Shown piece by piece: positions 1 through 50,841 of a stretch of 50,841 nt of DNA. Source of the stretch: a virus; IMG/VR virus record IMGVR_UViG_3300046782_000421, positions 1-50,841 of that record. The stretch is one strand, 5' to 3'. A program made the translations under genes and the position numbers. Numbering within the stretch: position 1 is the stretch's first letter; every line of letters begins with the position of its first letter. The notes under the pieces are model-generated. The model saw only the letters and a program-made list of their open reading frames with translations, was not told where the DNA came from and ran no database searches.

Positions 1-2877
1 GCGAGCGACGCCAGCCTTAGTGCCAGTTACAACAGCGCCCACGCCGCTGGCCGCTTTATTGAGCGAAATCTGCGGCCACACGCCCGCTGTTGCAGTGAGG
101 TTTAGCACACCGCTAGAGTTGGTCTGGTTCAGCGTCACCGCGCCAGTTGCACGGTTAATAGTTAGCGGGTTGTCGATAAACGCGCCCGTGTTGTCAAATC
201 TGGCGAGGCCAAAATCAGAACCGACGTTGCCTGTGGCTTCAGCCCCAGAATCGCCAAAATTCATGCCCCAACGAGTCGAGCCAGCCATCTGGCCGTACAC
301 AGTTGAAGCTCGACCAGATGCGGGCTTGTTGAGGTATAAAGCGGCATCGGTAGCGGCTAAGGCATTTACCGTGTAACTCGCAGCAGCAACCCCCTGCGAA
401 AACGTGGCGATGCCAGAAGCGCGATTGATAGCAAACGGCGCGTCGATAAGAACCCCAGCATCAGTGTATCTTTGCAGACCATAATTTGATCCAGCATTGC
501 TGCCACTTTCGGCTGATGCATCTCCAAGCATTTCCTGCCATCTGGGGCTACCCGCCATCGAGCCGACGATGCGAGACGTGCCACCTGACGCGCTTTTACT
601 CAGAACAACCGCTGGGTTTACACCATTGGTGTAAGAAACTTCAGTCGCCGCCACATTGCCGAAAATGGTCAGGTTTTTACCGCTGTCGAAATAGGCATGT
701 TCAGTGACGCCATTACCGAAAGCTATTGGCTTGGAGCTTCCGCTGTTAAATTCGATATAGCCCATCTTGGTGCTGTCTACCTGACGGTAGATCTGCCAAG
801 CGGCGGTGCTCCAATCCGATCCCGCCGACTTGCGCTGGATTTCAGTGCGCAGCGACTCGCCATTGGTGTCGGTTGAACCCGGCGAGAAGACGATCTGCGA
901 GTTGCCCGCGACACTGCCGAGCGCCGTGCCGTTGATGACCACCGAGCCTGCCAAGGTGGGGCTGGTCGTGCCGACTGGATTGCCGGTGCCGTTGAGCGTC
1001 AAGCCGCCGAGGACGCCGCCATTGTTGTACTGGATCTGGCCGTTGGTGCCGCCAGCCGCCGCCGCGCCAGCCGCAACCGGCCCCCACGTCGAGCCGTTCC
1101 AGCCCATCAGGTTGCCGGTGGCAGGCGCGGTGGCGGCGAGCGGCCTGCCCTGAAGCTGGACGACCGTCATCGGGATGCTGGTGGTGCCAGATCCGGTGGC
1201 GTCGCCCGTATGGGTGATGGTCTGATTGCCGGTCAGATAAGCCTGCGCCTTGACAAAGGCGGTAGTCGCCAACGTCGTGTTGTTGGTGGCCGTCGCCTGC
1301 GTCACGCCAATGGTGCCAGTCGGCAACGATGGCGTCCCGGTGAACACCTGAGAATTGACCAGCGCATAGGGGTTCAGCAGCGTGGTGAAGCCGGCGCCCG
1401 ACACCGTGCCGGTCGCGGACAAATTGGTAAAGGCGCCCGTGCTGGGCGTGGTCGCGCCCACTGCCGTGTTATCGACATGGCCGAGCGTCGCCGGGTTGAT
1501 GGTGACCGTGCCGGTGCCGGTCGGTGAAAACGTGACGTTGGCGCTGGCTGGCGAGGCCGTCAGCGAGCCTGTAAACGTCGCCGCGCCATTGGCGCTCAAA
1601 GTGGTGAAGGCGCCCGTGCTGGGCGTCGTGGGGCCAATCGGGGTGCTGTTGATCGACGTCGCGGACAGCGTGGTAAACTTGCCGGTGCTGGGCGTCGTCG
1701 CGCCCACCGCCGTATTGTCGATGGAGCCAGCCGTCGCCGGGTTGATGATGACCGTGCCGGTGCCGGTGGGCGACAGAGTGACATTGGCGCTGGCTGGCGA
1801 GGCCGTCAGCGAGGATGTGAAGGTCGCCGCGCCGTTGGCCGCCAGCGTGGTGAAAGCGCCGCTGCTGCGCGTCGTCGCGCCAATCGCCGTGTTGTTGATG
1901 GCGCCGCCCGTGATCGCGACACTGTTGGCGTTCTGCGCCGCCATCGTGCCGAGGCCCAAGGCGGTGGTCGCCGCCCCGACGAAAGCCGTGGTCGCCAATT
2001 TGGTCGAGCTATCGCCAGGCGCCTGCGTCACGCCAATCGTGCCGGTCGGCAGCGAGGGCGTCCCCGTGAACACCTGAGAATTGATCAGGGCGTAAGGCCC
2101 CAGGGAAGCTGTGACTTGCGCCGCCGTCTGATAGCCGGCTGGGTTCGACGCCGCATAGCGCGAAGTATCGGAAGGGTGGACGTGATCGGCGCGCGCCCAC
2201 GTCGTCCCTACGCCAATCGCCACCGTCCCGTCCATCGAGGGATTGGTCGAGGAAGCAACAGGAACATTCGCCGTCAGCGCATAGGGCGCGAGCAGCGCGG
2301 TGAACCCCGCTCCGGACACCGTCCCCGACGCCGACAGATTAGTGAAGGCGCCGGTGCTAGGCGTGGTGGCCCCGACGGTCGTCCCGTTGATGGCGCCGCC
2401 GGTGATCGCCACACTATTGGCGTTCTGGGTGGACATCGTGCCGAGCGCGGACGCCACCTGGTAACCCTGGGCCTTAACGAAGGCGGTGGTCGCCAGCTTA
2501 GTCGAACTATCCGCCGCCGCCTGCGTGACGCCCGTGGCGCCTGTCGGCATCGAGGGCGTCCCCGTGAACGCCTGGCTGTCGATCAGGGCATAAGGCCCCA
2601 GCGCAGCCGCCGTCACATAATTCGCCGGATTCGACGCCGCATAGCGCGAGGTGTCGGTCGGGTGGATGTGATCGCCGCGCGAATAGGTCACCTCGACGCC
2701 CGCCGAGGCCCCGCCGTCCATCCCTGGCAGGGTGTCAGATGCTGTCGGAACTTGCGCGTCAGTGACAATTTGCGCAATCGTAGCGCGCACCGAGACGCCA
2801 GCCTGCACAAGCTCCAATTGCTCTGTGCCAGTCAGGGCGCCGGCGGCGGGCAGGTTCGGGATCTGGACATTGCTCAC
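1..2877 (-). CDS. Tail fibre / receptor-binding protein, partial (C-terminus beyond left edge)
   Basis: An open frame runs leftward from a GTG at 2877 to the window edge with no stop found in the stretches I read. The GTG overlaps the stop of the preceding gene (GTGA, 2874-2877). The first 40 residues (VQIPNLPAAGALTG, then a QAGVSVRAT segment) match the N-termini of the two upstream fibre genes, so this is a shared virion-attachment module. The middle is made of repeated units rich in GATTPSTGAFT and FTGTPSLPTGTIG phrases, typical of beta-structured phage fibres. Nearer the edge are modules of the type W-x-GD-AESGSN-GS-RF-DAG-I-R-G, also present in the 765-residue fibre. Role: host recognition at the virion surface. 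The end is outside the window, so a C-terminal chaperone domain cannot be judged. Confidence 0.8.
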   Translation of the reverse strand, partial: MSNVQIPNLPAAGALTGTEQLELVQAGVSVRATIAQIVTDAQVPTASDTLPGMDGGASAGVEVTYSRGDHIHPTDTSRYAASNPANYVTAAALGPYALIDSQAFTGTPSMPTGATGVTQAAADSSTKLATTAFVKAQGYQVASALGTMSTQNANSVAITGGAINGTTVGATTPSTGAFTNLSASGTVSGAGFTALLAPYALTANVPVASSTNPSMDGTVAIGVGTTWARADHVHPSDTSRYAASNPAGYQTAAQVTASLGPYALINSQVFTGTPSLPTGTIGVTQAPGDSSTKLATTAFVGAATTALGLGTMAAQNANSVAITGGAINNTAIGATTRSSGAFTTLAANGAATFTSSLTASPASANVTLSPTGTGTVIINPATAGSIDNTAVGATTPSTGKFTTLSATSINSTPIGPTTPSTGAFTTLSANGAATFTGSLTASPASANVTFSPTGTGTVTINPATLGHVDNTAVGATTPSTGAFTNLSATGTVSGAGFTTLLNPYALVNSQVFTGTPSLPTGTIGVTQATATNNTTLATTAFVKAQAYLTGNQTITHTGDATGSGTTSIPMTVVQLQGRPLAATAPATGNLMGWNGSTWGPVAAGAAAAGGTNGQIQYNNGGVLGGLTLNGTGNPVGTTSPTLAGSVVINGTALGSVAGNSQIVFSPGSTDTNGESLRTEIQRKSAGSDWSTAAWQIYRQVDSTKMGYIEFNSGSSKPIAFGNGVTEHAYFDSGKNLTIFGNVAATEVSYTNGVNPAVVLSKSASGGTSRIVGSMAGSPRWQEMLGDASAESGSNAGSNYGLQRYTDAGVLIDAPFAINRASGIATFSQGVAAASYTVNALAATDAALYLNKPASGRASTVYGQMAGSTRWGMNFGDSGAEATGNVGSDFGLARFDNTGAFIDNPLTINRATGAVTLNQTNSSGVLNLTATAGVWPQISLNKAASGVGAVVTGTKAGVAR

Positions 2878-3581
2878 GCCTGGATCTCCTCGATGACGAG
2901 GCAACTCTGAACCAGTCGGCCCACGTTGACAATGCAATCGACGCCGACGTCTGACGGGCCGATACAGAAGGAGAACATCTGCGGCGTCAGAACAGTCGGG
3001 ATGCACTCATAGTCGAACAGCAGCGGCGAATCGGCAAAGGCGCGCGCGACGCTCACCGCCTTCTCGCCGTTCACGAACATGCCGCCGTTGATCGCGCAAT
3101 CGTGGGCGGCGCCCACACACCAGACCTTGGCCCGCAGCCGCAGCCGGTTGCCGAGCGCCGACACGGCGGGCGCGAGCATCAGTTGCGGGTAGAAGTTCTT
3201 CTTCTGGAAGTCGGCCCCCAGAATGTAGCGTTCCTTGAACAAGTGCGTATTGTTGTCGTAGACGGACCACGAGCGGATGACAGCGCCAGACATCGGCGTG
3301 AAGGTCGGCCCGAACGGGCCAGGCTCACCCTGCCCTCCCCGTGGCCCCGGCGGGCCAGGCGGACCATCAGGCCCCGGCGGACCAGGCGGACCCGCGCCTC
3401 CCGGCGGCCCCTCCTTGCCATCCAGCACGAGGACGCCATTGGGGATCTCGCCCTCCAGCAGCCGCTTGCTGAAGTGCTTCACCGTGGCGCGATGGAGAGT
3501 GCCGCCCTGGACGACCTCGATATACTCCTCGCCTGAAAGGCCAATGGCGACAGGAAGGTTGAGGATGTCTGCGGCGCTCAT
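2874..3581 (-). CDS. Short collagen-like tail fibre / fibre-associated protein (235 aa)
   Basis: The start is the ATG at 3581, chosen because it overlaps the stop of the upstream fibre gene (ATGA) and gives MSAADILNLPVAIGLSGEEY, aligning with the N-termini of both neighbouring fibres. Residues about 60-85 are Gly-X-Y collagen-like repeats (GPPGPPGPDGPPGPPGPRGG). The remaining ~150 residues form a compact-looking domain containing CIGPSDVGVDCIVNVG. Collagen-like stalks in phage fibres normally trimerise. The C-terminal domain is not recognised and may be a receptor-binding head or a hub piece. Confidence 0.8.
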   Translation of the reverse strand: MSAADILNLPVAIGLSGEEYIEVVQGGTLHRATVKHFSKRLLEGEIPNGVLVLDGKEGPPGGAGPPGPPGPDGPPGPPGPRGGQGEPGPFGPTFTPMSGAVIRSWSVYDNNTHLFKERYILGADFQKKNFYPQLMLAPAVSALGNRLRLRAKVWCVGAAHDCAINGGMFVNGEKAVSVARAFADSPLLFDYECIPTVLTPQMFSFCIGPSDVGVDCIVNVGRLVQSCLVIEEIQA

Positions 3582-5875
3582 GCCCCCTCCAGGATTTTGA
3601 TGCGGGCGTCCTGGTCTTCGATGCGCGCCATTGCCTCTTGCAGCGTCTTGGTCAACGCCGCGATCACTGTCCACGGGTTGGGCGTCTGAATGTGATTAGG
3701 GATGTCCTTGACGCCGCTCGCTGCATCTTCGATCAGCACCGCCTGAAGCTCGTGCGCAAGAAAGCCCCAGCGTTCCTTTTCATCGCCTATGACCAGCGGC
3801 ACGGCCTCGTCCACCGTGTTCCTGAAACCTTCTGGCGAGAAATCCTTGAGGCTGTATTTGATCGGGTTCAGGTTCTTGACGCGGTCCCACACCGACATCA
3901 GCGGCGCGACGTTCTCCTTGACGCGGTAGTCGGAAATATATTGGACGTAGCCGACGAAGGTGCCGCCGACATACTGGTTCATGTGGGCGCCATCCCAGAA
4001 CTGGCACACATTCTGTCCAGCCGCGCCGCCTGATCCTTGACGACCGACGATGCCTTGAGCGCCATCAACCGAGCCAGAGGCCCCCATGTTTCCAGCGCAA
4101 TTAACATTTCCAGCCGAATACAGATAAGTTCCCTGAACAGTCTGCCCGTTCACAGTTCCAGATGAAGTTACGTAAGCTCCCGAAACTGTGCTGGTTGCCG
4201 TAACATTTCCGCCAGTGATGGTGCCAGCGGCATTTACGTTATTAGCACACTGAACAGTTTGAGCAGTGAGGTATATGGCGTTTAGCGGAACTTCCACCGT
4301 GTAGCCAGAATCAACGCCACGAATGTGAAAATCACGGTACTGACCGCCATTGAATGACGCATCAGACAGCGTAAGCGTATTTGGTTGAACACCAGTGACC
4401 CACCTGTAATCGCTGCTGTTAGAATTAATCGTACCGCAATTCAGAGCGTTAATATTTGACGCCCCATTTACGCTAAAATTTCCACTTACGCCCGTAGTGG
4501 CGCCAATCAGACTAAGAGCGCCAGCACCCGCCGACGCCGTGCCTCCAGCGGATATGATGCGGCAATCATAATCAGTGCTGCTCGCACCGGAGTGAAAGTC
4601 GATGAAAGCCGCCGCATTCTGCCCCGGCCTGCCGAGTTCTATGGAATCGCCGGCGATAGCCGTACCTGTGCCAACCCTAAATCCAGTAGCGTAAACTTGC
4701 TGTGAGAATGTAGCGACGCCGCTGGAACGACTGATGGCGAGTGAGGTGTCGAGGTATGCCCCGGCATCGTTGAAACGGTATAGGCCAAAATCAGATCCGA
4801 CGTTGCTGCCGCTTTCGGCGGCGCTGTCGCCAACCGTCACTTGCCAGCGCGCCTTGCCGTTCATAGCCCCGTATAACGCGCACACGCTTCCACTAGCTGG
4901 CTTATTCAACCACACATTGGCGTTCGCGCCGCTTGCCGAGAGTTGCCCGCCGTTGCTGTAGACATTCCCACCTAGCGTAAGATTGTGAACCAGCGTCGTG
5001 TCGCCATTGGAGCGAGTGATGCTGATCGGGTTGTCCACCCACGCGCCCGCATCGGTGAAGCGAGCAAGAGAAAAATTAGATCCTGCGTTGCTGCCGCTTT
5101 CCGCCACATTGTCGCCAAGGCTCAATTGCCAGCGCAGGGCGCCGCCAGTCTCGGCATAGATGGCGCTGGTGTTTCCCACTGTTTTATTGAGGGTTACGCT
5201 CGCTCCCGTGCCAGATCCAACTCCAGTCACGGTGACATCGGTGATGTGGCTGACGCCGGTTGAACCAGTCGTGCCGAGCGGAACGCCCGTGCCGTTCGTG
5301 GATATGCCGCCGAAAGCGCCTGCATTGTTATACTGAAGCTGGCCGTTGAGGCCGCCGGGGGTCGTGACTGTTCCCCCGCCGCCAGTGCCTGGAGGAATCG
5401 CCCAAGTCTGATCCGCGCACAAGAATTTGGTCGATCCGCCGCCTGACGCCGGAACAATGCCCGCGACAGTGCTGCTGAACTGGGGGAGCGTCGTCGCCGT
5501 GGCGTAGGGGCCGAAATTCACGCCATTGGTCTTGGTGATCGTGATGGCGCCGGTCGAGGCGACCAGAGTGCCATCGCCGCTCATCGTGAAGCCGGCGAAG
5601 CCGCCCGCGCCGTTGTTGTACTGGATCTGATTGGCGGCGCCGCCAGGATTGCCGGCAGTGCCTGGCGGGCCTTGCGGACCTGGAACCGTGCTGGCTGGCC
5701 CAGGAGGGCCGACAGGCCCAGGAGGCCCAGGCGGGCCTTCTTCTCCCACCGCAGCCAGTTGCGCCATCTGCTTGGTGGTGGCGCGCACCGAAACGCCGGC
5801 CTGCACGATTTCGAGCGATTCGTCGCCTGACAGCGCAACGGCGACGGGGAGATTGGGGATCTGGATGTTTGCCAT
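3578..5875 (-). CDS. Tail fibre with C-terminal S74 intramolecular chaperone (765 aa)
   Basis: Layout: shared N-terminal module (MANIQIPNLPVAVALSG), a collagen-like Gly-Pro stretch at about 50-75, beta-rich repeats including two ESGSN-containing modules, and a C-terminal peptidase S74 / endosialidase chaperone domain from about residue 640. In that domain I see SDYRVKENV (Ser648 and Lys653, the conserved Ser/Lys pair of the family), then RWGFLAHELQ and a terminal coiled coil. In characterised members the chaperone trimerises the fibre and then cuts itself off at the conserved Ser; here that is inferred. The ATG at 5875 overlaps the upstream stop by one base. Confidence 0.9.
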   Translation of the reverse strand: MANIQIPNLPVAVALSGDESLEIVQAGVSVRATTKQMAQLAAVGEEGPPGPPGPVGPPGPASTVPGPQGPPGTAGNPGGAANQIQYNNGAGGFAGFTMSGDGTLVASTGAITITKTNGVNFGPYATATTLPQFSSTVAGIVPASGGGSTKFLCADQTWAIPPGTGGGGTVTTPGGLNGQLQYNNAGAFGGISTNGTGVPLGTTGSTGVSHITDVTVTGVGSGTGASVTLNKTVGNTSAIYAETGGALRWQLSLGDNVAESGSNAGSNFSLARFTDAGAWVDNPISITRSNGDTTLVHNLTLGGNVYSNGGQLSASGANANVWLNKPASGSVCALYGAMNGKARWQVTVGDSAAESGSNVGSDFGLYRFNDAGAYLDTSLAISRSSGVATFSQQVYATGFRVGTGTAIAGDSIELGRPGQNAAAFIDFHSGASSTDYDCRIISAGGTASAGAGALSLIGATTGVSGNFSVNGASNINALNCGTINSNSSDYRWVTGVQPNTLTLSDASFNGGQYRDFHIRGVDSGYTVEVPLNAIYLTAQTVQCANNVNAAGTITGGNVTATSTVSGAYVTSSGTVNGQTVQGTYLYSAGNVNCAGNMGASGSVDGAQGIVGRQGSGGAAGQNVCQFWDGAHMNQYVGGTFVGYVQYISDYRVKENVAPLMSVWDRVKNLNPIKYSLKDFSPEGFRNTVDEAVPLVIGDEKERWGFLAHELQAVLIEDAASGVKDIPNHIQTPNPWTVIAALTKTLQEAMARIEDQDARIKILEGA

Positions 5876-6423
5876 TATTTGAGCGGCCCCGTGTTTGGAA
5901 CATCCACGTTGCGGTAAGGCAGACCCGGATCATCGTTGCCAGGCGCATTCGGATCGGTGCCGGGCTGCTGGTTCAGAGTGCCGTTGGGTGCGCCGGTTTG
6001 CTGGGTGACGCGGGTGTCGTTAACTTGCGTGGTGCGCGTCGTCCCTGCGGGCTGGGTAGGCTGACCGCTCGCCGTGGGCGGCGGATTGAGATCCGGAACC
6101 GGAATGCCGGTCTTGCCGTCTGGCACGTAGCGATTGGTCGTCACGCGCACGTTCGCCTCCGCTACGCGATATTCCTGCGGGCGCGGGTTGCTGATCGGCA
6201 TCGGATCGGCGGGAATGACGATGGCGCGAAGCTGCTGCTGTGGCGTATCGAGGCAATTGTTGCAGACCAAGATCTGCTTGTTGACTGTCGTCGCGCCGGC
6301 CCAGTCGAACTGGAATTGAAGATCGACGTGATTATAGACGAAGCCGCATCGGTCGCAGATCGCCGCCGCCTGCGGATTGCGGGAATTGATCCTGGCTCGA
6401 CCGAGCTTCGATGCGTAGCCCAC
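5875..6423 (-). CDS. Zinc-ribbon-like phage protein, virion region (182 aa)
   Basis: Starts at a GTG (6423) with GAGGAG six bases upstream. CDRC (residues 23-26) and CNNC (55-58) make a likely four-Cys zinc site. The C-terminal ~70 residues are Pro/Thr/Gln/Asn-rich and look disordered. It lies between the gp4-like connector and the first fibre gene, so a structural or assembly role is likely. No precise function is recognised. Confidence 0.7.
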   Translation of the reverse strand: MGYASKLGRARINSRNPQAAAICDRCGFVYNHVDLQFQFDWAGATTVNKQILVCNNCLDTPQQQLRAIVIPADPMPISNPRPQEYRVAEANVRVTTNRYVPDGKTGIPVPDLNPPPTASGQPTQPAGTTRTTQVNDTRVTQQTGAPNGTLNQQPGTDPNAPGNDDPGLPYRNVDVPNTGPLK

Positions 6424-6433
6424 GGCTCACTCC

Positions 6434-7117
6434 TCAATTCCTGAAGTAGCCGCCGATCTGCGGGCTGATGTATTGCTGGGCGGTTTCGACGCCGCTGCGC
6501 GAGGCGGTATCATAGGCCTTTTCGGCAATGGGCGAAAGAAAGGCCAGGCGCTCTGGCGCCCAGGACATCGCCAGCTTCTCGGCCAGGCCGGTAGCGAAGG
6601 CGTAAAGCCACTCTGGCGGGACGGGAGGCTGCTGATCGTTGGTGAAATTCGAGGACATCGACTGCGTCAGATAGTGGTAGGTCAGGACGTAACCGTCGCG
6701 ATCCGGCACCGGCCAGATGTGAATGCCGCCGCGCCCTGGAAGCTGGCGGTCCATCCAGAACACGCTTGGGACGCCCTGCTGGTTCTTGTTGGGGTAGCTC
6801 GCATATTCGGTGCGGCTGACCGGCATCATGATGCGATCCCTGCCATCGACCGTCACGAAGGTGTCGAGCATGACGATGGCCTCGTTCGGCACATCGTAGA
6901 TCCCGACATCCTGGCCCAGGATGATCGAGATCTGGGAAACCTGCCAGAGATTAACGCCCTTGGTTGACCAGTCGGCCAGGAGGAGATTGGCCGCGATATA
7001 GGCGTCGGCCATATGCTCCTGGAGAATCGCGGTGCGCCTGATGCCGCACAGACCGAACGCATAGAGGGTGACGTCGCTAAGTCCCAGGGCGAAGTTGAAC
7101 TTGTCGCTGTAAGTCAT
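6434..7117 (-). CDS. P22 gp4-like tail accessory factor (head-tail connector), 227 aa
   Basis: The ATG at 7117 has AGGGGG five bases upstream. The protein shows the family pattern: an N-terminal helix pair ending in ANLLLADWSTKG, a YDVPNEAIVM segment, RTEYASYPNKNQQGVPSVFW, a WPVP turn (HIWPVPDRDGYVLTYHY) and PPEWLYAFATGLAEKLA. In P22 this protein binds under the portal, plugs the packaged DNA and receives the tail hub. Its position between capsid genes and fibres, and the large portal elsewhere, fit that role. The family assignment is from pattern recall, not a search. Confidence 0.65.
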   Translation of the reverse strand: MTYSDKFNFALGLSDVTLYAFGLCGIRRTAILQEHMADAYIAANLLLADWSTKGVNLWQVSQISIILGQDVGIYDVPNEAIVMLDTFVTVDGRDRIMMPVSRTEYASYPNKNQQGVPSVFWMDRQLPGRGGIHIWPVPDRDGYVLTYHYLTQSMSSNFTNDQQPPVPPEWLYAFATGLAEKLAMSWAPERLAFLSPIAEKAYDTASRSGVETAQQYISPQIGGYFRN

Positions 7118-7140
7118 GCGAACCCCCTACGATGGGGCAG

Positions 7141-7527
7141 CTACACCACCTTGATCGTGATGACCGCGCGCCCTGACCCGACGACATTATCAGCTTCGAC
7201 CGTCAAGCGATACTCGCGCCTGCGGAGGTGCAAAACGCCGAGGCGCGTGACGTGAAGCTCGCCTGCTTTATTGATGCTGAAATAGCCGCCGGCGACGGGC
7301 GGCTCAATCGAGACGATGGTGAACTTGTCGGCAATATCACCCCAGTTCCGCGCCTGGCCGATCTTCTCGTCTATGGAAACAGGAAGGTTGACGGTCAGGG
7401 TTTGATCGCGGAGCAGCGGTGCGTCGAGCGGCCCCAAACCGATACTGCCGCCGAGGCCTCCAGGCTTGGCTAGTCCAGGATGGGAGGCCAGCTTGTTGTG
7501 GCCGTTTGATAGGCCGGGGGGAGGCAT
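7141..7527 (-). CDS. Putative structural protein with cadherin/Ig-like C-terminal fold (128 aa)
   Basis: The ATG at 7527 shares one base with the upstream stop (TGATG), so the two genes are translationally coupled. The first ~40 residues are Gly/Pro-rich. The rest resembles a beta-sandwich repeat (FTIVSIEPPVAGGYFSINKAGEL, ending in AVITIKVV), as in cadherin-like or dystroglycan-like domains. This may be a decoration or surface-adhesion domain. The exact role is unknown. Confidence 0.65.
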   Translation of the reverse strand: MPPPGLSNGHNKLASHPGLAKPGGLGGSIGLGPLDAPLLRDQTLTVNLPVSIDEKIGQARNWGDIADKFTIVSIEPPVAGGYFSINKAGELHVTRLGVLHLRRREYRLTVEADNVVGSGRAVITIKVV

Positions 7528-8192
7528 CAGTAATCAGCCCCGCCAGCTTGACAGAAAGTTGCCGTCGCCGTTCCGGCGCCGCTGTTGAGCAGGAGGCGCG
7601 CGAAGACTGGTTTGAAGGCGTAGTTGCCCTGCAACACCGCGCCAGTGGCCATGGCGGCGGCGACCAAAGTGGCGTCGGGATGCGGCGCCCAACTCACGTT
7701 GGCGGGCGCAACCGGATTGGTCGGGCTGTTGGGATCGTCGAGGGTCTGCTGGATCGAAATATTGGTGGCCCCAGCCGAATTGATCTGGATCGCAACCCCC
7801 GGATCGCCGGAATCGTCGAAGCGCACCCACGCCGAGGACGTGATCGCCGGGCTGGAATTGGTGCCGACAATCACACTTCCCGCGCTCGTCACTGAACTGG
7901 TGATCGAGGTGACTGTCTTGTAGTTTTTGGTGGTGACGACCGTGCTGTTATTGCCGCCGACGAGAGTTTCGCTCTGGGCGGCGCCAAAGGCGTCGGTGCC
8001 GTTGATCGTGAATGTGGTGGCGACATTGCTGCCGGTCGAGGTGAAAGCAAGCTGGCGCGCCTGGTCAAGGACGACCGGATATGAAGTCAGGACCAGAGCG
8101 CCGCCGGGAGCCGCCGGCGGCACTTGTGACGCGCAAACAGCCGTCGTATTGGCGGCGGCCAGAGGCGCAGCGGAGACGGTGACTGGCCGCAT
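7527..8192 (-). CDS. Virion structural protein, beta-rich (221 aa)
   Basis: The ATG at 8192 follows AAGGA. The sequence is rich in Ser, Thr, Val and Ala with alternating strands (TTFTINGTDAFG, SVIVGTNSSPAITSSAWVRFDDSG), as in decoration or tail-associated phage proteins. It sits in the capsid-connector gene run and is coupled by TGATG to the following gene. I do not recognise a named family. Confidence 0.65.
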   Translation of the reverse strand: MRPVTVSAAPLAAANTTAVCASQVPPAAPGGALVLTSYPVVLDQARQLAFTSTGSNVATTFTINGTDAFGAAQSETLVGGNNSTVVTTKNYKTVTSITSSVTSAGSVIVGTNSSPAITSSAWVRFDDSGDPGVAIQINSAGATNISIQQTLDDPNSPTNPVAPANVSWAPHPDATLVAAAMATGAVLQGNYAFKPVFARLLLNSGAGTATATFCQAGGADY

Positions 8193-8196
8193 GGCG

Positions 8197-8439
8197 TCAA
8201 TCCTTCTTCGACATCAGCTTCCGCCCAGGCGCATGCGTACCCGCAGCGGCTGACGAGAACAGGTGGCTCTCGCAGGCGCCGCCGCTCTTGCGAGCCGCTC
8301 GACCACCGTGCGAGTGAGCAGACGCGCCAACCGGCCCGCCTACACGCTTTTTCTTGCCGCCCTTCTCTTCAGCCTCTTCCTTAACATCCTCGTTGCCGCC
8401 GCCGAAAGCAGGCTTCTTGCCCTTCTCAAACTTGCCCAT
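8197..8439 (-). CDS. Small basic protein with HGGRAARKSGGA motif (80 aa)
   Basis: The start is taken at the ATG at 8439 (MGKFEKGKKPAFGGGNED); the frame upstream overlaps the preceding gene and lacks coding character. The protein is Lys/Gly-rich. It shares an HGGR-ARK-GG motif with the 426-residue Gly/Pro/Lys protein at 13808-15088 (FKHGGRVARKGGG), which suggests a common binding function in the virion, perhaps to DNA or to another structural protein. Not otherwise recognised. Confidence 0.6.
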   Translation of the reverse strand: MGKFEKGKKPAFGGGNEDVKEEAEEKGGKKKRVGGPVGASAHSHGGRAARKSGGACESHLFSSAAAGTHAPGRKLMSKKD

Positions 8440-8449
8440 CGAAGCCCCC

Positions 8450-8914
8450 TCAAGGTGACGGATTTTGGATGTAGTGGACGGACACCAGCGCGGCGCCGGC
8501 ACTCGGAGCGCCCGCGCCCGTGACGATCTGGATGTTGAGCGCCGACGGATTTGGCGCGGGAACGCCAAGCAGCGTGTATCCGCGCTGGGCGGCGATGTTC
8601 GCCGCCGACTGCGTCATGGCCGGGAACGGCGCCGCCGCCTTCAGATCGGTCGCGCCGACGAGCGAGGCCTTGTTCGTAGTGGTGTCGGTGCCGATAGTGA
8701 GCACCGCCGTGGCGGGGCCAACCCACGATGTCAGCAAGGCGACTTCAAACCCCATGATGGTGGAGCCAGCCGGAATGTTGAGCGGGAAGTTGAGCGTCGA
8801 AGACGCAGGCGTCTGCGCAAACGTAATCATGGTGTCTTGATACAATTCAAGCTCACCCTGAGAAACAGCGGGGTCGCCTACGATAACCGGCCCCGTGAAG
8901 TGTGTCGCACCCAT
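8450..8914 (-). CDS. Putative capsid-associated structural protein (154 aa)
   Basis: The ATG at 8914 lies just downstream of the major capsid gene in transcription order. A beta-rich sequence (STIMGFEVALLTSWVGPATA, SALNIQIVTGAG, ALVSVHYIQNPSP) with no charged coiled coil suggests a decoration or head-fibre type protein. The assignment rests on position and composition only. Confidence 0.65.
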   Translation of the reverse strand: MGATHFTGPVIVGDPAVSQGELELYQDTMITFAQTPASSTLNFPLNIPAGSTIMGFEVALLTSWVGPATAVLTIGTDTTTNKASLVGATDLKAAAPFPAMTQSAANIAAQRGYTLLGVPAPNPSALNIQIVTGAGAPSAGAALVSVHYIQNPSP

Positions 8915-8938
8915 GTGCTTTCTCCTTCTGAGCCAGTA

Positions 8939-9853
8939 TTACGAGGTCGGGAAGTTGCCGTAGACTGCTCGCCAGTTGTAGTAACCGAACGAATACCGCT
9001 CGTAACCTTTCACGAGCAGGTTATCGGTCACAAAATCGACTTGCATATCCGTTTCGAACTTTATTCTTTCCATGAAGGAAAGACCATCGATATTTGTGAG
9101 AAGGAACCAGGCGAAGGGCGAGGTCAAGAAGTCATTGACCATGAAGCTTTCAGACAGTCCACCCGAAGTCGAGAGGATGGCATTGACGTCGTTGTCTGCC
9201 GTGCCTGGCCGCAATTCTGTCTTGAGAAGACGAATTGCTACCGGTTCCAATTGCGGCGGGATGATAAGCTTCCGCGCGCGAGCGAAAACTTTCAAACCCG
9301 CCTGGTCCTTGAAGTTGGTCCGGACGCCGATCATGGCGTTGAGCAGGGTCGATTCACCGAGATCGACTTGCACCGCCGGCGTGTTGCCGACGAGGCCGCT
9401 GTCGATGGGATGATCGACCGCGCAGAGCGCCTTGCCGTCGCCGCCGATTGTCTGATTATAGGCCTGGGCCGTATTCAGGACGTTGGCGCCGTAGATTTCC
9501 TTCGTTTGCTGGAAGGATTCGATCAGGCCGAGGTTGGAGGGATGGAACTGGGTCTTGTAGAGGTTGTCGTCGATGGCCTTGCGGGTCATCGCATATCCCA
9601 GGCCAATCTCGACGTGCTCCTGGTTGTAGACGTAACGCTCGCCGGCGCCGTTGTCGAACTGGGTCTGCCCGCCTTCAGTCTTGAGGGCGGCGAGGCCCAG
9701 GTAGCGCATCTCAGCCGTGCGCTCCAGCGCCATCTTTGAGTTGTGCTTGGTAAAGATCTTGTCGTACTGAGACGGGATCATCTCGTACTTGCCCTCGATC
9801 CCACGGAGGCCGGGGAGCAGAAGGTCTTTGATGGCGCTAAGATTGACGGCCAT
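8939..9853 (-). CDS. Major capsid protein (304 aa)
   Basis: The length, the position after the scaffold genes, and the sequence fit a Mu/HK97-fold head protein. There is an N-terminal helix (AIKDLLLPGLRGIEGKYEMI), a segment like the E-loop region (RYVYNQEHVEIGLGYAMTRKAIDDNLY), ALCAVDHPI, and a beta-hinge/A-domain run (GLKVFARARKLIIPPQLEPV, then PFAWFLLTNIDGLSFMERI) ending YGYYNWRAVYGN-like. It forms the icosahedral shell. Start ATG at 9853 follows AAAGGAGTAACCC. No separate protease gene is visible nearby, which fits scaffold-driven assembly. Confidence 0.85.
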   Translation of the reverse strand: MAVNLSAIKDLLLPGLRGIEGKYEMIPSQYDKIFTKHNSKMALERTAEMRYLGLAALKTEGGQTQFDNGAGERYVYNQEHVEIGLGYAMTRKAIDDNLYKTQFHPSNLGLIESFQQTKEIYGANVLNTAQAYNQTIGGDGKALCAVDHPIDSGLVGNTPAVQVDLGESTLLNAMIGVRTNFKDQAGLKVFARARKLIIPPQLEPVAIRLLKTELRPGTADNDVNAILSTSGGLSESFMVNDFLTSPFAWFLLTNIDGLSFMERIKFETDMQVDFVTDNLLVKGYERYSFGYYNWRAVYGNFPTS

Positions 9854-9881
9854 GACGGGTTACTCCTTTGTGATGGCCGGA

Positions 9882-10490
9882 TCAGATGCCGGTGAGGCCA
9901 CGGGTGACGACGTTATTGAAGCGAACGATGGCCCAGTCATAGGGCTTGGTCGTCGCATCGCTCGGCACGAAGGTGCCGGGGGAGCCAGCGGGCTGCTGGT
10001 GGATCCTCACAATGATAAACGGATCGAGCGCGGTGCCGAGCGTCGTGGTGTCGAGGAAGGCTCCGGAGAAGCCGTTGGCCGGATTCGGGACGCCCATGTT
10101 GATGCCGATCAGCGCATTGACATCGGCCAGACCGAGGCCGGTGGCGTCGGACTGCGCAATGAAATGGGCGTTCGGATCATTGATGATCTGAGCGGTGACC
10201 GAATTGCCAGACGCGACATCGCTGCCGGGCCAGTAGTTTGACCAGACGGTGCGCTTCTGCGAAACGGAAAGATATTTGCAGCCCTTGAAGATGCCGGCGA
10301 TGCCGGAAGCCAGCACGGCCAGGGTCTGCGTGGCGGGGCCGACGGTGCCGTCAGCAAGCGGAACCACGGGGTCGCCTTCGTAGATGGCGCCGGTGTTGTA
10401 GTTGACGACGACTTCGACGTGCTCATAAGTCGGGGCGCTGCCCAGACCCTGGACCTGCCGGAACCCGAAAGGCGCATTGATATTGGCCAT
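9882..10490 (-). CDS. Virion structural protein preceding major capsid gene (202 aa)
   Basis: Starts MANINAPFGFRQVQGLG at 10490 with GAGGAGGGTGAGCT upstream. Proteins beginning MAN-PFGF(R) of this length recur next to capsid genes of podo- and siphoviruses and are usually reported as minor head or decoration proteins; that is family memory, not a search. The sequence is beta-rich with no signal peptide or membrane segment. A pair of terminator-like hairpins lies upstream (10550-10629), so this gene and the capsid gene may have their own expression level. Confidence 0.7.
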   Translation of the reverse strand: MANINAPFGFRQVQGLGSAPTYEHVEVVVNYNTGAIYEGDPVVPLADGTVGPATQTLAVLASGIAGIFKGCKYLSVSQKRTVWSNYWPGSDVASGNSVTAQIINDPNAHFIAQSDATGLGLADVNALIGINMGVPNPANGFSGAFLDTTTLGTALDPFIIVRIHQQPAGSPGTFVPSDATTKPYDWAIVRFNNVVTRGLTGI

Positions 10491-10549
10491 AGCTCACCCT
10501 CCTCTTTCAAGGAAGACCTGCTATGCCACACCGGGGGCTAGGGGAGGTC

Positions 10550-10582
10550 CGAAAAATACGGCTTCTCACAGCGGGGAGAAGC
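10550..10582 (-). terminator. Second terminator-like hairpin before the capsid genes
   Basis: GCTTCTC (10561-10567) and GAGAAGC (10576-10582) pair; on the minus strand CGTATTTTTC follows, the same CGTATTTTT as after the first hairpin. The two lie in series. Confidence 0.65.
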
Positions 10583-10609
10583 GAGTACACGTTTTGTACA
10601 TCCAAAAAT

Positions 10610-10629
10610 ACGGCGCCGTCAAGCGCCGT
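10610..10629 (-). terminator. Terminator after the 193-aa gene
   Basis: ACGGCGC (10610-10616) and GCGCCGT (10623-10629) with a six-base loop; on the minus strand the stem is followed by ATTTTTGG. It begins at the stop codon of the 193-residue gene. Confidence 0.7.
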
Positions 10630-11210
10630 CAATTATTTGGCACCGGCATGGCCTCGTAAGTCTTGCCGAGACGGGTCAAGGGTTCACCCTTGTTGTCGCG
10701 CCCAAACTGGCCCGGAGGCGCCGCAGTAAGCTGCTCTTCCTTGATGCGAACCTGGCGGCGGGCCTTGTCGCGCTCAAGCTGCTTGGCCTCCAGCGTGATT
10801 TCGAGCGGGCGCTCCATAAGCTGCATGCCGCGCCGCATTACAGTCTTTTCCTTAGTGCCGCGAGGCATCAATTCGGGATGTCGATCCGACGGCACCGGCT
10901 CCCAGCCCGTGCGGGCCAGAGTGACCTGATAGGACGACTGCTCTTCGTTGAGGATCGAGAACAGCTTCCACTCGTATGACCACCCTTCCGGAATGATCGC
11001 GGGGTTGATGTAAAATTCATCGGCGCCCTCGTCGAGAACGCCGTTAGTGAAGTGGCCGCGCAATTCCAAGGTGCGCCGGGCGGCGCGGTCCATCGAGGTT
11101 TCGACCGGCTGGCGAAGCGGCGGGCGCTCAATGAAAGAAGGCGCCTGCATGGCCTCTTCAACTCTCGGCTCTTGGGTGGTGAAACGCTGCGGAGGCGGAC
11201 GGTTGACCAT
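10629..11210 (-). CDS. Phage protein of the scaffold/capsid cluster (193 aa), function unknown
   Basis: The ATG at 11210 is chosen because GAGGAAAAG lies just upstream; the longer frame overlaps the scaffold candidate. The sequence has a central segment (DEFYINPAIIPEGWSYEWKLFSI) and a charged helical C-terminal half (EKTVMRRGMQLMERPLEITL). It lies between the scaffold candidate and capsid genes, so an assembly role is likely. Its stop codon begins inside the 3' arm of a terminator-like hairpin. Confidence 0.65.
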   Translation of the reverse strand: MVNRPPPQRFTTQEPRVEEAMQAPSFIERPPLRQPVETSMDRAARRTLELRGHFTNGVLDEGADEFYINPAIIPEGWSYEWKLFSILNEEQSSYQVTLARTGWEPVPSDRHPELMPRGTKEKTVMRRGMQLMERPLEITLEAKQLERDKARRQVRIKEEQLTAAPPGQFGRDNKGEPLTRLGKTYEAMPVPNN

Positions 11211-11220
11211 TATCTTTTCC

Positions 11221-12066
11221 TCAATGCATGCGCCCAGCTTTGCGCATTTCCTCTTTGGCCTTGGCGTATTCCTGCTCGGACATGCCAGAGATCTCGGCGT
11301 ATTCGCGCTCAAGCGGCGTCAGCACGGCGCTCCTGCCGCTCGACCCACGGCTGACAGGCGCAGCCGGCGGGGCCGATTCACGCTGCGGCGCCGCCTTGGC
11401 GGACATGGCCTGCGGATCGTCGGCGCCGGTGTCCAAATCTTGGCCTGCGGGCCTGTCGTAGACGAGCGCCTCGACCGAGCGAAAATAATCGTCCGTGTCG
11501 GGATCGATGTCGCGAGCGACCGTGATGTTGTGGGCGGCGACCATCTTGGCGTAAAGCTTCTTGTCGCGGGCGCATTCCGGATGCGCGCGGACCCAGGCGG
11601 CGGATTTCGCCGTCAACTGGCTCGCCAATTCCTCGACGGGATCGATGATCGTCTTGATCGGCTGCGGCGGCGCCGGCGCCGGCTGCGCCTCCATTGACGC
11701 CTTGCCGTTTTCAAGCTGCAGCAGGCGGGCCGAATTGTCGCCAAGCTGCGACTGAAATTCAGCGGCGTTGTCAAAATCGCCATTGCGCATCGCTTCAGCG
11801 TAAGCGGCCTTCAGGGCGTTGGTGTGCTCCTTGACCCGCTCGATGGCGCTGATCACCAGTTTAAGCTCGTTGTCGGCCACTTCGACCTGCGCGCCGTGTG
11901 CGGTGGTCGCGTATTCGTTGGCGCGGCGTTCCGCCTCGATGCGCGCGGCGCGCTCGCGGTCGAGTTGCGCCCGCAGTTCGACCAGCGGATCGCGCTCTTC
12001 CTTGCCGCCATGCTCCCAATCGGTGTTCGGATCGAAGGCCGGGATGCTATTCGGATCTTTCGCCAT
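11221..12066 (-). CDS. Scaffolding protein candidate (281 aa)
   Basis: The protein is acidic and helical, with a long coiled-coil-like middle (LRAQLDRERAARIEAERRAN, LKLVISAIERVKEHTNALK), a Pro/Ala linker, and a charged helical C-terminus (EYAKAKEEMRKAGRMH). This composition, and the position just before the capsid genes, match tailed-phage scaffolds, which line the procapsid and leave before or during DNA packaging. The ATG at 12066 is preferred, with GGTGAG upstream. A GTG at 12075 that overlaps the previous stop is an alternative adding three residues. Confidence 0.65.
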   Translation of the reverse strand: MAKDPNSIPAFDPNTDWEHGGKEERDPLVELRAQLDRERAARIEAERRANEYATTAHGAQVEVADNELKLVISAIERVKEHTNALKAAYAEAMRNGDFDNAAEFQSQLGDNSARLLQLENGKASMEAQPAPAPPQPIKTIIDPVEELASQLTAKSAAWVRAHPECARDKKLYAKMVAAHNITVARDIDPDTDDYFRSVEALVYDRPAGQDLDTGADDPQAMSAKAAPQRESAPPAAPVSRGSSGRSAVLTPLEREYAEISGMSEQEYAKAKEEMRKAGRMH

Positions 12067-12071
12067 GTCGC

Positions 12072-12458
12072 TCACCAAATGAGATCGGGGCTGCTGATGC
12101 GCCCCTTGACAGCCGTATCGGTCAGGATGCGGCACAGAACGCCGCTGACGGTGATGTTCCAGCCATCCGAGGGGCGAAACAGGATCCAGTCATGCAGTTC
12201 GATGTCAGGGAACTGCCATTCGCCGCCGCTGATGAAAGCCTGGGGGCCTTTCTTGACGACGAGGCCCAGTTTGGACTGGAAACGATCCTCGTTGAGGGTC
12301 TGCTGGGCCAGGAACAGGCCGCTCTTGGTCTTTTCGGGCCTGATGTAGACCGCGACCAGCAACTGATTGTGGAAAAGTTCGACCCCTGACAGATCACCAA
12401 GCTCATCCAGAAGCTTCAGGCGAGGTTCCAGTTCATGTTGCATTTCGGCAAAGGCCAT
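12072..12458 (-). CDS. GroES-like (Cpn10-fold) protein (128 aa)
   Basis: The start is the ATG at 12458 because CAGGAG lies seven bases before it; a GTG 18 bases further upstream has no site. Residues about 30-120 follow the co-chaperonin pattern: NQLLVAVYIRPEKTKSGLFL, LGLVVKKGP, ELHDWILFRPSDGWNITV, LCRILTDTAVKGRI. Phages such as T4 (gp31) encode GroES substitutes that let GroEL fold their capsid protein. Placement directly before the scaffold and capsid genes supports that job. The mobile loop looks unusual (QQTLNEDRFQSK). Confidence 0.6.
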   Translation of the reverse strand: MAFAEMQHELEPRLKLLDELGDLSGVELFHNQLLVAVYIRPEKTKSGLFLAQQTLNEDRFQSKLGLVVKKGPQAFISGGEWQFPDIELHDWILFRPSDGWNITVSGVLCRILTDTAVKGRISSPDLIW

Positions 12459-12515
12459 GCGCGTCTCCTGTGACACGCAATTACTCGCACACTGTCAGTG
12501 CGCTGACAATAGGAT

Positions 12516-12728
12516 TTAGAGGCCGCGCTCGCGGTCGTTGGCCTTCTGCTCGGCCTCATCGACGGTGTCGATGGCGTTGTTGAGGCCGCGTATGACGCCA
12601 ACCGCCTCGCGATAGGCTTCGAAGGTCGTCATGCTGGCGCCGTATGCGAGGTCGTTCTTTTGAGCTTCGATCTGCTCGCGCAGGAGCTTCTTCAGTTCTT
12701 CGGCAAAAACGCTTTTGAAAGTCTGCAT
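12516..12728 (-). CDS. Small conserved phage protein of the head cluster (70 aa)
   Basis: A helical, charged protein (MQTFKSVFAEELKKLLREQI, GVIRGLNNAIDTVDEAEQKA). Proteins of this look, with an N-terminal amphipathic helix and a VIRGL motif, are often found between portal and capsid genes. The start is the ATG at 12728. Function unknown. Confidence 0.6.
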   Translation of the reverse strand: MQTFKSVFAEELKKLLREQIEAQKNDLAYGASMTTFEAYREAVGVIRGLNNAIDTVDEAEQKANDRERGL

Positions 12729-12789
12729 TAGGGCTTGAACCTGATTTGTTCCTGATGTAAGACAAGCTCAAGGTGACGACCGAGGGTAT

Positions 12790-12826
12790 GAGGGCCGCTT
12801 CCACGGATGTACTGGAAGCGGCCCTC
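12790..12826 (-). terminator. Hairpin between repeat protein and head genes
   Basis: GAGGGCCGCTTCCA (12790-12803) and TGGAAGCGGCCCTC (12813-12826), fourteen perfect pairs, nine-base loop, 8 bases beyond the repeat-protein stop. No T-run on the minus strand; TGTGTTTTC follows on the plus strand. Confidence 0.6.
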
Positions 12827-12833
12827 TGTGTTT

Positions 12834-13523
12834 TCAGACCGGCGTCGGCTGGGTTCCCCAGTCGGCCTTCACCTCAAACACCCAGGCAAAACCAGTCTTG
12901 CCGACGCCTTCGCCGCCATCGGGGCACTTTTTCGGTCGCGCCTGCGGGAAGGCTTCGACCGCGACCCAATGACCGCCAGGCACAGGCGCATCGCCTTTCG
13001 GCTCTGCGACCGGAAGATCATCCGAACCCTGCAGCCAGCCAACCGCCTTGGTTTCGCCGTCAACCACCACGCAAATCCTGCCGGGGCGATGGGGCGCGCC
13101 AGTCGGCAGCGTTTCGCCTTCAGGCAGCGCGATGGCTTGCACCACGGGAATGCGCGGCACGGGAATAGGATGGCCGGGAGGGGCCGGAAGAATTGGACCC
13201 TGTGAGGGATAAACCGGCAAGCCGGGCAGGCTGTTGTCGGGATGACCGTAGCCAGGCAATCCTTGATCCGGATGACCGTAGCCGGGCAGGCCCTGATCGG
13301 GACGCGGGCGCCTGCCGGGAAGATCGTGATCGGGATGACCGTGACCAGGCAAACCCTGATCGGGATGTCCGTAGCCAGGCAAATCCTGATCGGGATGGCC
13401 GTAGCCGGGAAGGCCCTGATCGGGATGACCGCCAAAGCCAGGGCGCCCAAAGCCGGGATCGACCGAGCCGGCCACGTCACCGATCTCGGCCACTCCACGA
13501 ATTACAACATGACGAAGCACCAT
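12834..13523 (-). CDS. Repeat protein with GHPDQGLPGY decapeptides (229 aa)
   Basis: The ATG at 13523 has AGGAGAAAG upstream. Residues about 30-105 hold roughly seven tandem copies of a ten-residue unit, (Y/H)GHPDQGLPG, with one copy replaced by RRPRPDQGLPG. The C-terminal ~110 residues form a separate domain (GRICVVVDGETKAVGWLQG, GHWVAVEAFPQARPKK). Such Pro/Gly repeats suggest an extended stalk. It lies in the structural operon, so a virion accessory protein is likely. At DNA level the repeats (about 13230-13440) are a substrate for copy-number change. Confidence 0.65.
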   Translation of the reverse strand: MVLRHVVIRGVAEIGDVAGSVDPGFGRPGFGGHPDQGLPGYGHPDQDLPGYGHPDQGLPGHGHPDHDLPGRRPRPDQGLPGYGHPDQGLPGYGHPDNSLPGLPVYPSQGPILPAPPGHPIPVPRIPVVQAIALPEGETLPTGAPHRPGRICVVVDGETKAVGWLQGSDDLPVAEPKGDAPVPGGHWVAVEAFPQARPKKCPDGGEGVGKTGFAWVFEVKADWGTQPTPV

Positions 13524-13541
13524 CAACTTTCTCCTATTTGA

Positions 13542-13811
13542 TTACCTGCCTTGGCAGAAGCGGCGATAGCGACGGCAGTTGCCGTAACCTTCCTCGCCGC
13601 GCTCTTCCTTGTATTCGCAAGCGCGCCGCAGTTCCTCGCACTGCCCGCCCCAGCCGCGCTCGCGGCCAGGACTTACCGCAACGCCGCCTGGCCCAATCTC
13701 GATAGACTGAGCACGAGCCGAAATGACAAAGCCGGCAAAAGCGAACAGCAGGAGGAGGATCCCCAAAGCGACAACAAGCGCGTGATCGACAACAGACTTT
13801 TCGAAGCTCAC
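13542..13811 (-). CDS. Small membrane-anchored or secreted Cys-containing protein (89 aa)
   Basis: The GTG at 13811 overlaps the upstream stop (GTGA) and has a very strong AAGGAGGTG site. One hydrophobic segment (residues 11-33, ALVVALGILLLLFAFAGFVI) ends in ARAQ, which could be a membrane anchor or a signal peptide. The rest is short and charged with three Cys (GGQCEELRRACEYKE, NCRRYRRFCQGR). Unknown function; an envelope-associated role is likely. Confidence 0.6.
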   Translation of the reverse strand: MSFEKSVVDHALVVALGILLLLFAFAGFVISARAQSIEIGPGGVAVSPGRERGWGGQCEELRRACEYKEERGEEGYGNCRRYRRFCQGR

Positions 13812-15088
13812 TTCCCACCTCCTTTGGCTGGAACCAGGCCATAAGACCTGATCTTCTGCAGACGGCCTTTGCCGCCGCCCGATCCATCGTCAATCGGATA
13901 GGCTCGACCGCCATGCTTGCGGCCCATCGGCCCGCCCGGAGGCGGCATCGGCATCGGCGGGGGCGCGCCCGGCGGTCCCTGCATGCCTGGAGGTCCAGCC
14001 ATCGGCGGGGGCGGGGGCGCGGGAGGCGGCACAGGAACCGCCCCCGGCCCCGGCGGCGGCCCGGCCAGGGGAGGAGGTCCGCCAGCATCGGGAGGAGAGG
14101 CGCCGCCAGGTTGCCCAATGACAATATTGATGTTCGTCCTGCCCTTGGTCTTGCCGCCCTTGGCGTAACCGTCGCGCGGGCCGAGCTTGATGTTGGGGGC
14201 GTAGACGCCGCCGCCTTCCTTGCGGGCCTTGCCGCCGCGCTTGGCGCCGAGGCCTGGAGGCGGGCCGGCCTGCTCATCGGGGGGCGGGCCGGCCTCATCA
14301 TCAGCACCCGGAGGCGGCATCGGCGGCGCCTTGTGCTTCTTCGACTTTTTATGCTGGTGCTCCAGCGCGCTGATCAGCGCATCCAGCTTGCCCGAATCCT
14401 GGTCCGTTCCGGAAGGTGAAGCTTCGGGCGGGCCGGGAGGCGGACCGGCGTCCGCCGGCGACGGGATCGGTCCGCCGTCGGCCTTGTGGTGTGCGACCAG
14501 CTTCTTGGCGCATTTCTCGTCTTCGGCCTTGTGCGGGTGACCGCCCTTCGCCATGCCGAACATATGGCCGCTGCCACTGCCCGCCGAAACGCCCAAGGCG
14601 TTGGTCGGCACGTTGCCGCCGACTCTATTGTTGGCGTCGATGGCCTGCATGGCGTTCGCAGCCGCCTGATTGTTGACAGCAGTCTGGCCGCCAATCGGGC
14701 CATTGCCGCCGCCGCCAAATCTGCCGGTCCTGCCGCCTTTCTTCATGCCGCCTTCACGCTTGACGTAGCCGTCGCGCTTCTCGTTGGCTTCCTTGACGTC
14801 GCTATTGTAGATGGCGTTGCCGAACATGGAACTGGCGTTGGCCGCGCCCCCGCCCTTGCGCGCAACGCGCCCGCCATGCTTGAAAGCCGCCGCGCCCATG
14901 ACGGCGCCGCCGCTCTTATACGCTCGCCTGGAGACGGGTCGCAGGCCCTCCTGCTTATCGGCGTGAATTGGATCCTGCTCGACAGGGCCGAAATCGCTGC
15001 AATCGACTTTGCCTGCGGACGTGGCCGTCCCCAAACGCTCGGCCTTAGCCCGCATCGCGGCGCGGTATGTTTTGGCTTGTTCGGACAT
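13808..15088 (-). CDS. Gly/Pro/Lys-rich low-complexity virion-region protein (426 aa)
   Basis: The protein is built of basic Gly motifs (YKSGGAVMG, FKHGGRVARKGGG, MKKGGRTGRFGGGG, MAKGGHPHK, AKRGGKARKEGGG, YAKGGKTKGR, RKHGGRAYPIDDG) separated by Pro-rich stretches such as PPPAPPPPPMAGPPG. The N-terminus (MSEQAKTYRAAMRAKAERLG) is helical. Similar Lys-Gly-Gly motifs occur in the 80-residue protein at 8197-8439 and once in the ART-like protein. A DNA-binding or internal head role is possible; none is proven. The long plus-strand frames here are shadows of its GC-rich codons. Confidence 0.65.
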   Translation of the reverse strand: MSEQAKTYRAAMRAKAERLGTATSAGKVDCSDFGPVEQDPIHADKQEGLRPVSRRAYKSGGAVMGAAAFKHGGRVARKGGGAANASSMFGNAIYNSDVKEANEKRDGYVKREGGMKKGGRTGRFGGGGNGPIGGQTAVNNQAAANAMQAIDANNRVGGNVPTNALGVSAGSGSGHMFGMAKGGHPHKAEDEKCAKKLVAHHKADGGPIPSPADAGPPPGPPEASPSGTDQDSGKLDALISALEHQHKKSKKHKAPPMPPPGADDEAGPPPDEQAGPPPGLGAKRGGKARKEGGGVYAPNIKLGPRDGYAKGGKTKGRTNINIVIGQPGGASPPDAGGPPPLAGPPPGPGAVPVPPPAPPPPPMAGPPGMQGPPGAPPPMPMPPPGGPMGRKHGGRAYPIDDGSGGGKGRLQKIRSYGLVPAKGGGK

Positions 15089-15130
15089 CGATATGGTCCT
15101 CTCGGTTTACGGCTTACCGGAGCCGTGGGG

Positions 15131-15385
15131 TTATGACTTGGGTAGCTTCAAGCCACCGGAGCCAATCAGGCACTGAATCAGATCGAACACAACATAGATC
15201 ACGAAGATCACGATCACCGCCCAGACGATAATTTTGACGATTTGCAGGATGACGCCGACGGCGCCGCCCAGATCCCCGACTTGGGCCAGCACCCAAGGCA
15301 CGAAAAGCTGGAGGATGGCGATCAGGGCGCCGACGATGACAACCCAAATGAGCAAATTCTCAAGCCAGGCGAGCGAGAAACACAT
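15131..15385 (-). CDS. Small multi-pass membrane protein (84 aa)
   Basis: Start chosen at the ATG at 15385 because AAGGA lies eight bases before it; an ATG at 15394 would be too close to the same site. It has two hydrophobic stretches (WLENLLIWVVIVGALIAILQ and IVKIIVWAVIVIFVIYVVF) and a short polar tail. A holin-like or membrane-insertion role cannot be excluded, but it lies in the structural operon next to portal genes, so DNA ejection or assembly is equally possible. Confidence 0.65.
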   Translation of the reverse strand: MCFSLAWLENLLIWVVIVGALIAILQLFVPWVLAQVGDLGGAVGVILQIVKIIVWAVIVIFVIYVVFDLIQCLIGSGGLKLPKS

Positions 15386-15420
15386 CGGCGTCATCCTTCT
15401 AGCTAAATCACCGTATCAGG

Positions 15421-17637
15421 TTACCGGGGCCGTGTCGCGGCCAATGCTTTGTCGATCATGCCGCCGCAGGCATAACCTGGCGGCAGGATCAGCCCCGACT
15501 GCCGGGGTGCTTGCGGCGCAGGTGCTCCGGGAGGTCCATTTCCTGTTCCGCCGATAATTCCTTGGGGGGCTGGCCCGCGTGATCCAGGGCCAGGTACGAG
15601 TCCCGGTCCACTGGCACCCCGAACCGGTGCATCAGGCGTTCCAGAGGTGTCGTGCCACTCCGGTGGCCGGATGCCCCCCGCGAAGTCGTGGATTTCTTTG
15701 CGGACATCGTCGATTCCCTTCTTTCCGTTCTTGTAGTCGTTCCAGATGCTGTCGATATGGGCGTTGTTTTTATCAGTTTTGAAGGTGTCGGGGAACAATC
15801 CTCTGATCGCCTCCCACGTAATCGATTGCATTTCGCGCGGCAGTATACCGCGCTCTTTGGCGGCTTGGCGATAGGCGTCGGCGTAGAGCGGATAGGTTCC
15901 GTTCACGCCGGTGGCGTTGGAGCCGCCGGCGCCGGGAACGCCCTTGCCGGCGTAGTTGCTGAAATTGTGCGCCACCTCAAGCGAATTGCCCGACAGCGCG
16001 CGCAGCAGGCCGGCGGCGACCGCATGGGTGTCGATGGTGACGTCGCCGTGCTGGGAGTTGGGATCGAGGATGTTATTGTAGAAATTGCGAACCTTGTGGC
16101 GCTCGCCCATCAGGCGGTTCATGAAGGTCGGATCGCCATTGCTCTCGATGGCCTGCACCGCCTTGCCGATTTCGCCCAGCGAACCCCAGCCCGCCCTCGA
16201 TGGCGATCCGTCGGCGTTCCGGGCGACCTCGCCAAAATGACCTTCCGGCGTGGCGATCTTGTAGCCGGGATCGCCGTGGGTCTGATCGTGCATCCGGATC
16301 CACAGCGCCTTCATGACCGCGCGCTCGTCGCCGGGAATGTGCTTCATGTCGTCGATGTCGCCCAGCGACTTGCCCCTGATCGCCTGGAAGATTGGCTCGT
16401 TCTTCTCGGTGGCCAGCTTGTCCAGGCCGCGATAGGTGCCCTCCATTTCAGGCGAAAAGGTTTCACCATGATATGCGTTATTGCCGCGCCCCTTCATCGC
16501 ATGCAGGACGCGCTCGGCCAGCGACACGTTCTGAAACCAGTCCTTCTGCGGCGACAGCGCGGCCAGCGCGCCGGCGGCGGACGCCTCCGAGACGCCGTAT
16601 TTTTGCGCCCACTCCTTGGCCAGCTTGTTGGCGCCGTCGTACCACAATTTGGACCGCTGCCGGGTTTCGTTGGGCACCTGATCGTGCAGCCACAGCAGGT
16701 TGTCCTTGACGTGATTGATGAAATGCTCGGCCATATCCGGGTTCGACAGCTTCGCCGCCCTTTTCGAAACATTCGGGTAGTGCCGCAGGATATCGACGTT
16801 CTTGTCGAACAGCGCCGGCGTCGCCCGCAACGCAGCCATGTTGACGGTGCGCGGCCCTGGCCCCAGATCGAGCGGCTTGGCCCCGGTCGCCAGCCGGGTG
16901 TCGATGCGGGCCGGGTGATCGCCCGGCATGATGATCTGGGGAATCGGCGCCAGCGCAGCGCCGCCCTTGGCCATCGGCGCCCCGCCGCCGACGACATGCG
17001 GCAGCTTGTCATAAAGGCTCTTGGCCGTCAGGAGCGCAGAGTGGATCGCCTTACCGCCTCTCGATGCCATTAGTTCCGCGCTCCCTGCTTGCTGGGGGTC
17101 GAATTGTGCAGTCCTGGCCCGGATATTCGATGGGTCGAACATCACCACTGCGGGGCTTTTGTTTGAAATGCTCGCGCTGCGGCCTCCAGGCTGCAATGAT
17201 CCGTATCGAGCATCGTATTTGACGCCGTCGTAGCCGTGTTCCTGGATGACGCGCTTGGCCTTTTGCGGGCTGACGGCGTCGATATGACCCTGAAGCGGCG
17301 GGGCGAATCGACGCCCCTGCTCATCAGAGTTCCAGTATGGCTTGCGGCCTGTTCCCTTCAGCAGCTTATCGAGAATGGCGTGATGCTCGCCGCCTTCGGG
17401 GATAAGCTGGGTGGCGTCGAGAATATTGCCGCGCACATGAACTGGCGTGACGTTGCCGCCAGGCCCTTCGGCGTAATGGGAGGCAAAATCCGGATTTTGC
17501 GCAAGGTGAACGCCTTCCAGGCCCATTTGCTCGCTGCGCGGAGCGCGCTTGGCGGCGAAAGCCGGCAGATCCTTAGTTGAGCCGTGAAACCACGTCTGCG
17601 ACGGATCGAAGCCAAGGGCTTTCGCGCGCTCGTTCAT
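15421..17637 (-). CDS. ADP-ribosyltransferase-like / DUF7178-like fusion protein (738 aa)
   Basis: Residues about 14-175 look like an ART fold: TWFHGSTKDLPAF (H18), GVHLAQNPDFASHYA (Tyr55), HVRGNILDATQ, GYDGVKYD (135-142) and VVMFDPSNIRA (164-174), the order seen in phage polyvalent-type ART domains. Residues about 285-540 carry the phage motif AALSPQKDWFQNV (359-371) after LWYDGANKLAKEWA, as in the DUF7178 type. The C-terminus is Gly/Pro-rich. The ATG at 17637 overlaps the portal stop (ATGA). Position beside the portal suggests a virion-carried protein that may act on the host after injection. Catalysis is unproven. Confidence 0.65.
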   Translation of the reverse strand: MNERAKALGFDPSQTWFHGSTKDLPAFAAKRAPRSEQMGLEGVHLAQNPDFASHYAEGPGGNVTPVHVRGNILDATQLIPEGGEHHAILDKLLKGTGRKPYWNSDEQGRRFAPPLQGHIDAVSPQKAKRVIQEHGYDGVKYDARYGSLQPGGRSASISNKSPAVVMFDPSNIRARTAQFDPQQAGSAELMASRGGKAIHSALLTAKSLYDKLPHVVGGGAPMAKGGAALAPIPQIIMPGDHPARIDTRLATGAKPLDLGPGPRTVNMAALRATPALFDKNVDILRHYPNVSKRAAKLSNPDMAEHFINHVKDNLLWLHDQVPNETRQRSKLWYDGANKLAKEWAQKYGVSEASAAGALAALSPQKDWFQNVSLAERVLHAMKGRGNNAYHGETFSPEMEGTYRGLDKLATEKNEPIFQAIRGKSLGDIDDMKHIPGDERAVMKALWIRMHDQTHGDPGYKIATPEGHFGEVARNADGSPSRAGWGSLGEIGKAVQAIESNGDPTFMNRLMGERHKVRNFYNNILDPNSQHGDVTIDTHAVAAGLLRALSGNSLEVAHNFSNYAGKGVPGAGGSNATGVNGTYPLYADAYRQAAKERGILPREMQSITWEAIRGLFPDTFKTDKNNAHIDSIWNDYKNGKKGIDDVRKEIHDFAGGIRPPEWHDTSGTPDAPVRGASGPGLVPGPGSRGPAPQGIIGGTGNGPPGAPAPQAPRQSGLILPPGYACGGMIDKALAATRPR

Positions 17638-20168
17638 TTCTTGGCCTTTGGCTTGGCGGCTGCAGGCTTGGGTTTCGGTTTGGCTTTAGCGACCGCGATA
17701 GCCGCCGCTTTCTTCACGCCCTCCAATTCCTTCTCATGCGCGTGGGTCTTTTCGGTGATCGCGTGATCGTGCTCCTGCTCGCGGCTCAGTATGGTGTGAT
17801 CGTGATGGATCTCGGCGGCGGTGCGCTGGTCTTCGGCACGGGTGTCCATGACCTGCTTGGCCATATCGACGGCGCTCTGCCTCGCCTTGAGGCGCTGCTC
17901 GTCGTCGTGGTGCGAATCCTTCATCGACAGTTCGCCCAGCTTCAATTGGATTTCCTTGGCCCGCGTCTGGGCGTTCAGCAGGTCGGCCTGGGACTTGGCC
18001 TGCATGACGGATTGGTGAGTGTCGGCCTGCTGCGCATGCGCGTTGGCCTTGATGCGCTCCGATTCGGCGCGGTGCTGATCGACCGGCGTGTCCTGCTGGA
18101 TCTGGCCGGTTTCGTCCATGCCCATGGTCTGGGCTTCCGCCATCAGGTTCATGGCGCGGGCGCCGGCCTCCTTGGCCCGCGCCTGGGCGGTGACCATCGC
18201 CGCCTGCGAGGTGAGGGTCTTCGCCGCCGTCTCAGCCTGCTGCTGGATGAGTTGCGGGGGAGGCGCGGCCTGGGCGCTCGGCGGCGCCATGAATTGCTGC
18301 GGATTGTTCCAGCCCAGCGCCTGCAGCGCCGCCGTATCGATGGCGATGGGGTCGTAGAGACTGGGGTTTTGCTGCTGCAACTGCTTGAGCGCCATGATCT
18401 TCATCACGCGCTGGCCATGGCTCGACGTATTCGGATCGGCCTGCGGGGTCAGGTCGGCCTGATCGAGCGCGGCGCGGAAGTTCTGCTCGTCCCACGGCGC
18501 GGACGGCTTCTTGTTGCGCTGCCAGAACGCCTTGGGGTTCTCCTTGAAGCAGCGTATCAGCAGGCGAAATTCCTGCGATTGCGCCGAGTGCATGCGCTTG
18601 TGGACGTTGTTCAGCACCTTCTGGGCCTGCTCGATCATCGCCAGGATGGTGCCGACGGGGATTTCGGCCTTGCCTTCGTTGGCCGGCAGTTCGGCGGTGC
18701 CGCCGCTGCGCTGGCCGGTCTGCACCATGTTATCGACCAGGGCCATCAGAGCTTGAGACGGCGGCTGGTAAGGAAGTGGCATAATCGCCTGATTGATGGG
18801 AAGACCGCCCGTCTTGACGAGGACGCCGCCGCCCGGCGGTACGCGGAAGATATTCGTGTTCTGTCTGGCTCCCGTATCAGCCATGAGAAAGCCGGGAAAG
18901 TTGTTAAACATTCCAGCGTCCAGCAACTCGCGCCAAGCAGCAGTAACAGCGTTGGTGGTATTGCCCAATATATGAAGGAGTCCGATATCGTAGAAGCCGA
19001 GGCCCGGTACGTAGGTATATTTGACGAATGTCTCTCTAGCTTCAGGAAGCTCCTTCGTGTCCTCATCGTAGTTTCTGACGACCGAGAGGATTTTGCGGCT
19101 GGAGAGGTCGATGGTGACCCGGTACGGGATCTCAAGGCCCGAAATCTTGCCTTTGTACTTGTGCTCGTAGCCTTTGAGATCGAGTTCGCAATAGCACTCG
19201 TAGATCTCGCGGTCACGGTCGTCGGGCCTCGTGGTGTTGGTCTGGATCCCTTGCTGGTTTTTAGCCGCCTCCTGCGCAGCGTCGAGCGTCTGCGGCTTGG
19301 GCGTATCGAGGTCGATGTCGCGATAGGCGCCGATTATCTGCATGCGCCTGACCGTCGAGGGCCGCATCATAGATCGATGGGTAACACGCTTGGCGTTGGC
19401 GAGGTCGGTGGCGGCGTCGTTGACGATGAGGTCGTTGGCGTCAACCGATTCAGAAACTGGCCGATTACGCAGCGGGCAGTTGTACACTTTCTTGAATGCC
19501 GTGCCGCCAAAGCCCAGCAGAAGGAACATCTTGTCGGTGTCGGGATAGTATTCGGTCGCAGTGACAGTGAGATAATGATTGAGGTCTTTTTCAAGGGCGG
19601 TCGCCAGTGCGTCACGAGGGAGATTGGAGTTGCTGCCGTCATCGCGGATCTTGATCGGCCCGTCGGTGGGCAGCATTTCGGAGCGGCAGTTGGCTTGAAA
19701 GCGGAGCACCGCCTCCTGCAGCAGCGGATGCCGCACTTTTGACATGCCGTCCACCGGGGCGCCGTCCGCCGCCGACTGCAAATTGGGGATCTCGATCTTG
19801 AGGCCGAGCAGCTTGATGCCCTGGGCGCGCTCTTCGATCCAGTCGTTGCGGCTGGTCAGATCCTCGTCGATCCCGCGCAGCAAATCGTCGGCAATGCCGC
19901 TCAGATCGTCTTCCGGAAGCTTTTCGGCCAGGTTGGCGAACCAGCCTGTGTTCTGCTCTGGCTTATCGACCAGCGATTTGCCATCAAGCGAGACAGTGAC
20001 GCTGCCGTCGGCATGCTCGATCTTGATGACAGCGCCGGCGTCGTCCATTTCGGGGACGCCGGGAGGCTCGTGAACGTCATGCTGGATGGAGACGCCCGGA
20101 GAAATGGCCGGCGGGGCGCCGCCATTGGTCTGGCGGATGTTCAGGGGCAAGCCCGGCACCAATGGCAT
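17634..20168 (-). CDS. Portal protein, P22-like (844 aa)
   Basis: A large portal with the usual order: acidic N-terminus, core (GIDEDLTSRNDWIEERAQG, EMLPTDGPIKI, YYPDTDKMFLLLGFGGTAFK, FVKYTYVPGLGFYDIGLLHI, PANEGKAEIPVGTILAMIEQ) and a ~200-residue Gln/Ala/Lys-rich helical C-terminus resembling the barrel of P22-type portals. It forms the dodecameric channel for DNA entry and exit and docks the terminase. Start ATG at 20168 with AGAGGA upstream. It lies downstream of terminase in the same operon, separated by about 2 kb of small genes. Confidence 0.85.
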   Translation of the reverse strand: MPLVPGLPLNIRQTNGGAPPAISPGVSIQHDVHEPPGVPEMDDAGAVIKIEHADGSVTVSLDGKSLVDKPEQNTGWFANLAEKLPEDDLSGIADDLLRGIDEDLTSRNDWIEERAQGIKLLGLKIEIPNLQSAADGAPVDGMSKVRHPLLQEAVLRFQANCRSEMLPTDGPIKIRDDGSNSNLPRDALATALEKDLNHYLTVTATEYYPDTDKMFLLLGFGGTAFKKVYNCPLRNRPVSESVDANDLIVNDAATDLANAKRVTHRSMMRPSTVRRMQIIGAYRDIDLDTPKPQTLDAAQEAAKNQQGIQTNTTRPDDRDREIYECYCELDLKGYEHKYKGKISGLEIPYRVTIDLSSRKILSVVRNYDEDTKELPEARETFVKYTYVPGLGFYDIGLLHILGNTTNAVTAAWRELLDAGMFNNFPGFLMADTGARQNTNIFRVPPGGGVLVKTGGLPINQAIMPLPYQPPSQALMALVDNMVQTGQRSGGTAELPANEGKAEIPVGTILAMIEQAQKVLNNVHKRMHSAQSQEFRLLIRCFKENPKAFWQRNKKPSAPWDEQNFRAALDQADLTPQADPNTSSHGQRVMKIMALKQLQQQNPSLYDPIAIDTAALQALGWNNPQQFMAPPSAQAAPPPQLIQQQAETAAKTLTSQAAMVTAQARAKEAGARAMNLMAEAQTMGMDETGQIQQDTPVDQHRAESERIKANAHAQQADTHQSVMQAKSQADLLNAQTRAKEIQLKLGELSMKDSHHDDEQRLKARQSAVDMAKQVMDTRAEDQRTAAEIHHDHTILSREQEHDHAITEKTHAHEKELEGVKKAAAIAVAKAKPKPKPAAAKPKAKK

Positions 20169-20212
20169 GGCGCATCCTCTCTGGAAAAGCAGAAGGGACT
20201 ATAACGCCTATT

Positions 20213-20428
20213 TCAAATATCGCCAATGTCGGGCATCGGCGTCTTGTCATGGGCCTTTTGGAACCGTTTCATGCCCTCGCGGGCCGCTTCATCCTCATCG
20301 TTGGCGATGATGGTGTATTCGGCCTTGGCCGGCGGATCGCCGCCCTCGACATGGACGTCAAACAGGTGTGAGGGTCGCCCGCCAGGCAGCGGGTGATTAT
20401 CGACAGTGGCCTTCATCATGAAACTCAT
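20213..20428 (-). CDS. Small phage protein (71 aa), unknown
   Basis: Starts at ATG 20428 (MSFMMKATVDNHPLPGG) with GAGGATTAC upstream; other ATGs follow within five codons. The middle reads FDVHVEGGDPPAKAEYTIIA, suggesting a small beta-alpha domain. Its 5' end overlaps the 47-residue membrane ORF by 32 bases in another frame. Not recognised. Confidence 0.55.
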   Translation of the reverse strand: MSFMMKATVDNHPLPGGRPSHLFDVHVEGGDPPAKAEYTIIANDEDEAAREGMKRFQKAHDKTPMPDIGDI

Positions 20429-20540
20429 TTTCGTAATCCTCGAAATGAGCGGCGCGCTCGTCGCGCCGCCCCTTGTTGTAGGAGAGGCGGCTGACAAGCA
20501 GCAGGATGAAAACCGAAATGGCGATATCGAGCGGCGTCAT
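20397..20540 (-). CDS. Membrane micropeptide (47 aa)
   Basis: A 48-codon frame whose ATG (20540) overlaps the stop of the upstream Gp49-like gene (ATGA). Residues 4-19 are hydrophobic (LDIAISVFILLLVSRL), followed by a charged tail (NKGRRDERAAHFEDYENE). This gives a single membrane helix with a cytoplasmic tail. The coupling and composition support translation. Function unknown. Confidence 0.5.
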   Translation of the reverse strand: MTPLDIAISVFILLLVSRLSYNKGRRDERAAHFEDYENEFHDEGHCR

Positions 20541-20995
20541 AGCCCCTTCAGTTCGTTGCGGAGGACGTAGCCCTCCAGCGGCCAGATCTTGCGGCGGGCG
20601 TCGTCGAAGGAGATCCGCCTGGCGATGGTTTCGTCAAAAGTGAGCGGAGAAGAGCAGCCGGCCTCGCCAATGACATGGTAGCCATTGGTCAGTTCGATGG
20701 CGCAGATCATGACGGTGGAGTCGGGAAATTGATAGTATTTCACCCGCACGATGCGCTTATCGATGATTTCGGGCGTAATTCGGGGTATGGTCTGCTCTTC
20801 GGCTGCTCTGCTCATGGTTTGTTCCTTGCCTTCGTCAAGCCAGATCCACTTGTTGGTGGCTGCGTGGTCATAGTGGTATTCGCCGGCGTGGCCGTCGTTG
20901 TTCGACGCCAGCAGCACTTTCACGTCCTTGTCCCAGGTCAGGCCCCGGTCATTCAGGGGACCGCCGACGCAAACGCCATTGAGGATTTTGCTCAT
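20537..20995 (-). CDS. N4 Gp49 / Sf6 gp66-like phage protein (152 aa)
   Basis: Residues ~75-150 fit the Phage_gp49_66 pattern: RVKYYQFPDSTVMICAIELT, NGYHVIGEAGC, TFDETIARRISFDDARRKIW, LEGYVLRNEL. The family is common in phages and has no settled function. The first ~55 residues (NGVCVGGPLNDRGLTWDKDV, then NKWIWLDEGK) resemble the neighbouring 63-residue protein, suggesting a shared small domain. Confidence 0.7.
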   Translation of the reverse strand: MSKILNGVCVGGPLNDRGLTWDKDVKVLLASNNDGHAGEYHYDHAATNKWIWLDEGKEQTMSRAAEEQTIPRITPEIIDKRIVRVKYYQFPDSTVMICAIELTNGYHVIGEAGCSSPLTFDETIARRISFDDARRKIWPLEGYVLRNELKGL

Positions 20996-21183
20996 TTCTT
21001 GCCCTCGTGGTGTAGCTCGACCCAGTTCCAGTGTCCGGTCCCGTCATTGCAGTATTCATTGCCGTCGGGGGCGCAGACGAAGCGCGATCCCGCCGTCAAT
21101 GGCAGGCCTTTCCACGGGCCGTCGCGGCAGACGCCGGTCCATAGCTTGGTCGTCTTGATGGGTTCGGGCCTGAACGGGGTCAC
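20992..21183 (-). CDS. Small phage protein related to N-terminus of the Gp49-like neighbour (63 aa)
   Basis: The start is a GTG at 21183, supported by GGAGAG seven bases upstream and by overlap with the preceding stop (GTGA). The sequence (TGVCRDGPWKGLPL, GNEYCNDGTGHWNWVELHHE) lines up with residues 6-57 of the Gp49-like protein (NGVCVGGPLNDRGL, GEYHYDHAATNKWIWLDEG). Likely a small beta domain duplicated in this cluster. Function unknown. Confidence 0.6.
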   Translation of the reverse strand: MTPFRPEPIKTTKLWTGVCRDGPWKGLPLTAGSRFVCAPDGNEYCNDGTGHWNWVELHHEGKK

Positions 21184-21518
21184 GGCACAACTCTCCAATC
21201 CTGGGCCAGCATGTCGGATTGGCTCGCCAGCCAACCCATCAGGATTTCGCCGGTCGCCGTCTTCATGATGAAGCAGGGCAGGACGGTAACTCTCCCATCG
21301 GGCTGGGTTTTGGCGTAATCGCGGGCGACCTTCGACCAAAGCTGCTCGTGGTAGACTACGCGCGGTCCCTCCACGCCCGACAGGGCGATCCACATATCCT
21401 TGCCGTTCCAGCCCTCGCGCTGGACTTTGCAGCCGGCCCGCATTTGCAGGATGGCCGTGCCAAAATCCATGCTGTAGGGATTGATGGACGTCATACGGTC
21501 GTTCTCAACTACGGTCAT
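21180..21518 (-). CDS. DUF2829 protein, Tad2-like (candidate anti-Thoeris) (112 aa)
   Basis: Shows the DUF2829 signature: MDFGTAILQMRAGCKVQREG and WNGKDMWIAL near the N-terminus, then PCFIMKTATGEILMGWLASQ and SDMLAQDWRVV at the end. DUF2829 includes Tad2, which sequesters the cyclic-nucleotide signal of Thoeris defence; many members are untested. Start ATG at 21518 overlaps the previous stop (ATGA). It is followed by the 63-residue gene with a GTGA overlap. The family call is firm; anti-Thoeris activity is inferred. Confidence 0.8.
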   Translation of the reverse strand: MTVVENDRMTSINPYSMDFGTAILQMRAGCKVQREGWNGKDMWIALSGVEGPRVVYHEQLWSKVARDYAKTQPDGRVTVLPCFIMKTATGEILMGWLASQSDMLAQDWRVVP

Positions 21519-22102
21519 GGCGCAATGCTCCAGTCTCTGGCCAATACGTCAGCTTGGGAGATAGTCCAGATGGTCATTTCGCCGTTGGCCAGCGTCATGT
21601 AAAGACACGCCGGCGCGCCGTCGGGAAAGCGGGCCTCGACCCATCTGCCGCTCCACGCCTTGCGCTGAATGCGGTGGCCCTGCTCCAATTGGAGAAGCGC
21701 GGCGCCGAAATCCATGAAGCGGACCTGGTTGGGATGAATATTGGTCGCGGTGACGCCCTCATTGCCGCTGGCGATGTGAGTGAAGCCCTCGCCAAAGGCG
21801 GCGACGTGCTCAAGATCGGGCATTAAGAGAGGAGGAGCTTCCGCCAGCTTCCTTTGGAGGTCGCCGGTCGATGGCGACAGGTAAGAAGGAGGCCCGGCCA
21901 GCGGAATGCCCTGCATGCCGGGGTCTTGGGGGTCGAATACGTCGAAATCGCCGGGCCGGCGGTGCGATCCGGCCACGGAAGGGTGATGGTGGAGCACTTC
22001 AGCGCCCCCGGTGGGGTGCGTTTCGTCCAAAGCAGCCTGAATCGAGGGTTTGATGCGGCTCGACTTATGGACCTGGTGCTCATGTTCGGTCTTTTTAGTC
22101 AT
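21515..22102 (-). CDS. DUF2829 (Tad2-like) domain with disordered N-terminal extension (195 aa)
   Basis: Residues ~128-195 form a second, shorter DUF2829 copy: MDFGAALLQLEQGHRIQRKA, WSGRWVEARF, CLYMTLANGEMTIWTISQ, ADVLARDWSIA. The insert between the two conserved blocks is much shorter than in the adjacent copy. The first ~125 residues are polar, His/Pro/Gly-rich and probably disordered (HHHPSVAGSHRRPGDFDVFD). The ATG at 22102 overlaps the upstream stop (ATGA). Confidence 0.75.
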   Translation of the reverse strand: MTKKTEHEHQVHKSSRIKPSIQAALDETHPTGGAEVLHHHPSVAGSHRRPGDFDVFDPQDPGMQGIPLAGPPSYLSPSTGDLQRKLAEAPPLLMPDLEHVAAFGEGFTHIASGNEGVTATNIHPNQVRFMDFGAALLQLEQGHRIQRKAWSGRWVEARFPDGAPACLYMTLANGEMTIWTISQADVLARDWSIAP

Positions 22103-22245
22103 TTTTTGCTCTCGTGCATGTCGCGGTGGGGGTGTTTTTCGGTCTTTTCATCGTGTTTTTCGTGTTTTTCAGGGGTTTTTGGGGCTGGAATCGGCTTTTC
22201 CGGAGCCTTCTCCGTCACGGACGTGGGGTTATTGCGAAAAAACAT
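22099..22245 (-). CDS. Small highly charged Lys/His/Glu protein (48 aa)
   Basis: The ATG at 22245 has GGGAGAAAAG upstream, and the stop overlaps the next ATG (ATGA). The sequence is a run of Lys, Glu, His and Pro (EKAPEKPIPAPKTPEKHEK) and is probably disordered. The longer frame upstream overlaps the terminase and is not coding-like. Unknown function. Confidence 0.5.
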   Translation of the reverse strand: MFFRNNPTSVTEKAPEKPIPAPKTPEKHEKHDEKTEKHPHRDMHESKK

Positions 22246-22261
22246 GACTTTTCTCCCTTTT

Positions 22262-23896
22262 TCAGCCTGGATAGAGCGGCTCCAGCGGCCTGGTGCGGCC
22301 ATACTGGACTTCCTCGTTCATTTCCGCCAACCTTTCGTCGGACCGGGTCAGCAATCCGCAGTCGCGCAGGTGGCGAATCGCCTGTGATGTGGTGTCGGTA
22401 AGATCGTCATGCAGCGCCTTGGGGAAGGAAGCCACTTGCCTGATCACCATTTCCGCCCATTCCTTGTCTGGAGCGTAGACCATGCCTTCCGCAAACAGCG
22501 GCTGAACACTGTACAGCCGAGCAAGTTTATCCTGGTTGCCTGGATTGATCAGGTGAACCGCCCATGGCTCATGTCCGTAAAGACGGCGCATCTCCTGCGC
22601 GACCGATATGCCGCTCGCCTTGGCCTCGACCAGCAGGCGGTCAACCTTCAACTTCTTGCAATGGAGGGCCACCTTGGCGACCAGGTCGGAAAGACTGAGG
22701 CGCTCGGTCCAGGCGTACATCAAAATGACGCGCGGCGCGGCGTCGAGGTGAGTGGAGGCGCCGCCTTCAGGCATTTCCTTCGGGTGACCGTAGCGATCCA
22801 CCAGCCTGGTGGCCTGGTTGCGGGTGTCGCCTGAAAACACCCCCCACACCGTCATGGCGCTGGGGTCGTTCTCCTGCTTCAGACCGTAGGCGGTGTCGAT
22901 GGAGGCGATAATAAAGTCGAGCGCCGGAAATTCCGGCCTGTCCCACAGGATCCAGTCGGCGTCCTTGATGACGCCGCCTCCTCGCGGGACTGGGGCCTGC
23001 TGCATTTGGCCGGCGGTGGCGAACGGCCCCATGATCCGCTCTTCGCGTTCGACCACGTCGAGGGGAAAACGGGTCGGGAAATAAAGCTCGCCGGGGATGG
23101 TGCGGGGGTCTTTGTAGCCGAGCATGGTGGGGTGGGCGCGGTCCGGATCGTAGCGCATCGGGATCATGATGTGATCGTAGCCGAGCTTCTTGTCGAGGAT
23201 CATTCCGGACAGATCGGCCTCGTGCAGCCGCTGCATGATCACCACGATGGCGCTCTTGCGCGGCGAATTGAGGCGGGTCGGCACCGATTCCCTGAACCAC
23301 AGGTTGACGCTCTCGCGGGTGCTGTCGCTGTTGGCGTTCTTGACGCTCAGAGCGTCGTCGATCAGGACGCGGTCGGCCCGGTGACCGGTATCCGCTCCCG
23401 CCGCGACCGCCCTGCGCCATCCGGAGCGGGTGTTTTCGAACACCGTCTTGGAGTTCTGGTCGCCGGTCAGTTCGACCAGGTCGCCCCAGTGCTTCTGATA
23501 CCAGGCGGTGGTGACCAGCCGGCGCATGCGAATGCTGTCGCGCTCGACCAGGTCGATGTTATGGGACGCGCAGAGATAGCGCATGTGGGGCATGGCGGCA
23601 GGCCCCCATTCCCAGGCCGGCCAAAACACATTGAGCAGCAGGGATTTCATGCCGCCGGGAGGAATGTTGATCAGGAGACGGTTGTAGGGCTTGCCATCGA
23701 CCTGGGCGCCGTCGGTGATCGCCTCCAAATGTTCACAGATGAACGGCAGGTGCCAGTTGTCGAGCATGGGCTGGCCCGGCTCGACCTCTTTCCAGGCCCG
23801 CTTGACGAACTCGTGCAGGGACCGCTCGCACATCTCCTTGTCCATGCGGTCGAGGACATCCTGCGGATTGACCTTTTGAAGATTGATGGACGTCAT
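22262..23896 (-). CDS. terL: Terminase large subunit (544 aa)
   Basis: Packaging motor and nuclease. ATPase: Walker A-like INIPPGGMKSLLL (K84), C-motif region, and Walker B RVLIDDAL (residues 176-183). C-terminal RNase H-like nuclease: IIASIDTAYG (first Asp, about 320), LLVEAKASG (about 412) and DDLTDTTSQ (about 498). The length is normal for the family. The ATG at 23896 overlaps the preceding stop (ATGA). Small terminase lies upstream with three short genes between, and portal follows about 2 kb downstream. Confidence 0.92.
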   Translation of the reverse strand: MTSINLQKVNPQDVLDRMDKEMCERSLHEFVKRAWKEVEPGQPMLDNWHLPFICEHLEAITDGAQVDGKPYNRLLINIPPGGMKSLLLNVFWPAWEWGPAAMPHMRYLCASHNIDLVERDSIRMRRLVTTAWYQKHWGDLVELTGDQNSKTVFENTRSGWRRAVAAGADTGHRADRVLIDDALSVKNANSDSTRESVNLWFRESVPTRLNSPRKSAIVVIMQRLHEADLSGMILDKKLGYDHIMIPMRYDPDRAHPTMLGYKDPRTIPGELYFPTRFPLDVVEREERIMGPFATAGQMQQAPVPRGGGVIKDADWILWDRPEFPALDFIIASIDTAYGLKQENDPSAMTVWGVFSGDTRNQATRLVDRYGHPKEMPEGGASTHLDAAPRVILMYAWTERLSLSDLVAKVALHCKKLKVDRLLVEAKASGISVAQEMRRLYGHEPWAVHLINPGNQDKLARLYSVQPLFAEGMVYAPDKEWAEMVIRQVASFPKALHDDLTDTTSQAIRHLRDCGLLTRSDERLAEMNEEVQYGRTRPLEPLYPG

Positions 23897-24078
23897 CCGA
23901 ACAGCACCCCGTTAAACTCCGCGATCTCGAATGAAAACTCGGCAAAATGGGGATCCCAGTCGGGATCGACGGCGCGCCAGGCGTGAACGCAGGAGGAATA
24001 GTTGGAGTAATTCATCGGCTCCCAGTCGTCGGAGCCGTGAACATGGAGGCCCAGCTTGATCTCAAAAGTGTTCTTCAT
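23893..24078 (-). CDS. Small protein upstream of large terminase (61 aa)
   Basis: The ATG at 24078 has GGGGAG upstream and overlaps the previous stop (ATGA); its own stop overlaps the terminase ATG. The sequence begins MKNTFEIKLGLHVHGSDDWE and has several Trp and Tyr. It is not recognised. Confidence 0.6.
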   Translation of the reverse strand: MKNTFEIKLGLHVHGSDDWEPMNYSNYSSCVHAWRAVDPDWDPHFAEFSFEIAEFNGVLFG

Positions 24079-24278
24079 TGCAACTCCCCGATAATGCGCT
24101 TGATCTCTTCGGCGGGAAGCCGCAGCCAGGCCGGATCGCAAATGGCGTGAATAGCAAAAACGTAACGGGCCTCAGCGAAGTCGCGGGCCTGTTCCTTACA
24201 GATCGGCCAGAGGTATTGAATGTCGATATTCCGGAGCCTGGCGCACCACCAGTCCTGGAGCAGGGTGATCGGATTCAT
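24075..24278 (-). CDS. Small protein of the terminase operon (67 aa)
   Basis: ATG at 24278 within an ATGA overlap at both ends. Helical sequence with two Trp and three Cys (LLQDWWCARLRN, WPICKEQARDFAEARYVF). Unknown. Confidence 0.55.
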   Translation of the reverse strand: MNPITLLQDWWCARLRNIDIQYLWPICKEQARDFAEARYVFAIHAICDPAWLRLPAEEIKRIIGELQ

Positions 24279-24484
24279 AGATGCCCCGCCGGCGCCCAGA
24301 CCTTGAGATCCTTGATCGGGAAATAAAACGCCGCCTCCCTGGAGGGGCCGGCGGGAATGACCTGCATCATCCACTCGCCCTCGAGAAATTGAACATTGAG
24401 CGGGAATATCCGGCCTTCGTAAGGGCTTGGGCCGGCGACCGTGATATCGACCAGGGTCTTGGCGGGCTGGATGTGTTTAGGCAT
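24275..24484 (-). CDS. Small protein of the terminase operon (69 aa)
   Basis: ATG at 24484, eight bases inside the end of the small terminase gene. Beta-rich short sequence (KTLVDITVAGPSPYEGRIF, WMMQVIPAGPSREAAFYF). The stop overlaps the next ATG. Not recognised. Confidence 0.55.
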   Translation of the reverse strand: MPKHIQPAKTLVDITVAGPSPYEGRIFPLNVQFLEGEWMMQVIPAGPSREAAFYFPIKDLKVWAPAGHL

Positions 24485-25043
24485 CGTCGTCGTCCTCCGG
24501 ATTGCAGCTGGAATGTCCTATCGCCTTCATCAGGGCCTTCTCGGCAATGAGGATCTCGTCCGAGGACAGATGGGAGACATCAATCTTGGTCAAATTGTTG
24601 ATATTGACCTGCGAGGTGGTGTCGATCATGCGGCGGTCGCCATAGAAGCGGGGGGACCGCTTCACCGCCAGCCACTCCCTGGCATGGATGCGATGCGGCA
24701 GCTTGGCGATGTCGAGATCGGTCGCCGCCTCGTCGGCAATGGTCACGATCTCGCGGGCGATGTCATCCGCGTATAGCTCTCGCGCCGCCGCGAAGGCCCG
24801 CGCAAATTCCGGATGCTCCTCCAGCCAATAATACATGATCCGGGCGTTGGGCGCCCAGACCTCCTCCAGCGCAATCTGCCGCAAGGTCTTGCCATTGGTG
24901 ACCAGATCGCAAATCCGCTCCCCGATAGCGGGGGTGTAGATACTGGCCCACGGCGGCTTGACCTCCGGGGGCGTCGGCGCCGCCCTGGTGGATTGCGCTA
25001 GTTCGAAGCGAGCTATGCGCCGGTTTTGCTTTTTGGTGGGCAT
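24477..25043 (-). CDS. terS: Terminase small subunit (188 aa)
   Basis: Start placed at ATG 25043 (MPTKKQNRRIARFELAQ) with GAGG about eight bases upstream; the longer frame reads through a promoter region. Residues ~35-120 match Sf6-type small terminases: a helix-turn-helix (GERICDLVTNGKTLRQIALE, then ARIMYYWLEEHPEFARAFAA) and a DDIAREIVTIADE helix, followed by a KLPHRIHAREWLAVKRSPRF-type segment and an acidic tail. It recognises packaging sites and feeds DNA to the large subunit. First gene of the leftward virion operon. Confidence 0.7.
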   Translation of the reverse strand: MPTKKQNRRIARFELAQSTRAAPTPPEVKPPWASIYTPAIGERICDLVTNGKTLRQIALEEVWAPNARIMYYWLEEHPEFARAFAAARELYADDIAREIVTIADEAATDLDIAKLPHRIHAREWLAVKRSPRFYGDRRMIDTTSQVNINNLTKIDVSHLSSDEILIAEKALMKAIGHSSCNPEDDDDA

Positions 25044-25073
25044 GGCGTGGGCCTCGTCGGTCGGGGGTGCTGG

Positions 25074-25103
25074 AGTATATGAGGGAAATGGGCTTGCCGG
25101 CAA
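25074..25103 (-). promoter_or_regulatory. Candidate promoter of the terminase/virion operon
   Basis: On the minus strand, TTGCCG (25098-25103), an 18-base spacer and TATACT (25074-25079) stand 31 bases before the small-terminase ATG. The -10 matches consensus at five of six bases. It lacks the CG-N4-CG spacer box seen in the early-gene promoters, consistent with a different (late) class. Confidence 0.5.
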
Positions 25104-25145
25104 GAGCGAAAACAGGTTAGACAGTAGAATACGGAGGAGGAGCAT

Positions 25146-25529
25146 ATGATGGGTAGACACAGAGCGCCGGAAATGCAAGGGGACGACTGCGGGGGGTACG
25201 ACCCCTTCACCCAGATCACCAAGCCATACGACTACAGCCGCCACGGCTTCAAACTATCGAAGTGGGAAACCCGCATCCTGCCAAGGGTGAACCTGTGCGT
25301 GTGGGTCGCGGATAAACAATTCGAGATCTATATGACCTACGCCGAGGGCGTCCAGGAGAGCAAGATCGACCTGCTGGAGGCGATACGGTCGCATATCGAC
25401 ACCTGGGAGGGGGACTCGGCGGGGGAAATGAACGATACGTTGGAAGCCTTGGAGAAGCTCGTCACTGGGCTGAATGACCTCATGGTCAAAGTTAGGGAGA
25501 AAAGTTCAAAACTGTCTGGGGCTATTTGA
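25146..25529 (+). CDS. Small protein divergent from terminase (127 aa)
   Basis: The ATG at 25146 has an excellent GGAGGAGGAG site. Reads QITKPYDYSRHGFKLSKWET, then an acidic helical second half (EGVQESKIDLLEAIRSHIDT, TLEALEKLVTGLNDLMVKV). No known family. It is transcribed away from the terminase operon, so the 25044-25145 gap probably holds promoters for both directions. Confidence 0.65.
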   Translation: MMGRHRAPEMQGDDCGGYDPFTQITKPYDYSRHGFKLSKWETRILPRVNLCVWVADKQFEIYMTYAEGVQESKIDLLEAIRSHIDTWEGDSAGEMNDTLEALEKLVTGLNDLMVKVREKSSKLSGAI

Positions 25530-25534
25530 ACCGG

Positions 25535-25577
25535 GAAATGAACACTCTCATTCATTTCCCAAAATCCATGAGAGTGT
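25535..25577 (+). promoter_or_regulatory. Interlocking inverted repeats, possible pseudoknot/terminator
   Basis: GGAAATGA (25535-25542) pairs with TCATTTCC (25553-25560). The ten bases between them (25543-25552) pair with ATGAGAGTGT (25568-25577). The arrangement is that of an H-type pseudoknot, or of two competing hairpins, beginning six bases after the stop of the 25146-25529 gene. TTTATT follows. A transcription terminator or mRNA-end structure is likely. Confidence 0.5.
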
Positions 25578-25796
25578 CCGTTTATTGGTCAACAACCGAA
25601 TACGATTATTTATTGGGTGAAAAATTTGAGAAAAATTTTTGGGGCTTATAGTATACTCTAGGCCGCCTATTAGCGGGGGTACCCCCGGTCGTGTTTTTAC
25701 TTCGAGGCCTGTCGCTGCCCTGTCAGCACCCTGCCAGAACAGACCGGGAACAGGCGTGTCAGAGGGCTGTCAGCCCTCTGACAGGCCTGGGCCTGG
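25578..25796. other. Non-coding gap with hairpins
   Basis: No convincing gene in this ~220-base gap. It holds an AT-rich stretch (25590-25660) with TTGAGA and TATACT elements, a 14-base perfect palindrome CGGGGGTACCCCCG (25674-25687), and a 12-bp-stem, 3-nt-loop hairpin at 25757-25783 just past the stop of the leftward 101-residue gene. Confidence 0.5.
25757..25783. terminator. Strong hairpin at convergent gene ends
   Basis: TGTCAGAGGGCT (25757-25768), loop GTC, AGCCCTCTGACA (25772-25783): twelve perfect pairs. It lies directly downstream of the leftward gene that stops at 25797. There is no T-run on either side, so if it stops transcription it may need Rho, or it may protect mRNA ends. Confidence 0.5.
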
Positions 25797-26102
25797 CTAG
25801 GCCTGGCGCGCCAGCGCCTCGGCGTAGGCGGCGGCGCCCTCGGCGGCGACGCTTGGCTCGGTCCAGCCCAGGGCGCGCGCCTCGTGCTCGGCGTAGGTGC
25901 GGGCGCTGCGCGCCGCCTGCTCTGCCCGGCTGATCCAGCCAGGCTCGCCCGTCATCAGCACCCGGATCTCGCTGTATTCGTTCCGCTCGCGGCGCAGGCG
26001 GGCGATCTCGTCGCGCACATACTTGGGCAGGATGCGCCCCTCGTGTATGACGCGCCAGGCGTCGGATCCTTTGTGGAAGGGAAGGCCTTGAACTTGCAGC
26101 AT
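25797..26102 (-). CDS. Unknown phage protein (101 aa)
   Basis: ATG at 26102 with AAGG eight bases upstream and a promoter-like pair beyond. Charged helical sequence (VRDEIARLRRERNEYSEIRV) then an Ala/Glu-rich half (RAEQAARSARTYAEHEARAL). It sits alone between convergent and divergent neighbours. Not recognised. Confidence 0.6.
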   Translation of the reverse strand: MLQVQGLPFHKGSDAWRVIHEGRILPKYVRDEIARLRRERNEYSEIRVLMTGEPGWISRAEQAARSARTYAEHEARALGWTEPSVAAEGAAAYAEALARQA

Positions 26103-26136
26103 GTGAGCGCCTTTCGTGTGCGGTTGTTAACTGCCC

Positions 26137-26167
26137 TTTATATGCCTGGCGTCAATCTAGTTGTCAA
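26137..26167 (-). promoter_or_regulatory. Candidate promoter for the 101-aa leftward gene
   Basis: Minus-strand TTGACA (26162-26167), a 19-base spacer and TATAAA (26137-26142) followed by GGG, as in the other leftward promoters. The spacer contains part of the 16-bp inverted repeat 26148-26163, so a DNA-binding protein there would block it. Confidence 0.5.
26148..26163 (+). repeat. 16-bp inverted repeat, left copy
   Basis: GGCGTCAATCTAGTTG is the exact reverse complement of 28145-28160. The pair brackets the rightward operon 26271-28130. Each copy sits in a regulatory gap. Confidence 0.7.
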
Positions 26168-26202
26168 GCGCAAAAATAATTTATTTTAATTTGTAAACCT
26201 AG

Positions 26203-26231
26203 TTGACAGGCGCATACGCTGTGGCTATATT
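26203..26231 (+). promoter_or_regulatory. Promoter of the rightward accessory operon
   Basis: TTGACA (26203-26208), a 17-base spacer and TATATT (26226-26231), a near-consensus sigma-70 promoter. The spacer starts GG then CGCATACG, the CG-N4-CG box shared with the early promoters. CTAGTTGACAGGCGC (26199-26213) repeats CTAGTTGTCAAGCGC (26158-26172) with two differences, possibly paired operators. Confidence 0.7.
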
Positions 26232-26270
26232 CGGGACAGTTCAACGCCGCAGACAAAAAGGCCTCTCCAC

Positions 26271-27056
26271 ATGATCCGCACCGCCTCCGACATGCTCGCC
26301 GCTCTCAAGTCCAATCGCTTTTGCGGCGTCGTCCTTTATCGTGGCCCGTCGATGATCGACGGCGCCCCGATTGTCGCCATCGCCAACAAAATCACCTCGG
26401 CCAGCACCAACGTCAAGACGGGCGCGATGGTGCAGACCTTTATCATCCGCTCGGATGTGTCGCCGGTCGTCGCGCTCAAGAGCGGCCTTGACAGCAGCGT
26501 GTGCGGTGACTGCCTCATGCGCCCGTATTTGGGTGGCGCCTGCTACGTCAACGTCGGGCGCAGCGTTCGCAGCGTATACGAGACGCTAATCCGTGGCGAC
26601 CGCTACGCCGAGCCGGGCGTCGATTATGACGTTGCCATCCTTCCGGAATTGTTCGCCGGCCTGGGCTTCCGCCTCGGCACATATGGCGATCCAGCTGCTG
26701 TGCCTTTCCAGGTCTGGCGCGCCGCCACGCTTCGCGCCGCCTTCACTAACGGCTATTCGCACCAATGGCGCGACGCTCGTTTCCAGGCGCTCAAGACCAT
26801 CTGCATGGCGTCATGCGACAGCCTGGCCGACCTGGCGGACGCGACCGCCGCCGGCTGGCGCTCGTTCCGCGTCCGCACCCCGTCGGAGGCTAAGGCCAAG
26901 GGTGAAGTGATCTGCCCGGCGTCGAAAGAAGCCGGCGTGAAGACCTCCTGCGACGCTTGCCAGGCCTGCGGCGGCACCAGCGCAAAGGCGAAAGCGTCCA
27001 TGGTGATCATCGCCCACGGCGCCACCGCCAAGCGTTTTGTTGGCGCCCAGGCGTAA
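26271..27056 (+). CDS. Conserved-looking Cys-containing protein (261 aa), unknown
   Basis: First gene of the rightward operon. Distinct segments: SSVCGDCLMRPYLGGACYVN, RFRLGTYGDPAAVPFQVW-like, FTNGYSHQWRDARFQALKTI, CMASCDSLADLADATAAGWR, FRVRTPSEAKAKGEVICPAS and KTSCDACQACGG. About ten Cys in CxxC and CxxxC spacing suggest a metal or iron-sulfur centre. I recall similar proteins on phages and plasmids of proteobacteria with no assigned function and do not assert a family name. Confidence 0.7.
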   Translation: MIRTASDMLAALKSNRFCGVVLYRGPSMIDGAPIVAIANKITSASTNVKTGAMVQTFIIRSDVSPVVALKSGLDSSVCGDCLMRPYLGGACYVNVGRSVRSVYETLIRGDRYAEPGVDYDVAILPELFAGLGFRLGTYGDPAAVPFQVWRAATLRAAFTNGYSHQWRDARFQALKTICMASCDSLADLADATAAGWRSFRVRTPSEAKAKGEVICPASKEAGVKTSCDACQACGGTSAKAKASMVIIAHGATAKRFVGAQA

Positions 27057-27066
27057 ATAATTCGAC

Positions 27067-27102
27067 AACTGGGTTGACAAGCCTGTCAACCCAGTTTACA
27101 TA
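27067..27102 (+). promoter_or_regulatory. 13-bp inverted repeat over a promoter-like element
   Basis: Arms 27067-27079 and 27084-27096 are perfect and separated by AGCC. The left arm ends in TTGACA (27074-27079), and 17 bases later TACATA (27097-27102) could be a -10. It stands between two genes of one operon, without a T-run, so an operator with an internal promoter is more likely than a terminator. Confidence 0.5.
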
Positions 27103-27128
27103 AGAGACACCGAACAGGAGCACACGTT

Positions 27129-27695
27129 ATGACCACTTCCCCGACACTCGCCCGCACCGTTAACGACCGCGCCGTCCTCGCCATCATCACAGGCGCTCGC
27201 AGCGACCTTGATTTCACCGCCGGCGGCCACATCATCCATTGCGGCAACCGCGAAGAAAAAGACCTGTCGCTGCGCCTGAACAGCCCGATCCTCATCCGCG
27301 TCGAACATGACGCCATGCATTTGACCGCAGAAGGCGCCGATTTCATCCTGGAAAACCTGGACGGCTGCATGTCCAAGCATGACATGAAGGCGCTGCGCGA
27401 TTTCGAGCGCGCCTCGTGGAAGGCCTATCAGGCCGAACGCCTGGTGATCGATCAGCACATCCAGGCCGCCGTCGATGCCGCCGACTTGGTCGCTGAGAGC
27501 CAGGACGGCGGCAGCTACGACACCCAAAAGGCCGCTTTCGACGTCGTTGACGCCGTGCTCCTGGCCGCTGAAAGCGCCCTGACGCAAGCCGGCTTCCGCC
27601 AGGTTCGCGCCGCTTATGGCAAGCGTCGTTCGGTCCACACCGACGCCAAAATTGCCGCCATCAAGGCCCGCAACGCCGCCTCCCTGGCGCGCTAA
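27129..27695 (+). CDS. Unknown protein of the accessory operon (188 aa)
   Basis: ATG at 27129 preceded by AGGAGC. N-terminal beta segment (DRAVLAIITGARSDLDFTAG, GHIIHCGNREEKDLSLRLNS) and a helical C-terminal half (LVIDQHIQAAVDAADLVAES). Not recognised. The codon use is as GC-rich as its neighbours. Confidence 0.65.
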   Translation: MTTSPTLARTVNDRAVLAIITGARSDLDFTAGGHIIHCGNREEKDLSLRLNSPILIRVEHDAMHLTAEGADFILENLDGCMSKHDMKALRDFERASWKAYQAERLVIDQHIQAAVDAADLVAESQDGGSYDTQKAAFDVVDAVLLAAESALTQAGFRQVRAAYGKRRSVHTDAKIAAIKARNAASLAR

Positions 27696-27711
27696 CCAAA
27701 GGAAAACCGCC

Positions 27712-27927
27712 ATGATTCTCGCCCAAACCTTCAAAACCGCCCGTGGCGCCGCCGATCAGGCGGCCCATCGCCAGGGATGCGCCGACGACGCTTTCAAGCG
27801 CGGCGACGCCGCCTTTCGCTACGCCTTCCGCATCGTGCGCTTCAACCATGACAGGCGCGACGAAGGCTTGGCGATCACCCAAAACGCCGCATATACCTGG
27901 CGCATTGAAAAGACGAGGGTCAAATGA
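27712..27927 (+). CDS. Small basic protein (71 aa), unknown
   Basis: The ATG at 27712 has AAAGGAAAAC upstream, which decides the start over a longer frame that overlaps the previous gene. Reads TFKTARGAADQAAHRQGCAD, AFRYAFRIVRFNHDRRDEGL. The stop overlaps the next ATG (ATGA). Confidence 0.6.
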   Translation: MILAQTFKTARGAADQAAHRQGCADDAFKRGDAAFRYAFRIVRFNHDRRDEGLAITQNAAYTWRIEKTRVK

Positions 27928-28130
27928 TGGACGCCACCGAATATTGCATGGCCTTGCGCCACCTCAAACTAACAGGGCCGCAATGCGCCGCCCTGTTCGG
28001 CTACTCTCGGCAGACCCACTATCAGCACTGGCAGCATATCGGGCCGCCATTGCCTGTCGCAATGTTCCTGCGCCTCATGATCCGCACCGGCATGTCACAA
28101 AAACAAGTCATGACGTATACGAAATCGTGA
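27924..28130 (+). CDS. Cro-like helix-turn-helix protein (68 aa)
   Basis: Short single-domain DNA-binding protein: helix 1 ATEYCMALRHLKLTG, turn-helix PQCAALFGYSRQTHYQHWQH, then GPPLPVAMFLRLMIRTGMS, the layout of small phage XRE/Cro-type regulators. Last gene of the rightward operon, followed by a terminator. It is a candidate binder of the TTGAC/GTCAA repeats flanking this operon. Confidence 0.65.
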   Translation: MMDATEYCMALRHLKLTGPQCAALFGYSRQTHYQHWQHIGPPLPVAMFLRLMIRTGMSQKQVMTYTKS

Positions 28131-28135
28131 CCTTT

Positions 28136-28181
28136 AACGAAAGTCAACTAGATTGACGCCTCCGGGCGTCTTTCTTTCGTT
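28136..28181 (+). terminator. Rho-independent terminator of the rightward operon
   Basis: GACGCC (28155-28160), loop TCCG, GGCGTC (28165-28170), then TTTCTTTCG. Outer arms AACGAAAG (28136-28143) and CTTTCGTT (28174-28181) also pair, giving an extended stem. The left side includes the 16-bp repeat 28145-28160. Confidence 0.7.
28145..28160 (-). repeat. 16-bp inverted repeat, right copy
   Basis: CAACTAGATTGACGCC, exact reverse complement of 26148-26163. It is part of GTCAA-N5-TTGAC (28143-28157), a perfect operator-like dyad. Confidence 0.7.
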
Positions 28182-28493
28182 TAGGGGTTTGCTTAGGTGT
28201 TTGAAATAAAACCCCTGGCAAACAAACCCCTAGCCTTAAAACCATGATTCTAAAGGCCTTTCTCGATTTTAGGGGTTTTAGGGGTTTTACGAGCTACCTT
28301 TATATAGAAAAATCATTCATATGTGTCTCATATTAAGACATAAGATATAAAAAATATTCCTTAAATATAAAATAAAACCCCTAAAACCCCTGTATTACGT
28401 CCTAAACCATTGATTTAACAGGAAAAATGGTTAGGGGTTTGCTCAAACGCAAACCCCCATAAAACCCCCAAAATTTTCCCCAAACCCCTAACA
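28182..28493. other. Candidate replication origin: AAACCCCT iterons around an AT-rich core
   Basis: No gene. Nine exact copies of AAACCCCT/AGGGGTTT occur (28183, 28209, 28224, 28271, 28280, 28375, 28384, 28433, 28482) plus two with an extra C (28451, 28462). A 19-bp perfect inverted repeat (28271-28289 with 28373-28391) encloses an 83-base, very AT-rich core resembling a DNA unwinding element. Four C-runs at 28454-28488 allow a G-quadruplex on the minus strand. It lies beside the prim-pol/helicase gene, as an origin would. Confidence 0.55.
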
Positions 28494-31370
28494 CTATTCG
28501 AACCGCCAGACCGTCTTTTCGCCCTTAAACTGTGTTCGCTTGGCGGCCTGGCGCAAGAAAATTTCCTTACCCTTTTCCCACAATGGCCTATCGCGATGCT
28601 TGAGCAGGAACCGGCCCAGCCGTTTCGCAAACCGGCTTGCTTTGATGCGGTGCAGTTCAAATTCATCTATGAGGTGATCGAGCGCCGCCTGAGCCGGGCT
28701 AGGCGCGCCCACGCTCCCGAACGTGCTCCCCGACGCCTGCGCTTTCTCCACAAGTTCCGCGACCGTGAACGGCTTGCCGTCCATCACCGCCTTGACCGCC
28801 AGCAGCGTGTCGCTCCATTGCTCATGATCGGCGTCCATCGCCTCAAGCACCGCCCTGGAATCGTCCGGATCAAAATTAGTGACCGCCTTGCAAGCTTCCC
28901 TGACCACCCGCGACCAAGCTTCGTAATTCTGCGACGGATCGAGCCTGGCCGGCCTGGTGCGCCAGTTATGGTCTAGGACCGTCAGCGCGGCCCCCAGGAC
29001 GCGCCCGTGCGCTGCCGGGTCTGCATACATGGCGTCCAGGTCCAGCCGGCAGGCCTCGGCCTCCCACTCCACCCTGTCCGCCGCCTTGCGCGGATCCAGG
29101 TTCGTGCGCAGCACCCGCCGCACCATGTCCTTGCTCACTTCGACCGCGCAGCCGGTGACCGCAAGCGTGGTCGCGTCCGTCCTGACTGTCTTGTGATCGT
29201 CGTTTTTGCCGAACCGCCGGATTTTTAGCTCTGGCGTGGTCGCGCTTAGGTAGGTTCGCATCGTCGGAAAGTTCGGCATCTTTCCATGCGGCACATCATC
29301 GAGCAAAAGCATCCCGCTCGCCTCCGTCATCAGCGCCGTCTCGAAACGCTTGCTTAATTCCTCTTCGCCCTTGTCCACGCCGCACGGGATAAGGTTCATG
29401 GGTTGCCCCGAAAACAGCCCCAGCTTGCCGGCCAGAAAAGTTTTGCCGGCGCCATAATCCGGCGCGTCGATCACGTAAGCCGGCCCCACGCCAAAGGCCC
29501 CGCGCGCGATCAGCGACAGGAACAGCGCCAGGCCCACCGATTCGCTCACGTCGTCAGCGAACGGAAACAGGGCCAGGAAGTCCATCAGCACCTTCTTGGC
29601 GTCGTCAATATGCATCAGCTTGACGTGGCCGCGCATCGCCCCCTGGACCGTAAACACGATTTCACCCGCCGCCGTCTCCAGCGGCCCGTCATCCATCAGC
29701 AGCCGCCCGTCCCTGCCGAAAGACGGCGCCGTCGATACCGAGCGCAGCCACGGCGTCCCCACTGTGCCGGCATTGGTCCGGAAGGCCTTCACCACCGCCT
29801 TAATCCCTTCGCCCTTGGGCAAGGCGCATTTCACCCAGGCGTCGCGGTCGTCAATCCAGGCCTCGCGCCCGTGATTGTGCGCCGCGCGCCTGGCCCAGAT
29901 CGAGGTTTTGGCGCCCTCGACCTTCAGCCCGCCGGCGCCCCTCCACGATATGTCCTCGCCGTTGGGGTCGCGATTGATCACGATATGCGACGGCCCGCCC
30001 TCGTCCGGGATCCTGACCCGCTCCCAGGTTGTGACCGCGTCCCCGATCATCAGCCGCACCTCGCAATCATCCGGAACCGATACCCGCACTTGCGGCGGCG
30101 TCGGATCCTTCAACGTGCCCTTTGGCGCCGCCGTGCCATGCGCGCCGGCGGACGGCATCACCCGCACCACATCGCCGGCCATGTTGCGGTAAAGCGAACC
30201 ACGCCAGGACAGGGTCGCCGCCTCCGCGATCAGCGCCGCATATGACGTGTCTGTGCCATGGCGCAGCACATGCCGGCGCTCAAGGGTCCGGTGCAGCGTG
30301 GCGAGGGCGATCCTGTAGCCGTCATGGCCGATTGAGGTGACGTTTGGCGCTGGCCCAGGCCCGCCCATCTTTGCCGCCTCGGCGTTCCAGTCGATTTTTG
30401 GCTCTGCGAATTGCTGCCCGTCCGACTTAGCCACGCCATTGTCGAATTGTCGCAGGTCTTTTTGATTTTCGCCCAGGGCGTCCGACACCTCGGCCCGCAC
30501 CGCGTCAAAATCAATGCCGCCATCGCGCAGCGCGAACCCGGCCCAGCAGCCGATTTCGAAAGCTTTGGTCCCGCGCCCCGTGCCAGGCGCCATGCCGGCC
30601 AGGACGGCGATCTCGCGGTTCAGGTAAGCTTCGACCGCGTCCAGGATATGCTCCGGGATCTCGACGCCCTCCGGATAGGCCTGGGCGCGCGGCGACGCCC
30701 CGCCGACGCCTGACGCCCGCCGGGACCAGCCGAACGGCTCCAGCGCCCGCGCTATCGATCCTATCAGCGTCTCGATGTTGTTAATTGCCGGCCAATCATC
30801 CGGCGCCATTTCGAAAATGCGCCGTTGCTGCGAATCGGCGTCCCAAAAATACATTTTGCCGGTTTCGGGATGGATGCCGAAAATCACCGCTTGTTTGCCC
30901 TTGCCCAGCACCTGGACCTGGATTTTTTCCTCGCCGGCGCCGTTGTAGCGCACAAAGGGATAATCCCGCGAATAAGCTTCGGCCAGGGGCACACGCGCGA
31001 TCATCTTAAATTTTGGCTGATTTCCATAGCAGGTCGGCCCGTCTGGCATGACGCCGCGCACCGCCTCGGCAGGGGCCAGAAATGGGATATCGACGTCGAT
31101 GGACACCAGCGCCATGTCGTCGCCCACTTCACGGCCCAGGGGCAGGCCGATATTGCCGCCGGCCAGCATGCGCTCGCGCATGTCGCTCTTGCTGTATTTT
31201 CGATCCAGCCAACCTTCGTCTGTCGGGATCTTGCCCTTGACCGGGATGATGGGATAGCCGGCGTCGATCAGCAAATCGGCATAATTAGCCATCATCTGAA
31301 AAAACCGATATTGCGAGCCGCCCCCGCCGCCGCCCTTGCTTCCGCCTGAACCGTGATCTATATTCGACAT
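28494..31370 (-). CDS. Prim-pol / AAA+ primase-helicase (958 aa)
   Basis: Residues ~28-180 form an archaeo-eukaryotic-type prim-pol domain: YADLLIDAGYPIIPVKGKIP, GGNIGLPLGR, catalytic SIDVDI (D92, D94), KFKMIARVP and QVLGKGKQAVIFGIHPETG. After a long middle, a C-terminal AAA+ ATPase has Walker A DAPDYGAGKTFL (K643), Walker B MLLLDDV (691-692) and an arginine-bearing VRRVLRTNLDP segment. It should prime and unwind DNA at the phage fork. An N-terminal Gly run (SKGGGGGGS) is probably flexible. ATG at 31370 with AAAAGGGA upstream. Confidence 0.85.
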   Translation of the reverse strand: MSNIDHGSGGSKGGGGGGSQYRFFQMMANYADLLIDAGYPIIPVKGKIPTDEGWLDRKYSKSDMRERMLAGGNIGLPLGREVGDDMALVSIDVDIPFLAPAEAVRGVMPDGPTCYGNQPKFKMIARVPLAEAYSRDYPFVRYNGAGEEKIQVQVLGKGKQAVIFGIHPETGKMYFWDADSQQRRIFEMAPDDWPAINNIETLIGSIARALEPFGWSRRASGVGGASPRAQAYPEGVEIPEHILDAVEAYLNREIAVLAGMAPGTGRGTKAFEIGCWAGFALRDGGIDFDAVRAEVSDALGENQKDLRQFDNGVAKSDGQQFAEPKIDWNAEAAKMGGPGPAPNVTSIGHDGYRIALATLHRTLERRHVLRHGTDTSYAALIAEAATLSWRGSLYRNMAGDVVRVMPSAGAHGTAAPKGTLKDPTPPQVRVSVPDDCEVRLMIGDAVTTWERVRIPDEGGPSHIVINRDPNGEDISWRGAGGLKVEGAKTSIWARRAAHNHGREAWIDDRDAWVKCALPKGEGIKAVVKAFRTNAGTVGTPWLRSVSTAPSFGRDGRLLMDDGPLETAAGEIVFTVQGAMRGHVKLMHIDDAKKVLMDFLALFPFADDVSESVGLALFLSLIARGAFGVGPAYVIDAPDYGAGKTFLAGKLGLFSGQPMNLIPCGVDKGEEELSKRFETALMTEASGMLLLDDVPHGKMPNFPTMRTYLSATTPELKIRRFGKNDDHKTVRTDATTLAVTGCAVEVSKDMVRRVLRTNLDPRKAADRVEWEAEACRLDLDAMYADPAAHGRVLGAALTVLDHNWRTRPARLDPSQNYEAWSRVVREACKAVTNFDPDDSRAVLEAMDADHEQWSDTLLAVKAVMDGKPFTVAELVEKAQASGSTFGSVGAPSPAQAALDHLIDEFELHRIKASRFAKRLGRFLLKHRDRPLWEKGKEIFLRQAAKRTQFKGEKTVWRFE

Positions 31371-31435
31371 CTAAGTCGGTCCCTTTTCCATCGTTCGGGT
31401 CTGCCTTTTGGGTGTGTTGTTTGGGCAAAAACTGC

Positions 31436-31459
31436 AAACGGGGGCGCAAGCCCCCGTTT
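31436..31459 (-). terminator. Hairpin between the 217-aa gene and the prim-pol gene
   Basis: AAACGGGGGC (31436-31445), loop of four, GCCCCCGTTT (31450-31459), a perfect ten-pair stem right after the stop of the upstream gene. On the minus strand it continues GCAG then TTTTT, so a partial terminator is likely. Confidence 0.6.
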
Positions 31460-31465
31460 CTTTGT

Positions 31466-32119
31466 CTATCGCCCGACGCTGTGAAAACCACAATTTCCAG
31501 TGTCTTCCCATGTGCGGTATTTCGCCACGATCCTGACAATCACCGCCTCTTGCTTTTCGCTCGGATGGCGGATGCCTCGGTCGATCAGGTCAACGACAAA
31601 ATTTTGCTCCCATTGCGTCAGCATGGACACGCCGTGCCGGTCGAACATATCGCGCAGGATGTCCATCCAGGGCGGCGGTGGGGGCGAGGGCTTGGCCCCC
31701 CACGGCGGCGCTCCCCAAGCCCAGGGATCGGGATTGCTCGACGCCCGTGCGTTGGCTGCTGCGTTCCAGAAGGCGGATCGATCCTCTTGCTGCGGGCGCG
31801 GCGCCGACGTTGCCGTAAAGCCTGCGTCTCGATGGCGCTCCAGCGCGATGCGCTTGGCCTTCTCTTCTTCGGCCTTAGCCAGCGCCACCGCGACCGCCTC
31901 TTTGGCGACCTCGACCATGTGCAAGGCGGCGTCGAGCCTATACTGCAGCATGCCGCCGCCGCCCCCGCCAAAAACCGCCGCCATCATTTCTGTGACGTTG
32001 TGGCCCTGCTTTTTTGCGTGAATGCAAAGCATTCTTGCAGCCGCAGCAGCCTCGCCATCGTGTTCGCTCGACAGCATGGCGATAATTTTCTTGATCTTTT
32101 CAACATCATAGTCAGCCAT
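31466..32119 (-). CDS. DUF2786-like N-terminal protein (217 aa)
   Basis: ATG at 32119 (MADYDVEKIKKIIAMLSSEH). The first 45 residues match the DUF2786 look (KIKKIIAMLSSEHDGEAAAA, RMLCIHAKKQG). The middle has a Gly run and a Pro-rich linker. The end reads MLTQWEQNFVVDLIDRGIRH, PSEKQEAVIVRIVAKY, a motif seen at the C-termini of phage replication-region proteins. It is co-directional with prim-pol. Role probably in replication; not proven. Confidence 0.65.
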   Translation of the reverse strand: MADYDVEKIKKIIAMLSSEHDGEAAAAARMLCIHAKKQGHNVTEMMAAVFGGGGGGMLQYRLDAALHMVEVAKEAVAVALAKAEEEKAKRIALERHRDAGFTATSAPRPQQEDRSAFWNAAANARASSNPDPWAWGAPPWGAKPSPPPPPWMDILRDMFDRHGVSMLTQWEQNFVVDLIDRGIRHPSEKQEAVIVRIVAKYRTWEDTGNCGFHSVGR

Positions 32120-32323
32120 CGCGCAAAGCTCTCCCGCCCCTGCAAAATGCAAGGCTGTTCGTTGACAATGATGACGGGGGAGCCTAAATTGCTGTCAAGT
32201 CAGCGTCCACTGACTATTCTCCTGTCGTCCCGTCGTCCGTTCTCCCGGTGGTAGTGCAGACCAAGGCCCCAGCCGCAAGGCCGGGGTCTTGTTTATTTGG
32301 GGCGTCCAACTTAGGCCCGGATT
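32120..32323. other. Regulatory gap with facing TTGACA boxes and a hairpin
   Basis: TTGACA occurs on the plus strand (32162-32167) and on the minus strand (32193-32198), 25 bases apart and facing each other. Neither has a good -10 at 17-18 bases. GTCAG-N6-CTGAC follows at about 32200. The right part holds a GC hairpin (32263-32290). Confidence 0.45.
32263..32290 (-). terminator. Hairpin after the HTH gene
   Basis: AAGGCCCCAGCC and GGCCGGGGTCTT pair around GCAA with two mismatches. It lies 34 bases beyond the stop of the small HTH gene. On the plus strand it is followed by TTGTTTATTT. Confidence 0.45.
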
Positions 32324-32551
32324 TCAATTCTGTCCAGCGCCAAGCAACCCCTCCAAAGCGCGCGCCGCCTCCCGGACCCGCTCCTGCGCGATCACCCCCA
32401 GAGCCTCCTGGGCGTCCTTTGGCATGGCGAACTCACCCCTGGCCCAGCGCCGAACCGTACGCGGCGCCACGTTCAAGCGCGCGGCCAGTTCCCCGATCCA
32501 ATGAGCGCCGAACAGGTTCTGGCCCACGGTTTCCAACATTTCAGGCGTCAT
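32324..32551 (-). CDS. Small helix-turn-helix regulator (75 aa)
   Basis: ATG at 32551 chosen for AAGGAGG nine bases upstream. Contains WIGELAARLNVAPRTVRRWA then RGEFAMPKDAQEAL, a clear XRE/Cro-type HTH. Its 5' end overlaps the preceding Cys protein gene. Likely a phage transcription regulator or DNA-binding accessory. Confidence 0.7.
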   Translation of the reverse strand: MTPEMLETVGQNLFGAHWIGELAARLNVAPRTVRRWARGEFAMPKDAQEALGVIAQERVREAARALEGLLGAGQN

Positions 32552-32747
32552 CGGCTGTTTCCTCCTTTTCTTCAATCGGCTGGCCCAGATCGCAGCCCGA
32601 ATCGCCGCGCGTGAACCTGTCGGGAATATAGCCCCCGTTGGCGTCCATAATAGCGCCAGGCGGCAGCTTGATGTTGCAGGAGCCGCGCCACTCCCACGGC
32701 TTGGAGAGCGGATCGTAGAACCGGCACTGATTACATTTCATTGTCAT
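32541..32747 (-). CDS. Small Cys-rich, probably zinc-binding protein (68 aa)
   Basis: MKCNQCRFYDPLSKPW, GSCNIKLPPG and GDSGCDLGQP give four Cys placed CxxC...C...C, typical of small phage zinc proteins of unknown role. The C-terminus is acidic. ATG at 32747 lies inside the end of the previous gene. Confidence 0.65.
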   Translation of the reverse strand: MTMKCNQCRFYDPLSKPWEWRGSCNIKLPPGAIMDANGGYIPDRFTRGDSGCDLGQPIEEKEETADDA

Positions 32748-33012
32748 GCATCCAGGCTCGCATGTTGGACAGGGAGCGCACGGCGCAGTCGGAAATGTCG
32801 GCCATGATGGCGTCGGGCTTGTCGGTCTTCATGCGCTGCATGGCCGAGACGATCAGCAGCATGCCAAGGTTCAGCAGGAACTTTGGCGGCGCCAGCGCCA
32901 GGTCGCCCTTCAGCAGCCGCGTCAGCATCATGCCGAGCGTGAGTTTCTCGAGCATGCTGATATTGCCGTAAAAAGTCGGCGCATGCCTGTCGAAGTTCAT
33001 TTCCGTGCTCAT
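32731..33012 (-). CDS. Paralogue A of a tandem pair (93 aa)
   Basis: ATG at 33012 shares one base with the upstream stop (TGATG). It aligns with the next gene upstream: FYGNISMLEKL / LYGNVEGMEEP, LLNLGMLLIVSAM / IINVGMLLIVMGV, ISDCAVRSLSNMRAW / VRDCAFASLENLRKY. A recent-looking duplication of an unknown ~90-residue phage protein. Confidence 0.7.
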   Translation of the reverse strand: MSTEMNFDRHAPTFYGNISMLEKLTLGMMLTRLLKGDLALAPPKFLLNLGMLLIVSAMQRMKTDKPDAIMADISDCAVRSLSNMRAWMHDNEM

Positions 33013-33287
33013 CAGTTTGTCCTCTCTTGGGTGTATTTGCGCAGGTTTTCCAGCGAAGCAAAGGCGCAATCCCGCACCTTGTTGAGCGTCGCAATCGGGT
33101 CGGGGCAGGCGTCCATGCCATTGACGCCCATGACGATCAGCAGCATGCCGACGTTGATTATGGCGTCGGGCGGCAGAAAGCTCAGATCCTCGCCCACATC
33201 GACTGCGGCGGTAATGATTGGCTCTTCCATCCCTTCGACATTGCCGTAGAGCATGGGCGGAAAGGGAAATTCGGGTCTGTTGTTCAT
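33012..33287 (-). CDS. Paralogue B of a tandem pair (91 aa)
   Basis: Start ATG 33287 overlaps the stop of the membrane micropeptide (ATGA). Shares the YGN, N-GMLLIV and DCA-SL-N-R landmarks with its downstream copy. Function unknown. Confidence 0.7.
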   Translation of the reverse strand: MNNRPEFPFPPMLYGNVEGMEEPIITAAVDVGEDLSFLPPDAIINVGMLLIVMGVNGMDACPDPIATLNKVRDCAFASLENLRKYTQERTN

Positions 33288-33391
33288 TGGGTTCTCGTCC
33301 AGTTCAGGGTGATGAGGGTTGCAATTAAGCCGGCCAGCATGGTTTTGGGCGCGCTGGCCGCCAGGAGAATGATGATAAAGGCGAGGGTCAA
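33284..33391 (-). CDS. Membrane micropeptide (35 aa)
   Basis: A TTG at 33391 overlaps the upstream stop (TTGA), and the frame ends in an ATGA overlap with the next gene. It encodes LTLAFIIILLAASAPK, then MLAGLIATLITLNWTR, one or two hydrophobic segments. The TTG start and weak ribosome site lower confidence. Confidence 0.4.
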   Translation of the reverse strand: MTLAFIIILLAASAPKTMLAGLIATLITLNWTRTQ

Positions 33392-33594
33392 GCCCCCTCC
33401 CTGACCGGCGACATTTCGCCGTCGATGATGACGTAGTTGACCGGGTCGCTGCTCTCGACGGCCCGGTGATCCTCGGCCAGGGTCCAGCGCATGAACAGGC
33501 TATGCGCGCTGATTTCGGCCTCTTCCTTGGTCGCGAACACCAGGCGATTGTGCTCCCAGTTTCCGCTGATTTTAACCTCCGGTTTCCAGTTCAT
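33388..33594 (-). CDS. Small protein (68 aa), unknown
   Basis: ATG at 33594 in an ATGA overlap. Reads MNWKPEVKISGNWEHNRLVF, ATKEEAEISAHSLFMRW, VNYVIIDGEMSPV. A compact alpha/beta look. Small proteins with this ATKEEAE...RW pattern are common in phages; function unknown. Confidence 0.6.
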   Translation of the reverse strand: MNWKPEVKISGNWEHNRLVFATKEEAEISAHSLFMRWTLAEDHRAVESSDPVNYVIIDGEMSPVREGA

Positions 33595-33716
33595 TGGTGC
33601 GACCCTCCAATGGTCAAGACGAGAGCGACGACAGCCAGCAGGGTGATCCAGCCCATGACGCGCGGGAACAGGCCCCAGCACAGCACGAAAATCCCGAATC
33701 CGATCATGAAATGCAT
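33591..33716 (-). CDS. Membrane micropeptide (41 aa)
   Basis: ATG at 33716 lies inside the 3' end of the zinc-ribbon gene; the stop overlaps the next ATG (ATGA). Two hydrophobic stretches, FMIGFGIFVLCWGLF and WITLLAVVALVLTIG. Confidence 0.5.
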   Translation of the reverse strand: MHFMIGFGIFVLCWGLFPRVMGWITLLAVVALVLTIGGSHQ

Positions 33717-33907
33717 TGCAGGATCTCCTCGGCGCCGTACACCGCCCGCTTGCCGCAGGCCTCGCAGACGTATTTCCTGGCGTCCGGTTCGCAGCCATCC
33801 TGCTCGCCGCCGCATGCGATGCAGAAGCCCGGATTGTCCAGGCAATGATCGCGGCGCTCGACCGCATCCAAGAGGCGGTCAATAGTAATTGACGGGTGTG
33901 TTTTCAT
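33704..33907 (-). CDS. Zinc-ribbon phage protein (67 aa)
   Basis: AGGAGG stands six bases before the ATG at 33907. Four Cys in two CxxC pairs (GFCIACGGEQDGCEPDARKY, VCEACGKRAVYGAEEIL) after a RLLDAVERRDHCLDNP helix. A widespread small phage type with a zinc ribbon; function unknown. Confidence 0.75.
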   Translation of the reverse strand: MKTHPSITIDRLLDAVERRDHCLDNPGFCIACGGEQDGCEPDARKYVCEACGKRAVYGAEEILQCIS

Positions 33908-33909
33908 TT

Positions 33910-33987
33910 TTACCTCCTAAATACCGCCGCGATCACCATATAGATAATCGCGAATCCCACGATAAGCATCCACATAGTCTGCATCAT
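33910..33987 (-). CDS. Membrane micropeptide (25 aa)
   Basis: ATG at 33987 overlaps the stop of the ClpP-like gene (ATGA). It encodes MMQTMWMLIVGFAIIYMVIA plus AVFRR, a single membrane helix with a positive end. Its last codons supply the AGGAGG of the next gene. Confidence 0.4.
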   Translation of the reverse strand: MMQTMWMLIVGFAIIYMVIAAVFRR

Positions 33988-34916
33988 TGCTTCACCCATC
34001 TTGCGTTGATCTTGTTGTAGGTGTCCCATTGCTGAATGCCCCAGCCACGGCACTTCTTGAGTGCGTCCGAGTAGTGGACGCAGGTCCAGGCGTCAAATTC
34101 CTTCTCAGCGCCGGTGGTGTGGTTCTCCACAAGCTCGACCCGCTTCTTGGTGTTCGACACATAGCTGATGCTCAACAGGTAAGAGCCGTCGTTATGCATG
34201 ACCCGCGACAGGTTCAGCTTGCCGTAGCTCTCTTTCGACCAGCGAGCGGCCTGATCGACGTAGTCGCCCCAGGAGCCAGACCAGTTGATCGTATTGCTGG
34301 CCGGCGCCGGCGGCGCAGCAGAAGGCCTGGGCATGGACGCGGGCGCCGCAGCCGCCTTGGGTTTGACCGGCACGATATCGACGCCCATGCTGCGCAGGTC
34401 CGCGCTATCGAGCCAGGACACCTCGCTGTTGCCGGTCATCGCCAGCTTGCCCAGGATCGCCGGCGGGACGCCGTACTCTTTCAGATCCGCGATCATCAAG
34501 AGCGTGACCTTGGCGGCGCTGGTGTCCTCTTTGCCGTTCATGCTGGCCCCATGGACGCCGATCTTAGCGTCGGCCATGACCAGCTTTTCCTTGCCGGCGG
34601 CCAGGATCAGAAAGCAGGACGAGGCGCACATATCGCCATTGGCGACCATGACGGTGTAGCCCTGCTTGGCGACAATGATCGCCATGGCCTCGGCGGTGTA
34701 GACGTTGCCGCCAGGCGAGTTGAGGCCGATCCCGGTGACGGTGTGGCCGGCCTTGGCGATATCGGCCAGGCGGGCCTCGAAAACCGTTTCTTCGCCATAA
34801 TTGATGTCGCCCTCGACGGCGAGGATGTCGCCGCTCGGCATGTTGACGATCTTGTATTCGGCGGCCTGGGCCGAGACGGAGCACAGCAGGGAAGCCAGGA
34901 GAGCAAGCTTTTTCAT
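33984..34916 (-). CDS. Secreted ClpP/SppA-like serine protease homologue (310 aa)
   Basis: Signal peptide MKKLALLASLLCSVSAQAAE, so the protein acts in the periplasm or is released. The ClpP-type core has GIGLNSPGGNVYTAEAMAII (oxyanion turn NSPGG, 66-70), CASSCFLILAAG (probable nucleophile Ser99) and AKIGVHGAS (His122), as in bacterial exported proteins with a CASAC...GFH pattern. After a Pro/Ala linker comes an unrecognised ~100-residue domain (NWSGSWGDYVDQAARWSKES). ATG at 34916 with GAGG upstream. The frame upstream of it is a shadow. Confidence 0.75.
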   Translation of the reverse strand: MKKLALLASLLCSVSAQAAEYKIVNMPSGDILAVEGDINYGEETVFEARLADIAKAGHTVTGIGLNSPGGNVYTAEAMAIIVAKQGYTVMVANGDMCASSCFLILAAGKEKLVMADAKIGVHGASMNGKEDTSAAKVTLLMIADLKEYGVPPAILGKLAMTGNSEVSWLDSADLRSMGVDIVPVKPKAAAAPASMPRPSAAPPAPASNTINWSGSWGDYVDQAARWSKESYGKLNLSRVMHNDGSYLLSISYVSNTKKRVELVENHTTGAEKEFDAWTCVHYSDALKKCRGWGIQQWDTYNKINARWVKQ

Positions 34917-34927
34917 CAGAGAAATCC

Positions 34928-35362
34928 TCAGATCTTGGTGGCGCATTCCGGACCAATGCCGGAAGCGATGGAAGCGGGGACGGTCAATTTGCGACCGCAG
35001 CGGCAGCACTTGCCCTCGTGCCAGAACTCGACCACATCGGGCAGGCTCGCGGTGTTCAGGAACTTGGAGAACCAGGCCAGGGCCTTGGCCGACGGCGCCT
35101 CGGCGCTGATCGTCGATTTGCGGCCATGCTGGAACCCGCGCATGCCGACGAACTGGCCCAGGTAGGTGTAGGAGGCCTCGTTGTCGGCGCCGGTCAGGAC
35201 CGACACGAAAAACAGATCCTTGCCTTCGTCGCCGCAGTGACGCGCCTTGAAGGTGTAGCGAGCGCCGGTCTTGGCCGACACCAGGGTGAAAGTGGCGTTG
35301 CCGGCGAACAGGAACTTGTTGATCGCGGCGATGTCTGTGAGGCGGGCGGTGGAGAGTTTCAT
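34928..35362 (-). CDS. DUF6011-like zinc-binding protein (144 aa)
   Basis: The C-terminus carries EGKCCRCGRKLTVPASIASG and IGPECATKI, the Cys pattern C-x-x-C...C of DUF6011-type phage proteins. The N-terminal part (FLFAGNATFTLVSAKTGARY, RHCGDEGKDLFFVSVL) is a beta domain. ATG at 35362 with GAGGA upstream; a strong promoter of the shared type lies just before it. Confidence 0.7.
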   Translation of the reverse strand: MKLSTARLTDIAAINKFLFAGNATFTLVSAKTGARYTFKARHCGDEGKDLFFVSVLTGADNEASYTYLGQFVGMRGFQHGRKSTISAEAPSAKALAWFSKFLNTASLPDVVEFWHEGKCCRCGRKLTVPASIASGIGPECATKI

Positions 35363-35388
35363 CGGTGTGTCCTCGTTGCTGATGTCCC

Positions 35389-35418
35389 CTTATAGGACAC
35401 ACCGTGTTCGCCTGTCAA
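35389..35418 (-). promoter_or_regulatory. Shared-type promoter, copy 1
   Basis: Minus strand TTGACA (35413-35418), 18-base spacer beginning GG-CGAACACG and ending GTGTCC, then TATAAG (35389-35394) and GGGGACATCAGC. It serves the DUF6011-like gene. Confidence 0.8.
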
Positions 35419-35425
35419 CCTGATT

Positions 35426-35515
35426 TCAGAAAAAATTTTCAACCAGGTTCACATAGCCCAGGATGGCGAGGGTCGCGAGGGCGACCAGGATGGCGTCTTT
35501 CCAGAAGGCGCTCAT
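35426..35515 (-). CDS. Membrane micropeptide (29 aa)
   Basis: ATG at 35515 shares a base with the upstream stop (TGATG). Encodes MSAFWKDAILVALATLAILG then YVNLVENFF, a single hydrophobic helix. Too short to classify. Confidence 0.45.
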   Translation of the reverse strand: MSAFWKDAILVALATLAILGYVNLVENFF

Positions 35516-35829
35516 CAGCGTTCTCCCCCGCTCTGAGACACCTGGAACCCGCGATCAGCCAGCCATTCGGCCAGGTCCGCGCCAATCGGGCGCCAGTCGG
35601 CCTCGACCTTGGCGTAGACCGCGTCCGCGAACTCGTCGATCACCTCTTTCGAGGTGCCGGCGACCAGGTCGATCTCGATGATCGAGACGATCTCGTCGTC
35701 ATACTGACCATCGACCAGATCCTTGAGCAGGGCGTCGAAGGTCAGGTCGCAGAGCGGGTTCTCGCGAACCCAGTTGCCCTCTTTCTTGAGGTAGGGGCCT
35801 TTGGAAATGGGGAGGTAGATCTTGGACAT
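35515..35829 (-). CDS. Unknown acidic protein (104 aa)
   Basis: ATG at 35829, with no strong ribosome site. Reads MSKIYLPISKGPYLKKEGNW, FDALLKDLVDGQYDDEIVSI, EVIDEFADAVYAKVEADWRP. Not recognised. Confidence 0.6.
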   Translation of the reverse strand: MSKIYLPISKGPYLKKEGNWVRENPLCDLTFDALLKDLVDGQYDDEIVSIIEIDLVAGTSKEVIDEFADAVYAKVEADWRPIGADLAEWLADRGFQVSQSGGER

Positions 35830-35860
35830 AGCAGGAAATCCCGTTTGGGTGGGGGGCAGG

Positions 35861-35878
35861 CGGGGGCTTTCGCCCCCG
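35861..35878 (-). terminator. GAAA-tetraloop hairpin
   Basis: On the minus strand CGGGGGC-GAAA-GCCCCCG, directly after the stop of the 50-residue gene (stop 35880-35882). A very stable GNRA hairpin without a U-run; probably limits transcription or protects the mRNA end. Confidence 0.55.
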
Positions 35879-35879
35879 G

Positions 35880-36032
35880 TTAGAAATTCCAGGGCTTGAT
35901 GCCGCGAGCCTTGCAGATCTTGCGGGCTTCGCGCTTGCTCCAGCAGATGATCTGCTCGCCGTCCCGAAAATCCTTACCTCCGTAAGGGGTCTTCGCGATG
36001 ATGAGGACGTTTCCGTAGAAGTAACCGAACAT
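35880..36032 (-). CDS. Small protein (50 aa), unknown
   Basis: ATG at 36032 with GAGG nine bases upstream and a shared-type promoter 30 bases further. Reads MFGYFYGNVLIIAKTPYGGK, IICWSKREARKICKARG. Placement directly after a strong promoter supports expression. Not recognised. Confidence 0.6.
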   Translation of the reverse strand: MFGYFYGNVLIIAKTPYGGKDFRDGEQIICWSKREARKICKARGIKPWNF

Positions 36033-36061
36033 TTTGTGCGCCTCGTCGTTGTTGATGACCC

Positions 36062-36091
36062 TTTATAGGACACAACGTGATCGGGTGTCAA
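36062..36091 (-). promoter_or_regulatory. Shared-type promoter, copy 2
   Basis: Minus strand TTGACA (36086-36091), 18-base spacer with CC-CGATCACG and GTGTCC, then TATAAA (36062-36067) and GGGTCATCAAC. Confidence 0.8.
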
Positions 36092-36110
36092 CAGCCTTTT
36101 CGAAAAAAGT

Positions 36111-36419
36111 TCAAGATTCGTCGGGCAAGGGTTTTTCATCAGCCCAGTGGGGCGAGGAATAGAGTTGCGGGATGAACCAGCCGCGCTCGTGCGCCAGCCG
36201 GCCTTCGGTCGTCCAGGCGTAAAATCCGATTTGGTTTTCGCCACGGCTGGTGATCCAGCGATTGTGAAGCAGGCAGTGCATTCCTTGCCCGAAGATGCAG
36301 CACCTGCCGGGGCTGAAGGTGCTCCACCGGGTGCCAGTGGCGATCACCGCGCGCCCGCCGTTGTCGGCCATGCTCTTGAGCACGGCCTTTTGGGTCTTCG
36401 TCAGATAGCGACGCTTCAT
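36111..36419 (-). CDS. Unknown protein with winged-helix-like N-terminus (102 aa)
   Basis: ATG at 36419 in an ATGA overlap. Begins MKRRYLTKTQKAVLKSMADN, GGRAVIATGTRWSTF, then CCIFGQGMHCLLHNRWITSR. The first helices resemble a small winged-helix motif. Function unknown. Confidence 0.6.
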   Translation of the reverse strand: MKRRYLTKTQKAVLKSMADNGGRAVIATGTRWSTFSPGRCCIFGQGMHCLLHNRWITSRGENQIGFYAWTTEGRLAHERGWFIPQLYSSPHWADEKPLPDES

Positions 36420-36604
36420 GCTTCGGGTTTCCTTGCATCGACGACGCGGATGAACTGGTGGGTTTTATGCTTCAGAGCCTGGGCAGCGACCTTCTGGCGC
36501 GCCTGCTCGAAAGTGTGGGCCATCGTGAGATAATGGACGCGGAAAGGGCGCAGCGCCCCTTCCCTGGTCACCAGGACCGTAACTTCAAACTTGCGCATGG
36601 CCAT
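36416..36604 (-). CDS. Small protein (62 aa), unknown
   Basis: ATG at 36604 within TGATG. Reads MRKFEVTVLVTREGALRPFR, AHTFEQARQKVAAQALKHKT. A short beta-hairpin plus helix. Not recognised. Confidence 0.55.
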   Translation of the reverse strand: MAMRKFEVTVLVTREGALRPFRVHYLTMAHTFEQARQKVAAQALKHKTHQFIRVVDARKPEA

Positions 36605-36831
36605 CACTCCGCGTCGGCGTGGTGGGCGACCCAGTTGGCCAGCGCCTGGGCCTTGCCGGCCCGCTTGAGGCAGTCGGCATGGTTGGCCGAGAATCCGGCC
36701 TCCCTGTAGCGCGCGGCGCGACGGAGGTAAATTTCCTCCGCTTCGTGCAGCGCCAGGATGGCGGTGCGAACCTCGTCCGCAGTGAGCGGGATATCGGTCA
36801 AGCCCATTTCGCTCATTTCCTTCGTCGTCAT
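36604..36831 (-). CDS. Small helical protein (75 aa), unknown
   Basis: ATG at 36831, three bases after the upstream stop. Reads LTADEVRTAILALHEAEEIY, LRRAARYREAGFSANHADCL. Two-helix look. Function unknown. Confidence 0.55.
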   Translation of the reverse strand: MTTKEMSEMGLTDIPLTADEVRTAILALHEAEEIYLRRAARYREAGFSANHADCLKRAGKAQALANWVAHHADAE

Positions 36832-36834
36832 GCT

Positions 36835-37032
36835 TTAGATCCCCTTCCGGTGTTTGCTCAAACGCTGGCCGCCGCGCATTGCGCTGGCCTTGGTGGTGTA
36901 TGCCTTCACCTCGCGGGCGCCTTTGGTATAGGCGCGGGCCACGATCCAGCGCCAATAGGTCTGTTCCGGCCACTCTTCGACCGTGACATTGTTGGGCAGG
37001 TGGGCCAGGATTCGGCGCTGCTCAATGTTCAT
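36835..37032 (-). CDS. Small basic protein (65 aa), unknown
   Basis: ATG at 37032 in an ATGA overlap. Reads MNIEQRRILAHLPNNVTVEE, RWIVARAYTKGAREVKAYTT, SAMRGGQRLSKHRKGI. Not recognised. Confidence 0.55.
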   Translation of the reverse strand: MNIEQRRILAHLPNNVTVEEWPEQTYWRWIVARAYTKGAREVKAYTTKASAMRGGQRLSKHRKGI

Positions 37033-37214
37033 CGTTCCGCCTCTCTTTTCCAGTTGCCCCATTCAGGCTCTTCGCCCTTGGCGTAGATCACGTTTGGACG
37101 CCCCGTCAGGCGATTGCGTCCGTCGAGCACAATCACGAACGTGTCGCTGCTCCAGTGGTATCGCCACTCGCCGGTGACGCGGCGCTTGCCGTTCACCCAT
37201 GTGGCGCGCTTCAT
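37029..37214 (-). CDS. Small basic protein (61 aa), unknown
   Basis: ATG at 37214 in an ATGA overlap. Beta-rich (RVTGEWRYHWSSDTFVIVLD, GRPNVIYAKGEEPEW). The frame upstream is a shadow of the next gene. Confidence 0.55.
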   Translation of the reverse strand: MKRATWVNGKRRVTGEWRYHWSSDTFVIVLDGRNRLTGRPNVIYAKGEEPEWGNWKREAER

Positions 37215-37414
37215 CTGCCCACCTCCAGGCCGTCGGCCAGCATGCCCTCGATCAGGGCCTGGACGAACCGGGCCTCGACGGCGAGGGCGCCGCCGAACCA
37301 TAGCGCCGCGTCCTCGACGTTGTCGTCGATCCAGGTCTTGGCGTCCTCGGTGATGGGTCGAAAGAGCCACAGCGAGCCGTGGTCTTCGACGGAGACGTCA
37401 AGCTTCGCTTTCAT
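37211..37414 (-). CDS. Small conserved phage-type protein (67 aa)
   Basis: ATG at 37414 in an ATGA overlap. The pattern HGSLWLFRPITEDAKTWIDD, then FGGALAVEARFVQALIEGML and ADGLEV is common in phages and integrated elements of proteobacteria. Function unknown. Confidence 0.65.
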   Translation of the reverse strand: MKAKLDVSVEDHGSLWLFRPITEDAKTWIDDNVEDAALWFGGALAVEARFVQALIEGMLADGLEVGR

Positions 37415-37740
37415 GCCCGCACCAGATCGACGCCGCGCACGATGTGGTCCTTGTTGTGGAAACCACGGTTGACGAGGGCGCGAACCGCCGCCAGTTCGCT
37501 GCTGGCCCGCACGTCGAACGACGCCTCGGTCTTGGTGATCTTGCTGTAGAGCCGCACCGCGTAGAGCGGCAGGACGGGGGCCTCGAAAGCTTTGGCCTGC
37601 TGGCTGATCAGCGCCTCAACCAAACCGCGCAGGTAGGCGGCGTTGCTGTCAAACTTGACCTGGTTCTTTTCCTTGGCGCTGCGCTTCAGGTGGCGAACGC
37701 TCTGAGTGATTTCGTAAAGGGCGACTTCAAAGACGGACAT
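37411..37740 (-). CDS. Unknown protein (109 aa)
   Basis: ATG at 37740 with AAGGAAAAAATCA upstream. Helical first half (VALYEITQSVRHLKRSAKEK, AAYLRGLVEALISQQAK) and a DVRASSELAAVRALVNRGF second half. First gene of a coupled run of six small genes. Confidence 0.6.
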   Translation of the reverse strand: MSVFEVALYEITQSVRHLKRSAKEKNQVKFDSNAAYLRGLVEALISQQAKAFEAPVLPLYAVRLYSKITKTEASFDVRASSELAAVRALVNRGFHNKDHIVRGVDLVRA

Positions 37741-37770
37741 TGATTTTTTCCTTTTTCGGATCTTCCGGGT

Positions 37771-37793
37771 CTGCCCCTTTCTCAAGGGGGCAG
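37771..37793 (-). terminator. Hairpin between two small genes
   Basis: CTGCCCC (37771-37777) and GGGGCAG (37787-37793) pair around a nine-base loop, between the Cys-rich peptide gene and the 109-residue gene. No T-run directly after it on the minus strand; may be an attenuator or RNA-stability element. Confidence 0.4.
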
Positions 37794-37874
37794 GTCCAGA
37801 GGGACAGAAAACACAGCCGACGCGCAGGACGCATCTCCGGGGGCGACCCCAGGGCTATTGAACCGAAGCTGTGT

Positions 37875-38015
37875 TTAGTAACAGGTGGTGTTGCAGTACC
37901 GCTGGTTGCCGTAGGTGTTGCAGGTCGTGGTGCAGGTTCCAGCGTGGGCCTTGGCGACGATGCCGCCGACGATGATGATGGCGAGCAGAAGGCCGGGAAT
38001 GTAGAACTTTTTCAT
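37875..38015 (-). CDS. Secreted Cys-rich micropeptide (46 aa)
   Basis: ATG at 38015. Residues 1-26 are a clear signal peptide (MKKFYIPGLLLAIIIVGGIV, cut after AHA), leaving a ~20-residue Thr/Cys-rich peptide (GTCTTTCNTYGNQRYCNTTC) with four Cys. It would form disulfides outside the cytoplasm. Function unknown. Confidence 0.6.
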   Translation of the reverse strand: MKKFYIPGLLLAIIIVGGIVAKAHAGTCTTTCNTYGNQRYCNTTCY

Positions 38016-38089
38016 GCGTGTTCCTCTTGGTCGGACGAAAGTGTCCGCGAAATGGGGGCGCCTAAACCCCCACCGCACTGAGACTTCAA

Positions 38090-38395
38090 TCAGGCGCTGA
38101 TTTCCTCCAGCGCCTTGACGACCAAGGTCTGCATGGCCTTGGCGATGATGGTGACGCGCTTGCCTTCGATGGTCTTGGCGCGAGCCTTGTACCAGTCGAG
38201 GCCGAACTCACCGACGAGCATTTCCTTGGTCAGGCTGTCCTTGGGAGCGTCCGCGATCTTGATCGTGCAACGCTGGCCCTCGACCACCGGCTGGCCCAGA
38301 GCGAGCAGTTCGGCGTGGAGCGCCTTGACCTCGGCATCGGCCTTGGCGGCGACGGCCTTGGCGGCCTGGTAACGATCAGCGAGAGTGTGGTTCAT
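38090..38395 (-). CDS. Unknown protein after promoter copy 3 (101 aa)
   Basis: ATG at 38395 with AGGGG upstream. Helical Ala-rich start (LADRYQAAKAVAAKADAEVK) then a beta segment (QPVVEGQRCTIKIADAPKDS) and EFGLDWYKARAKTIEGKRVT. Not recognised. Confidence 0.65.
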   Translation of the reverse strand: MNHTLADRYQAAKAVAAKADAEVKALHAELLALGQPVVEGQRCTIKIADAPKDSLTKEMLVGEFGLDWYKARAKTIEGKRVTIIAKAMQTLVVKALEEISA

Positions 38396-38447
38396 GGTCT
38401 TGGCCCCTGGAGAGAGCGGCGGGTCAATTCCCGTCCGCTGATGACCC

Positions 38448-38477
38448 CTTATAGGACATGGCGTGTTCGGTTGTCAA
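38448..38477 (-). promoter_or_regulatory. Shared-type promoter, copy 3
   Basis: Minus strand TTGACA (38472-38477), 18-base spacer with AC-CGAACACG and TGTCC, then TATAAG (38448-38453) and GGGGTCATCAGC. The -35 box contains the stop codon of the methyltransferase gene. Confidence 0.8.
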
Positions 38478-39478
38478 ACACCTTTTTGCATTTTTTCAAA
38501 ATTATTTTCAAAGCGCCGTCCGATCCAGCGTAATACGGGGATCGGAAATGAGTTGCCAAGCTGCCGGTATCGATCCGAATCGGCCTGGCCGCCGGTATAA
38601 CCGTCAGGAAAGCCCATCAGCCGCTCGGCCTCGGTCGGCGTGAACCGCCGCAATGTATCGTCAACACAAATAGCGCCGACGCCTATGCCGGCCCGGCCCC
38701 CGCTGGGCGTCAGCAGCACATTGGCCAGGCCATCCTGCCGCCATTCTATCTGCGCGCCGTCCTTGCGCCCCCTGATGGCGAGAGTGAAGGGTTGCTCCCC
38801 ATCCTGAGCGCCTGGTGTATTAGCGCCCGGTACAGCAGGAAAGGGAGCATCTTGCGCTTGCGCAGGATGTTTATGCAGACCTGCGCGCTCAAATAAAACT
38901 GCAGCGGGATCGGCCCCACCTCCAAAATCGACGACAACGAACAGGCGACGGCGTCGTTGGGCGAGGCCGAAATGTTGAGCGTCGAGCACACGCCAGCAAA
39001 GGCGTCCCCTGGGACCGGAAGCCATACCTTGATCGGGCCACCTTCCGCCTCCTGGCAGAACGATGGCGTCGCCGCCGACAAGGCCTCCCAGGAAACAGCC
39101 AAAGGCGTTGTCTCGCATTGAGAGGACGCCGGGGACGTTTTCCCACAGGCAATTCCGGAGGCCGTTTTTTCGGGCGAGTTCATGCGCTAACTCCACAAAT
39201 GCGAGGGCCAGGTTGCCGCGCGCGTCATCGAGGCCCCGGCGGACGCCGGCAACGGAAAAGGCCTGGCATGGTGTCCCGCCGACAAGCAGATCGACCGGCC
39301 CCAGCGCCGGCGTGAACAGCCGGGTCATGTCGCCAAAGTTCGGCACTTTTGGATAGTGGCGCGTCAGGATCGCGGTCGCCGCCGGATTGATCTCGGCAAA
39401 GGCCACCGGCTCCCAGCCGAGCGGCCCCCAGGCGACCGTGGCGCCCTCGATCCCGCTCGCGACGCTCAAATATCTCAT
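38474..39478 (-). CDS. C5-cytosine DNA methyltransferase (334 aa)
   Basis: Motif I SVASGIEGATVA, motif IV GGTPCQAFSVAG (Cys71 nucleophile), motif VI ENVPG (113-117), motif VIII QRRRRLFVV, motif IX region RRFTPTEAERLMGFPDGY and motif X QLGNSF. It methylates cytosine in DNA using SAM. No restriction enzyme is next to it, so protection of phage DNA against host restriction is the likely role. The target is set by the region ~180-280 and cannot be read. ATG at 39478 in an ATGA overlap. Confidence 0.88.
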   Translation of the reverse strand: MRYLSVASGIEGATVAWGPLGWEPVAFAEINPAATAILTRHYPKVPNFGDMTRLFTPALGPVDLLVGGTPCQAFSVAGVRRGLDDARGNLALAFVELAHELARKNGLRNCLWENVPGVLSMRDNAFGCFLGGLVGGDAIVLPGGGRWPDQGMASGPRGRLCWRVLDAQHFGLAQRRRRLFVVVDFGGGADPAAVLFERAGLHKHPAQAQDAPFPAVPGANTPGAQDGEQPFTLAIRGRKDGAQIEWRQDGLANVLLTPSGGRAGIGVGAICVDDTLRRFTPTEAERLMGFPDGYTGGQADSDRYRQLGNSFPIPVLRWIGRRFENNFEKMQKGV

Positions 39479-39491
39479 TTCGGCTCCACGG
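39475..39491 (+). repeat. 17-bp direct repeat, copy 1
   Basis: TCATTTCGGCTCCACGG, identical to 39636-39652. Both copies lie at the stop/start junctions on either side of the 54-residue gene, so that gene is bounded by direct repeats. Confidence 0.7.
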
Positions 39492-39639
39492 GTTCGCCCT
39501 GGCCCGCCCAGCGCATGATGGCGCGGTAGACGCGCATGACCGGCCCCATGTCGCCTTCCAGCACCCAGCCGAGCGCCTGATAGGCCTCCACCAGCGCCCA
39601 GGGGACATACCGATACCAGTGCATGTCGCCGTCGTTCAT
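39475..39639 (-). CDS. Small protein (54 aa), unknown
   Basis: ATG at 39639 in an ATGA overlap; the stop overlaps the methyltransferase ATG. Reads MHWYRYVPWALVEAYQALGW, MRVYRAIMRWAGQGEPVEPK. Trp/Tyr-rich; short phage proteins beginning WYRYVPW are familiar but have no function. Confidence 0.6.
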   Translation of the reverse strand: MNDGDMHWYRYVPWALVEAYQALGWVLEGDMGPVMRVYRAIMRWAGQGEPVEPK

Positions 39640-39652
39640 TTCGGCTCCACGG
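39636..39652 (+). repeat. 17-bp direct repeat, copy 2
   Basis: Second copy of 39475-39491. It encodes the VEPK end of the 55-residue protein, as the first copy does for the 54-residue protein. Confidence 0.7.
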
Positions 39653-39803
39653 ATTTTTTCGTTTTCTTGGGCGCCGGCCCCCACAGGATGGCGGCAGCGG
39701 TGTTTAGCTGTTTAATCCATTTTTCGAACGCCTCCCGATCAGCAAATTCTCCTGATTCGATGGTGAGCCTGTCCTGTCGCGCTCCATCCATATTAATCCT
39801 CAT
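39636..39803 (-). CDS. Small protein (55 aa) after DNA polymerase
   Basis: ATG at 39803 overlaps the polymerase stop (ATGA); its stop overlaps the next ATG. Reads RLTIESGEFADREAFEKWIK, QLNTAAAILWGPAPKKTKK. Unknown. Confidence 0.6.
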   Translation of the reverse strand: MRINMDGARQDRLTIESGEFADREAFEKWIKQLNTAAAILWGPAPKKTKKSVEPK

Positions 39804-41755
39804 TTTTGCATCCTCGCCGCGATCATGCCCTCAGCGTTCAGGGGCAGGCCGACAGCCCAAGCCGGCGTCCGCCGCATGATGGTTAAGATGTGATCCAATC
39901 GCTGCTGGGCGACCGCCTTGGGCGCCAGGGCGACCACGCTGTCGTAGATGTCGAGGATCAGGCGCACGTCGGGAAGCTCCTGCTCGATGCCAGCTTCGAC
40001 AGCCACCAGGACGTCGCGCGCCGCGCTCTGGCAGGCAATCTCCATCAGCGCGCCACCCCAGGTGCGGCATTTCATCATGCGCCCGTATTTCGCCCTCCAG
40101 AAGCATAGCTGGCCCTCTTCGTCGAGGTGAGGCTTATAGTGTGGGATCACCCGGCCCGACGGCAGGCGCAGGGCCATGACATCCTCGGCGCCGCGATAGA
40201 GAAAGGCGATCTTGCCGTCGCAGACCTCGATCACCCGCCCGCGCTCGCGCAGGGCCAGCTTCATGGCGTCGCCCAGGGCGTACCAGGATTTTTGCAGAGG
40301 GACATTATCGGCCCGATAGCCTCGGTGGATCGCGGCGACCTGATCATAGGTGATGTCGCGCCTGTACTCGTAGGGCAGGTCTTTATCGACCTTGAAGGTG
40401 CGGAAAAGCTTGTCGATGCCGATCCCGTAGCCGCCCGACAGCACCACTTTTTTGTAGGCCTGGCGCTCTTTGGGATGGCTGTTTTTAGTCAATCCCGGAA
40501 CCCCCATCGAATTGCCGGCGGTTTTGGCGTAAAGGTCGTCTCCCTTGGCGAGCAGGTCCAGCTTGGCCTGATCGCCGGCGAACCACAGCGACAGGCGTAG
40601 CTCGATGTTGGACAGATCGGCGTCGATCACCACGTCGCCCTGTGGAGCAACAATGGCGCCGCGCAGGACGTCCGATAGCTCGGTGTTGGTGAAGACGCCG
40701 TTTGGCTCCGCTTTCAGCCGCGCGATCACCGTCTCGGTGTCGTATTTGCCTGATGGCCGGGCGATGTTGAACATATTGACGCCCTCGGACGTCCCTCGTC
40801 CGGATCGAGCGCCGAAATAGCGGGTGGCGTCCTGAAACAGGCCGTTGACCTGCCGGTCGAGCAAAGCCTGGGCCTTGGTCGGCGCCGAGCCTCCGCTGTC
40901 GAAAAGATACGTCAGGATCCGCCAGGCGGAAAATGGCAGCGTTTCCAGATCGAGCCAGGTTTCGAGCGTCGCGCGCTGGGTGTTGCCGATATCGACGCCC
41001 TGCGTCTTGAGCCAGGTCAGGATCCGCGCGCGCTGGGTCAGGGCGGTGACGGCGCCGCCGGTGATCTCAAATAGCTCGCCGGCGATCTCGCGCTCGATCT
41101 CGGCCTTCTTGGCCGCGATTCGGTGACATAGCTCCAGATCGAGCGGCAACCCGCGAGCGTTTTTCCACCAGGTTCGCCGCCAGATCGCCATTTCCTCTGG
41201 CGGCAGCGGCGGCAGGATTTCATCGACGCTCTCAAGGCAGTGGATATCCTGGGCGTTGTAATCGATCAGGTGTCGAAAGACTTCCGGATCCTCGTTCCAC
41301 GAGCCGTCGCGCTTAGGCTTGCAGGTCGCCATGACGAACTTGCGCCCGCCGACGGTCTTGCCCTGGACGCCGAGCGCGCGGCATAGCTCGTCCAGCCCGC
41401 CAGGGAGGCTCATGCGCTGGGCGCGCGCCATCGTGCAGTCGAATTGCTCCAGCCGCATGCCGCAGGGGCCGAGCGTCTTCGCAATCACATTGACGTCGAA
41501 ATTGATGTGATGGGCGACGATGGTGTCGGCCTCGCCCAGGGCCTTGGTAAATTCGGCCATCGAGGCCCGCCCCATGCCGGCAAGGCTGGGGACGTTACAG
41601 GCGGTCATCGCCGGCGAAAAGGCGCCCTTCGGCGCCGCCCATTTCCACGCCGCCGTGGTGACCATGGTCGAAGGATCGGCGGCATACCGGCGGGAGCCGG
41701 CGTCGCCCAGTTCAACCCTAGAGCGGGTTTCGACATCGACGTAGAGCTTTTTCAC
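39800..41755 (-). CDS. Family A DNA polymerase with 3'-5' exonuclease (651 aa)
   Basis: Exonuclease: YVDVETRS (D7, E9), HHINFDVNV (D87) and YNAQDIHCL (Y166, D170). Polymerase motif A DADLSNIELRLS (D380), motif B RQAYKKVVLSGGYG (R431, K435, Leu439 where E. coli Pol I has Phe762, Y443), motif C ILDIYDSVV (D605). Motif C lacks the usual His-Asp-Glu, reading Tyr-Asp-Ser. It replicates the phage genome. The GTG start at 41755 overlaps the upstream stop (GTGA). Confidence 0.9.
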   Translation of the reverse strand: MKKLYVDVETRSRVELGDAGSRRYAADPSTMVTTAAWKWAAPKGAFSPAMTACNVPSLAGMGRASMAEFTKALGEADTIVAHHINFDVNVIAKTLGPCGMRLEQFDCTMARAQRMSLPGGLDELCRALGVQGKTVGGRKFVMATCKPKRDGSWNEDPEVFRHLIDYNAQDIHCLESVDEILPPLPPEEMAIWRRTWWKNARGLPLDLELCHRIAAKKAEIEREIAGELFEITGGAVTALTQRARILTWLKTQGVDIGNTQRATLETWLDLETLPFSAWRILTYLFDSGGSAPTKAQALLDRQVNGLFQDATRYFGARSGRGTSEGVNMFNIARPSGKYDTETVIARLKAEPNGVFTNTELSDVLRGAIVAPQGDVVIDADLSNIELRLSLWFAGDQAKLDLLAKGDDLYAKTAGNSMGVPGLTKNSHPKERQAYKKVVLSGGYGIGIDKLFRTFKVDKDLPYEYRRDITYDQVAAIHRGYRADNVPLQKSWYALGDAMKLALRERGRVIEVCDGKIAFLYRGAEDVMALRLPSGRVIPHYKPHLDEEGQLCFWRAKYGRMMKCRTWGGALMEIACQSAARDVLVAVEAGIEQELPDVRLILDIYDSVVALAPKAVAQQRLDHILTIMRRTPAWAVGLPLNAEGMIAARMQK

Positions 41756-42036
41756 GCGCCACCTGCTGGCTCGACCACACGATATTCGTAAATCTTCAAG
41801 CCCAAAACACGCCTGCGCAGCACGTCATATCCGCCGAATTTCTTCTTGCGCAGATCGCGAAGGCGCGCAGAAACGGACGCCTCCGGATCGCCGGTCAGGA
41901 TGTGCAATTCGGAGAGGGTGTGCCACTCCCAATCGATCATGATCATCCAGACCCGCCGGCGCTGTTTCGCCGCCGATTCTTTCTCTTCCGGACCCCATTT
42001 TCCTGGTCCGCTGGTTCCTCCGCGATTGTCTGTCAT
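41752..42036 (-). CDS. Winged-helix DNA-binding protein (94 aa)
   Basis: Contains WHTLSELHILTGDPEASVSA then RLRDLRKKKFGGYDVLRRRV and YEYRVVE, the pattern of small winged-helix phage proteins near replication genes. Probably binds DNA; target unknown. Coupled at both ends by ATGA and GTGA. Confidence 0.7.
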   Translation of the reverse strand: MTDNRGGTSGPGKWGPEEKESAAKQRRRVWMIMIDWEWHTLSELHILTGDPEASVSARLRDLRKKKFGGYDVLRRRVLGLKIYEYRVVEPAGGA

Positions 42037-42452
42037 TTTCCCTCGTCCAGTTGATCAAATTTATCGAGTTCATCAAGCATGCCGCGTAACACGGCGCGGA
42101 AGGCTTCCCGGTCTTCGCGATTGATCGCGCGATATTCCTTTGACATGGTCATAAATTCAGCAAAGCTGGTTGGGATGGTGGGGTGACCCATGACAAGTTT
42201 TCGCACGATGGCAGATCTGTTCGTAAACAAATTTTTTGCCTTTCCAGCATTAGTAGCGAGGCCACGTTTAAGCATTTCTTCAAAACGAGTAGTGACGGTC
42301 TGTTCAGTTTTCCCAACCGCCAGAGAAGCAGGCAGCGCGGTCATGGGGCCATAGTGGTAAAGCGCAAAGAAAATCTTGCGGTGTAAAAGACGAATGGTCG
42401 ATGCTTCCAAAGGGGCGCACGTATCGCCGTCTGTTCTGCGTCTGCCGCCCAT
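42033..42452 (-). CDS. Winged-helix-like protein (139 aa)
   Basis: ATG at 42452, coupled by TAATG. Reads EASTIRLLHRKIFFALYHYG, SLAVGKTEQTVTTRFEEMLK, RGLATNAGKAKNLF, which fits a winged helix (MarR-like size). It is paired with the adjacent winged-helix protein. Role in replication control or transcription is inferred. Confidence 0.6.
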   Translation of the reverse strand: MGGRRRTDGDTCAPLEASTIRLLHRKIFFALYHYGPMTALPASLAVGKTEQTVTTRFEEMLKRGLATNAGKAKNLFTNRSAIVRKLVMGHPTIPTSFAEFMTMSKEYRAINREDREAFRAVLRGMLDELDKFDQLDEGK

Positions 42453-43243
42453 TAGTGCTTGACCCTCACGTCGTAGTCGTGCTTGACGACGCCGCGCTCC
42501 GCATTTCCGACGAGGCACGGCACAACATTAGTGATGCCACCGGAAGGCAGGCGGCGAATGTGGCCGCGACGCCAGTGCAGCCTGGGAGAGGCGTGGTGCC
42601 CGTGTCGCTCGCCGGCGAAAGTGTATTTTTCGCCGCCAATGCGGATGTGGACAGTGCGGATTTCACTGATCGGCGGGCGCCCTTTTTTGGCTCGGCACTT
42701 GTTCAATTTCTCTGGCGCAGGGATGACTTCAACCCCGACGCCTTTGGCCGACAGCATGACGGTCAGGGCCATGAACGCGAGCATGTGATCGCGCGCGTCT
42801 TCAATCGCTTCCGTCGCTTGATCTTTTGTTTCAACCGGTGGGTAACAAGCTATGTCGCGTAATTTGCAACCAACACCCTTAATTTCCTTAGAGCATTCCA
42901 GATCTTCTATTGCATAATGACTAAATACGGCGGCTCGGCCTATTTCATCTTTCCACATTCGAGCCAATGCAATACGAAACGCATTGTTCTTAAACTCCAA
43001 GCAGCCCAAAATCTGCATGGCGCCACACTCATAAGCGTATGACACATGCTCAAAGGGAAGCTGAAATTTTCCTAACGCAACTAGATCAACGGCGTAATTC
43101 TGTAGATCGACCCACTCGTCTCCAGAGATCGACATGATATCCCCAAAGTAGAATTGCTTCACGTCAGGTCCGAACTTCAAGAACCAATTGCTAACAACAG
43201 CAGGCAGTTGGTTCTTGAAGTCTAGGAGTTGATGCAGGCGCAT
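42452..43243 (-). CDS. Conserved phage protein with HxSPRxHxRRGH motif (263 aa)
   Basis: The C-terminal third has GHHASPRLHWRRGHIRRLPS, then CLVGNAERGVVKHDYDV, a motif common in phage and prophage proteins of unknown function. The N-terminal part is helical with CGAMQILGCLEF. ATG at 43243. Confidence 0.7.
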   Translation of the reverse strand: MRLHQLLDFKNQLPAVVSNWFLKFGPDVKQFYFGDIMSISGDEWVDLQNYAVDLVALGKFQLPFEHVSYAYECGAMQILGCLEFKNNAFRIALARMWKDEIGRAAVFSHYAIEDLECSKEIKGVGCKLRDIACYPPVETKDQATEAIEDARDHMLAFMALTVMLSAKGVGVEVIPAPEKLNKCRAKKGRPPISEIRTVHIRIGGEKYTFAGERHGHHASPRLHWRRGHIRRLPSGGITNVVPCLVGNAERGVVKHDYDVRVKH

Positions 43244-43271
43244 TTTGGGTAGCTCCGGGCGCAGTTAGAAA

Positions 43272-43291
43272 CCCCAGCGCGAACGCTGGGG
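43272..43291 (-). terminator. UUCG-tetraloop terminator after DUF2815
   Basis: CCCCAGCG (43272-43279) and CGCTGGGG (43284-43291) with a loop that reads TTCG on the minus strand, then TTTCT. On the plus strand it is followed by CATCTTTTT, so it can act in both directions. It separates the SSB-like gene from the genes downstream. Confidence 0.7.
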
Positions 43292-43315
43292 CATCTTTTT
43301 GATTGGGTTTTGATT

Positions 43316-44059
43316 TTAGAAGGGATCGGCGGCCTTGGGACCGGCGCCGCTGAACGGCGACGGGCCACCGGTCGGATTGAACGGAGCGAAGGGCGGCGCC
43401 GCGCCGTTGCTGGCCGGCGGAAATCCACCGGCATTGAAGCCGGGGGCGTCGGCCTTGATGTTGATGCCGTGCTCCGCAGCCTGGCTGATCGCGACATCCC
43501 AGTCAGTGGGTTCGCCCGCCGTGTTGAGAGGCTCGCCGTGCGCCATGAAACAGACGCTCTGGAGATAGCACTTGATGCCGATATCATCGGTCATGCGCTT
43601 GGCGACGGACATGACGACGCCGGCGTAGTCGCCGTCGCCCCAGAGGCGCGTTCCGCCAAGCTGGATCGCCTCCAGCGGGGTGACGACGCCATCGACGCGC
43701 TGCTCGACCAGAGGCCGCTTGATCGTCGTATTGGCGCGGATGATCCAGTGATCCTTCGCCCAGGACGGGATCTTGTTCTTTTTGTTGGGGAGGGAGCCGT
43801 CTTTGACGGGGAACTCGATCCGCTCGAAAGGAACGTGAGCCATTTCGCGGCTCTTGATGACGCCGCAGGCATTGCGGAGGGCCAACAGCAGCGGCTCGTC
43901 GAACCAGTTCTGGGTGGTTTTGGGATAGCGGAGGCTCACAGACCAGGTTGGCTTTTTGAGCGGAGCGCCGGCCATGTCCACCGTTTCTGCCTCGTACAGG
44001 CGATTGGTGTAGACAAGCTGGGCATTCATGAGGATGACTTTTTGCAGTTCGCGGGCCAT
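43316..44059 (-). CDS. DUF2815 ssDNA-binding protein (247 aa)
   Basis: DUF2815 proteins act as phage single-stranded DNA-binding proteins. Landmarks: NAQLVYTNRLYEAETVDMAG, KPTWSVSLRYPKTT, ALRNACGVIKSREMAHVPFE, RPLVEQRVDGVVTPLEAIQL, GTRLWGDGDYAGVVMSVAK. The tail is Pro/Gly/Ala-rich and ends ADPF, resembling the acidic DPF tip by which bacterial SSB recruits partners. ATG at 44059. Confidence 0.8.
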   Translation of the reverse strand: MARELQKVILMNAQLVYTNRLYEAETVDMAGAPLKKPTWSVSLRYPKTTQNWFDEPLLLALRNACGVIKSREMAHVPFERIEFPVKDGSLPNKKNKIPSWAKDHWIIRANTTIKRPLVEQRVDGVVTPLEAIQLGGTRLWGDGDYAGVVMSVAKRMTDDIGIKCYLQSVCFMAHGEPLNTAGEPTDWDVAISQAAEHGINIKADAPGFNAGGFPPASNGAAPPFAPFNPTGGPSPFSGAGPKAADPF

Positions 44060-44116
44060 AGAGGCGCCCTTTCACAGTTTGCTTGGTTGCACGGTTACGC
44101 TTTACATTTACTCACG

Positions 44117-44146
44117 TAGATTGGCACGAGCGTGTTCGGCTGTCAA
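44117..44146 (-). promoter_or_regulatory. Shared-type promoter variant before DUF2815
   Basis: Minus strand TTGACA (44141-44146) then GC-CGAACACG and CGTGCC as in the other copies, but the -10 position reads AATCTA (44117-44122). The weak -10 suggests an activator or low activity. Confidence 0.55.
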
Positions 44147-44153
44147 TGCTCCA

Positions 44154-45155
44154 TCAATAAATCAGTTTGGGGCTTCCCGTGGGCTTGAAGGCCAGCGTCT
44201 TCGCTAACTCCACGCCGGCTGAACCCATTTTCTCGGCCTGGGCCGGGCTGATCGGATCGACGCCGTTCAGGCCATAGGCTGCGATCAGCTTCTCGACCGC
44301 CATGCGGTCGTCGCCCCATTTGCGATGGGTCGAGGTCATGCCCATTTGGGCGCCGGGCACCTGCTGGCCGGAAGCGAATCGGGTGACGATATCCTTCTCC
44401 AGGGCCTTGCGCATGTCTTCCAGGCCCCGGAGCACGGTCAGCATGCGGACGGCGGTGGCGTTGGGGATCTCGTGCGGCAGCATCCGGACCGCCGTCATGA
44501 TGAAAGGCAACATCTGCTGCGTGGCTTCGCAGTTGCCAAAGGCCGAGCAGTAGCGGCAATGCCGGCCAGGCTTCGGCCCCTCGCCGTGCATGCCGCGCTC
44601 GACCGCCGCCAGCACCTTTTCACGATGTTCCTCGACCAGGGCGAGCGGAACCAGGCTCTGCTTGACATCGCGCTGATCGCCGGCGGTGCGGCTGTTCGGC
44701 TGCACGATCACCAGGCGGTAAAACTTCGAAGGCCCCTTCTCTTCAAGCGTCGCCGCCGCATAGGTCATCAACTGCATGTTGCGGTCGGCGGCGACGTCCA
44801 TCTGGCCGTTTTTATAGTCCAGGAGGGTCGTGACGTAAGGATCGGGCTGTAAGATATCGACGGTCCCCCACACGTCTTTCGACAGGTGTACTTTCTGCTC
44901 GGCCAAAACGGTCTTCAGACCGCCGAGTTGATTGACAAAATCGAGCACCATTTCGATGCCGTAAGCAACGTCCTCGTCTTCACTTTCGGGGATCGGTTCG
45001 CCGGCGATGGCCTTCTCGATCAGGGTGTGGACGCGGGTGCCCTCGCGGGAGGCGTCGCTATCGTGATTTGGGAGGGTGGCGCTGATCATGGCGCTGAAGG
45101 GACATTCGAGCCACCTGGCGGCGGACGAGGGCGCAAAATTGGCGTGGGCTGACAT
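44154..45155 (-). CDS. DUF2800 RecB/Cas4-like nuclease with Fe-S-type cysteines (333 aa)
   Basis: PD-(D/E)xK core: VWGTVDILQP (D100), LLDYKNGQ (D113, K115) and MQLMTYAAA (Q128). Cys18 (ARWLECPFS), Cys200, Cys203 and Cys209 (HCRYCSAFGNC) have the C...CxxC...C spacing of the Cas4/AddB iron-sulfur staple. DUF2800 proteins are phage exonuclease-like. It lies between the helicase and the SSB-like gene, a recombination/replication set. Confidence 0.75.
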   Translation of the reverse strand: MSAHANFAPSSAARWLECPFSAMISATLPNHDSDASREGTRVHTLIEKAIAGEPIPESEDEDVAYGIEMVLDFVNQLGGLKTVLAEQKVHLSKDVWGTVDILQPDPYVTTLLDYKNGQMDVAADRNMQLMTYAAATLEEKGPSKFYRLVIVQPNSRTAGDQRDVKQSLVPLALVEEHREKVLAAVERGMHGEGPKPGRHCRYCSAFGNCEATQQMLPFIMTAVRMLPHEIPNATAVRMLTVLRGLEDMRKALEKDIVTRFASGQQVPGAQMGMTSTHRKWGDDRMAVEKLIAAYGLNGVDPISPAQAEKMGSAGVELAKTLAFKPTGSPKLIY

Positions 45156-45227
45156 GGGGTTTCCTGTTTTTGGATGTTAAAAAAGGGGGCCGCACGAATG
45201 GACCCCCTCTATTCGTGCGATCAGTGA

Positions 45228-45818
45228 TTACTGACCGCCGCTCATGCGATACGCCGCCTCAAGCCGGTCGTCGGTGAAACCGTAGATCTTCTCGTTGAGA
45301 AAGACATCCTTGGTCGTCTCGACCGGCAGGTTGAAAGCGTTCTGGATGGCCCAGGAATAGACCTGGCCCTCGCCATGCGCGGCGGCGAGAGCAGCCAGAT
45401 GCGTCTTCAACTTGACGACCGCAGGCCGCTCGGTGGCGCCGTTCGAAGTGTGATCGGGCGCCGGCGCAAAGGGCGCATTGGCGTTCGCGAACGGGCTGGC
45501 CGGCTGCTGGGTCTGGGGAGCATCCTGCGGCTGCACGGGCGCCGGGGCCTCGGCGGCCTTGCGGGTGCGGGTGCGCTTCGGCGGTTCGGCAGGAGCGGTA
45601 GGAGCAGCCTGAGCCTGCTGGGTCGAAGCCTGGTAGGTCTGCTGGGCCTGTTGCGCAGGCGGTTCGAAGGCGCCAGCCGCAGCAAGCTGTTCACGCTCAC
45701 TGGCAGTCACAGAACCGCGCATGATGTCGATGGCGTCGAGAACTTCATTGAGATTGTCGCTCTCGAAAAGAAAGCTGTCACCCGGCTTCGTGATGCCAGA
45801 AATTGTAAATTTACCCAT
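45228..45818 (-). CDS. Phage protein with Pro/Gln/Ala linker (196 aa)
   Basis: ATG at 45818 chosen for AAAAGGG seven bases upstream; a GTG at 45851 overlapping the helicase stop has no ribosome site. N-terminal domain (KFTISGITKPGDSFLFESDN, LNEVLDAIDIMRGSVTASE), a long Pro/Gln/Ala linker, and a C-terminal helical domain (RPAVVKLKTHLAALAAAHGE). Function unknown. Confidence 0.65.
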   Translation of the reverse strand: MGKFTISGITKPGDSFLFESDNLNEVLDAIDIMRGSVTASEREQLAAAGAFEPPAQQAQQTYQASTQQAQAAPTAPAEPPKRTRTRKAAEAPAPVQPQDAPQTQQPASPFANANAPFAPAPDHTSNGATERPAVVKLKTHLAALAAAHGEGQVYSWAIQNAFNLPVETTKDVFLNEKIYGFTDDRLEAAYRMSGGQ

Positions 45819-45847
45819 TTTATAGCCCTTTTCTGTATTCGGTTGTT

Positions 45848-47281
45848 TCACGCTTTGTGAAGGATGCCCACATTATCGACAGCGCCGCGCGCCGTCCAGC
45901 CGTATTTTCCCCTATACTCGCAATAAAGGTGCTCGACGTCGTTTGGATAAGCGCGCGAGAACCAGCGCGCCTTGCCGAGCTTTGTCGGGACGATCCAAAA
46001 ACCGCGCTGCGGCAGAAAGATCGGGACGCCGTTTGGCTTCGTCCACTGCGGTTTGCCCTGATTTGATAGTAATACGCCCTCCTTTGCGGCATTGCGCAGA
46101 TCGCCGCCGACGGCCCGCTTCATCGCCGGCAGTTTTTCTCTTTCCTCTTCAGGCTTCCCGCCGCTCGGCGCCCGCTGTTTCGGCGGCTCGATCATATCAA
46201 GGGCGCCGTGCCGAATGATGTTGCCGCCAAAATCAACCACGGCGCAATCATCGGCGTATTCGGACAGGCGAGCGCCGCGCCCCAGGGATTGTGCATAAAG
46301 CAAACTGGATTTCATCGGGCGGCAGAAGCCCATCATGTCAATATCGGGGACATCGAACCCCGTATTAAACATGGCGACCGAGATCATGACGGGAAATTCG
46401 CCCCTGCGAAAAGCCTCGACATTTTCGACGCGACCGCCGACGCCGGTGTGGACGGCCCGTGCGTCGATGCCCAGCTTTCTGTATTCGCGCTCCAGCACAT
46501 TCGCATGCTCGATGTCACACGCAAAGATCAGGCACCTGGTCCGCTCTTCCTCGCGCATGACCTTGACCAGGCTCGCGACATGGAGCGGCGCCAACGCTAC
46601 GCCGCGATGGGTCAGTTCCTGCCCGCCCCATTCGCCCAGGGAGTTGACCTTCAAGCCTTTGGTGTCGATGTCGGGGGCGTCGGCGGCGACCGCGCGCAGC
46701 ATCTTGACGAAACCATCCTCAAGGGCTTTCAGGAAACCGTATTCGTAGAGGCAGGGGCCGAACGTATTTTTGAGCGATCCGGTGCCATCCTCGCGCCAGC
46801 CGGTGGCGGTGACGCCGCGAAACCAGGCTTGCGGCAGCGCCTGCTGCACCTTCAGATATTCTGATACCGTGCCATCTTTATATGGCGTCATACGGGCGCG
46901 GTGGATCTCGTCGATGATGACCAGGCCGACATCCCTGAAATGATCGAGCCGATTCGCAATAGTGCCGATAGTGCCGACGGTAAGCCGGCCATCAGTCCTC
47001 ATTTCGTTAAGGCCGGCGCTACAGATGGCCGGATCCTGGCCGATCCACCGGCAGGCGGCGGCGTCCTGCTTCACCAGTTCTTCCGTGTGCGCGATAATTA
47101 CGACGCGGGTGTTGGCAAGCGCCCGCTCGCCCAATTTCGCCATGACGAGCGATTTTCCGGAGGCGACCGACATTTCGGCGTATGCTGTTATTTCCTGGGA
47201 GTTGGCGAGAGTATCAACGGCTTCTAGCTGATGGGGACGAAGGGTGGGAGTTAAAATTTGTTCGGAGAGCGTTTCGGTCAC
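45848..47281 (-). CDS. SF2 DNA helicase (477 aa)
   Basis: Motif I AEMSVASGKSLVMAKL (K43), Ia VVIIAHTEELVKQ, II LVIIDEIHRAR (DEIH, 124-127), III GVTATG, IV-V CLIFACDIEHANVLE and SVAMFNTGFDVPDID, VI QSLGRGARLSEY. The C-terminal ~100 residues form an extra domain (FLPQRGFWIVPTKLGKARWF). It unwinds or remodels DNA at the phage fork. The GTG at 47281 is preferred because AGGA precedes it; upstream TTG and ATG codons lack proper sites. Confidence 0.85.
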   Translation of the reverse strand: MTETLSEQILTPTLRPHQLEAVDTLANSQEITAYAEMSVASGKSLVMAKLGERALANTRVVIIAHTEELVKQDAAACRWIGQDPAICSAGLNEMRTDGRLTVGTIGTIANRLDHFRDVGLVIIDEIHRARMTPYKDGTVSEYLKVQQALPQAWFRGVTATGWREDGTGSLKNTFGPCLYEYGFLKALEDGFVKMLRAVAADAPDIDTKGLKVNSLGEWGGQELTHRGVALAPLHVASLVKVMREEERTRCLIFACDIEHANVLEREYRKLGIDARAVHTGVGGRVENVEAFRRGEFPVMISVAMFNTGFDVPDIDMMGFCRPMKSSLLYAQSLGRGARLSEYADDCAVVDFGGNIIRHGALDMIEPPKQRAPSGGKPEEEREKLPAMKRAVGGDLRNAAKEGVLLSNQGKPQWTKPNGVPIFLPQRGFWIVPTKLGKARWFSRAYPNDVEHLYCEYRGKYGWTARGAVDNVGILHKA

Positions 47282-47299
47282 AGAGATCCTCGTGATGTC

Positions 47300-47329
47300 T
47301 TGACGGGACGTATACGTTGCCCCCATACT
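47300..47329 (+). promoter_or_regulatory. Divergent control region, rightward promoter
   Basis: TTGACG (47300-47305), 18 bases, CATACT (47324-47329). The spacer holds the perfect palindrome CGTATACG (47309-47316) in the CG-N4-CG position. It lies between the leftward helicase and the rightward RHH gene. Confidence 0.6.
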
Positions 47330-47360
47330 CCGCGAAATGCAAGCCAAGGATCAGCCAAAA

Positions 47361-47588
47361 ATGAAAACCATGAAAATGCCACGCTTTGTGCCGACGAAAA
47401 AGGTAAAGAAGGAAAAGCCTGTTCCCGTCTTCACGCCGCAGTCGCCGGCGAAAGTCGTAGTCACGGTCCGCCTTGACCCGCGAGCGCGAGACAAGCTACA
47501 CTTAATCTGGCGCAACGAACCTGGTTTCGAGAGCGTGTCGCACGTCATCCAGACGGCGGTCGATGAGTTTCTTTCGAAACGAGGTTGA
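47361..47588 (+). CDS. Ribbon-helix-helix DNA-binding protein (75 aa)
   Basis: ATG at 47361 with AAGGA ten bases upstream; an ATG at 47337 lacks a site. After a basic N-terminal arm comes KVVVTVRLDPRARDKLHLIW, then FESVSHVIQTAVDEFLSKRG, an Arc/CopG-type RHH domain. First gene rightward from the divergent control region, so a regulator of the early promoters is plausible. Confidence 0.7.
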   Translation: MKTMKMPRFVPTKKVKKEKPVPVFTPQSPAKVVVTVRLDPRARDKLHLIWRNEPGFESVSHVIQTAVDEFLSKRG

Positions 47589-47590
47589 CG

Positions 47591-47932
47591 TTGAGAGGCT
47601 ACGACGAAGACTCCTTCCAGATGCATGCCGCCCTGCTGTTCAGCGAAGCCTGCCGCAAAACGGTGTGGTTTCATGTGCCAAATGGGGGAAAGCGCGACAA
47701 AGTGACCGCCGCCCGTCTTAAACAGATGGGTGTGCGGTCTGGCGTGGCCGACATCATCGTGCTCTCACGATGCAGGCCGCTCGCCCTCGAATTGAAAATC
47801 CCCAAAACCGGGCGCCAGTCCGACAATCAAAAAGGCTTCCAGACCTTTTGGGAGGAAAACGGCGGCATTTATCGGATCGCCCGCACTCCCGACGAGGTGA
47901 AAGCGTTTATTTCGGAATTTAAGCTCGATTGA
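47591..47932 (+). CDS. VRR-NUC domain nuclease (113 aa)
   Basis: Residues ~28-110: HVPNGGKRDKVTAARLKQMG, VRSGVADIIVLSRC, LALELKIPKTGRQSDNQKGF and GGIYRIARTPDEV, the VRR-NUC core with D/E-x-K (the ELK triad) and following Gln. Family members include Holliday-junction and flap nucleases. Start TTG 47591 is favoured by ACGAGG six bases upstream; TTG 47585 overlaps the previous stop. Confidence 0.8.
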   Translation: MRGYDEDSFQMHAALLFSEACRKTVWFHVPNGGKRDKVTAARLKQMGVRSGVADIIVLSRCRPLALELKIPKTGRQSDNQKGFQTFWEENGGIYRIARTPDEVKAFISEFKLD

Positions 47933-47935
47933 TGG

Positions 47936-47965
47936 TTGACAGGTCGTATTCGCTTGTCGTAGCTT
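47936..47965 (+). promoter_or_regulatory. Shared-type promoter, rightward
   Basis: TTGACA (47936-47941), 18-base spacer with GGT-CGTATTCG and TTGTCG, then TAGCTT (47960-47965). It drives the small genes from 47999. Confidence 0.6.
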
Positions 47966-47998
47966 TTGAAGGTCGAAACGAACCGCACAAGGTGATTA

Positions 47999-48313
47999 AT
48001 GCAGAACGAAAGATTTAAGCTCGAATCATGCGTCGCCAGTGAAGACGCCTCTAATGCCGCCGGCCTTGCCGCAAAAATAGCGGAAGTCCTTTCTGGACAA
48101 GACACGCAAACGGTGTTGAACGCCCTGGTCTTCATCCAGTCCGAGTTCATCGCGCGCCAGCCTGAAGCCTCCCGCTCCACAATGATCAAGCTCATTTCGG
48201 ACGCCATCGAGGCCAACGTCACTTTCTTTAACGAAGCCGTGACCGCACACGAAAAAGCCATGACTGACGCCTTGGTTGAAGCTGTGGCTCAAGTTATGGG
48301 AAAGACTGCGTGA
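47999..48313 (+). CDS. Small helical protein (104 aa), unknown
   Basis: ATG at 47999 with AAGGTG upstream. Reads LAAKIAEVLSGQDTQTVLNA, FIQSEFIARQPEASRSTMIK, AVTAHEKAMTDALVEAVAQV. Not recognised. Confidence 0.6.
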   Translation: MQNERFKLESCVASEDASNAAGLAAKIAEVLSGQDTQTVLNALVFIQSEFIARQPEASRSTMIKLISDAIEANVTFFNEAVTAHEKAMTDALVEAVAQVMGKTA

Positions 48314-48561
48314 AGGCCCGCTCCAATAAGAATGAAGCCCTGCTCGACGCCATGAACGGCGTCCTGGGCGATCTCACCTCCCTCCAATTGAGCAGCCGCT
48401 TTTGCCGCATGCTCGCCTACTCCAAAATTCCGAAAGGCGTGATCGGTCGAGCGAACATCAGCAACCATGACGAAGCGGCGTGGAAGCGTCAGCGTGACAA
48501 GCGCGATGCGTATAAAAAGAGAAGGGATGAAGCAAATTGTGCGATAAGGAAAGCACCGTAA
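48310..48561 (+). CDS. Small basic protein (83 aa), unknown
   Basis: GTG at 48310 overlaps the preceding stop (GTGA). Reads LLDAMNGVLGDLTSLQLSSR, then a Lys/Arg-rich C-terminus (WKRQRDKRDAYKKRRDEAN). Unknown. Confidence 0.55.
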   Translation: MKARSNKNEALLDAMNGVLGDLTSLQLSSRFCRMLAYSKIPKGVIGRANISNHDEAAWKRQRDKRDAYKKRRDEANCAIRKAP

Positions 48562-48725
48562 TAGAACAGGACGACAGGTTTTCAGATCCGTTGGCAGCGA
48601 TTCAGTATGCTGTAATGGAAACTGGGGATGACTACGAAGGCATGGCCTTCTTGCGGTGCTACATGCGCCGCGATCTGCGGAAATGGCCCGATTTTACTGG
48701 AAAAAGCAAGTCGGACCAAAAATAA
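48537..48725 (+). CDS. Small protein (62 aa), unknown
   Basis: TTG at 48537 with AAGGGATG upstream, overlapping the previous gene by 25 bases. Reads DRFSDPLAAIQYAVMETGDD, FLRCYMRRDLRKWPDF. The start is uncertain. Confidence 0.5.
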   Translation: MCDKESTVIEQDDRFSDPLAAIQYAVMETGDDYEGMAFLRCYMRRDLRKWPDFTGKSKSDQK

Positions 48726-48803
48726 GCTGAAGTCTACTTTACAACCCACCAAAATCGTGATCTGGTCGCACATGCCAGAAACGCCCACAGGAGAACACGC
48801 AGC

Positions 48804-49601
48804 ATGAATAAGCTTGTTATCAGTCTCGCCGTCGTGGCGAGCGTCCTTTCGACCAGCGCCTTCGCGCAGAACGCCATCGGCGTCGGCACGGGCATCTCCA
48901 ACTCGCGCTCCAATTCCGCCGCTGTTGCCGATCCCGTCCAGAACAACCGCAACACCGCGCTGTCGGCCAGCCAGTCCAATTCGGCCTCGCGCTCCAACTC
49001 CAACGTCAACAGCCGCATCAACAGCAGCCAGAACGTCGGCGTCCGCTCCGTCAACGCCAACCAGTCTGGCGCGGCCAACACCAACACCTTCAATTCGACC
49101 ACCACCGGCCAGTCGCCGTCGGTGTTCGCCCCCGGCATGAGCGCCGCCGGCATTGAAAGCTGCAATGGCTCCGTCTCCCTGGGCGGCGCCGCTGTCGGCG
49201 GCGGTGGGGCGCTTGGCTTTCCCTGGCAGGACGGGCCTTGCAACAAGCGCCTCAACGCTCGCACTCTATGGGCTTTCGGGCAGCGTGACGCCGCGATCCA
49301 GGTCATGTGCCAGGACGACGAAGTAGCTTCGGCCCTGGTCGCCTCTGGCGTCCGCTGTCGGATCGGTCGATATGCCGTGCAGACGGTCGCTGTGGTCGAG
49401 CCTTACGGCCATCCGGTCTTCAAGGGCGAATATCACGGCAAGGTTCCCGGCGAAAAGTCGCAGCCCGTGACGCTCGACATGAAGCGTTCGGCCAGCTACT
49501 TCGACAAGAAAGGCCACCAGTACGTCGTCGCCGCCTGCGGCACCAAGGGCGCCCGCCAGTCTGCTGACGCCGGCGTCTGCGTCAAGACGGCCTCCAACTG
49601 A
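48804..49601 (+). CDS. Exported Asn/Ser-rich and Cys-containing protein (265 aa)
   Basis: Signal peptide MNKLVISLAVVASVLSTSAFA cut before QNAIG. Then a ~100-residue low-complexity part (SNSRSNSAAVADPVQNNRNT and similar) and a C-terminal domain with LESC-like IESCNGSVSLGG, GPCNKRLNARTLWAFG, MCQDDEV and VRCRIG, so several disulfides are possible. Phages of alphaproteobacteria often carry such exported proteins near lysis genes. Function unknown. Confidence 0.7.
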   Translation: MNKLVISLAVVASVLSTSAFAQNAIGVGTGISNSRSNSAAVADPVQNNRNTALSASQSNSASRSNSNVNSRINSSQNVGVRSVNANQSGAANTNTFNSTTTGQSPSVFAPGMSAAGIESCNGSVSLGGAAVGGGGALGFPWQDGPCNKRLNARTLWAFGQRDAAIQVMCQDDEVASALVASGVRCRIGRYAVQTVAVVEPYGHPVFKGEYHGKVPGEKSQPVTLDMKRSASYFDKKGHQYVVAACGTKGARQSADAGVCVKTASN

Positions 49602-49724
49602 TCTTGCGTCCCCGCGCGCCGAACCGAGCGGGCGTGGCCCTTGCTCATCAGCGAGCCACGAAAGCAAGCTGACCGCCGAGGGAAGGTGAAGGGTTCGTCC
49701 CCACCGGCTCGGCGGTCATGCAGA
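49600..49724 (+). ncRNA. Structured RNA-like unit 1 of a tandem pair
   Basis: Begins GATCTTGCGTCCCC (49600-49613). A hairpin CGTGGC (49633-49638) with GCCACG (49655-49660) follows, then the conserved AGCCACGAAAGCAAG (49654-49668) and a long hairpin GACCGCCGAG (49671-49680) with CTCGGCGGTC (49708-49717), itself with inner pairs. The next 125 bases repeat the same plan with other stems. No coding frame fits. Confidence 0.5.
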
Positions 49725-49850
49725 GATCTTGCGTCCCCCGTGGAGAGCGGGGCGTCCTGGGTTTGCTCCAAACGGACCCAGCCACGAAAGCAAGAAGCTG
49801 CCGTCCGCGACCTGTCACATAAGCGGTTTCGTGGTCGCGGGCGGTAGTCT
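49725..49850 (+). ncRNA. Structured RNA-like unit 2 of a tandem pair
   Basis: GATCTTGCGTCCCC (49725-49738) and AGCCACGAAAGCAAG (49780-49794) are exact copies of unit 1, spaced 42 against 41 bases. Hairpin 1 is CTGGG...CCCAG (about 49757-49781) and hairpin 2 is CCGTCCGCGACC (49801-49812) with GGTCGCGGGCGG (49833-49844), one G-U pair. The stems differ in sequence from unit 1 but keep pairing. Confidence 0.5.
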
Positions 49851-49860
49851 TGAAATCCGC

Positions 49861-49880
49861 GCCAGGGCGGTTTCCCTGGC
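49861..49880 (+). promoter_or_regulatory. Hairpin before the Gly-rich exported protein
   Basis: GCCAGGG (49861-49867) and CCCTGGC (49874-49880) with loop CGGTTT, ending 20 bases before the ATG at 49901 and just upstream of GAGGAAATAGC. It could influence translation. Confidence 0.4.
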
Positions 49881-49900
49881 ACCACACGTGAGGAAATAGC

Positions 49901-50263
49901 ATGAAGAAGATCTTTGTTCTCGCCGCCGGCCTGTCGATGCTTGCGGCCCCGGCCTTCGCTCTCGACTTCGGCGTGGGTGGCGGCACCGTCATCACCAACT
50001 CCCACTCGACGACCGTCGTCGGTTCGCTCGGCCACGCGGCTGCGATTGGCGGCACCACCGCTGGCGCGACCGGCGTTGCGGGTGGCGGCGGCGTCGCTAC
50101 CGGCACGTTCTTCGGCCCGGTTGCGGCTGGCGGCGGGGGAGCCGGCACGGCTTCGTCCGTTTCGTCCACGGGCGCCGTATCTTCGGGCAACGGCCTTGCC
50201 GGCGCCACCTCCAGCGGCGGATCGAGCGTGATTGCGGTCGGCGGCGGCGTCGCCGGTCACTGA
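49901..50263 (+). CDS. Exported Gly/Ala/Ser-rich protein (120 aa)
   Basis: Signal peptide MKKIFVLAAGLSMLAAPAFA. The mature part is Gly/Ala/Thr/Ser-rich (GGGTVITNSHSTTVVGSLGH, GAVSSGNGLAGATSSGGSS) with no Cys. Probably an extracellular or envelope low-complexity protein. Ribosome site GAGGAAA. Followed by a strong terminator. Confidence 0.7.
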   Translation: MKKIFVLAAGLSMLAAPAFALDFGVGGGTVITNSHSTTVVGSLGHAAAIGGTTAGATGVAGGGGVATGTFFGPVAAGGGGAGTASSVSSTGAVSSGNGLAGATSSGGSSVIAVGGGVAGH

Positions 50264-50287
50264 TCGTCACGTCCTAGTTGAGTAATC

Positions 50288-50322
50288 GAGCGCGCCCTGT
50301 TCGCGCAGGGCGCGCTCTTTTT
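50288..50322 (+). terminator. Rho-independent terminator
   Basis: GAGCGCGCCCTG (50288-50299), loop TTCGCG, CAGGGCGCGCTC (50306-50317), then TTTTTA: a twelve-pair stem and T-run 24 bases after the stop of the Gly-rich protein. Confidence 0.9.
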
Positions 50323-50342
50323 ATGTCCAGAAAGGATGCAAG

Positions 50343-50841
50343 ATGCGAAAGCTGCTCGCCGTCACGGCTCTACTCGTGGCGTGTTCCTCGCCGGCATTTG
50401 CCAGTGTGGACCCGCCGCCGCAAACGTCCAGTCAAAATTTCAACATCCGGCGCATTTTTGGCATGGAGGCGCAGGAGAAATCCTTCGAAAGCCTGAAGCC
50501 TCGATGGCGTGAACCTCGCCGCTACTATCATCGCTGGCGCCCTGTTGCGCACCACCATCACTATCAGCGCCGCGTCTATGCGCGCACGGCGATGGCGGTG
50601 GCCCCTGAACCCGATCAGGGCTTCAGCCTGTTCGGCTTTCGTTTCTACACGCCCACGGCGTCCCTGGGCGGCGACACACGCCTCCTGCACGTTGCGGAGC
50701 GTTATGTCGGCGGCGGCAATTTCACCGGCTTCAATGGCCCCTGGTGCGCGGCCTCCGTGGGCCTGTGGCTCAAAGAGGCCGGCTATTCCCGCCTGGGATC
50801 GCTCGCCGCCGTCTCCTACGCCCACTATGGCCGGCCTAGCG
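50343..50841 (+). CDS. Exported peptidoglycan hydrolase (NlpC/P60 or TIGR02594-like), partial at right edge
   Basis: ATG at 50343 with AAAGGATGCAAG upstream. The signal peptide reads MRKLLAVTALLVACSSPAFA; LVAC could also be a lipobox. After a His/Arg-rich spacer the catalytic domain starts: HVAERYVGGGNFTGFNGPWC with nucleophile Cys135 (WCAASVGLWL), then GSLAAVSYAHYG. The expected catalytic His lies beyond the edge. Likely the cell-wall-degrading lysis enzyme. The open frame reaches position 50841. Confidence 0.75.
   Translation, partial: MRKLLAVTALLVACSSPAFASVDPPPQTSSQNFNIRRIFGMEAQEKSFESLKPRWREPRRYYHRWRPVAHHHHYQRRVYARTAMAVAPEPDQGFSLFGFRFYTPTASLGGDTRLLHVAERYVGGGNFTGFNGPWCAASVGLWLKEAGYSRLGSLAAVSYAHYGRPS

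Follow-up and report, generated by a model that had tools for sequence, protein, structure and literature searches.

We find that the interval between the terminase large subunit (TerL) and portal genes of a soil phage encodes two adjacent, unequal Tad2-like proteins together with a member of the Acb4 family. This interval probably represents a late-expressed cassette of nucleotide-signal sponges; the ligands, tetramers, timing and anti-defence activity that such a reading entails are putative. The window, i.e. the whole stretch of DNA analysed, is IMG/VR record IMGVR_UViG_3300046782_000421 (50,841 nt), and all genes of the locus lie on its minus strand:

22262-23896 (-): terminase large subunit (TerL), upstream border of the cassette (phrog_38, E 1.1e-77)
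22099-22245 (-): 48-aa ORF in the gap between TerL and P0002, charged and of low complexity, with a 4-bp overlap with P0002
21515-22102 (-): P0002, 195 aa, ATG start; mostly disordered 129-residue extension and short divergent Tad2-like domain (residues 130-193; PF11195, 50.4 bits)
21180-21518 (-): P0001, 112 aa, ATG start; canonical Tad2-like protein with WNGK and a long beta2-beta5 insertion (PF11195, 80.3 bits)
20992-21183 (-): GGP1, 63 aa, GTG start; small stand-alone GGP domain protein (home-made profile)
20537-20995 (-): 152-aa protein; Acb4-family domain fused C-terminal to a GGP domain (PF13876, 72.9 bits)
20397-20540 (-): 47-aa ORF with a hydrophobic N-terminus and a 4-bp overlap with the Acb4-family gene
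17634-20168 (-): portal, downstream border of the cassette (PF23899 SU10_portal, 63 bits; phrog_1216)

The 48-aa ORF starts 16 bases past TerL, and five 4-bp stop-start overlaps chain the six ORFs that follow TerL (48 aa, P0002, P0001, 63 aa, 152 aa and 47 aa). Both Tad2-like ORFs are intact and share one of these 4-bp overlaps. A relative of the 48-aa ORF precedes the Tad2 gene in locus L088, and counterparts of the 47-aa ORF are present in L087, L088 and L111, either as a separate ORF or as part of a longer one. Further on, the same strand encodes the major head protein (8939-9853), a tail spike and an adaptor of the SU10 type, while replication genes lie on the other side of the cassette. 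Because gene order places the interval between TerL and portal, its transcription is probably part of that of the late genes. Simple searches for promoters and terminators in the locus returned no more than shuffled sequence gives. The gene after the portal (15421-17637, minus strand) encodes a 738-aa protein with DUF7178 and a sub-threshold match to an ADP-ribosyltransferase 'polyvalent protein' (27.7 bits, cut-off 31.2). We also sought the host through TerL relatives in genomes; the best of these (60% identity) is in a MAG, and we name no host.

An earlier, sequence-only reading of this DNA had placed two adjacent DUF2829 genes at 21180-22102, between the terminase and the portal. Both parts of that claim hold: TerL (22262-23896) lies upstream and the portal (17634-20168) downstream, and the two proteins encoded at 21180-22102 exceed the curated PF11195.14 cut-off of 25 bits (Pfam), in which the WNGK motif plays no part. 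The match covers residues 17-111 of P0001 (80.3 bits, E 1.5e-22) and residues 130-193 of P0002 (50.4 bits, E 3.4e-13), so the HMM search that had been suggested returns both proteins as positive, and no further match was found when the whole record was searched with PF11195. The family call and the description of the copies as divergent are borne out by these scores and by the differences in the alignment.

The best PDB relatives of P0001 are 8wjd (SptTad2, 8.6e-14) and 8kbi (HgmTad2/AcrIIA7, 3.7e-13), with 9kzr third. The alignment shows a long insert in P0001 along with the WNGK motif, and from our reading of the alignments the extra residues are the beta2-beta5 insertion. A review, as far as its accessible part goes (PMC12043709), describes gcADPR pockets at the loops between protomers of the Tad2 homotetramer, each pocket shared by two protomers, and binding of cyclic dinucleotides at the long beta2-beta5 insertion. 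We read the same part of the text as placing WNGK in the beta1-beta2 loop, which forms one wall of the gcADPR pocket. Ligands differ within the family, MoTad2 binding His-ADPR and SPO1 Tad2 binding gcADPR (PMC13299392, accessible part). As a protein of the long-insert kind represented by HgmTad2 and SptTad2, P0001 would sequester a Thoeris ADP-ribose signal and possibly, via its insertion, cyclic dinucleotides as well.

P0002 is clearly different. Its Tad2 domain has 64 residues, compared with 95 in P0001, and the alignment shows WSGRW at the site of the WNGK loop and no long insertion, a feature that is likewise missing from the PF11195 members of IME346 and MalagasyRose. The landmarks listed in the sequence-only reading are thus present, with the exception that WNGK is confined to P0001. 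The P0002 sequence matches Tad2 chains in the PDB weakly (best E 5e-5). Its AlphaFold model has a mean pLDDT of 69.7 and a pTM of 0.41 overall; the core is well defined, with 10-residue block means of 89-96, and the block means of the 129-residue extension that precedes the domain are mostly 45-63, apart from one short helix at residues 79-88 (pLDDT 74-83). The shorter insert and the disordered extension of ~125 residues had therefore been described correctly. A Foldseek search with the P0002 model gives 22 matches at E <= 0.001, all of them Tad2/AcrIIA7 chains (TMt up to 0.80), with SPO1 Tad2 chains ranked first and ModTad2 and HgmTad2 among the later matches. P0002 is predicted to retain the SPO1-Tad2 fold.

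The sequence-only reading had overlooked the Acb4-family gene, which sits two genes downstream of P0001, as well as the evidence on how the pair originated. Its 152-aa product matches PF13876 'Phage_gp49_66' with 72.9 bits (cut-off 27). In the accessible part of Chang et al. (PMC11722364), PF13876 is the family of Acb4, a tetrameric cyclic-dinucleotide sponge; 3'3'-cGAMP was bound by 8/8 Acb4 homologs, cGG by none of them, and cAA only by homologs from phages of Gram-negative hosts. As a single phmmer query the 152-aa protein matched no Acb4 structure; a profile of ten relatives that includes it matches Acb4 (PDB 9e4w) with an E of 3.1e-7. Foldseek matches 1-13 of its predicted model are all chains of 9e4w (E 2.4e-4 to 2.9e-3), with an rmsd of 1.7 in five of them and an identity of ~16%. 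The ligand contacts of SPO1 Acb4, listed in section 7 of the accessible part of that paper, are K36, F48, E49, V56, Y57, F62, N63, I66, T70 and K81, which by our reading of the alignments correspond to T, Y, H, C, S, F, D, I, I and P in the window. Two of the ten are identical (F62 and I66) and one is conservative (F48 to Y); since the contacts mostly differ, ligand choice cannot be read from the sequence. The gene has a dN/dS of 0.06-0.24. In the proposed mechanism, the GGP-Acb4 fusion would sequester CBASS cyclic dinucleotides.

GGP is our own label for a small domain, defined by a home-made profile, that is common to the 63-aa protein and the N-terminus of the 152-aa protein. Its copies are:

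Window, 20831-20995 and 21007-21150 (-): GGP domains (home-made profile)
L092, 8687-9454: GGP domain (home-made profile)
L012, 4946-5086 and 5496-5651: GGP domains (home-made profile)

A locus can hold up to three copies, and the domain is fused to Acb4 in the window and L092 and to Tad2 in L012. Across the loci examined, the profile has no match outside the window's clade and L012, and it is absent from 74 Acb4 loci outside the clade. GGP1 has no Pfam or PHROG match at E <= 1, and the GGP model is of low confidence (residues 1-27 have pLDDT < 50).

To describe the neighbourhood of the two sponge families, we used the best 80 of at least 576 Tad2 loci, which were drawn by the C-terminal pattern of canonical copies, so that frequencies in this sample are not population values. 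The Acb4 profile matches 19 of these 80 loci. With the six loci of the window's clade removed, Acb4 is in reach (up to 8 kb on each side, less at contig ends) in 14 of the remaining 74; the two genes lie within 300 bp of each other in 13 of these 14 and on the same strand in all 14. Uniform placement would put ~6.5% within 300 bp (mean of 19 loci; binomial 5e-15). After clustering of this best-80 sample at 80% identity, 11/12 pairs outside the clade are within 300 bp. Seen from the other side, Tad2 is in reach in 4/74 Acb4 loci outside the clade and adjacent in two, and the contigs of these two (L287 and L318) already occur in the Tad2 sample, as L224 and L241. The pairing is thus not general for Acb4, and most sampled Acb4 genes have no Tad2 nearby. 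Among 385 alphaproteobacterial genomes, PF11195 occurs in two and PF13876 in two, with no overlap, a result that is uninformative on linkage. Within the window's clade, the order TerL-Tad2-GGP-GGP/Acb4-portal is kept as far as the contigs reach.

The surroundings of Tad2 were also read in 12 phage records, which were picked by hand and not drawn at random. PF13876 is present in five of the 12, beside Tad2 only in N4 and Acidovorax AP1 and far from it in ZX86, PaBG and SPO1L3; for SPO1, the surroundings of acb4 are drawn in a figure, according to its legend (PMC11722364, accessible part). Phage N4 (L199, 4381-5234) has gp48, an Acb4-family match, and gp49, a Tad2, side by side and adjoining the virion RNA polymerase gene. 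Packaging or head genes surround Tad2 in IME346 (TerL-Tad2-DUF1073), in SpaA1 (P7, between minor head and scaffold genes) and in phiAH14a (p64, between head morphogenesis and capsid genes), and in Kapi1 and MalagasyRose it is found a short way upstream of TerS. In MalagasyRose, a Mycobacterium phage (L118, 1-5919), the Tad2-like gene is flanked by an annotated tRNA-Pyl and by the terminase genes. Elsewhere Tad2 is found amid tail genes (Momine), after lysis genes (AP1), next to the virion RNA polymerase or to replication genes (N4, ZX86), amid metabolic and replication genes (PaBG) or small uncharacterised genes (SPO1L3), and in unannotated surroundings (45A6), and P60/P61 of SpaA1 are away from its head genes. 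Among the best 80 of at least 576 loci, on viral contigs outside the clade, Tad2 falls in the TerL-portal interval in L233 and L248 and follows the portal in L213, L216, L217, L229, L231 and L246, as judged with TerL and portal profiles that detect only relatives of the window's genes.

The sequence-only reading had called this location odd for anti-defence genes. We do not share that view: Tad2 has packaging or head genes around it in several unrelated phages, though not in others, and Thoeris is capsid-triggered in the systems studied, with major capsid proteins reported to activate the Thoeris proteins of staphylococci and streptococci (PMC12578639, Nature Microbiology, accessible part). 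Late expression of sponges would make sense because Thoeris senses the major capsid protein. The overlapping gene chain between TerL and portal would have the sponges made while the capsid protein, the Thoeris trigger, accumulates.

That the Tad2-like genes are instead packaging or virion parts, for instance portal or terminase accessories with no anti-defence role, appears very unlikely to us. Their fixed site between TerL and portal in the clade, the similar sites in some other phages and the long disordered extension of P0002 would fit such a role. Against it, the near-identical relatives by TerL (57%) L042, L045 and L047 have a TerL-portal gap of ~320 bp with no room for the cassette, and their Tad2 lies further downstream; packaging in these phages has no cassette between TerL and portal, which suggests that it works without one. 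PF11195 is also present in only five of 71 TerL-relative records, many of them fragments (70 from outside the nearest clade and L013 of the clade), and the 66 records lacking it include L013. The gap and this low count together identify the cassette as accessory. Furthermore, Tad2 of SPO1L3, PaBG, N4 and ZX86 is at a distance from packaging genes over the stretches that were read, and the neighbour in the window is of the Acb4 family. The same neighbour points to nucleotide signals and thereby argues against an action on CRISPR-Cas9, which would follow from the inclusion of AcrIIA7 in the family and which we judge highly improbable. The second- and third-best PDB relatives of P0001 (8kbi and 9kzr) were indeed deposited as a type II CRISPR inhibitor or AcrIIA7, but the chain sequence of 8kbi was also deposited as HgmTad2 with 1',2'-cADPR (8kbj).

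To trace the origin of the pair, we compared the 25 records found via P0001 or P0002: seven clade records with the pair, seven clade records with one gene, and 11 other phages with one each. L005, read by profile, is an additional pair-bearing record. One 138-kb viral contig counted with the pairs (G002, IMGVR_UViG_3300046559_000446; L004 and L006) has two related phage-like regions ~69 kb apart, with a Tad2 pair in one and a single Tad2 gene in the other; either two prophages or an assembly that joined two phages could explain this. The single genes of L088 (235 aa), L209, L208 and L092 encode an N-terminal extension followed by a canonical long-insert Tad2, and the extension starts with an (I/M)K(P/S)SIxxAL...HP-like motif. 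The start of P0002 is common to L088 (E 6e-36) and L209 (9e-17). In L111, the second, canonical copy has the same linker as P0002 (E 1e-21 across linker and domain), and the linker of the first copy is degraded. Since linker and extension are shared, the comparison favours a tandem duplication of an extended gene within the lineage, after which P0001 would have lost the extension and P0002 the insertion and NGK loop. A tree of the Tad2 domains does not place P0002, as the domain is too short: a grouping of P0001 with P0002 (p-AU 0.351) and one that unites P0002 and two short Tad2s from other phages (p-AU 0.275) are neither supported nor rejected.

Unequal pairs are not restricted to the clade. 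WNG is present in 78 of the best 80 domains (from at least 576 Tad2 loci). Among 50 canonical-Tad2 records picked by hand from these best 80, four have a second PF11195 domain, in each case a weaker one (42-52 bits), which lies within 330 bp of the canonical domain in three (L210, L228 and L267) and 43 kb away in the fourth. Phage SpaA1 has an adjacent pair as well, P60 (80 aa, 69.2 bits) and P61 (87 aa). The second copies of L210, L228, L267, SpaA1 (P60), the window (P0002), L087 and L111 all lack WNG. We also considered a duplication of whole genes for the two genes of L228; their BLASTP alignment covers only the Tad2 part plus some ten residues ahead of it, and so does not show such a duplication. 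In L012, a short WNG-less Tad2 follows a protein ending in a Tad2-like remnant. The latter protein (4488-4913, 141 aa) is rich in proline and alanine and lies directly before the GGP-Tad2 fusion; its remnant has no Pfam match.

Purifying selection acts on both Tad2 copies. In pairwise comparisons of 25-843 codons, dN/dS is 0.10-0.51 for P0001 and 0.15-0.35 over three lineages for the P0002 domain; the linker of P0002 is less constrained (0.45-0.62), and the N-terminus of P0002 has 0.30, with dS (1.25) close to saturation. TerL and portal have 0.08-0.17. The P0002 reading frame is unbroken in the window, L087 and L111 up to the contig ends.

Judging from sequence features, our first choice for P0002 is a division of labour with P0001, followed by a mixed assembly of the two. 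P0002 would be a duplicated Tad2-like copy that most likely binds a different ADP-ribose-type signal, or else a partner subunit of P0001; without insertion and NGK loop, it would form at most an altered ADP-ribose pocket. That the two proteins cover two signal types, as had been proposed, is plausible because only P0001 keeps the insertion and characterised Tad2s differ in their ligands. Given the missing WNG motif, binding by P0002 may also have been lost. It is quite unlikely, in our view, that P0002 is a decaying or neutral duplicate and that P0001 alone matters. Loss of the NGK loop and the insertion would agree with decay, as would the finding that one Tad2 gene suffices in seven of the 14 clade records, but the low dN/dS of the P0002 domain, the intact frame in all three records and the confidently predicted core (block means of 89-96) argue against it. 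As the fold is kept and selection is purifying, P0002 is likely still a functional binder or partner. A regulatory or architectural role in a mixed tetramer with P0001, with no separate sponge function, is unlikely. Canonical and NGK-less copies recur as pairs (window clade, L210, L228, L267 and SpaA1, with L012 as a possible degenerate variant), the two genes of the window have a 4-bp overlap, and pockets of the Tad2 homotetramer are shared between two protomers (PMC12043709, accessible part), all of which would suit a mixed tetramer. Nevertheless, separate sponges would also tend to lie side by side, and the NGK-less copy of SpaA1 is barely shorter than its neighbour (80 versus 87 aa); the pairs may differ in kind.

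If the sponge-cassette reading is true, sponges against two nucleotide alarms travel as one module inside the packaging operon, and the timing of counter-defence is tied to its trigger. Tad2 neighbourhoods of this type would then be a place to seek more sponges, with the GGP domain as the first candidate, and the recurrent unequal Tad2 pairs raise the question of whether several signals are met via duplication or via mixed assembly. A bolder generalisation, which we put forward with considerable doubt, is that phages have repeatedly evolved an asymmetric two-gene Tad2, in which a canonical subunit and a mostly short one without NGK form a mixed assembly that shifts the ligand range. The clade would have set this pair with Acb4 and GGP in a late operon, so that Thoeris and CBASS sponges appear together with the triggering capsid protein.

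The Tad2 and Acb4 families are each already known. What is new, as far as the open-access literature was searched, is that unequal Tad2 copies are paired, that such pairs recur, and that Tad2 and Acb4 are neighbours in a packaging operon. Compared with SPO1 Acb4 (9E4W), the window protein shares the family score, the profile match and the predicted fold of the C-terminal domain, but it has an N-terminal GGP domain, only two of ten contacts identical and one conservative, and a gene located two genes from Tad2. The Klebsiella phage IME346 (Jedunavirus) resembles the window in the place of its single PF11195 gene, which has TerL directly before it and the DUF1073 gene directly after it; its one canonical WNGK copy lacks the long insertion, however, and its record has no PF13876 match. 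Staphylococcus phage SpaA1 has an NGK-less PF11195 gene (P60) beside a canonical one (P61), but this pair is outside the TerL-portal interval, P60 is barely shorter, a third copy (P7) sits with the head genes, and the record has no PF13876 match. With the Tad2 proteins described so far (HgmTad2/AcrIIA7, SptTad2, SPO1 Tad2 and ModTad2), P0001 shares the family score, WNGK, the long insertion and the C-terminal GWLASQ-D-LA-DW, whereas the likeness of P0002 lies in its predicted fold and the C-terminal W-SQ-D-LA-DW. P0002 departs from them in having neither NGK nor the insertion and in carrying a disordered extension, and the locus as a whole is distinguished from known Tad2 by two unequal, adjacent copies that are co-linear with packaging genes and an Acb4-family gene.
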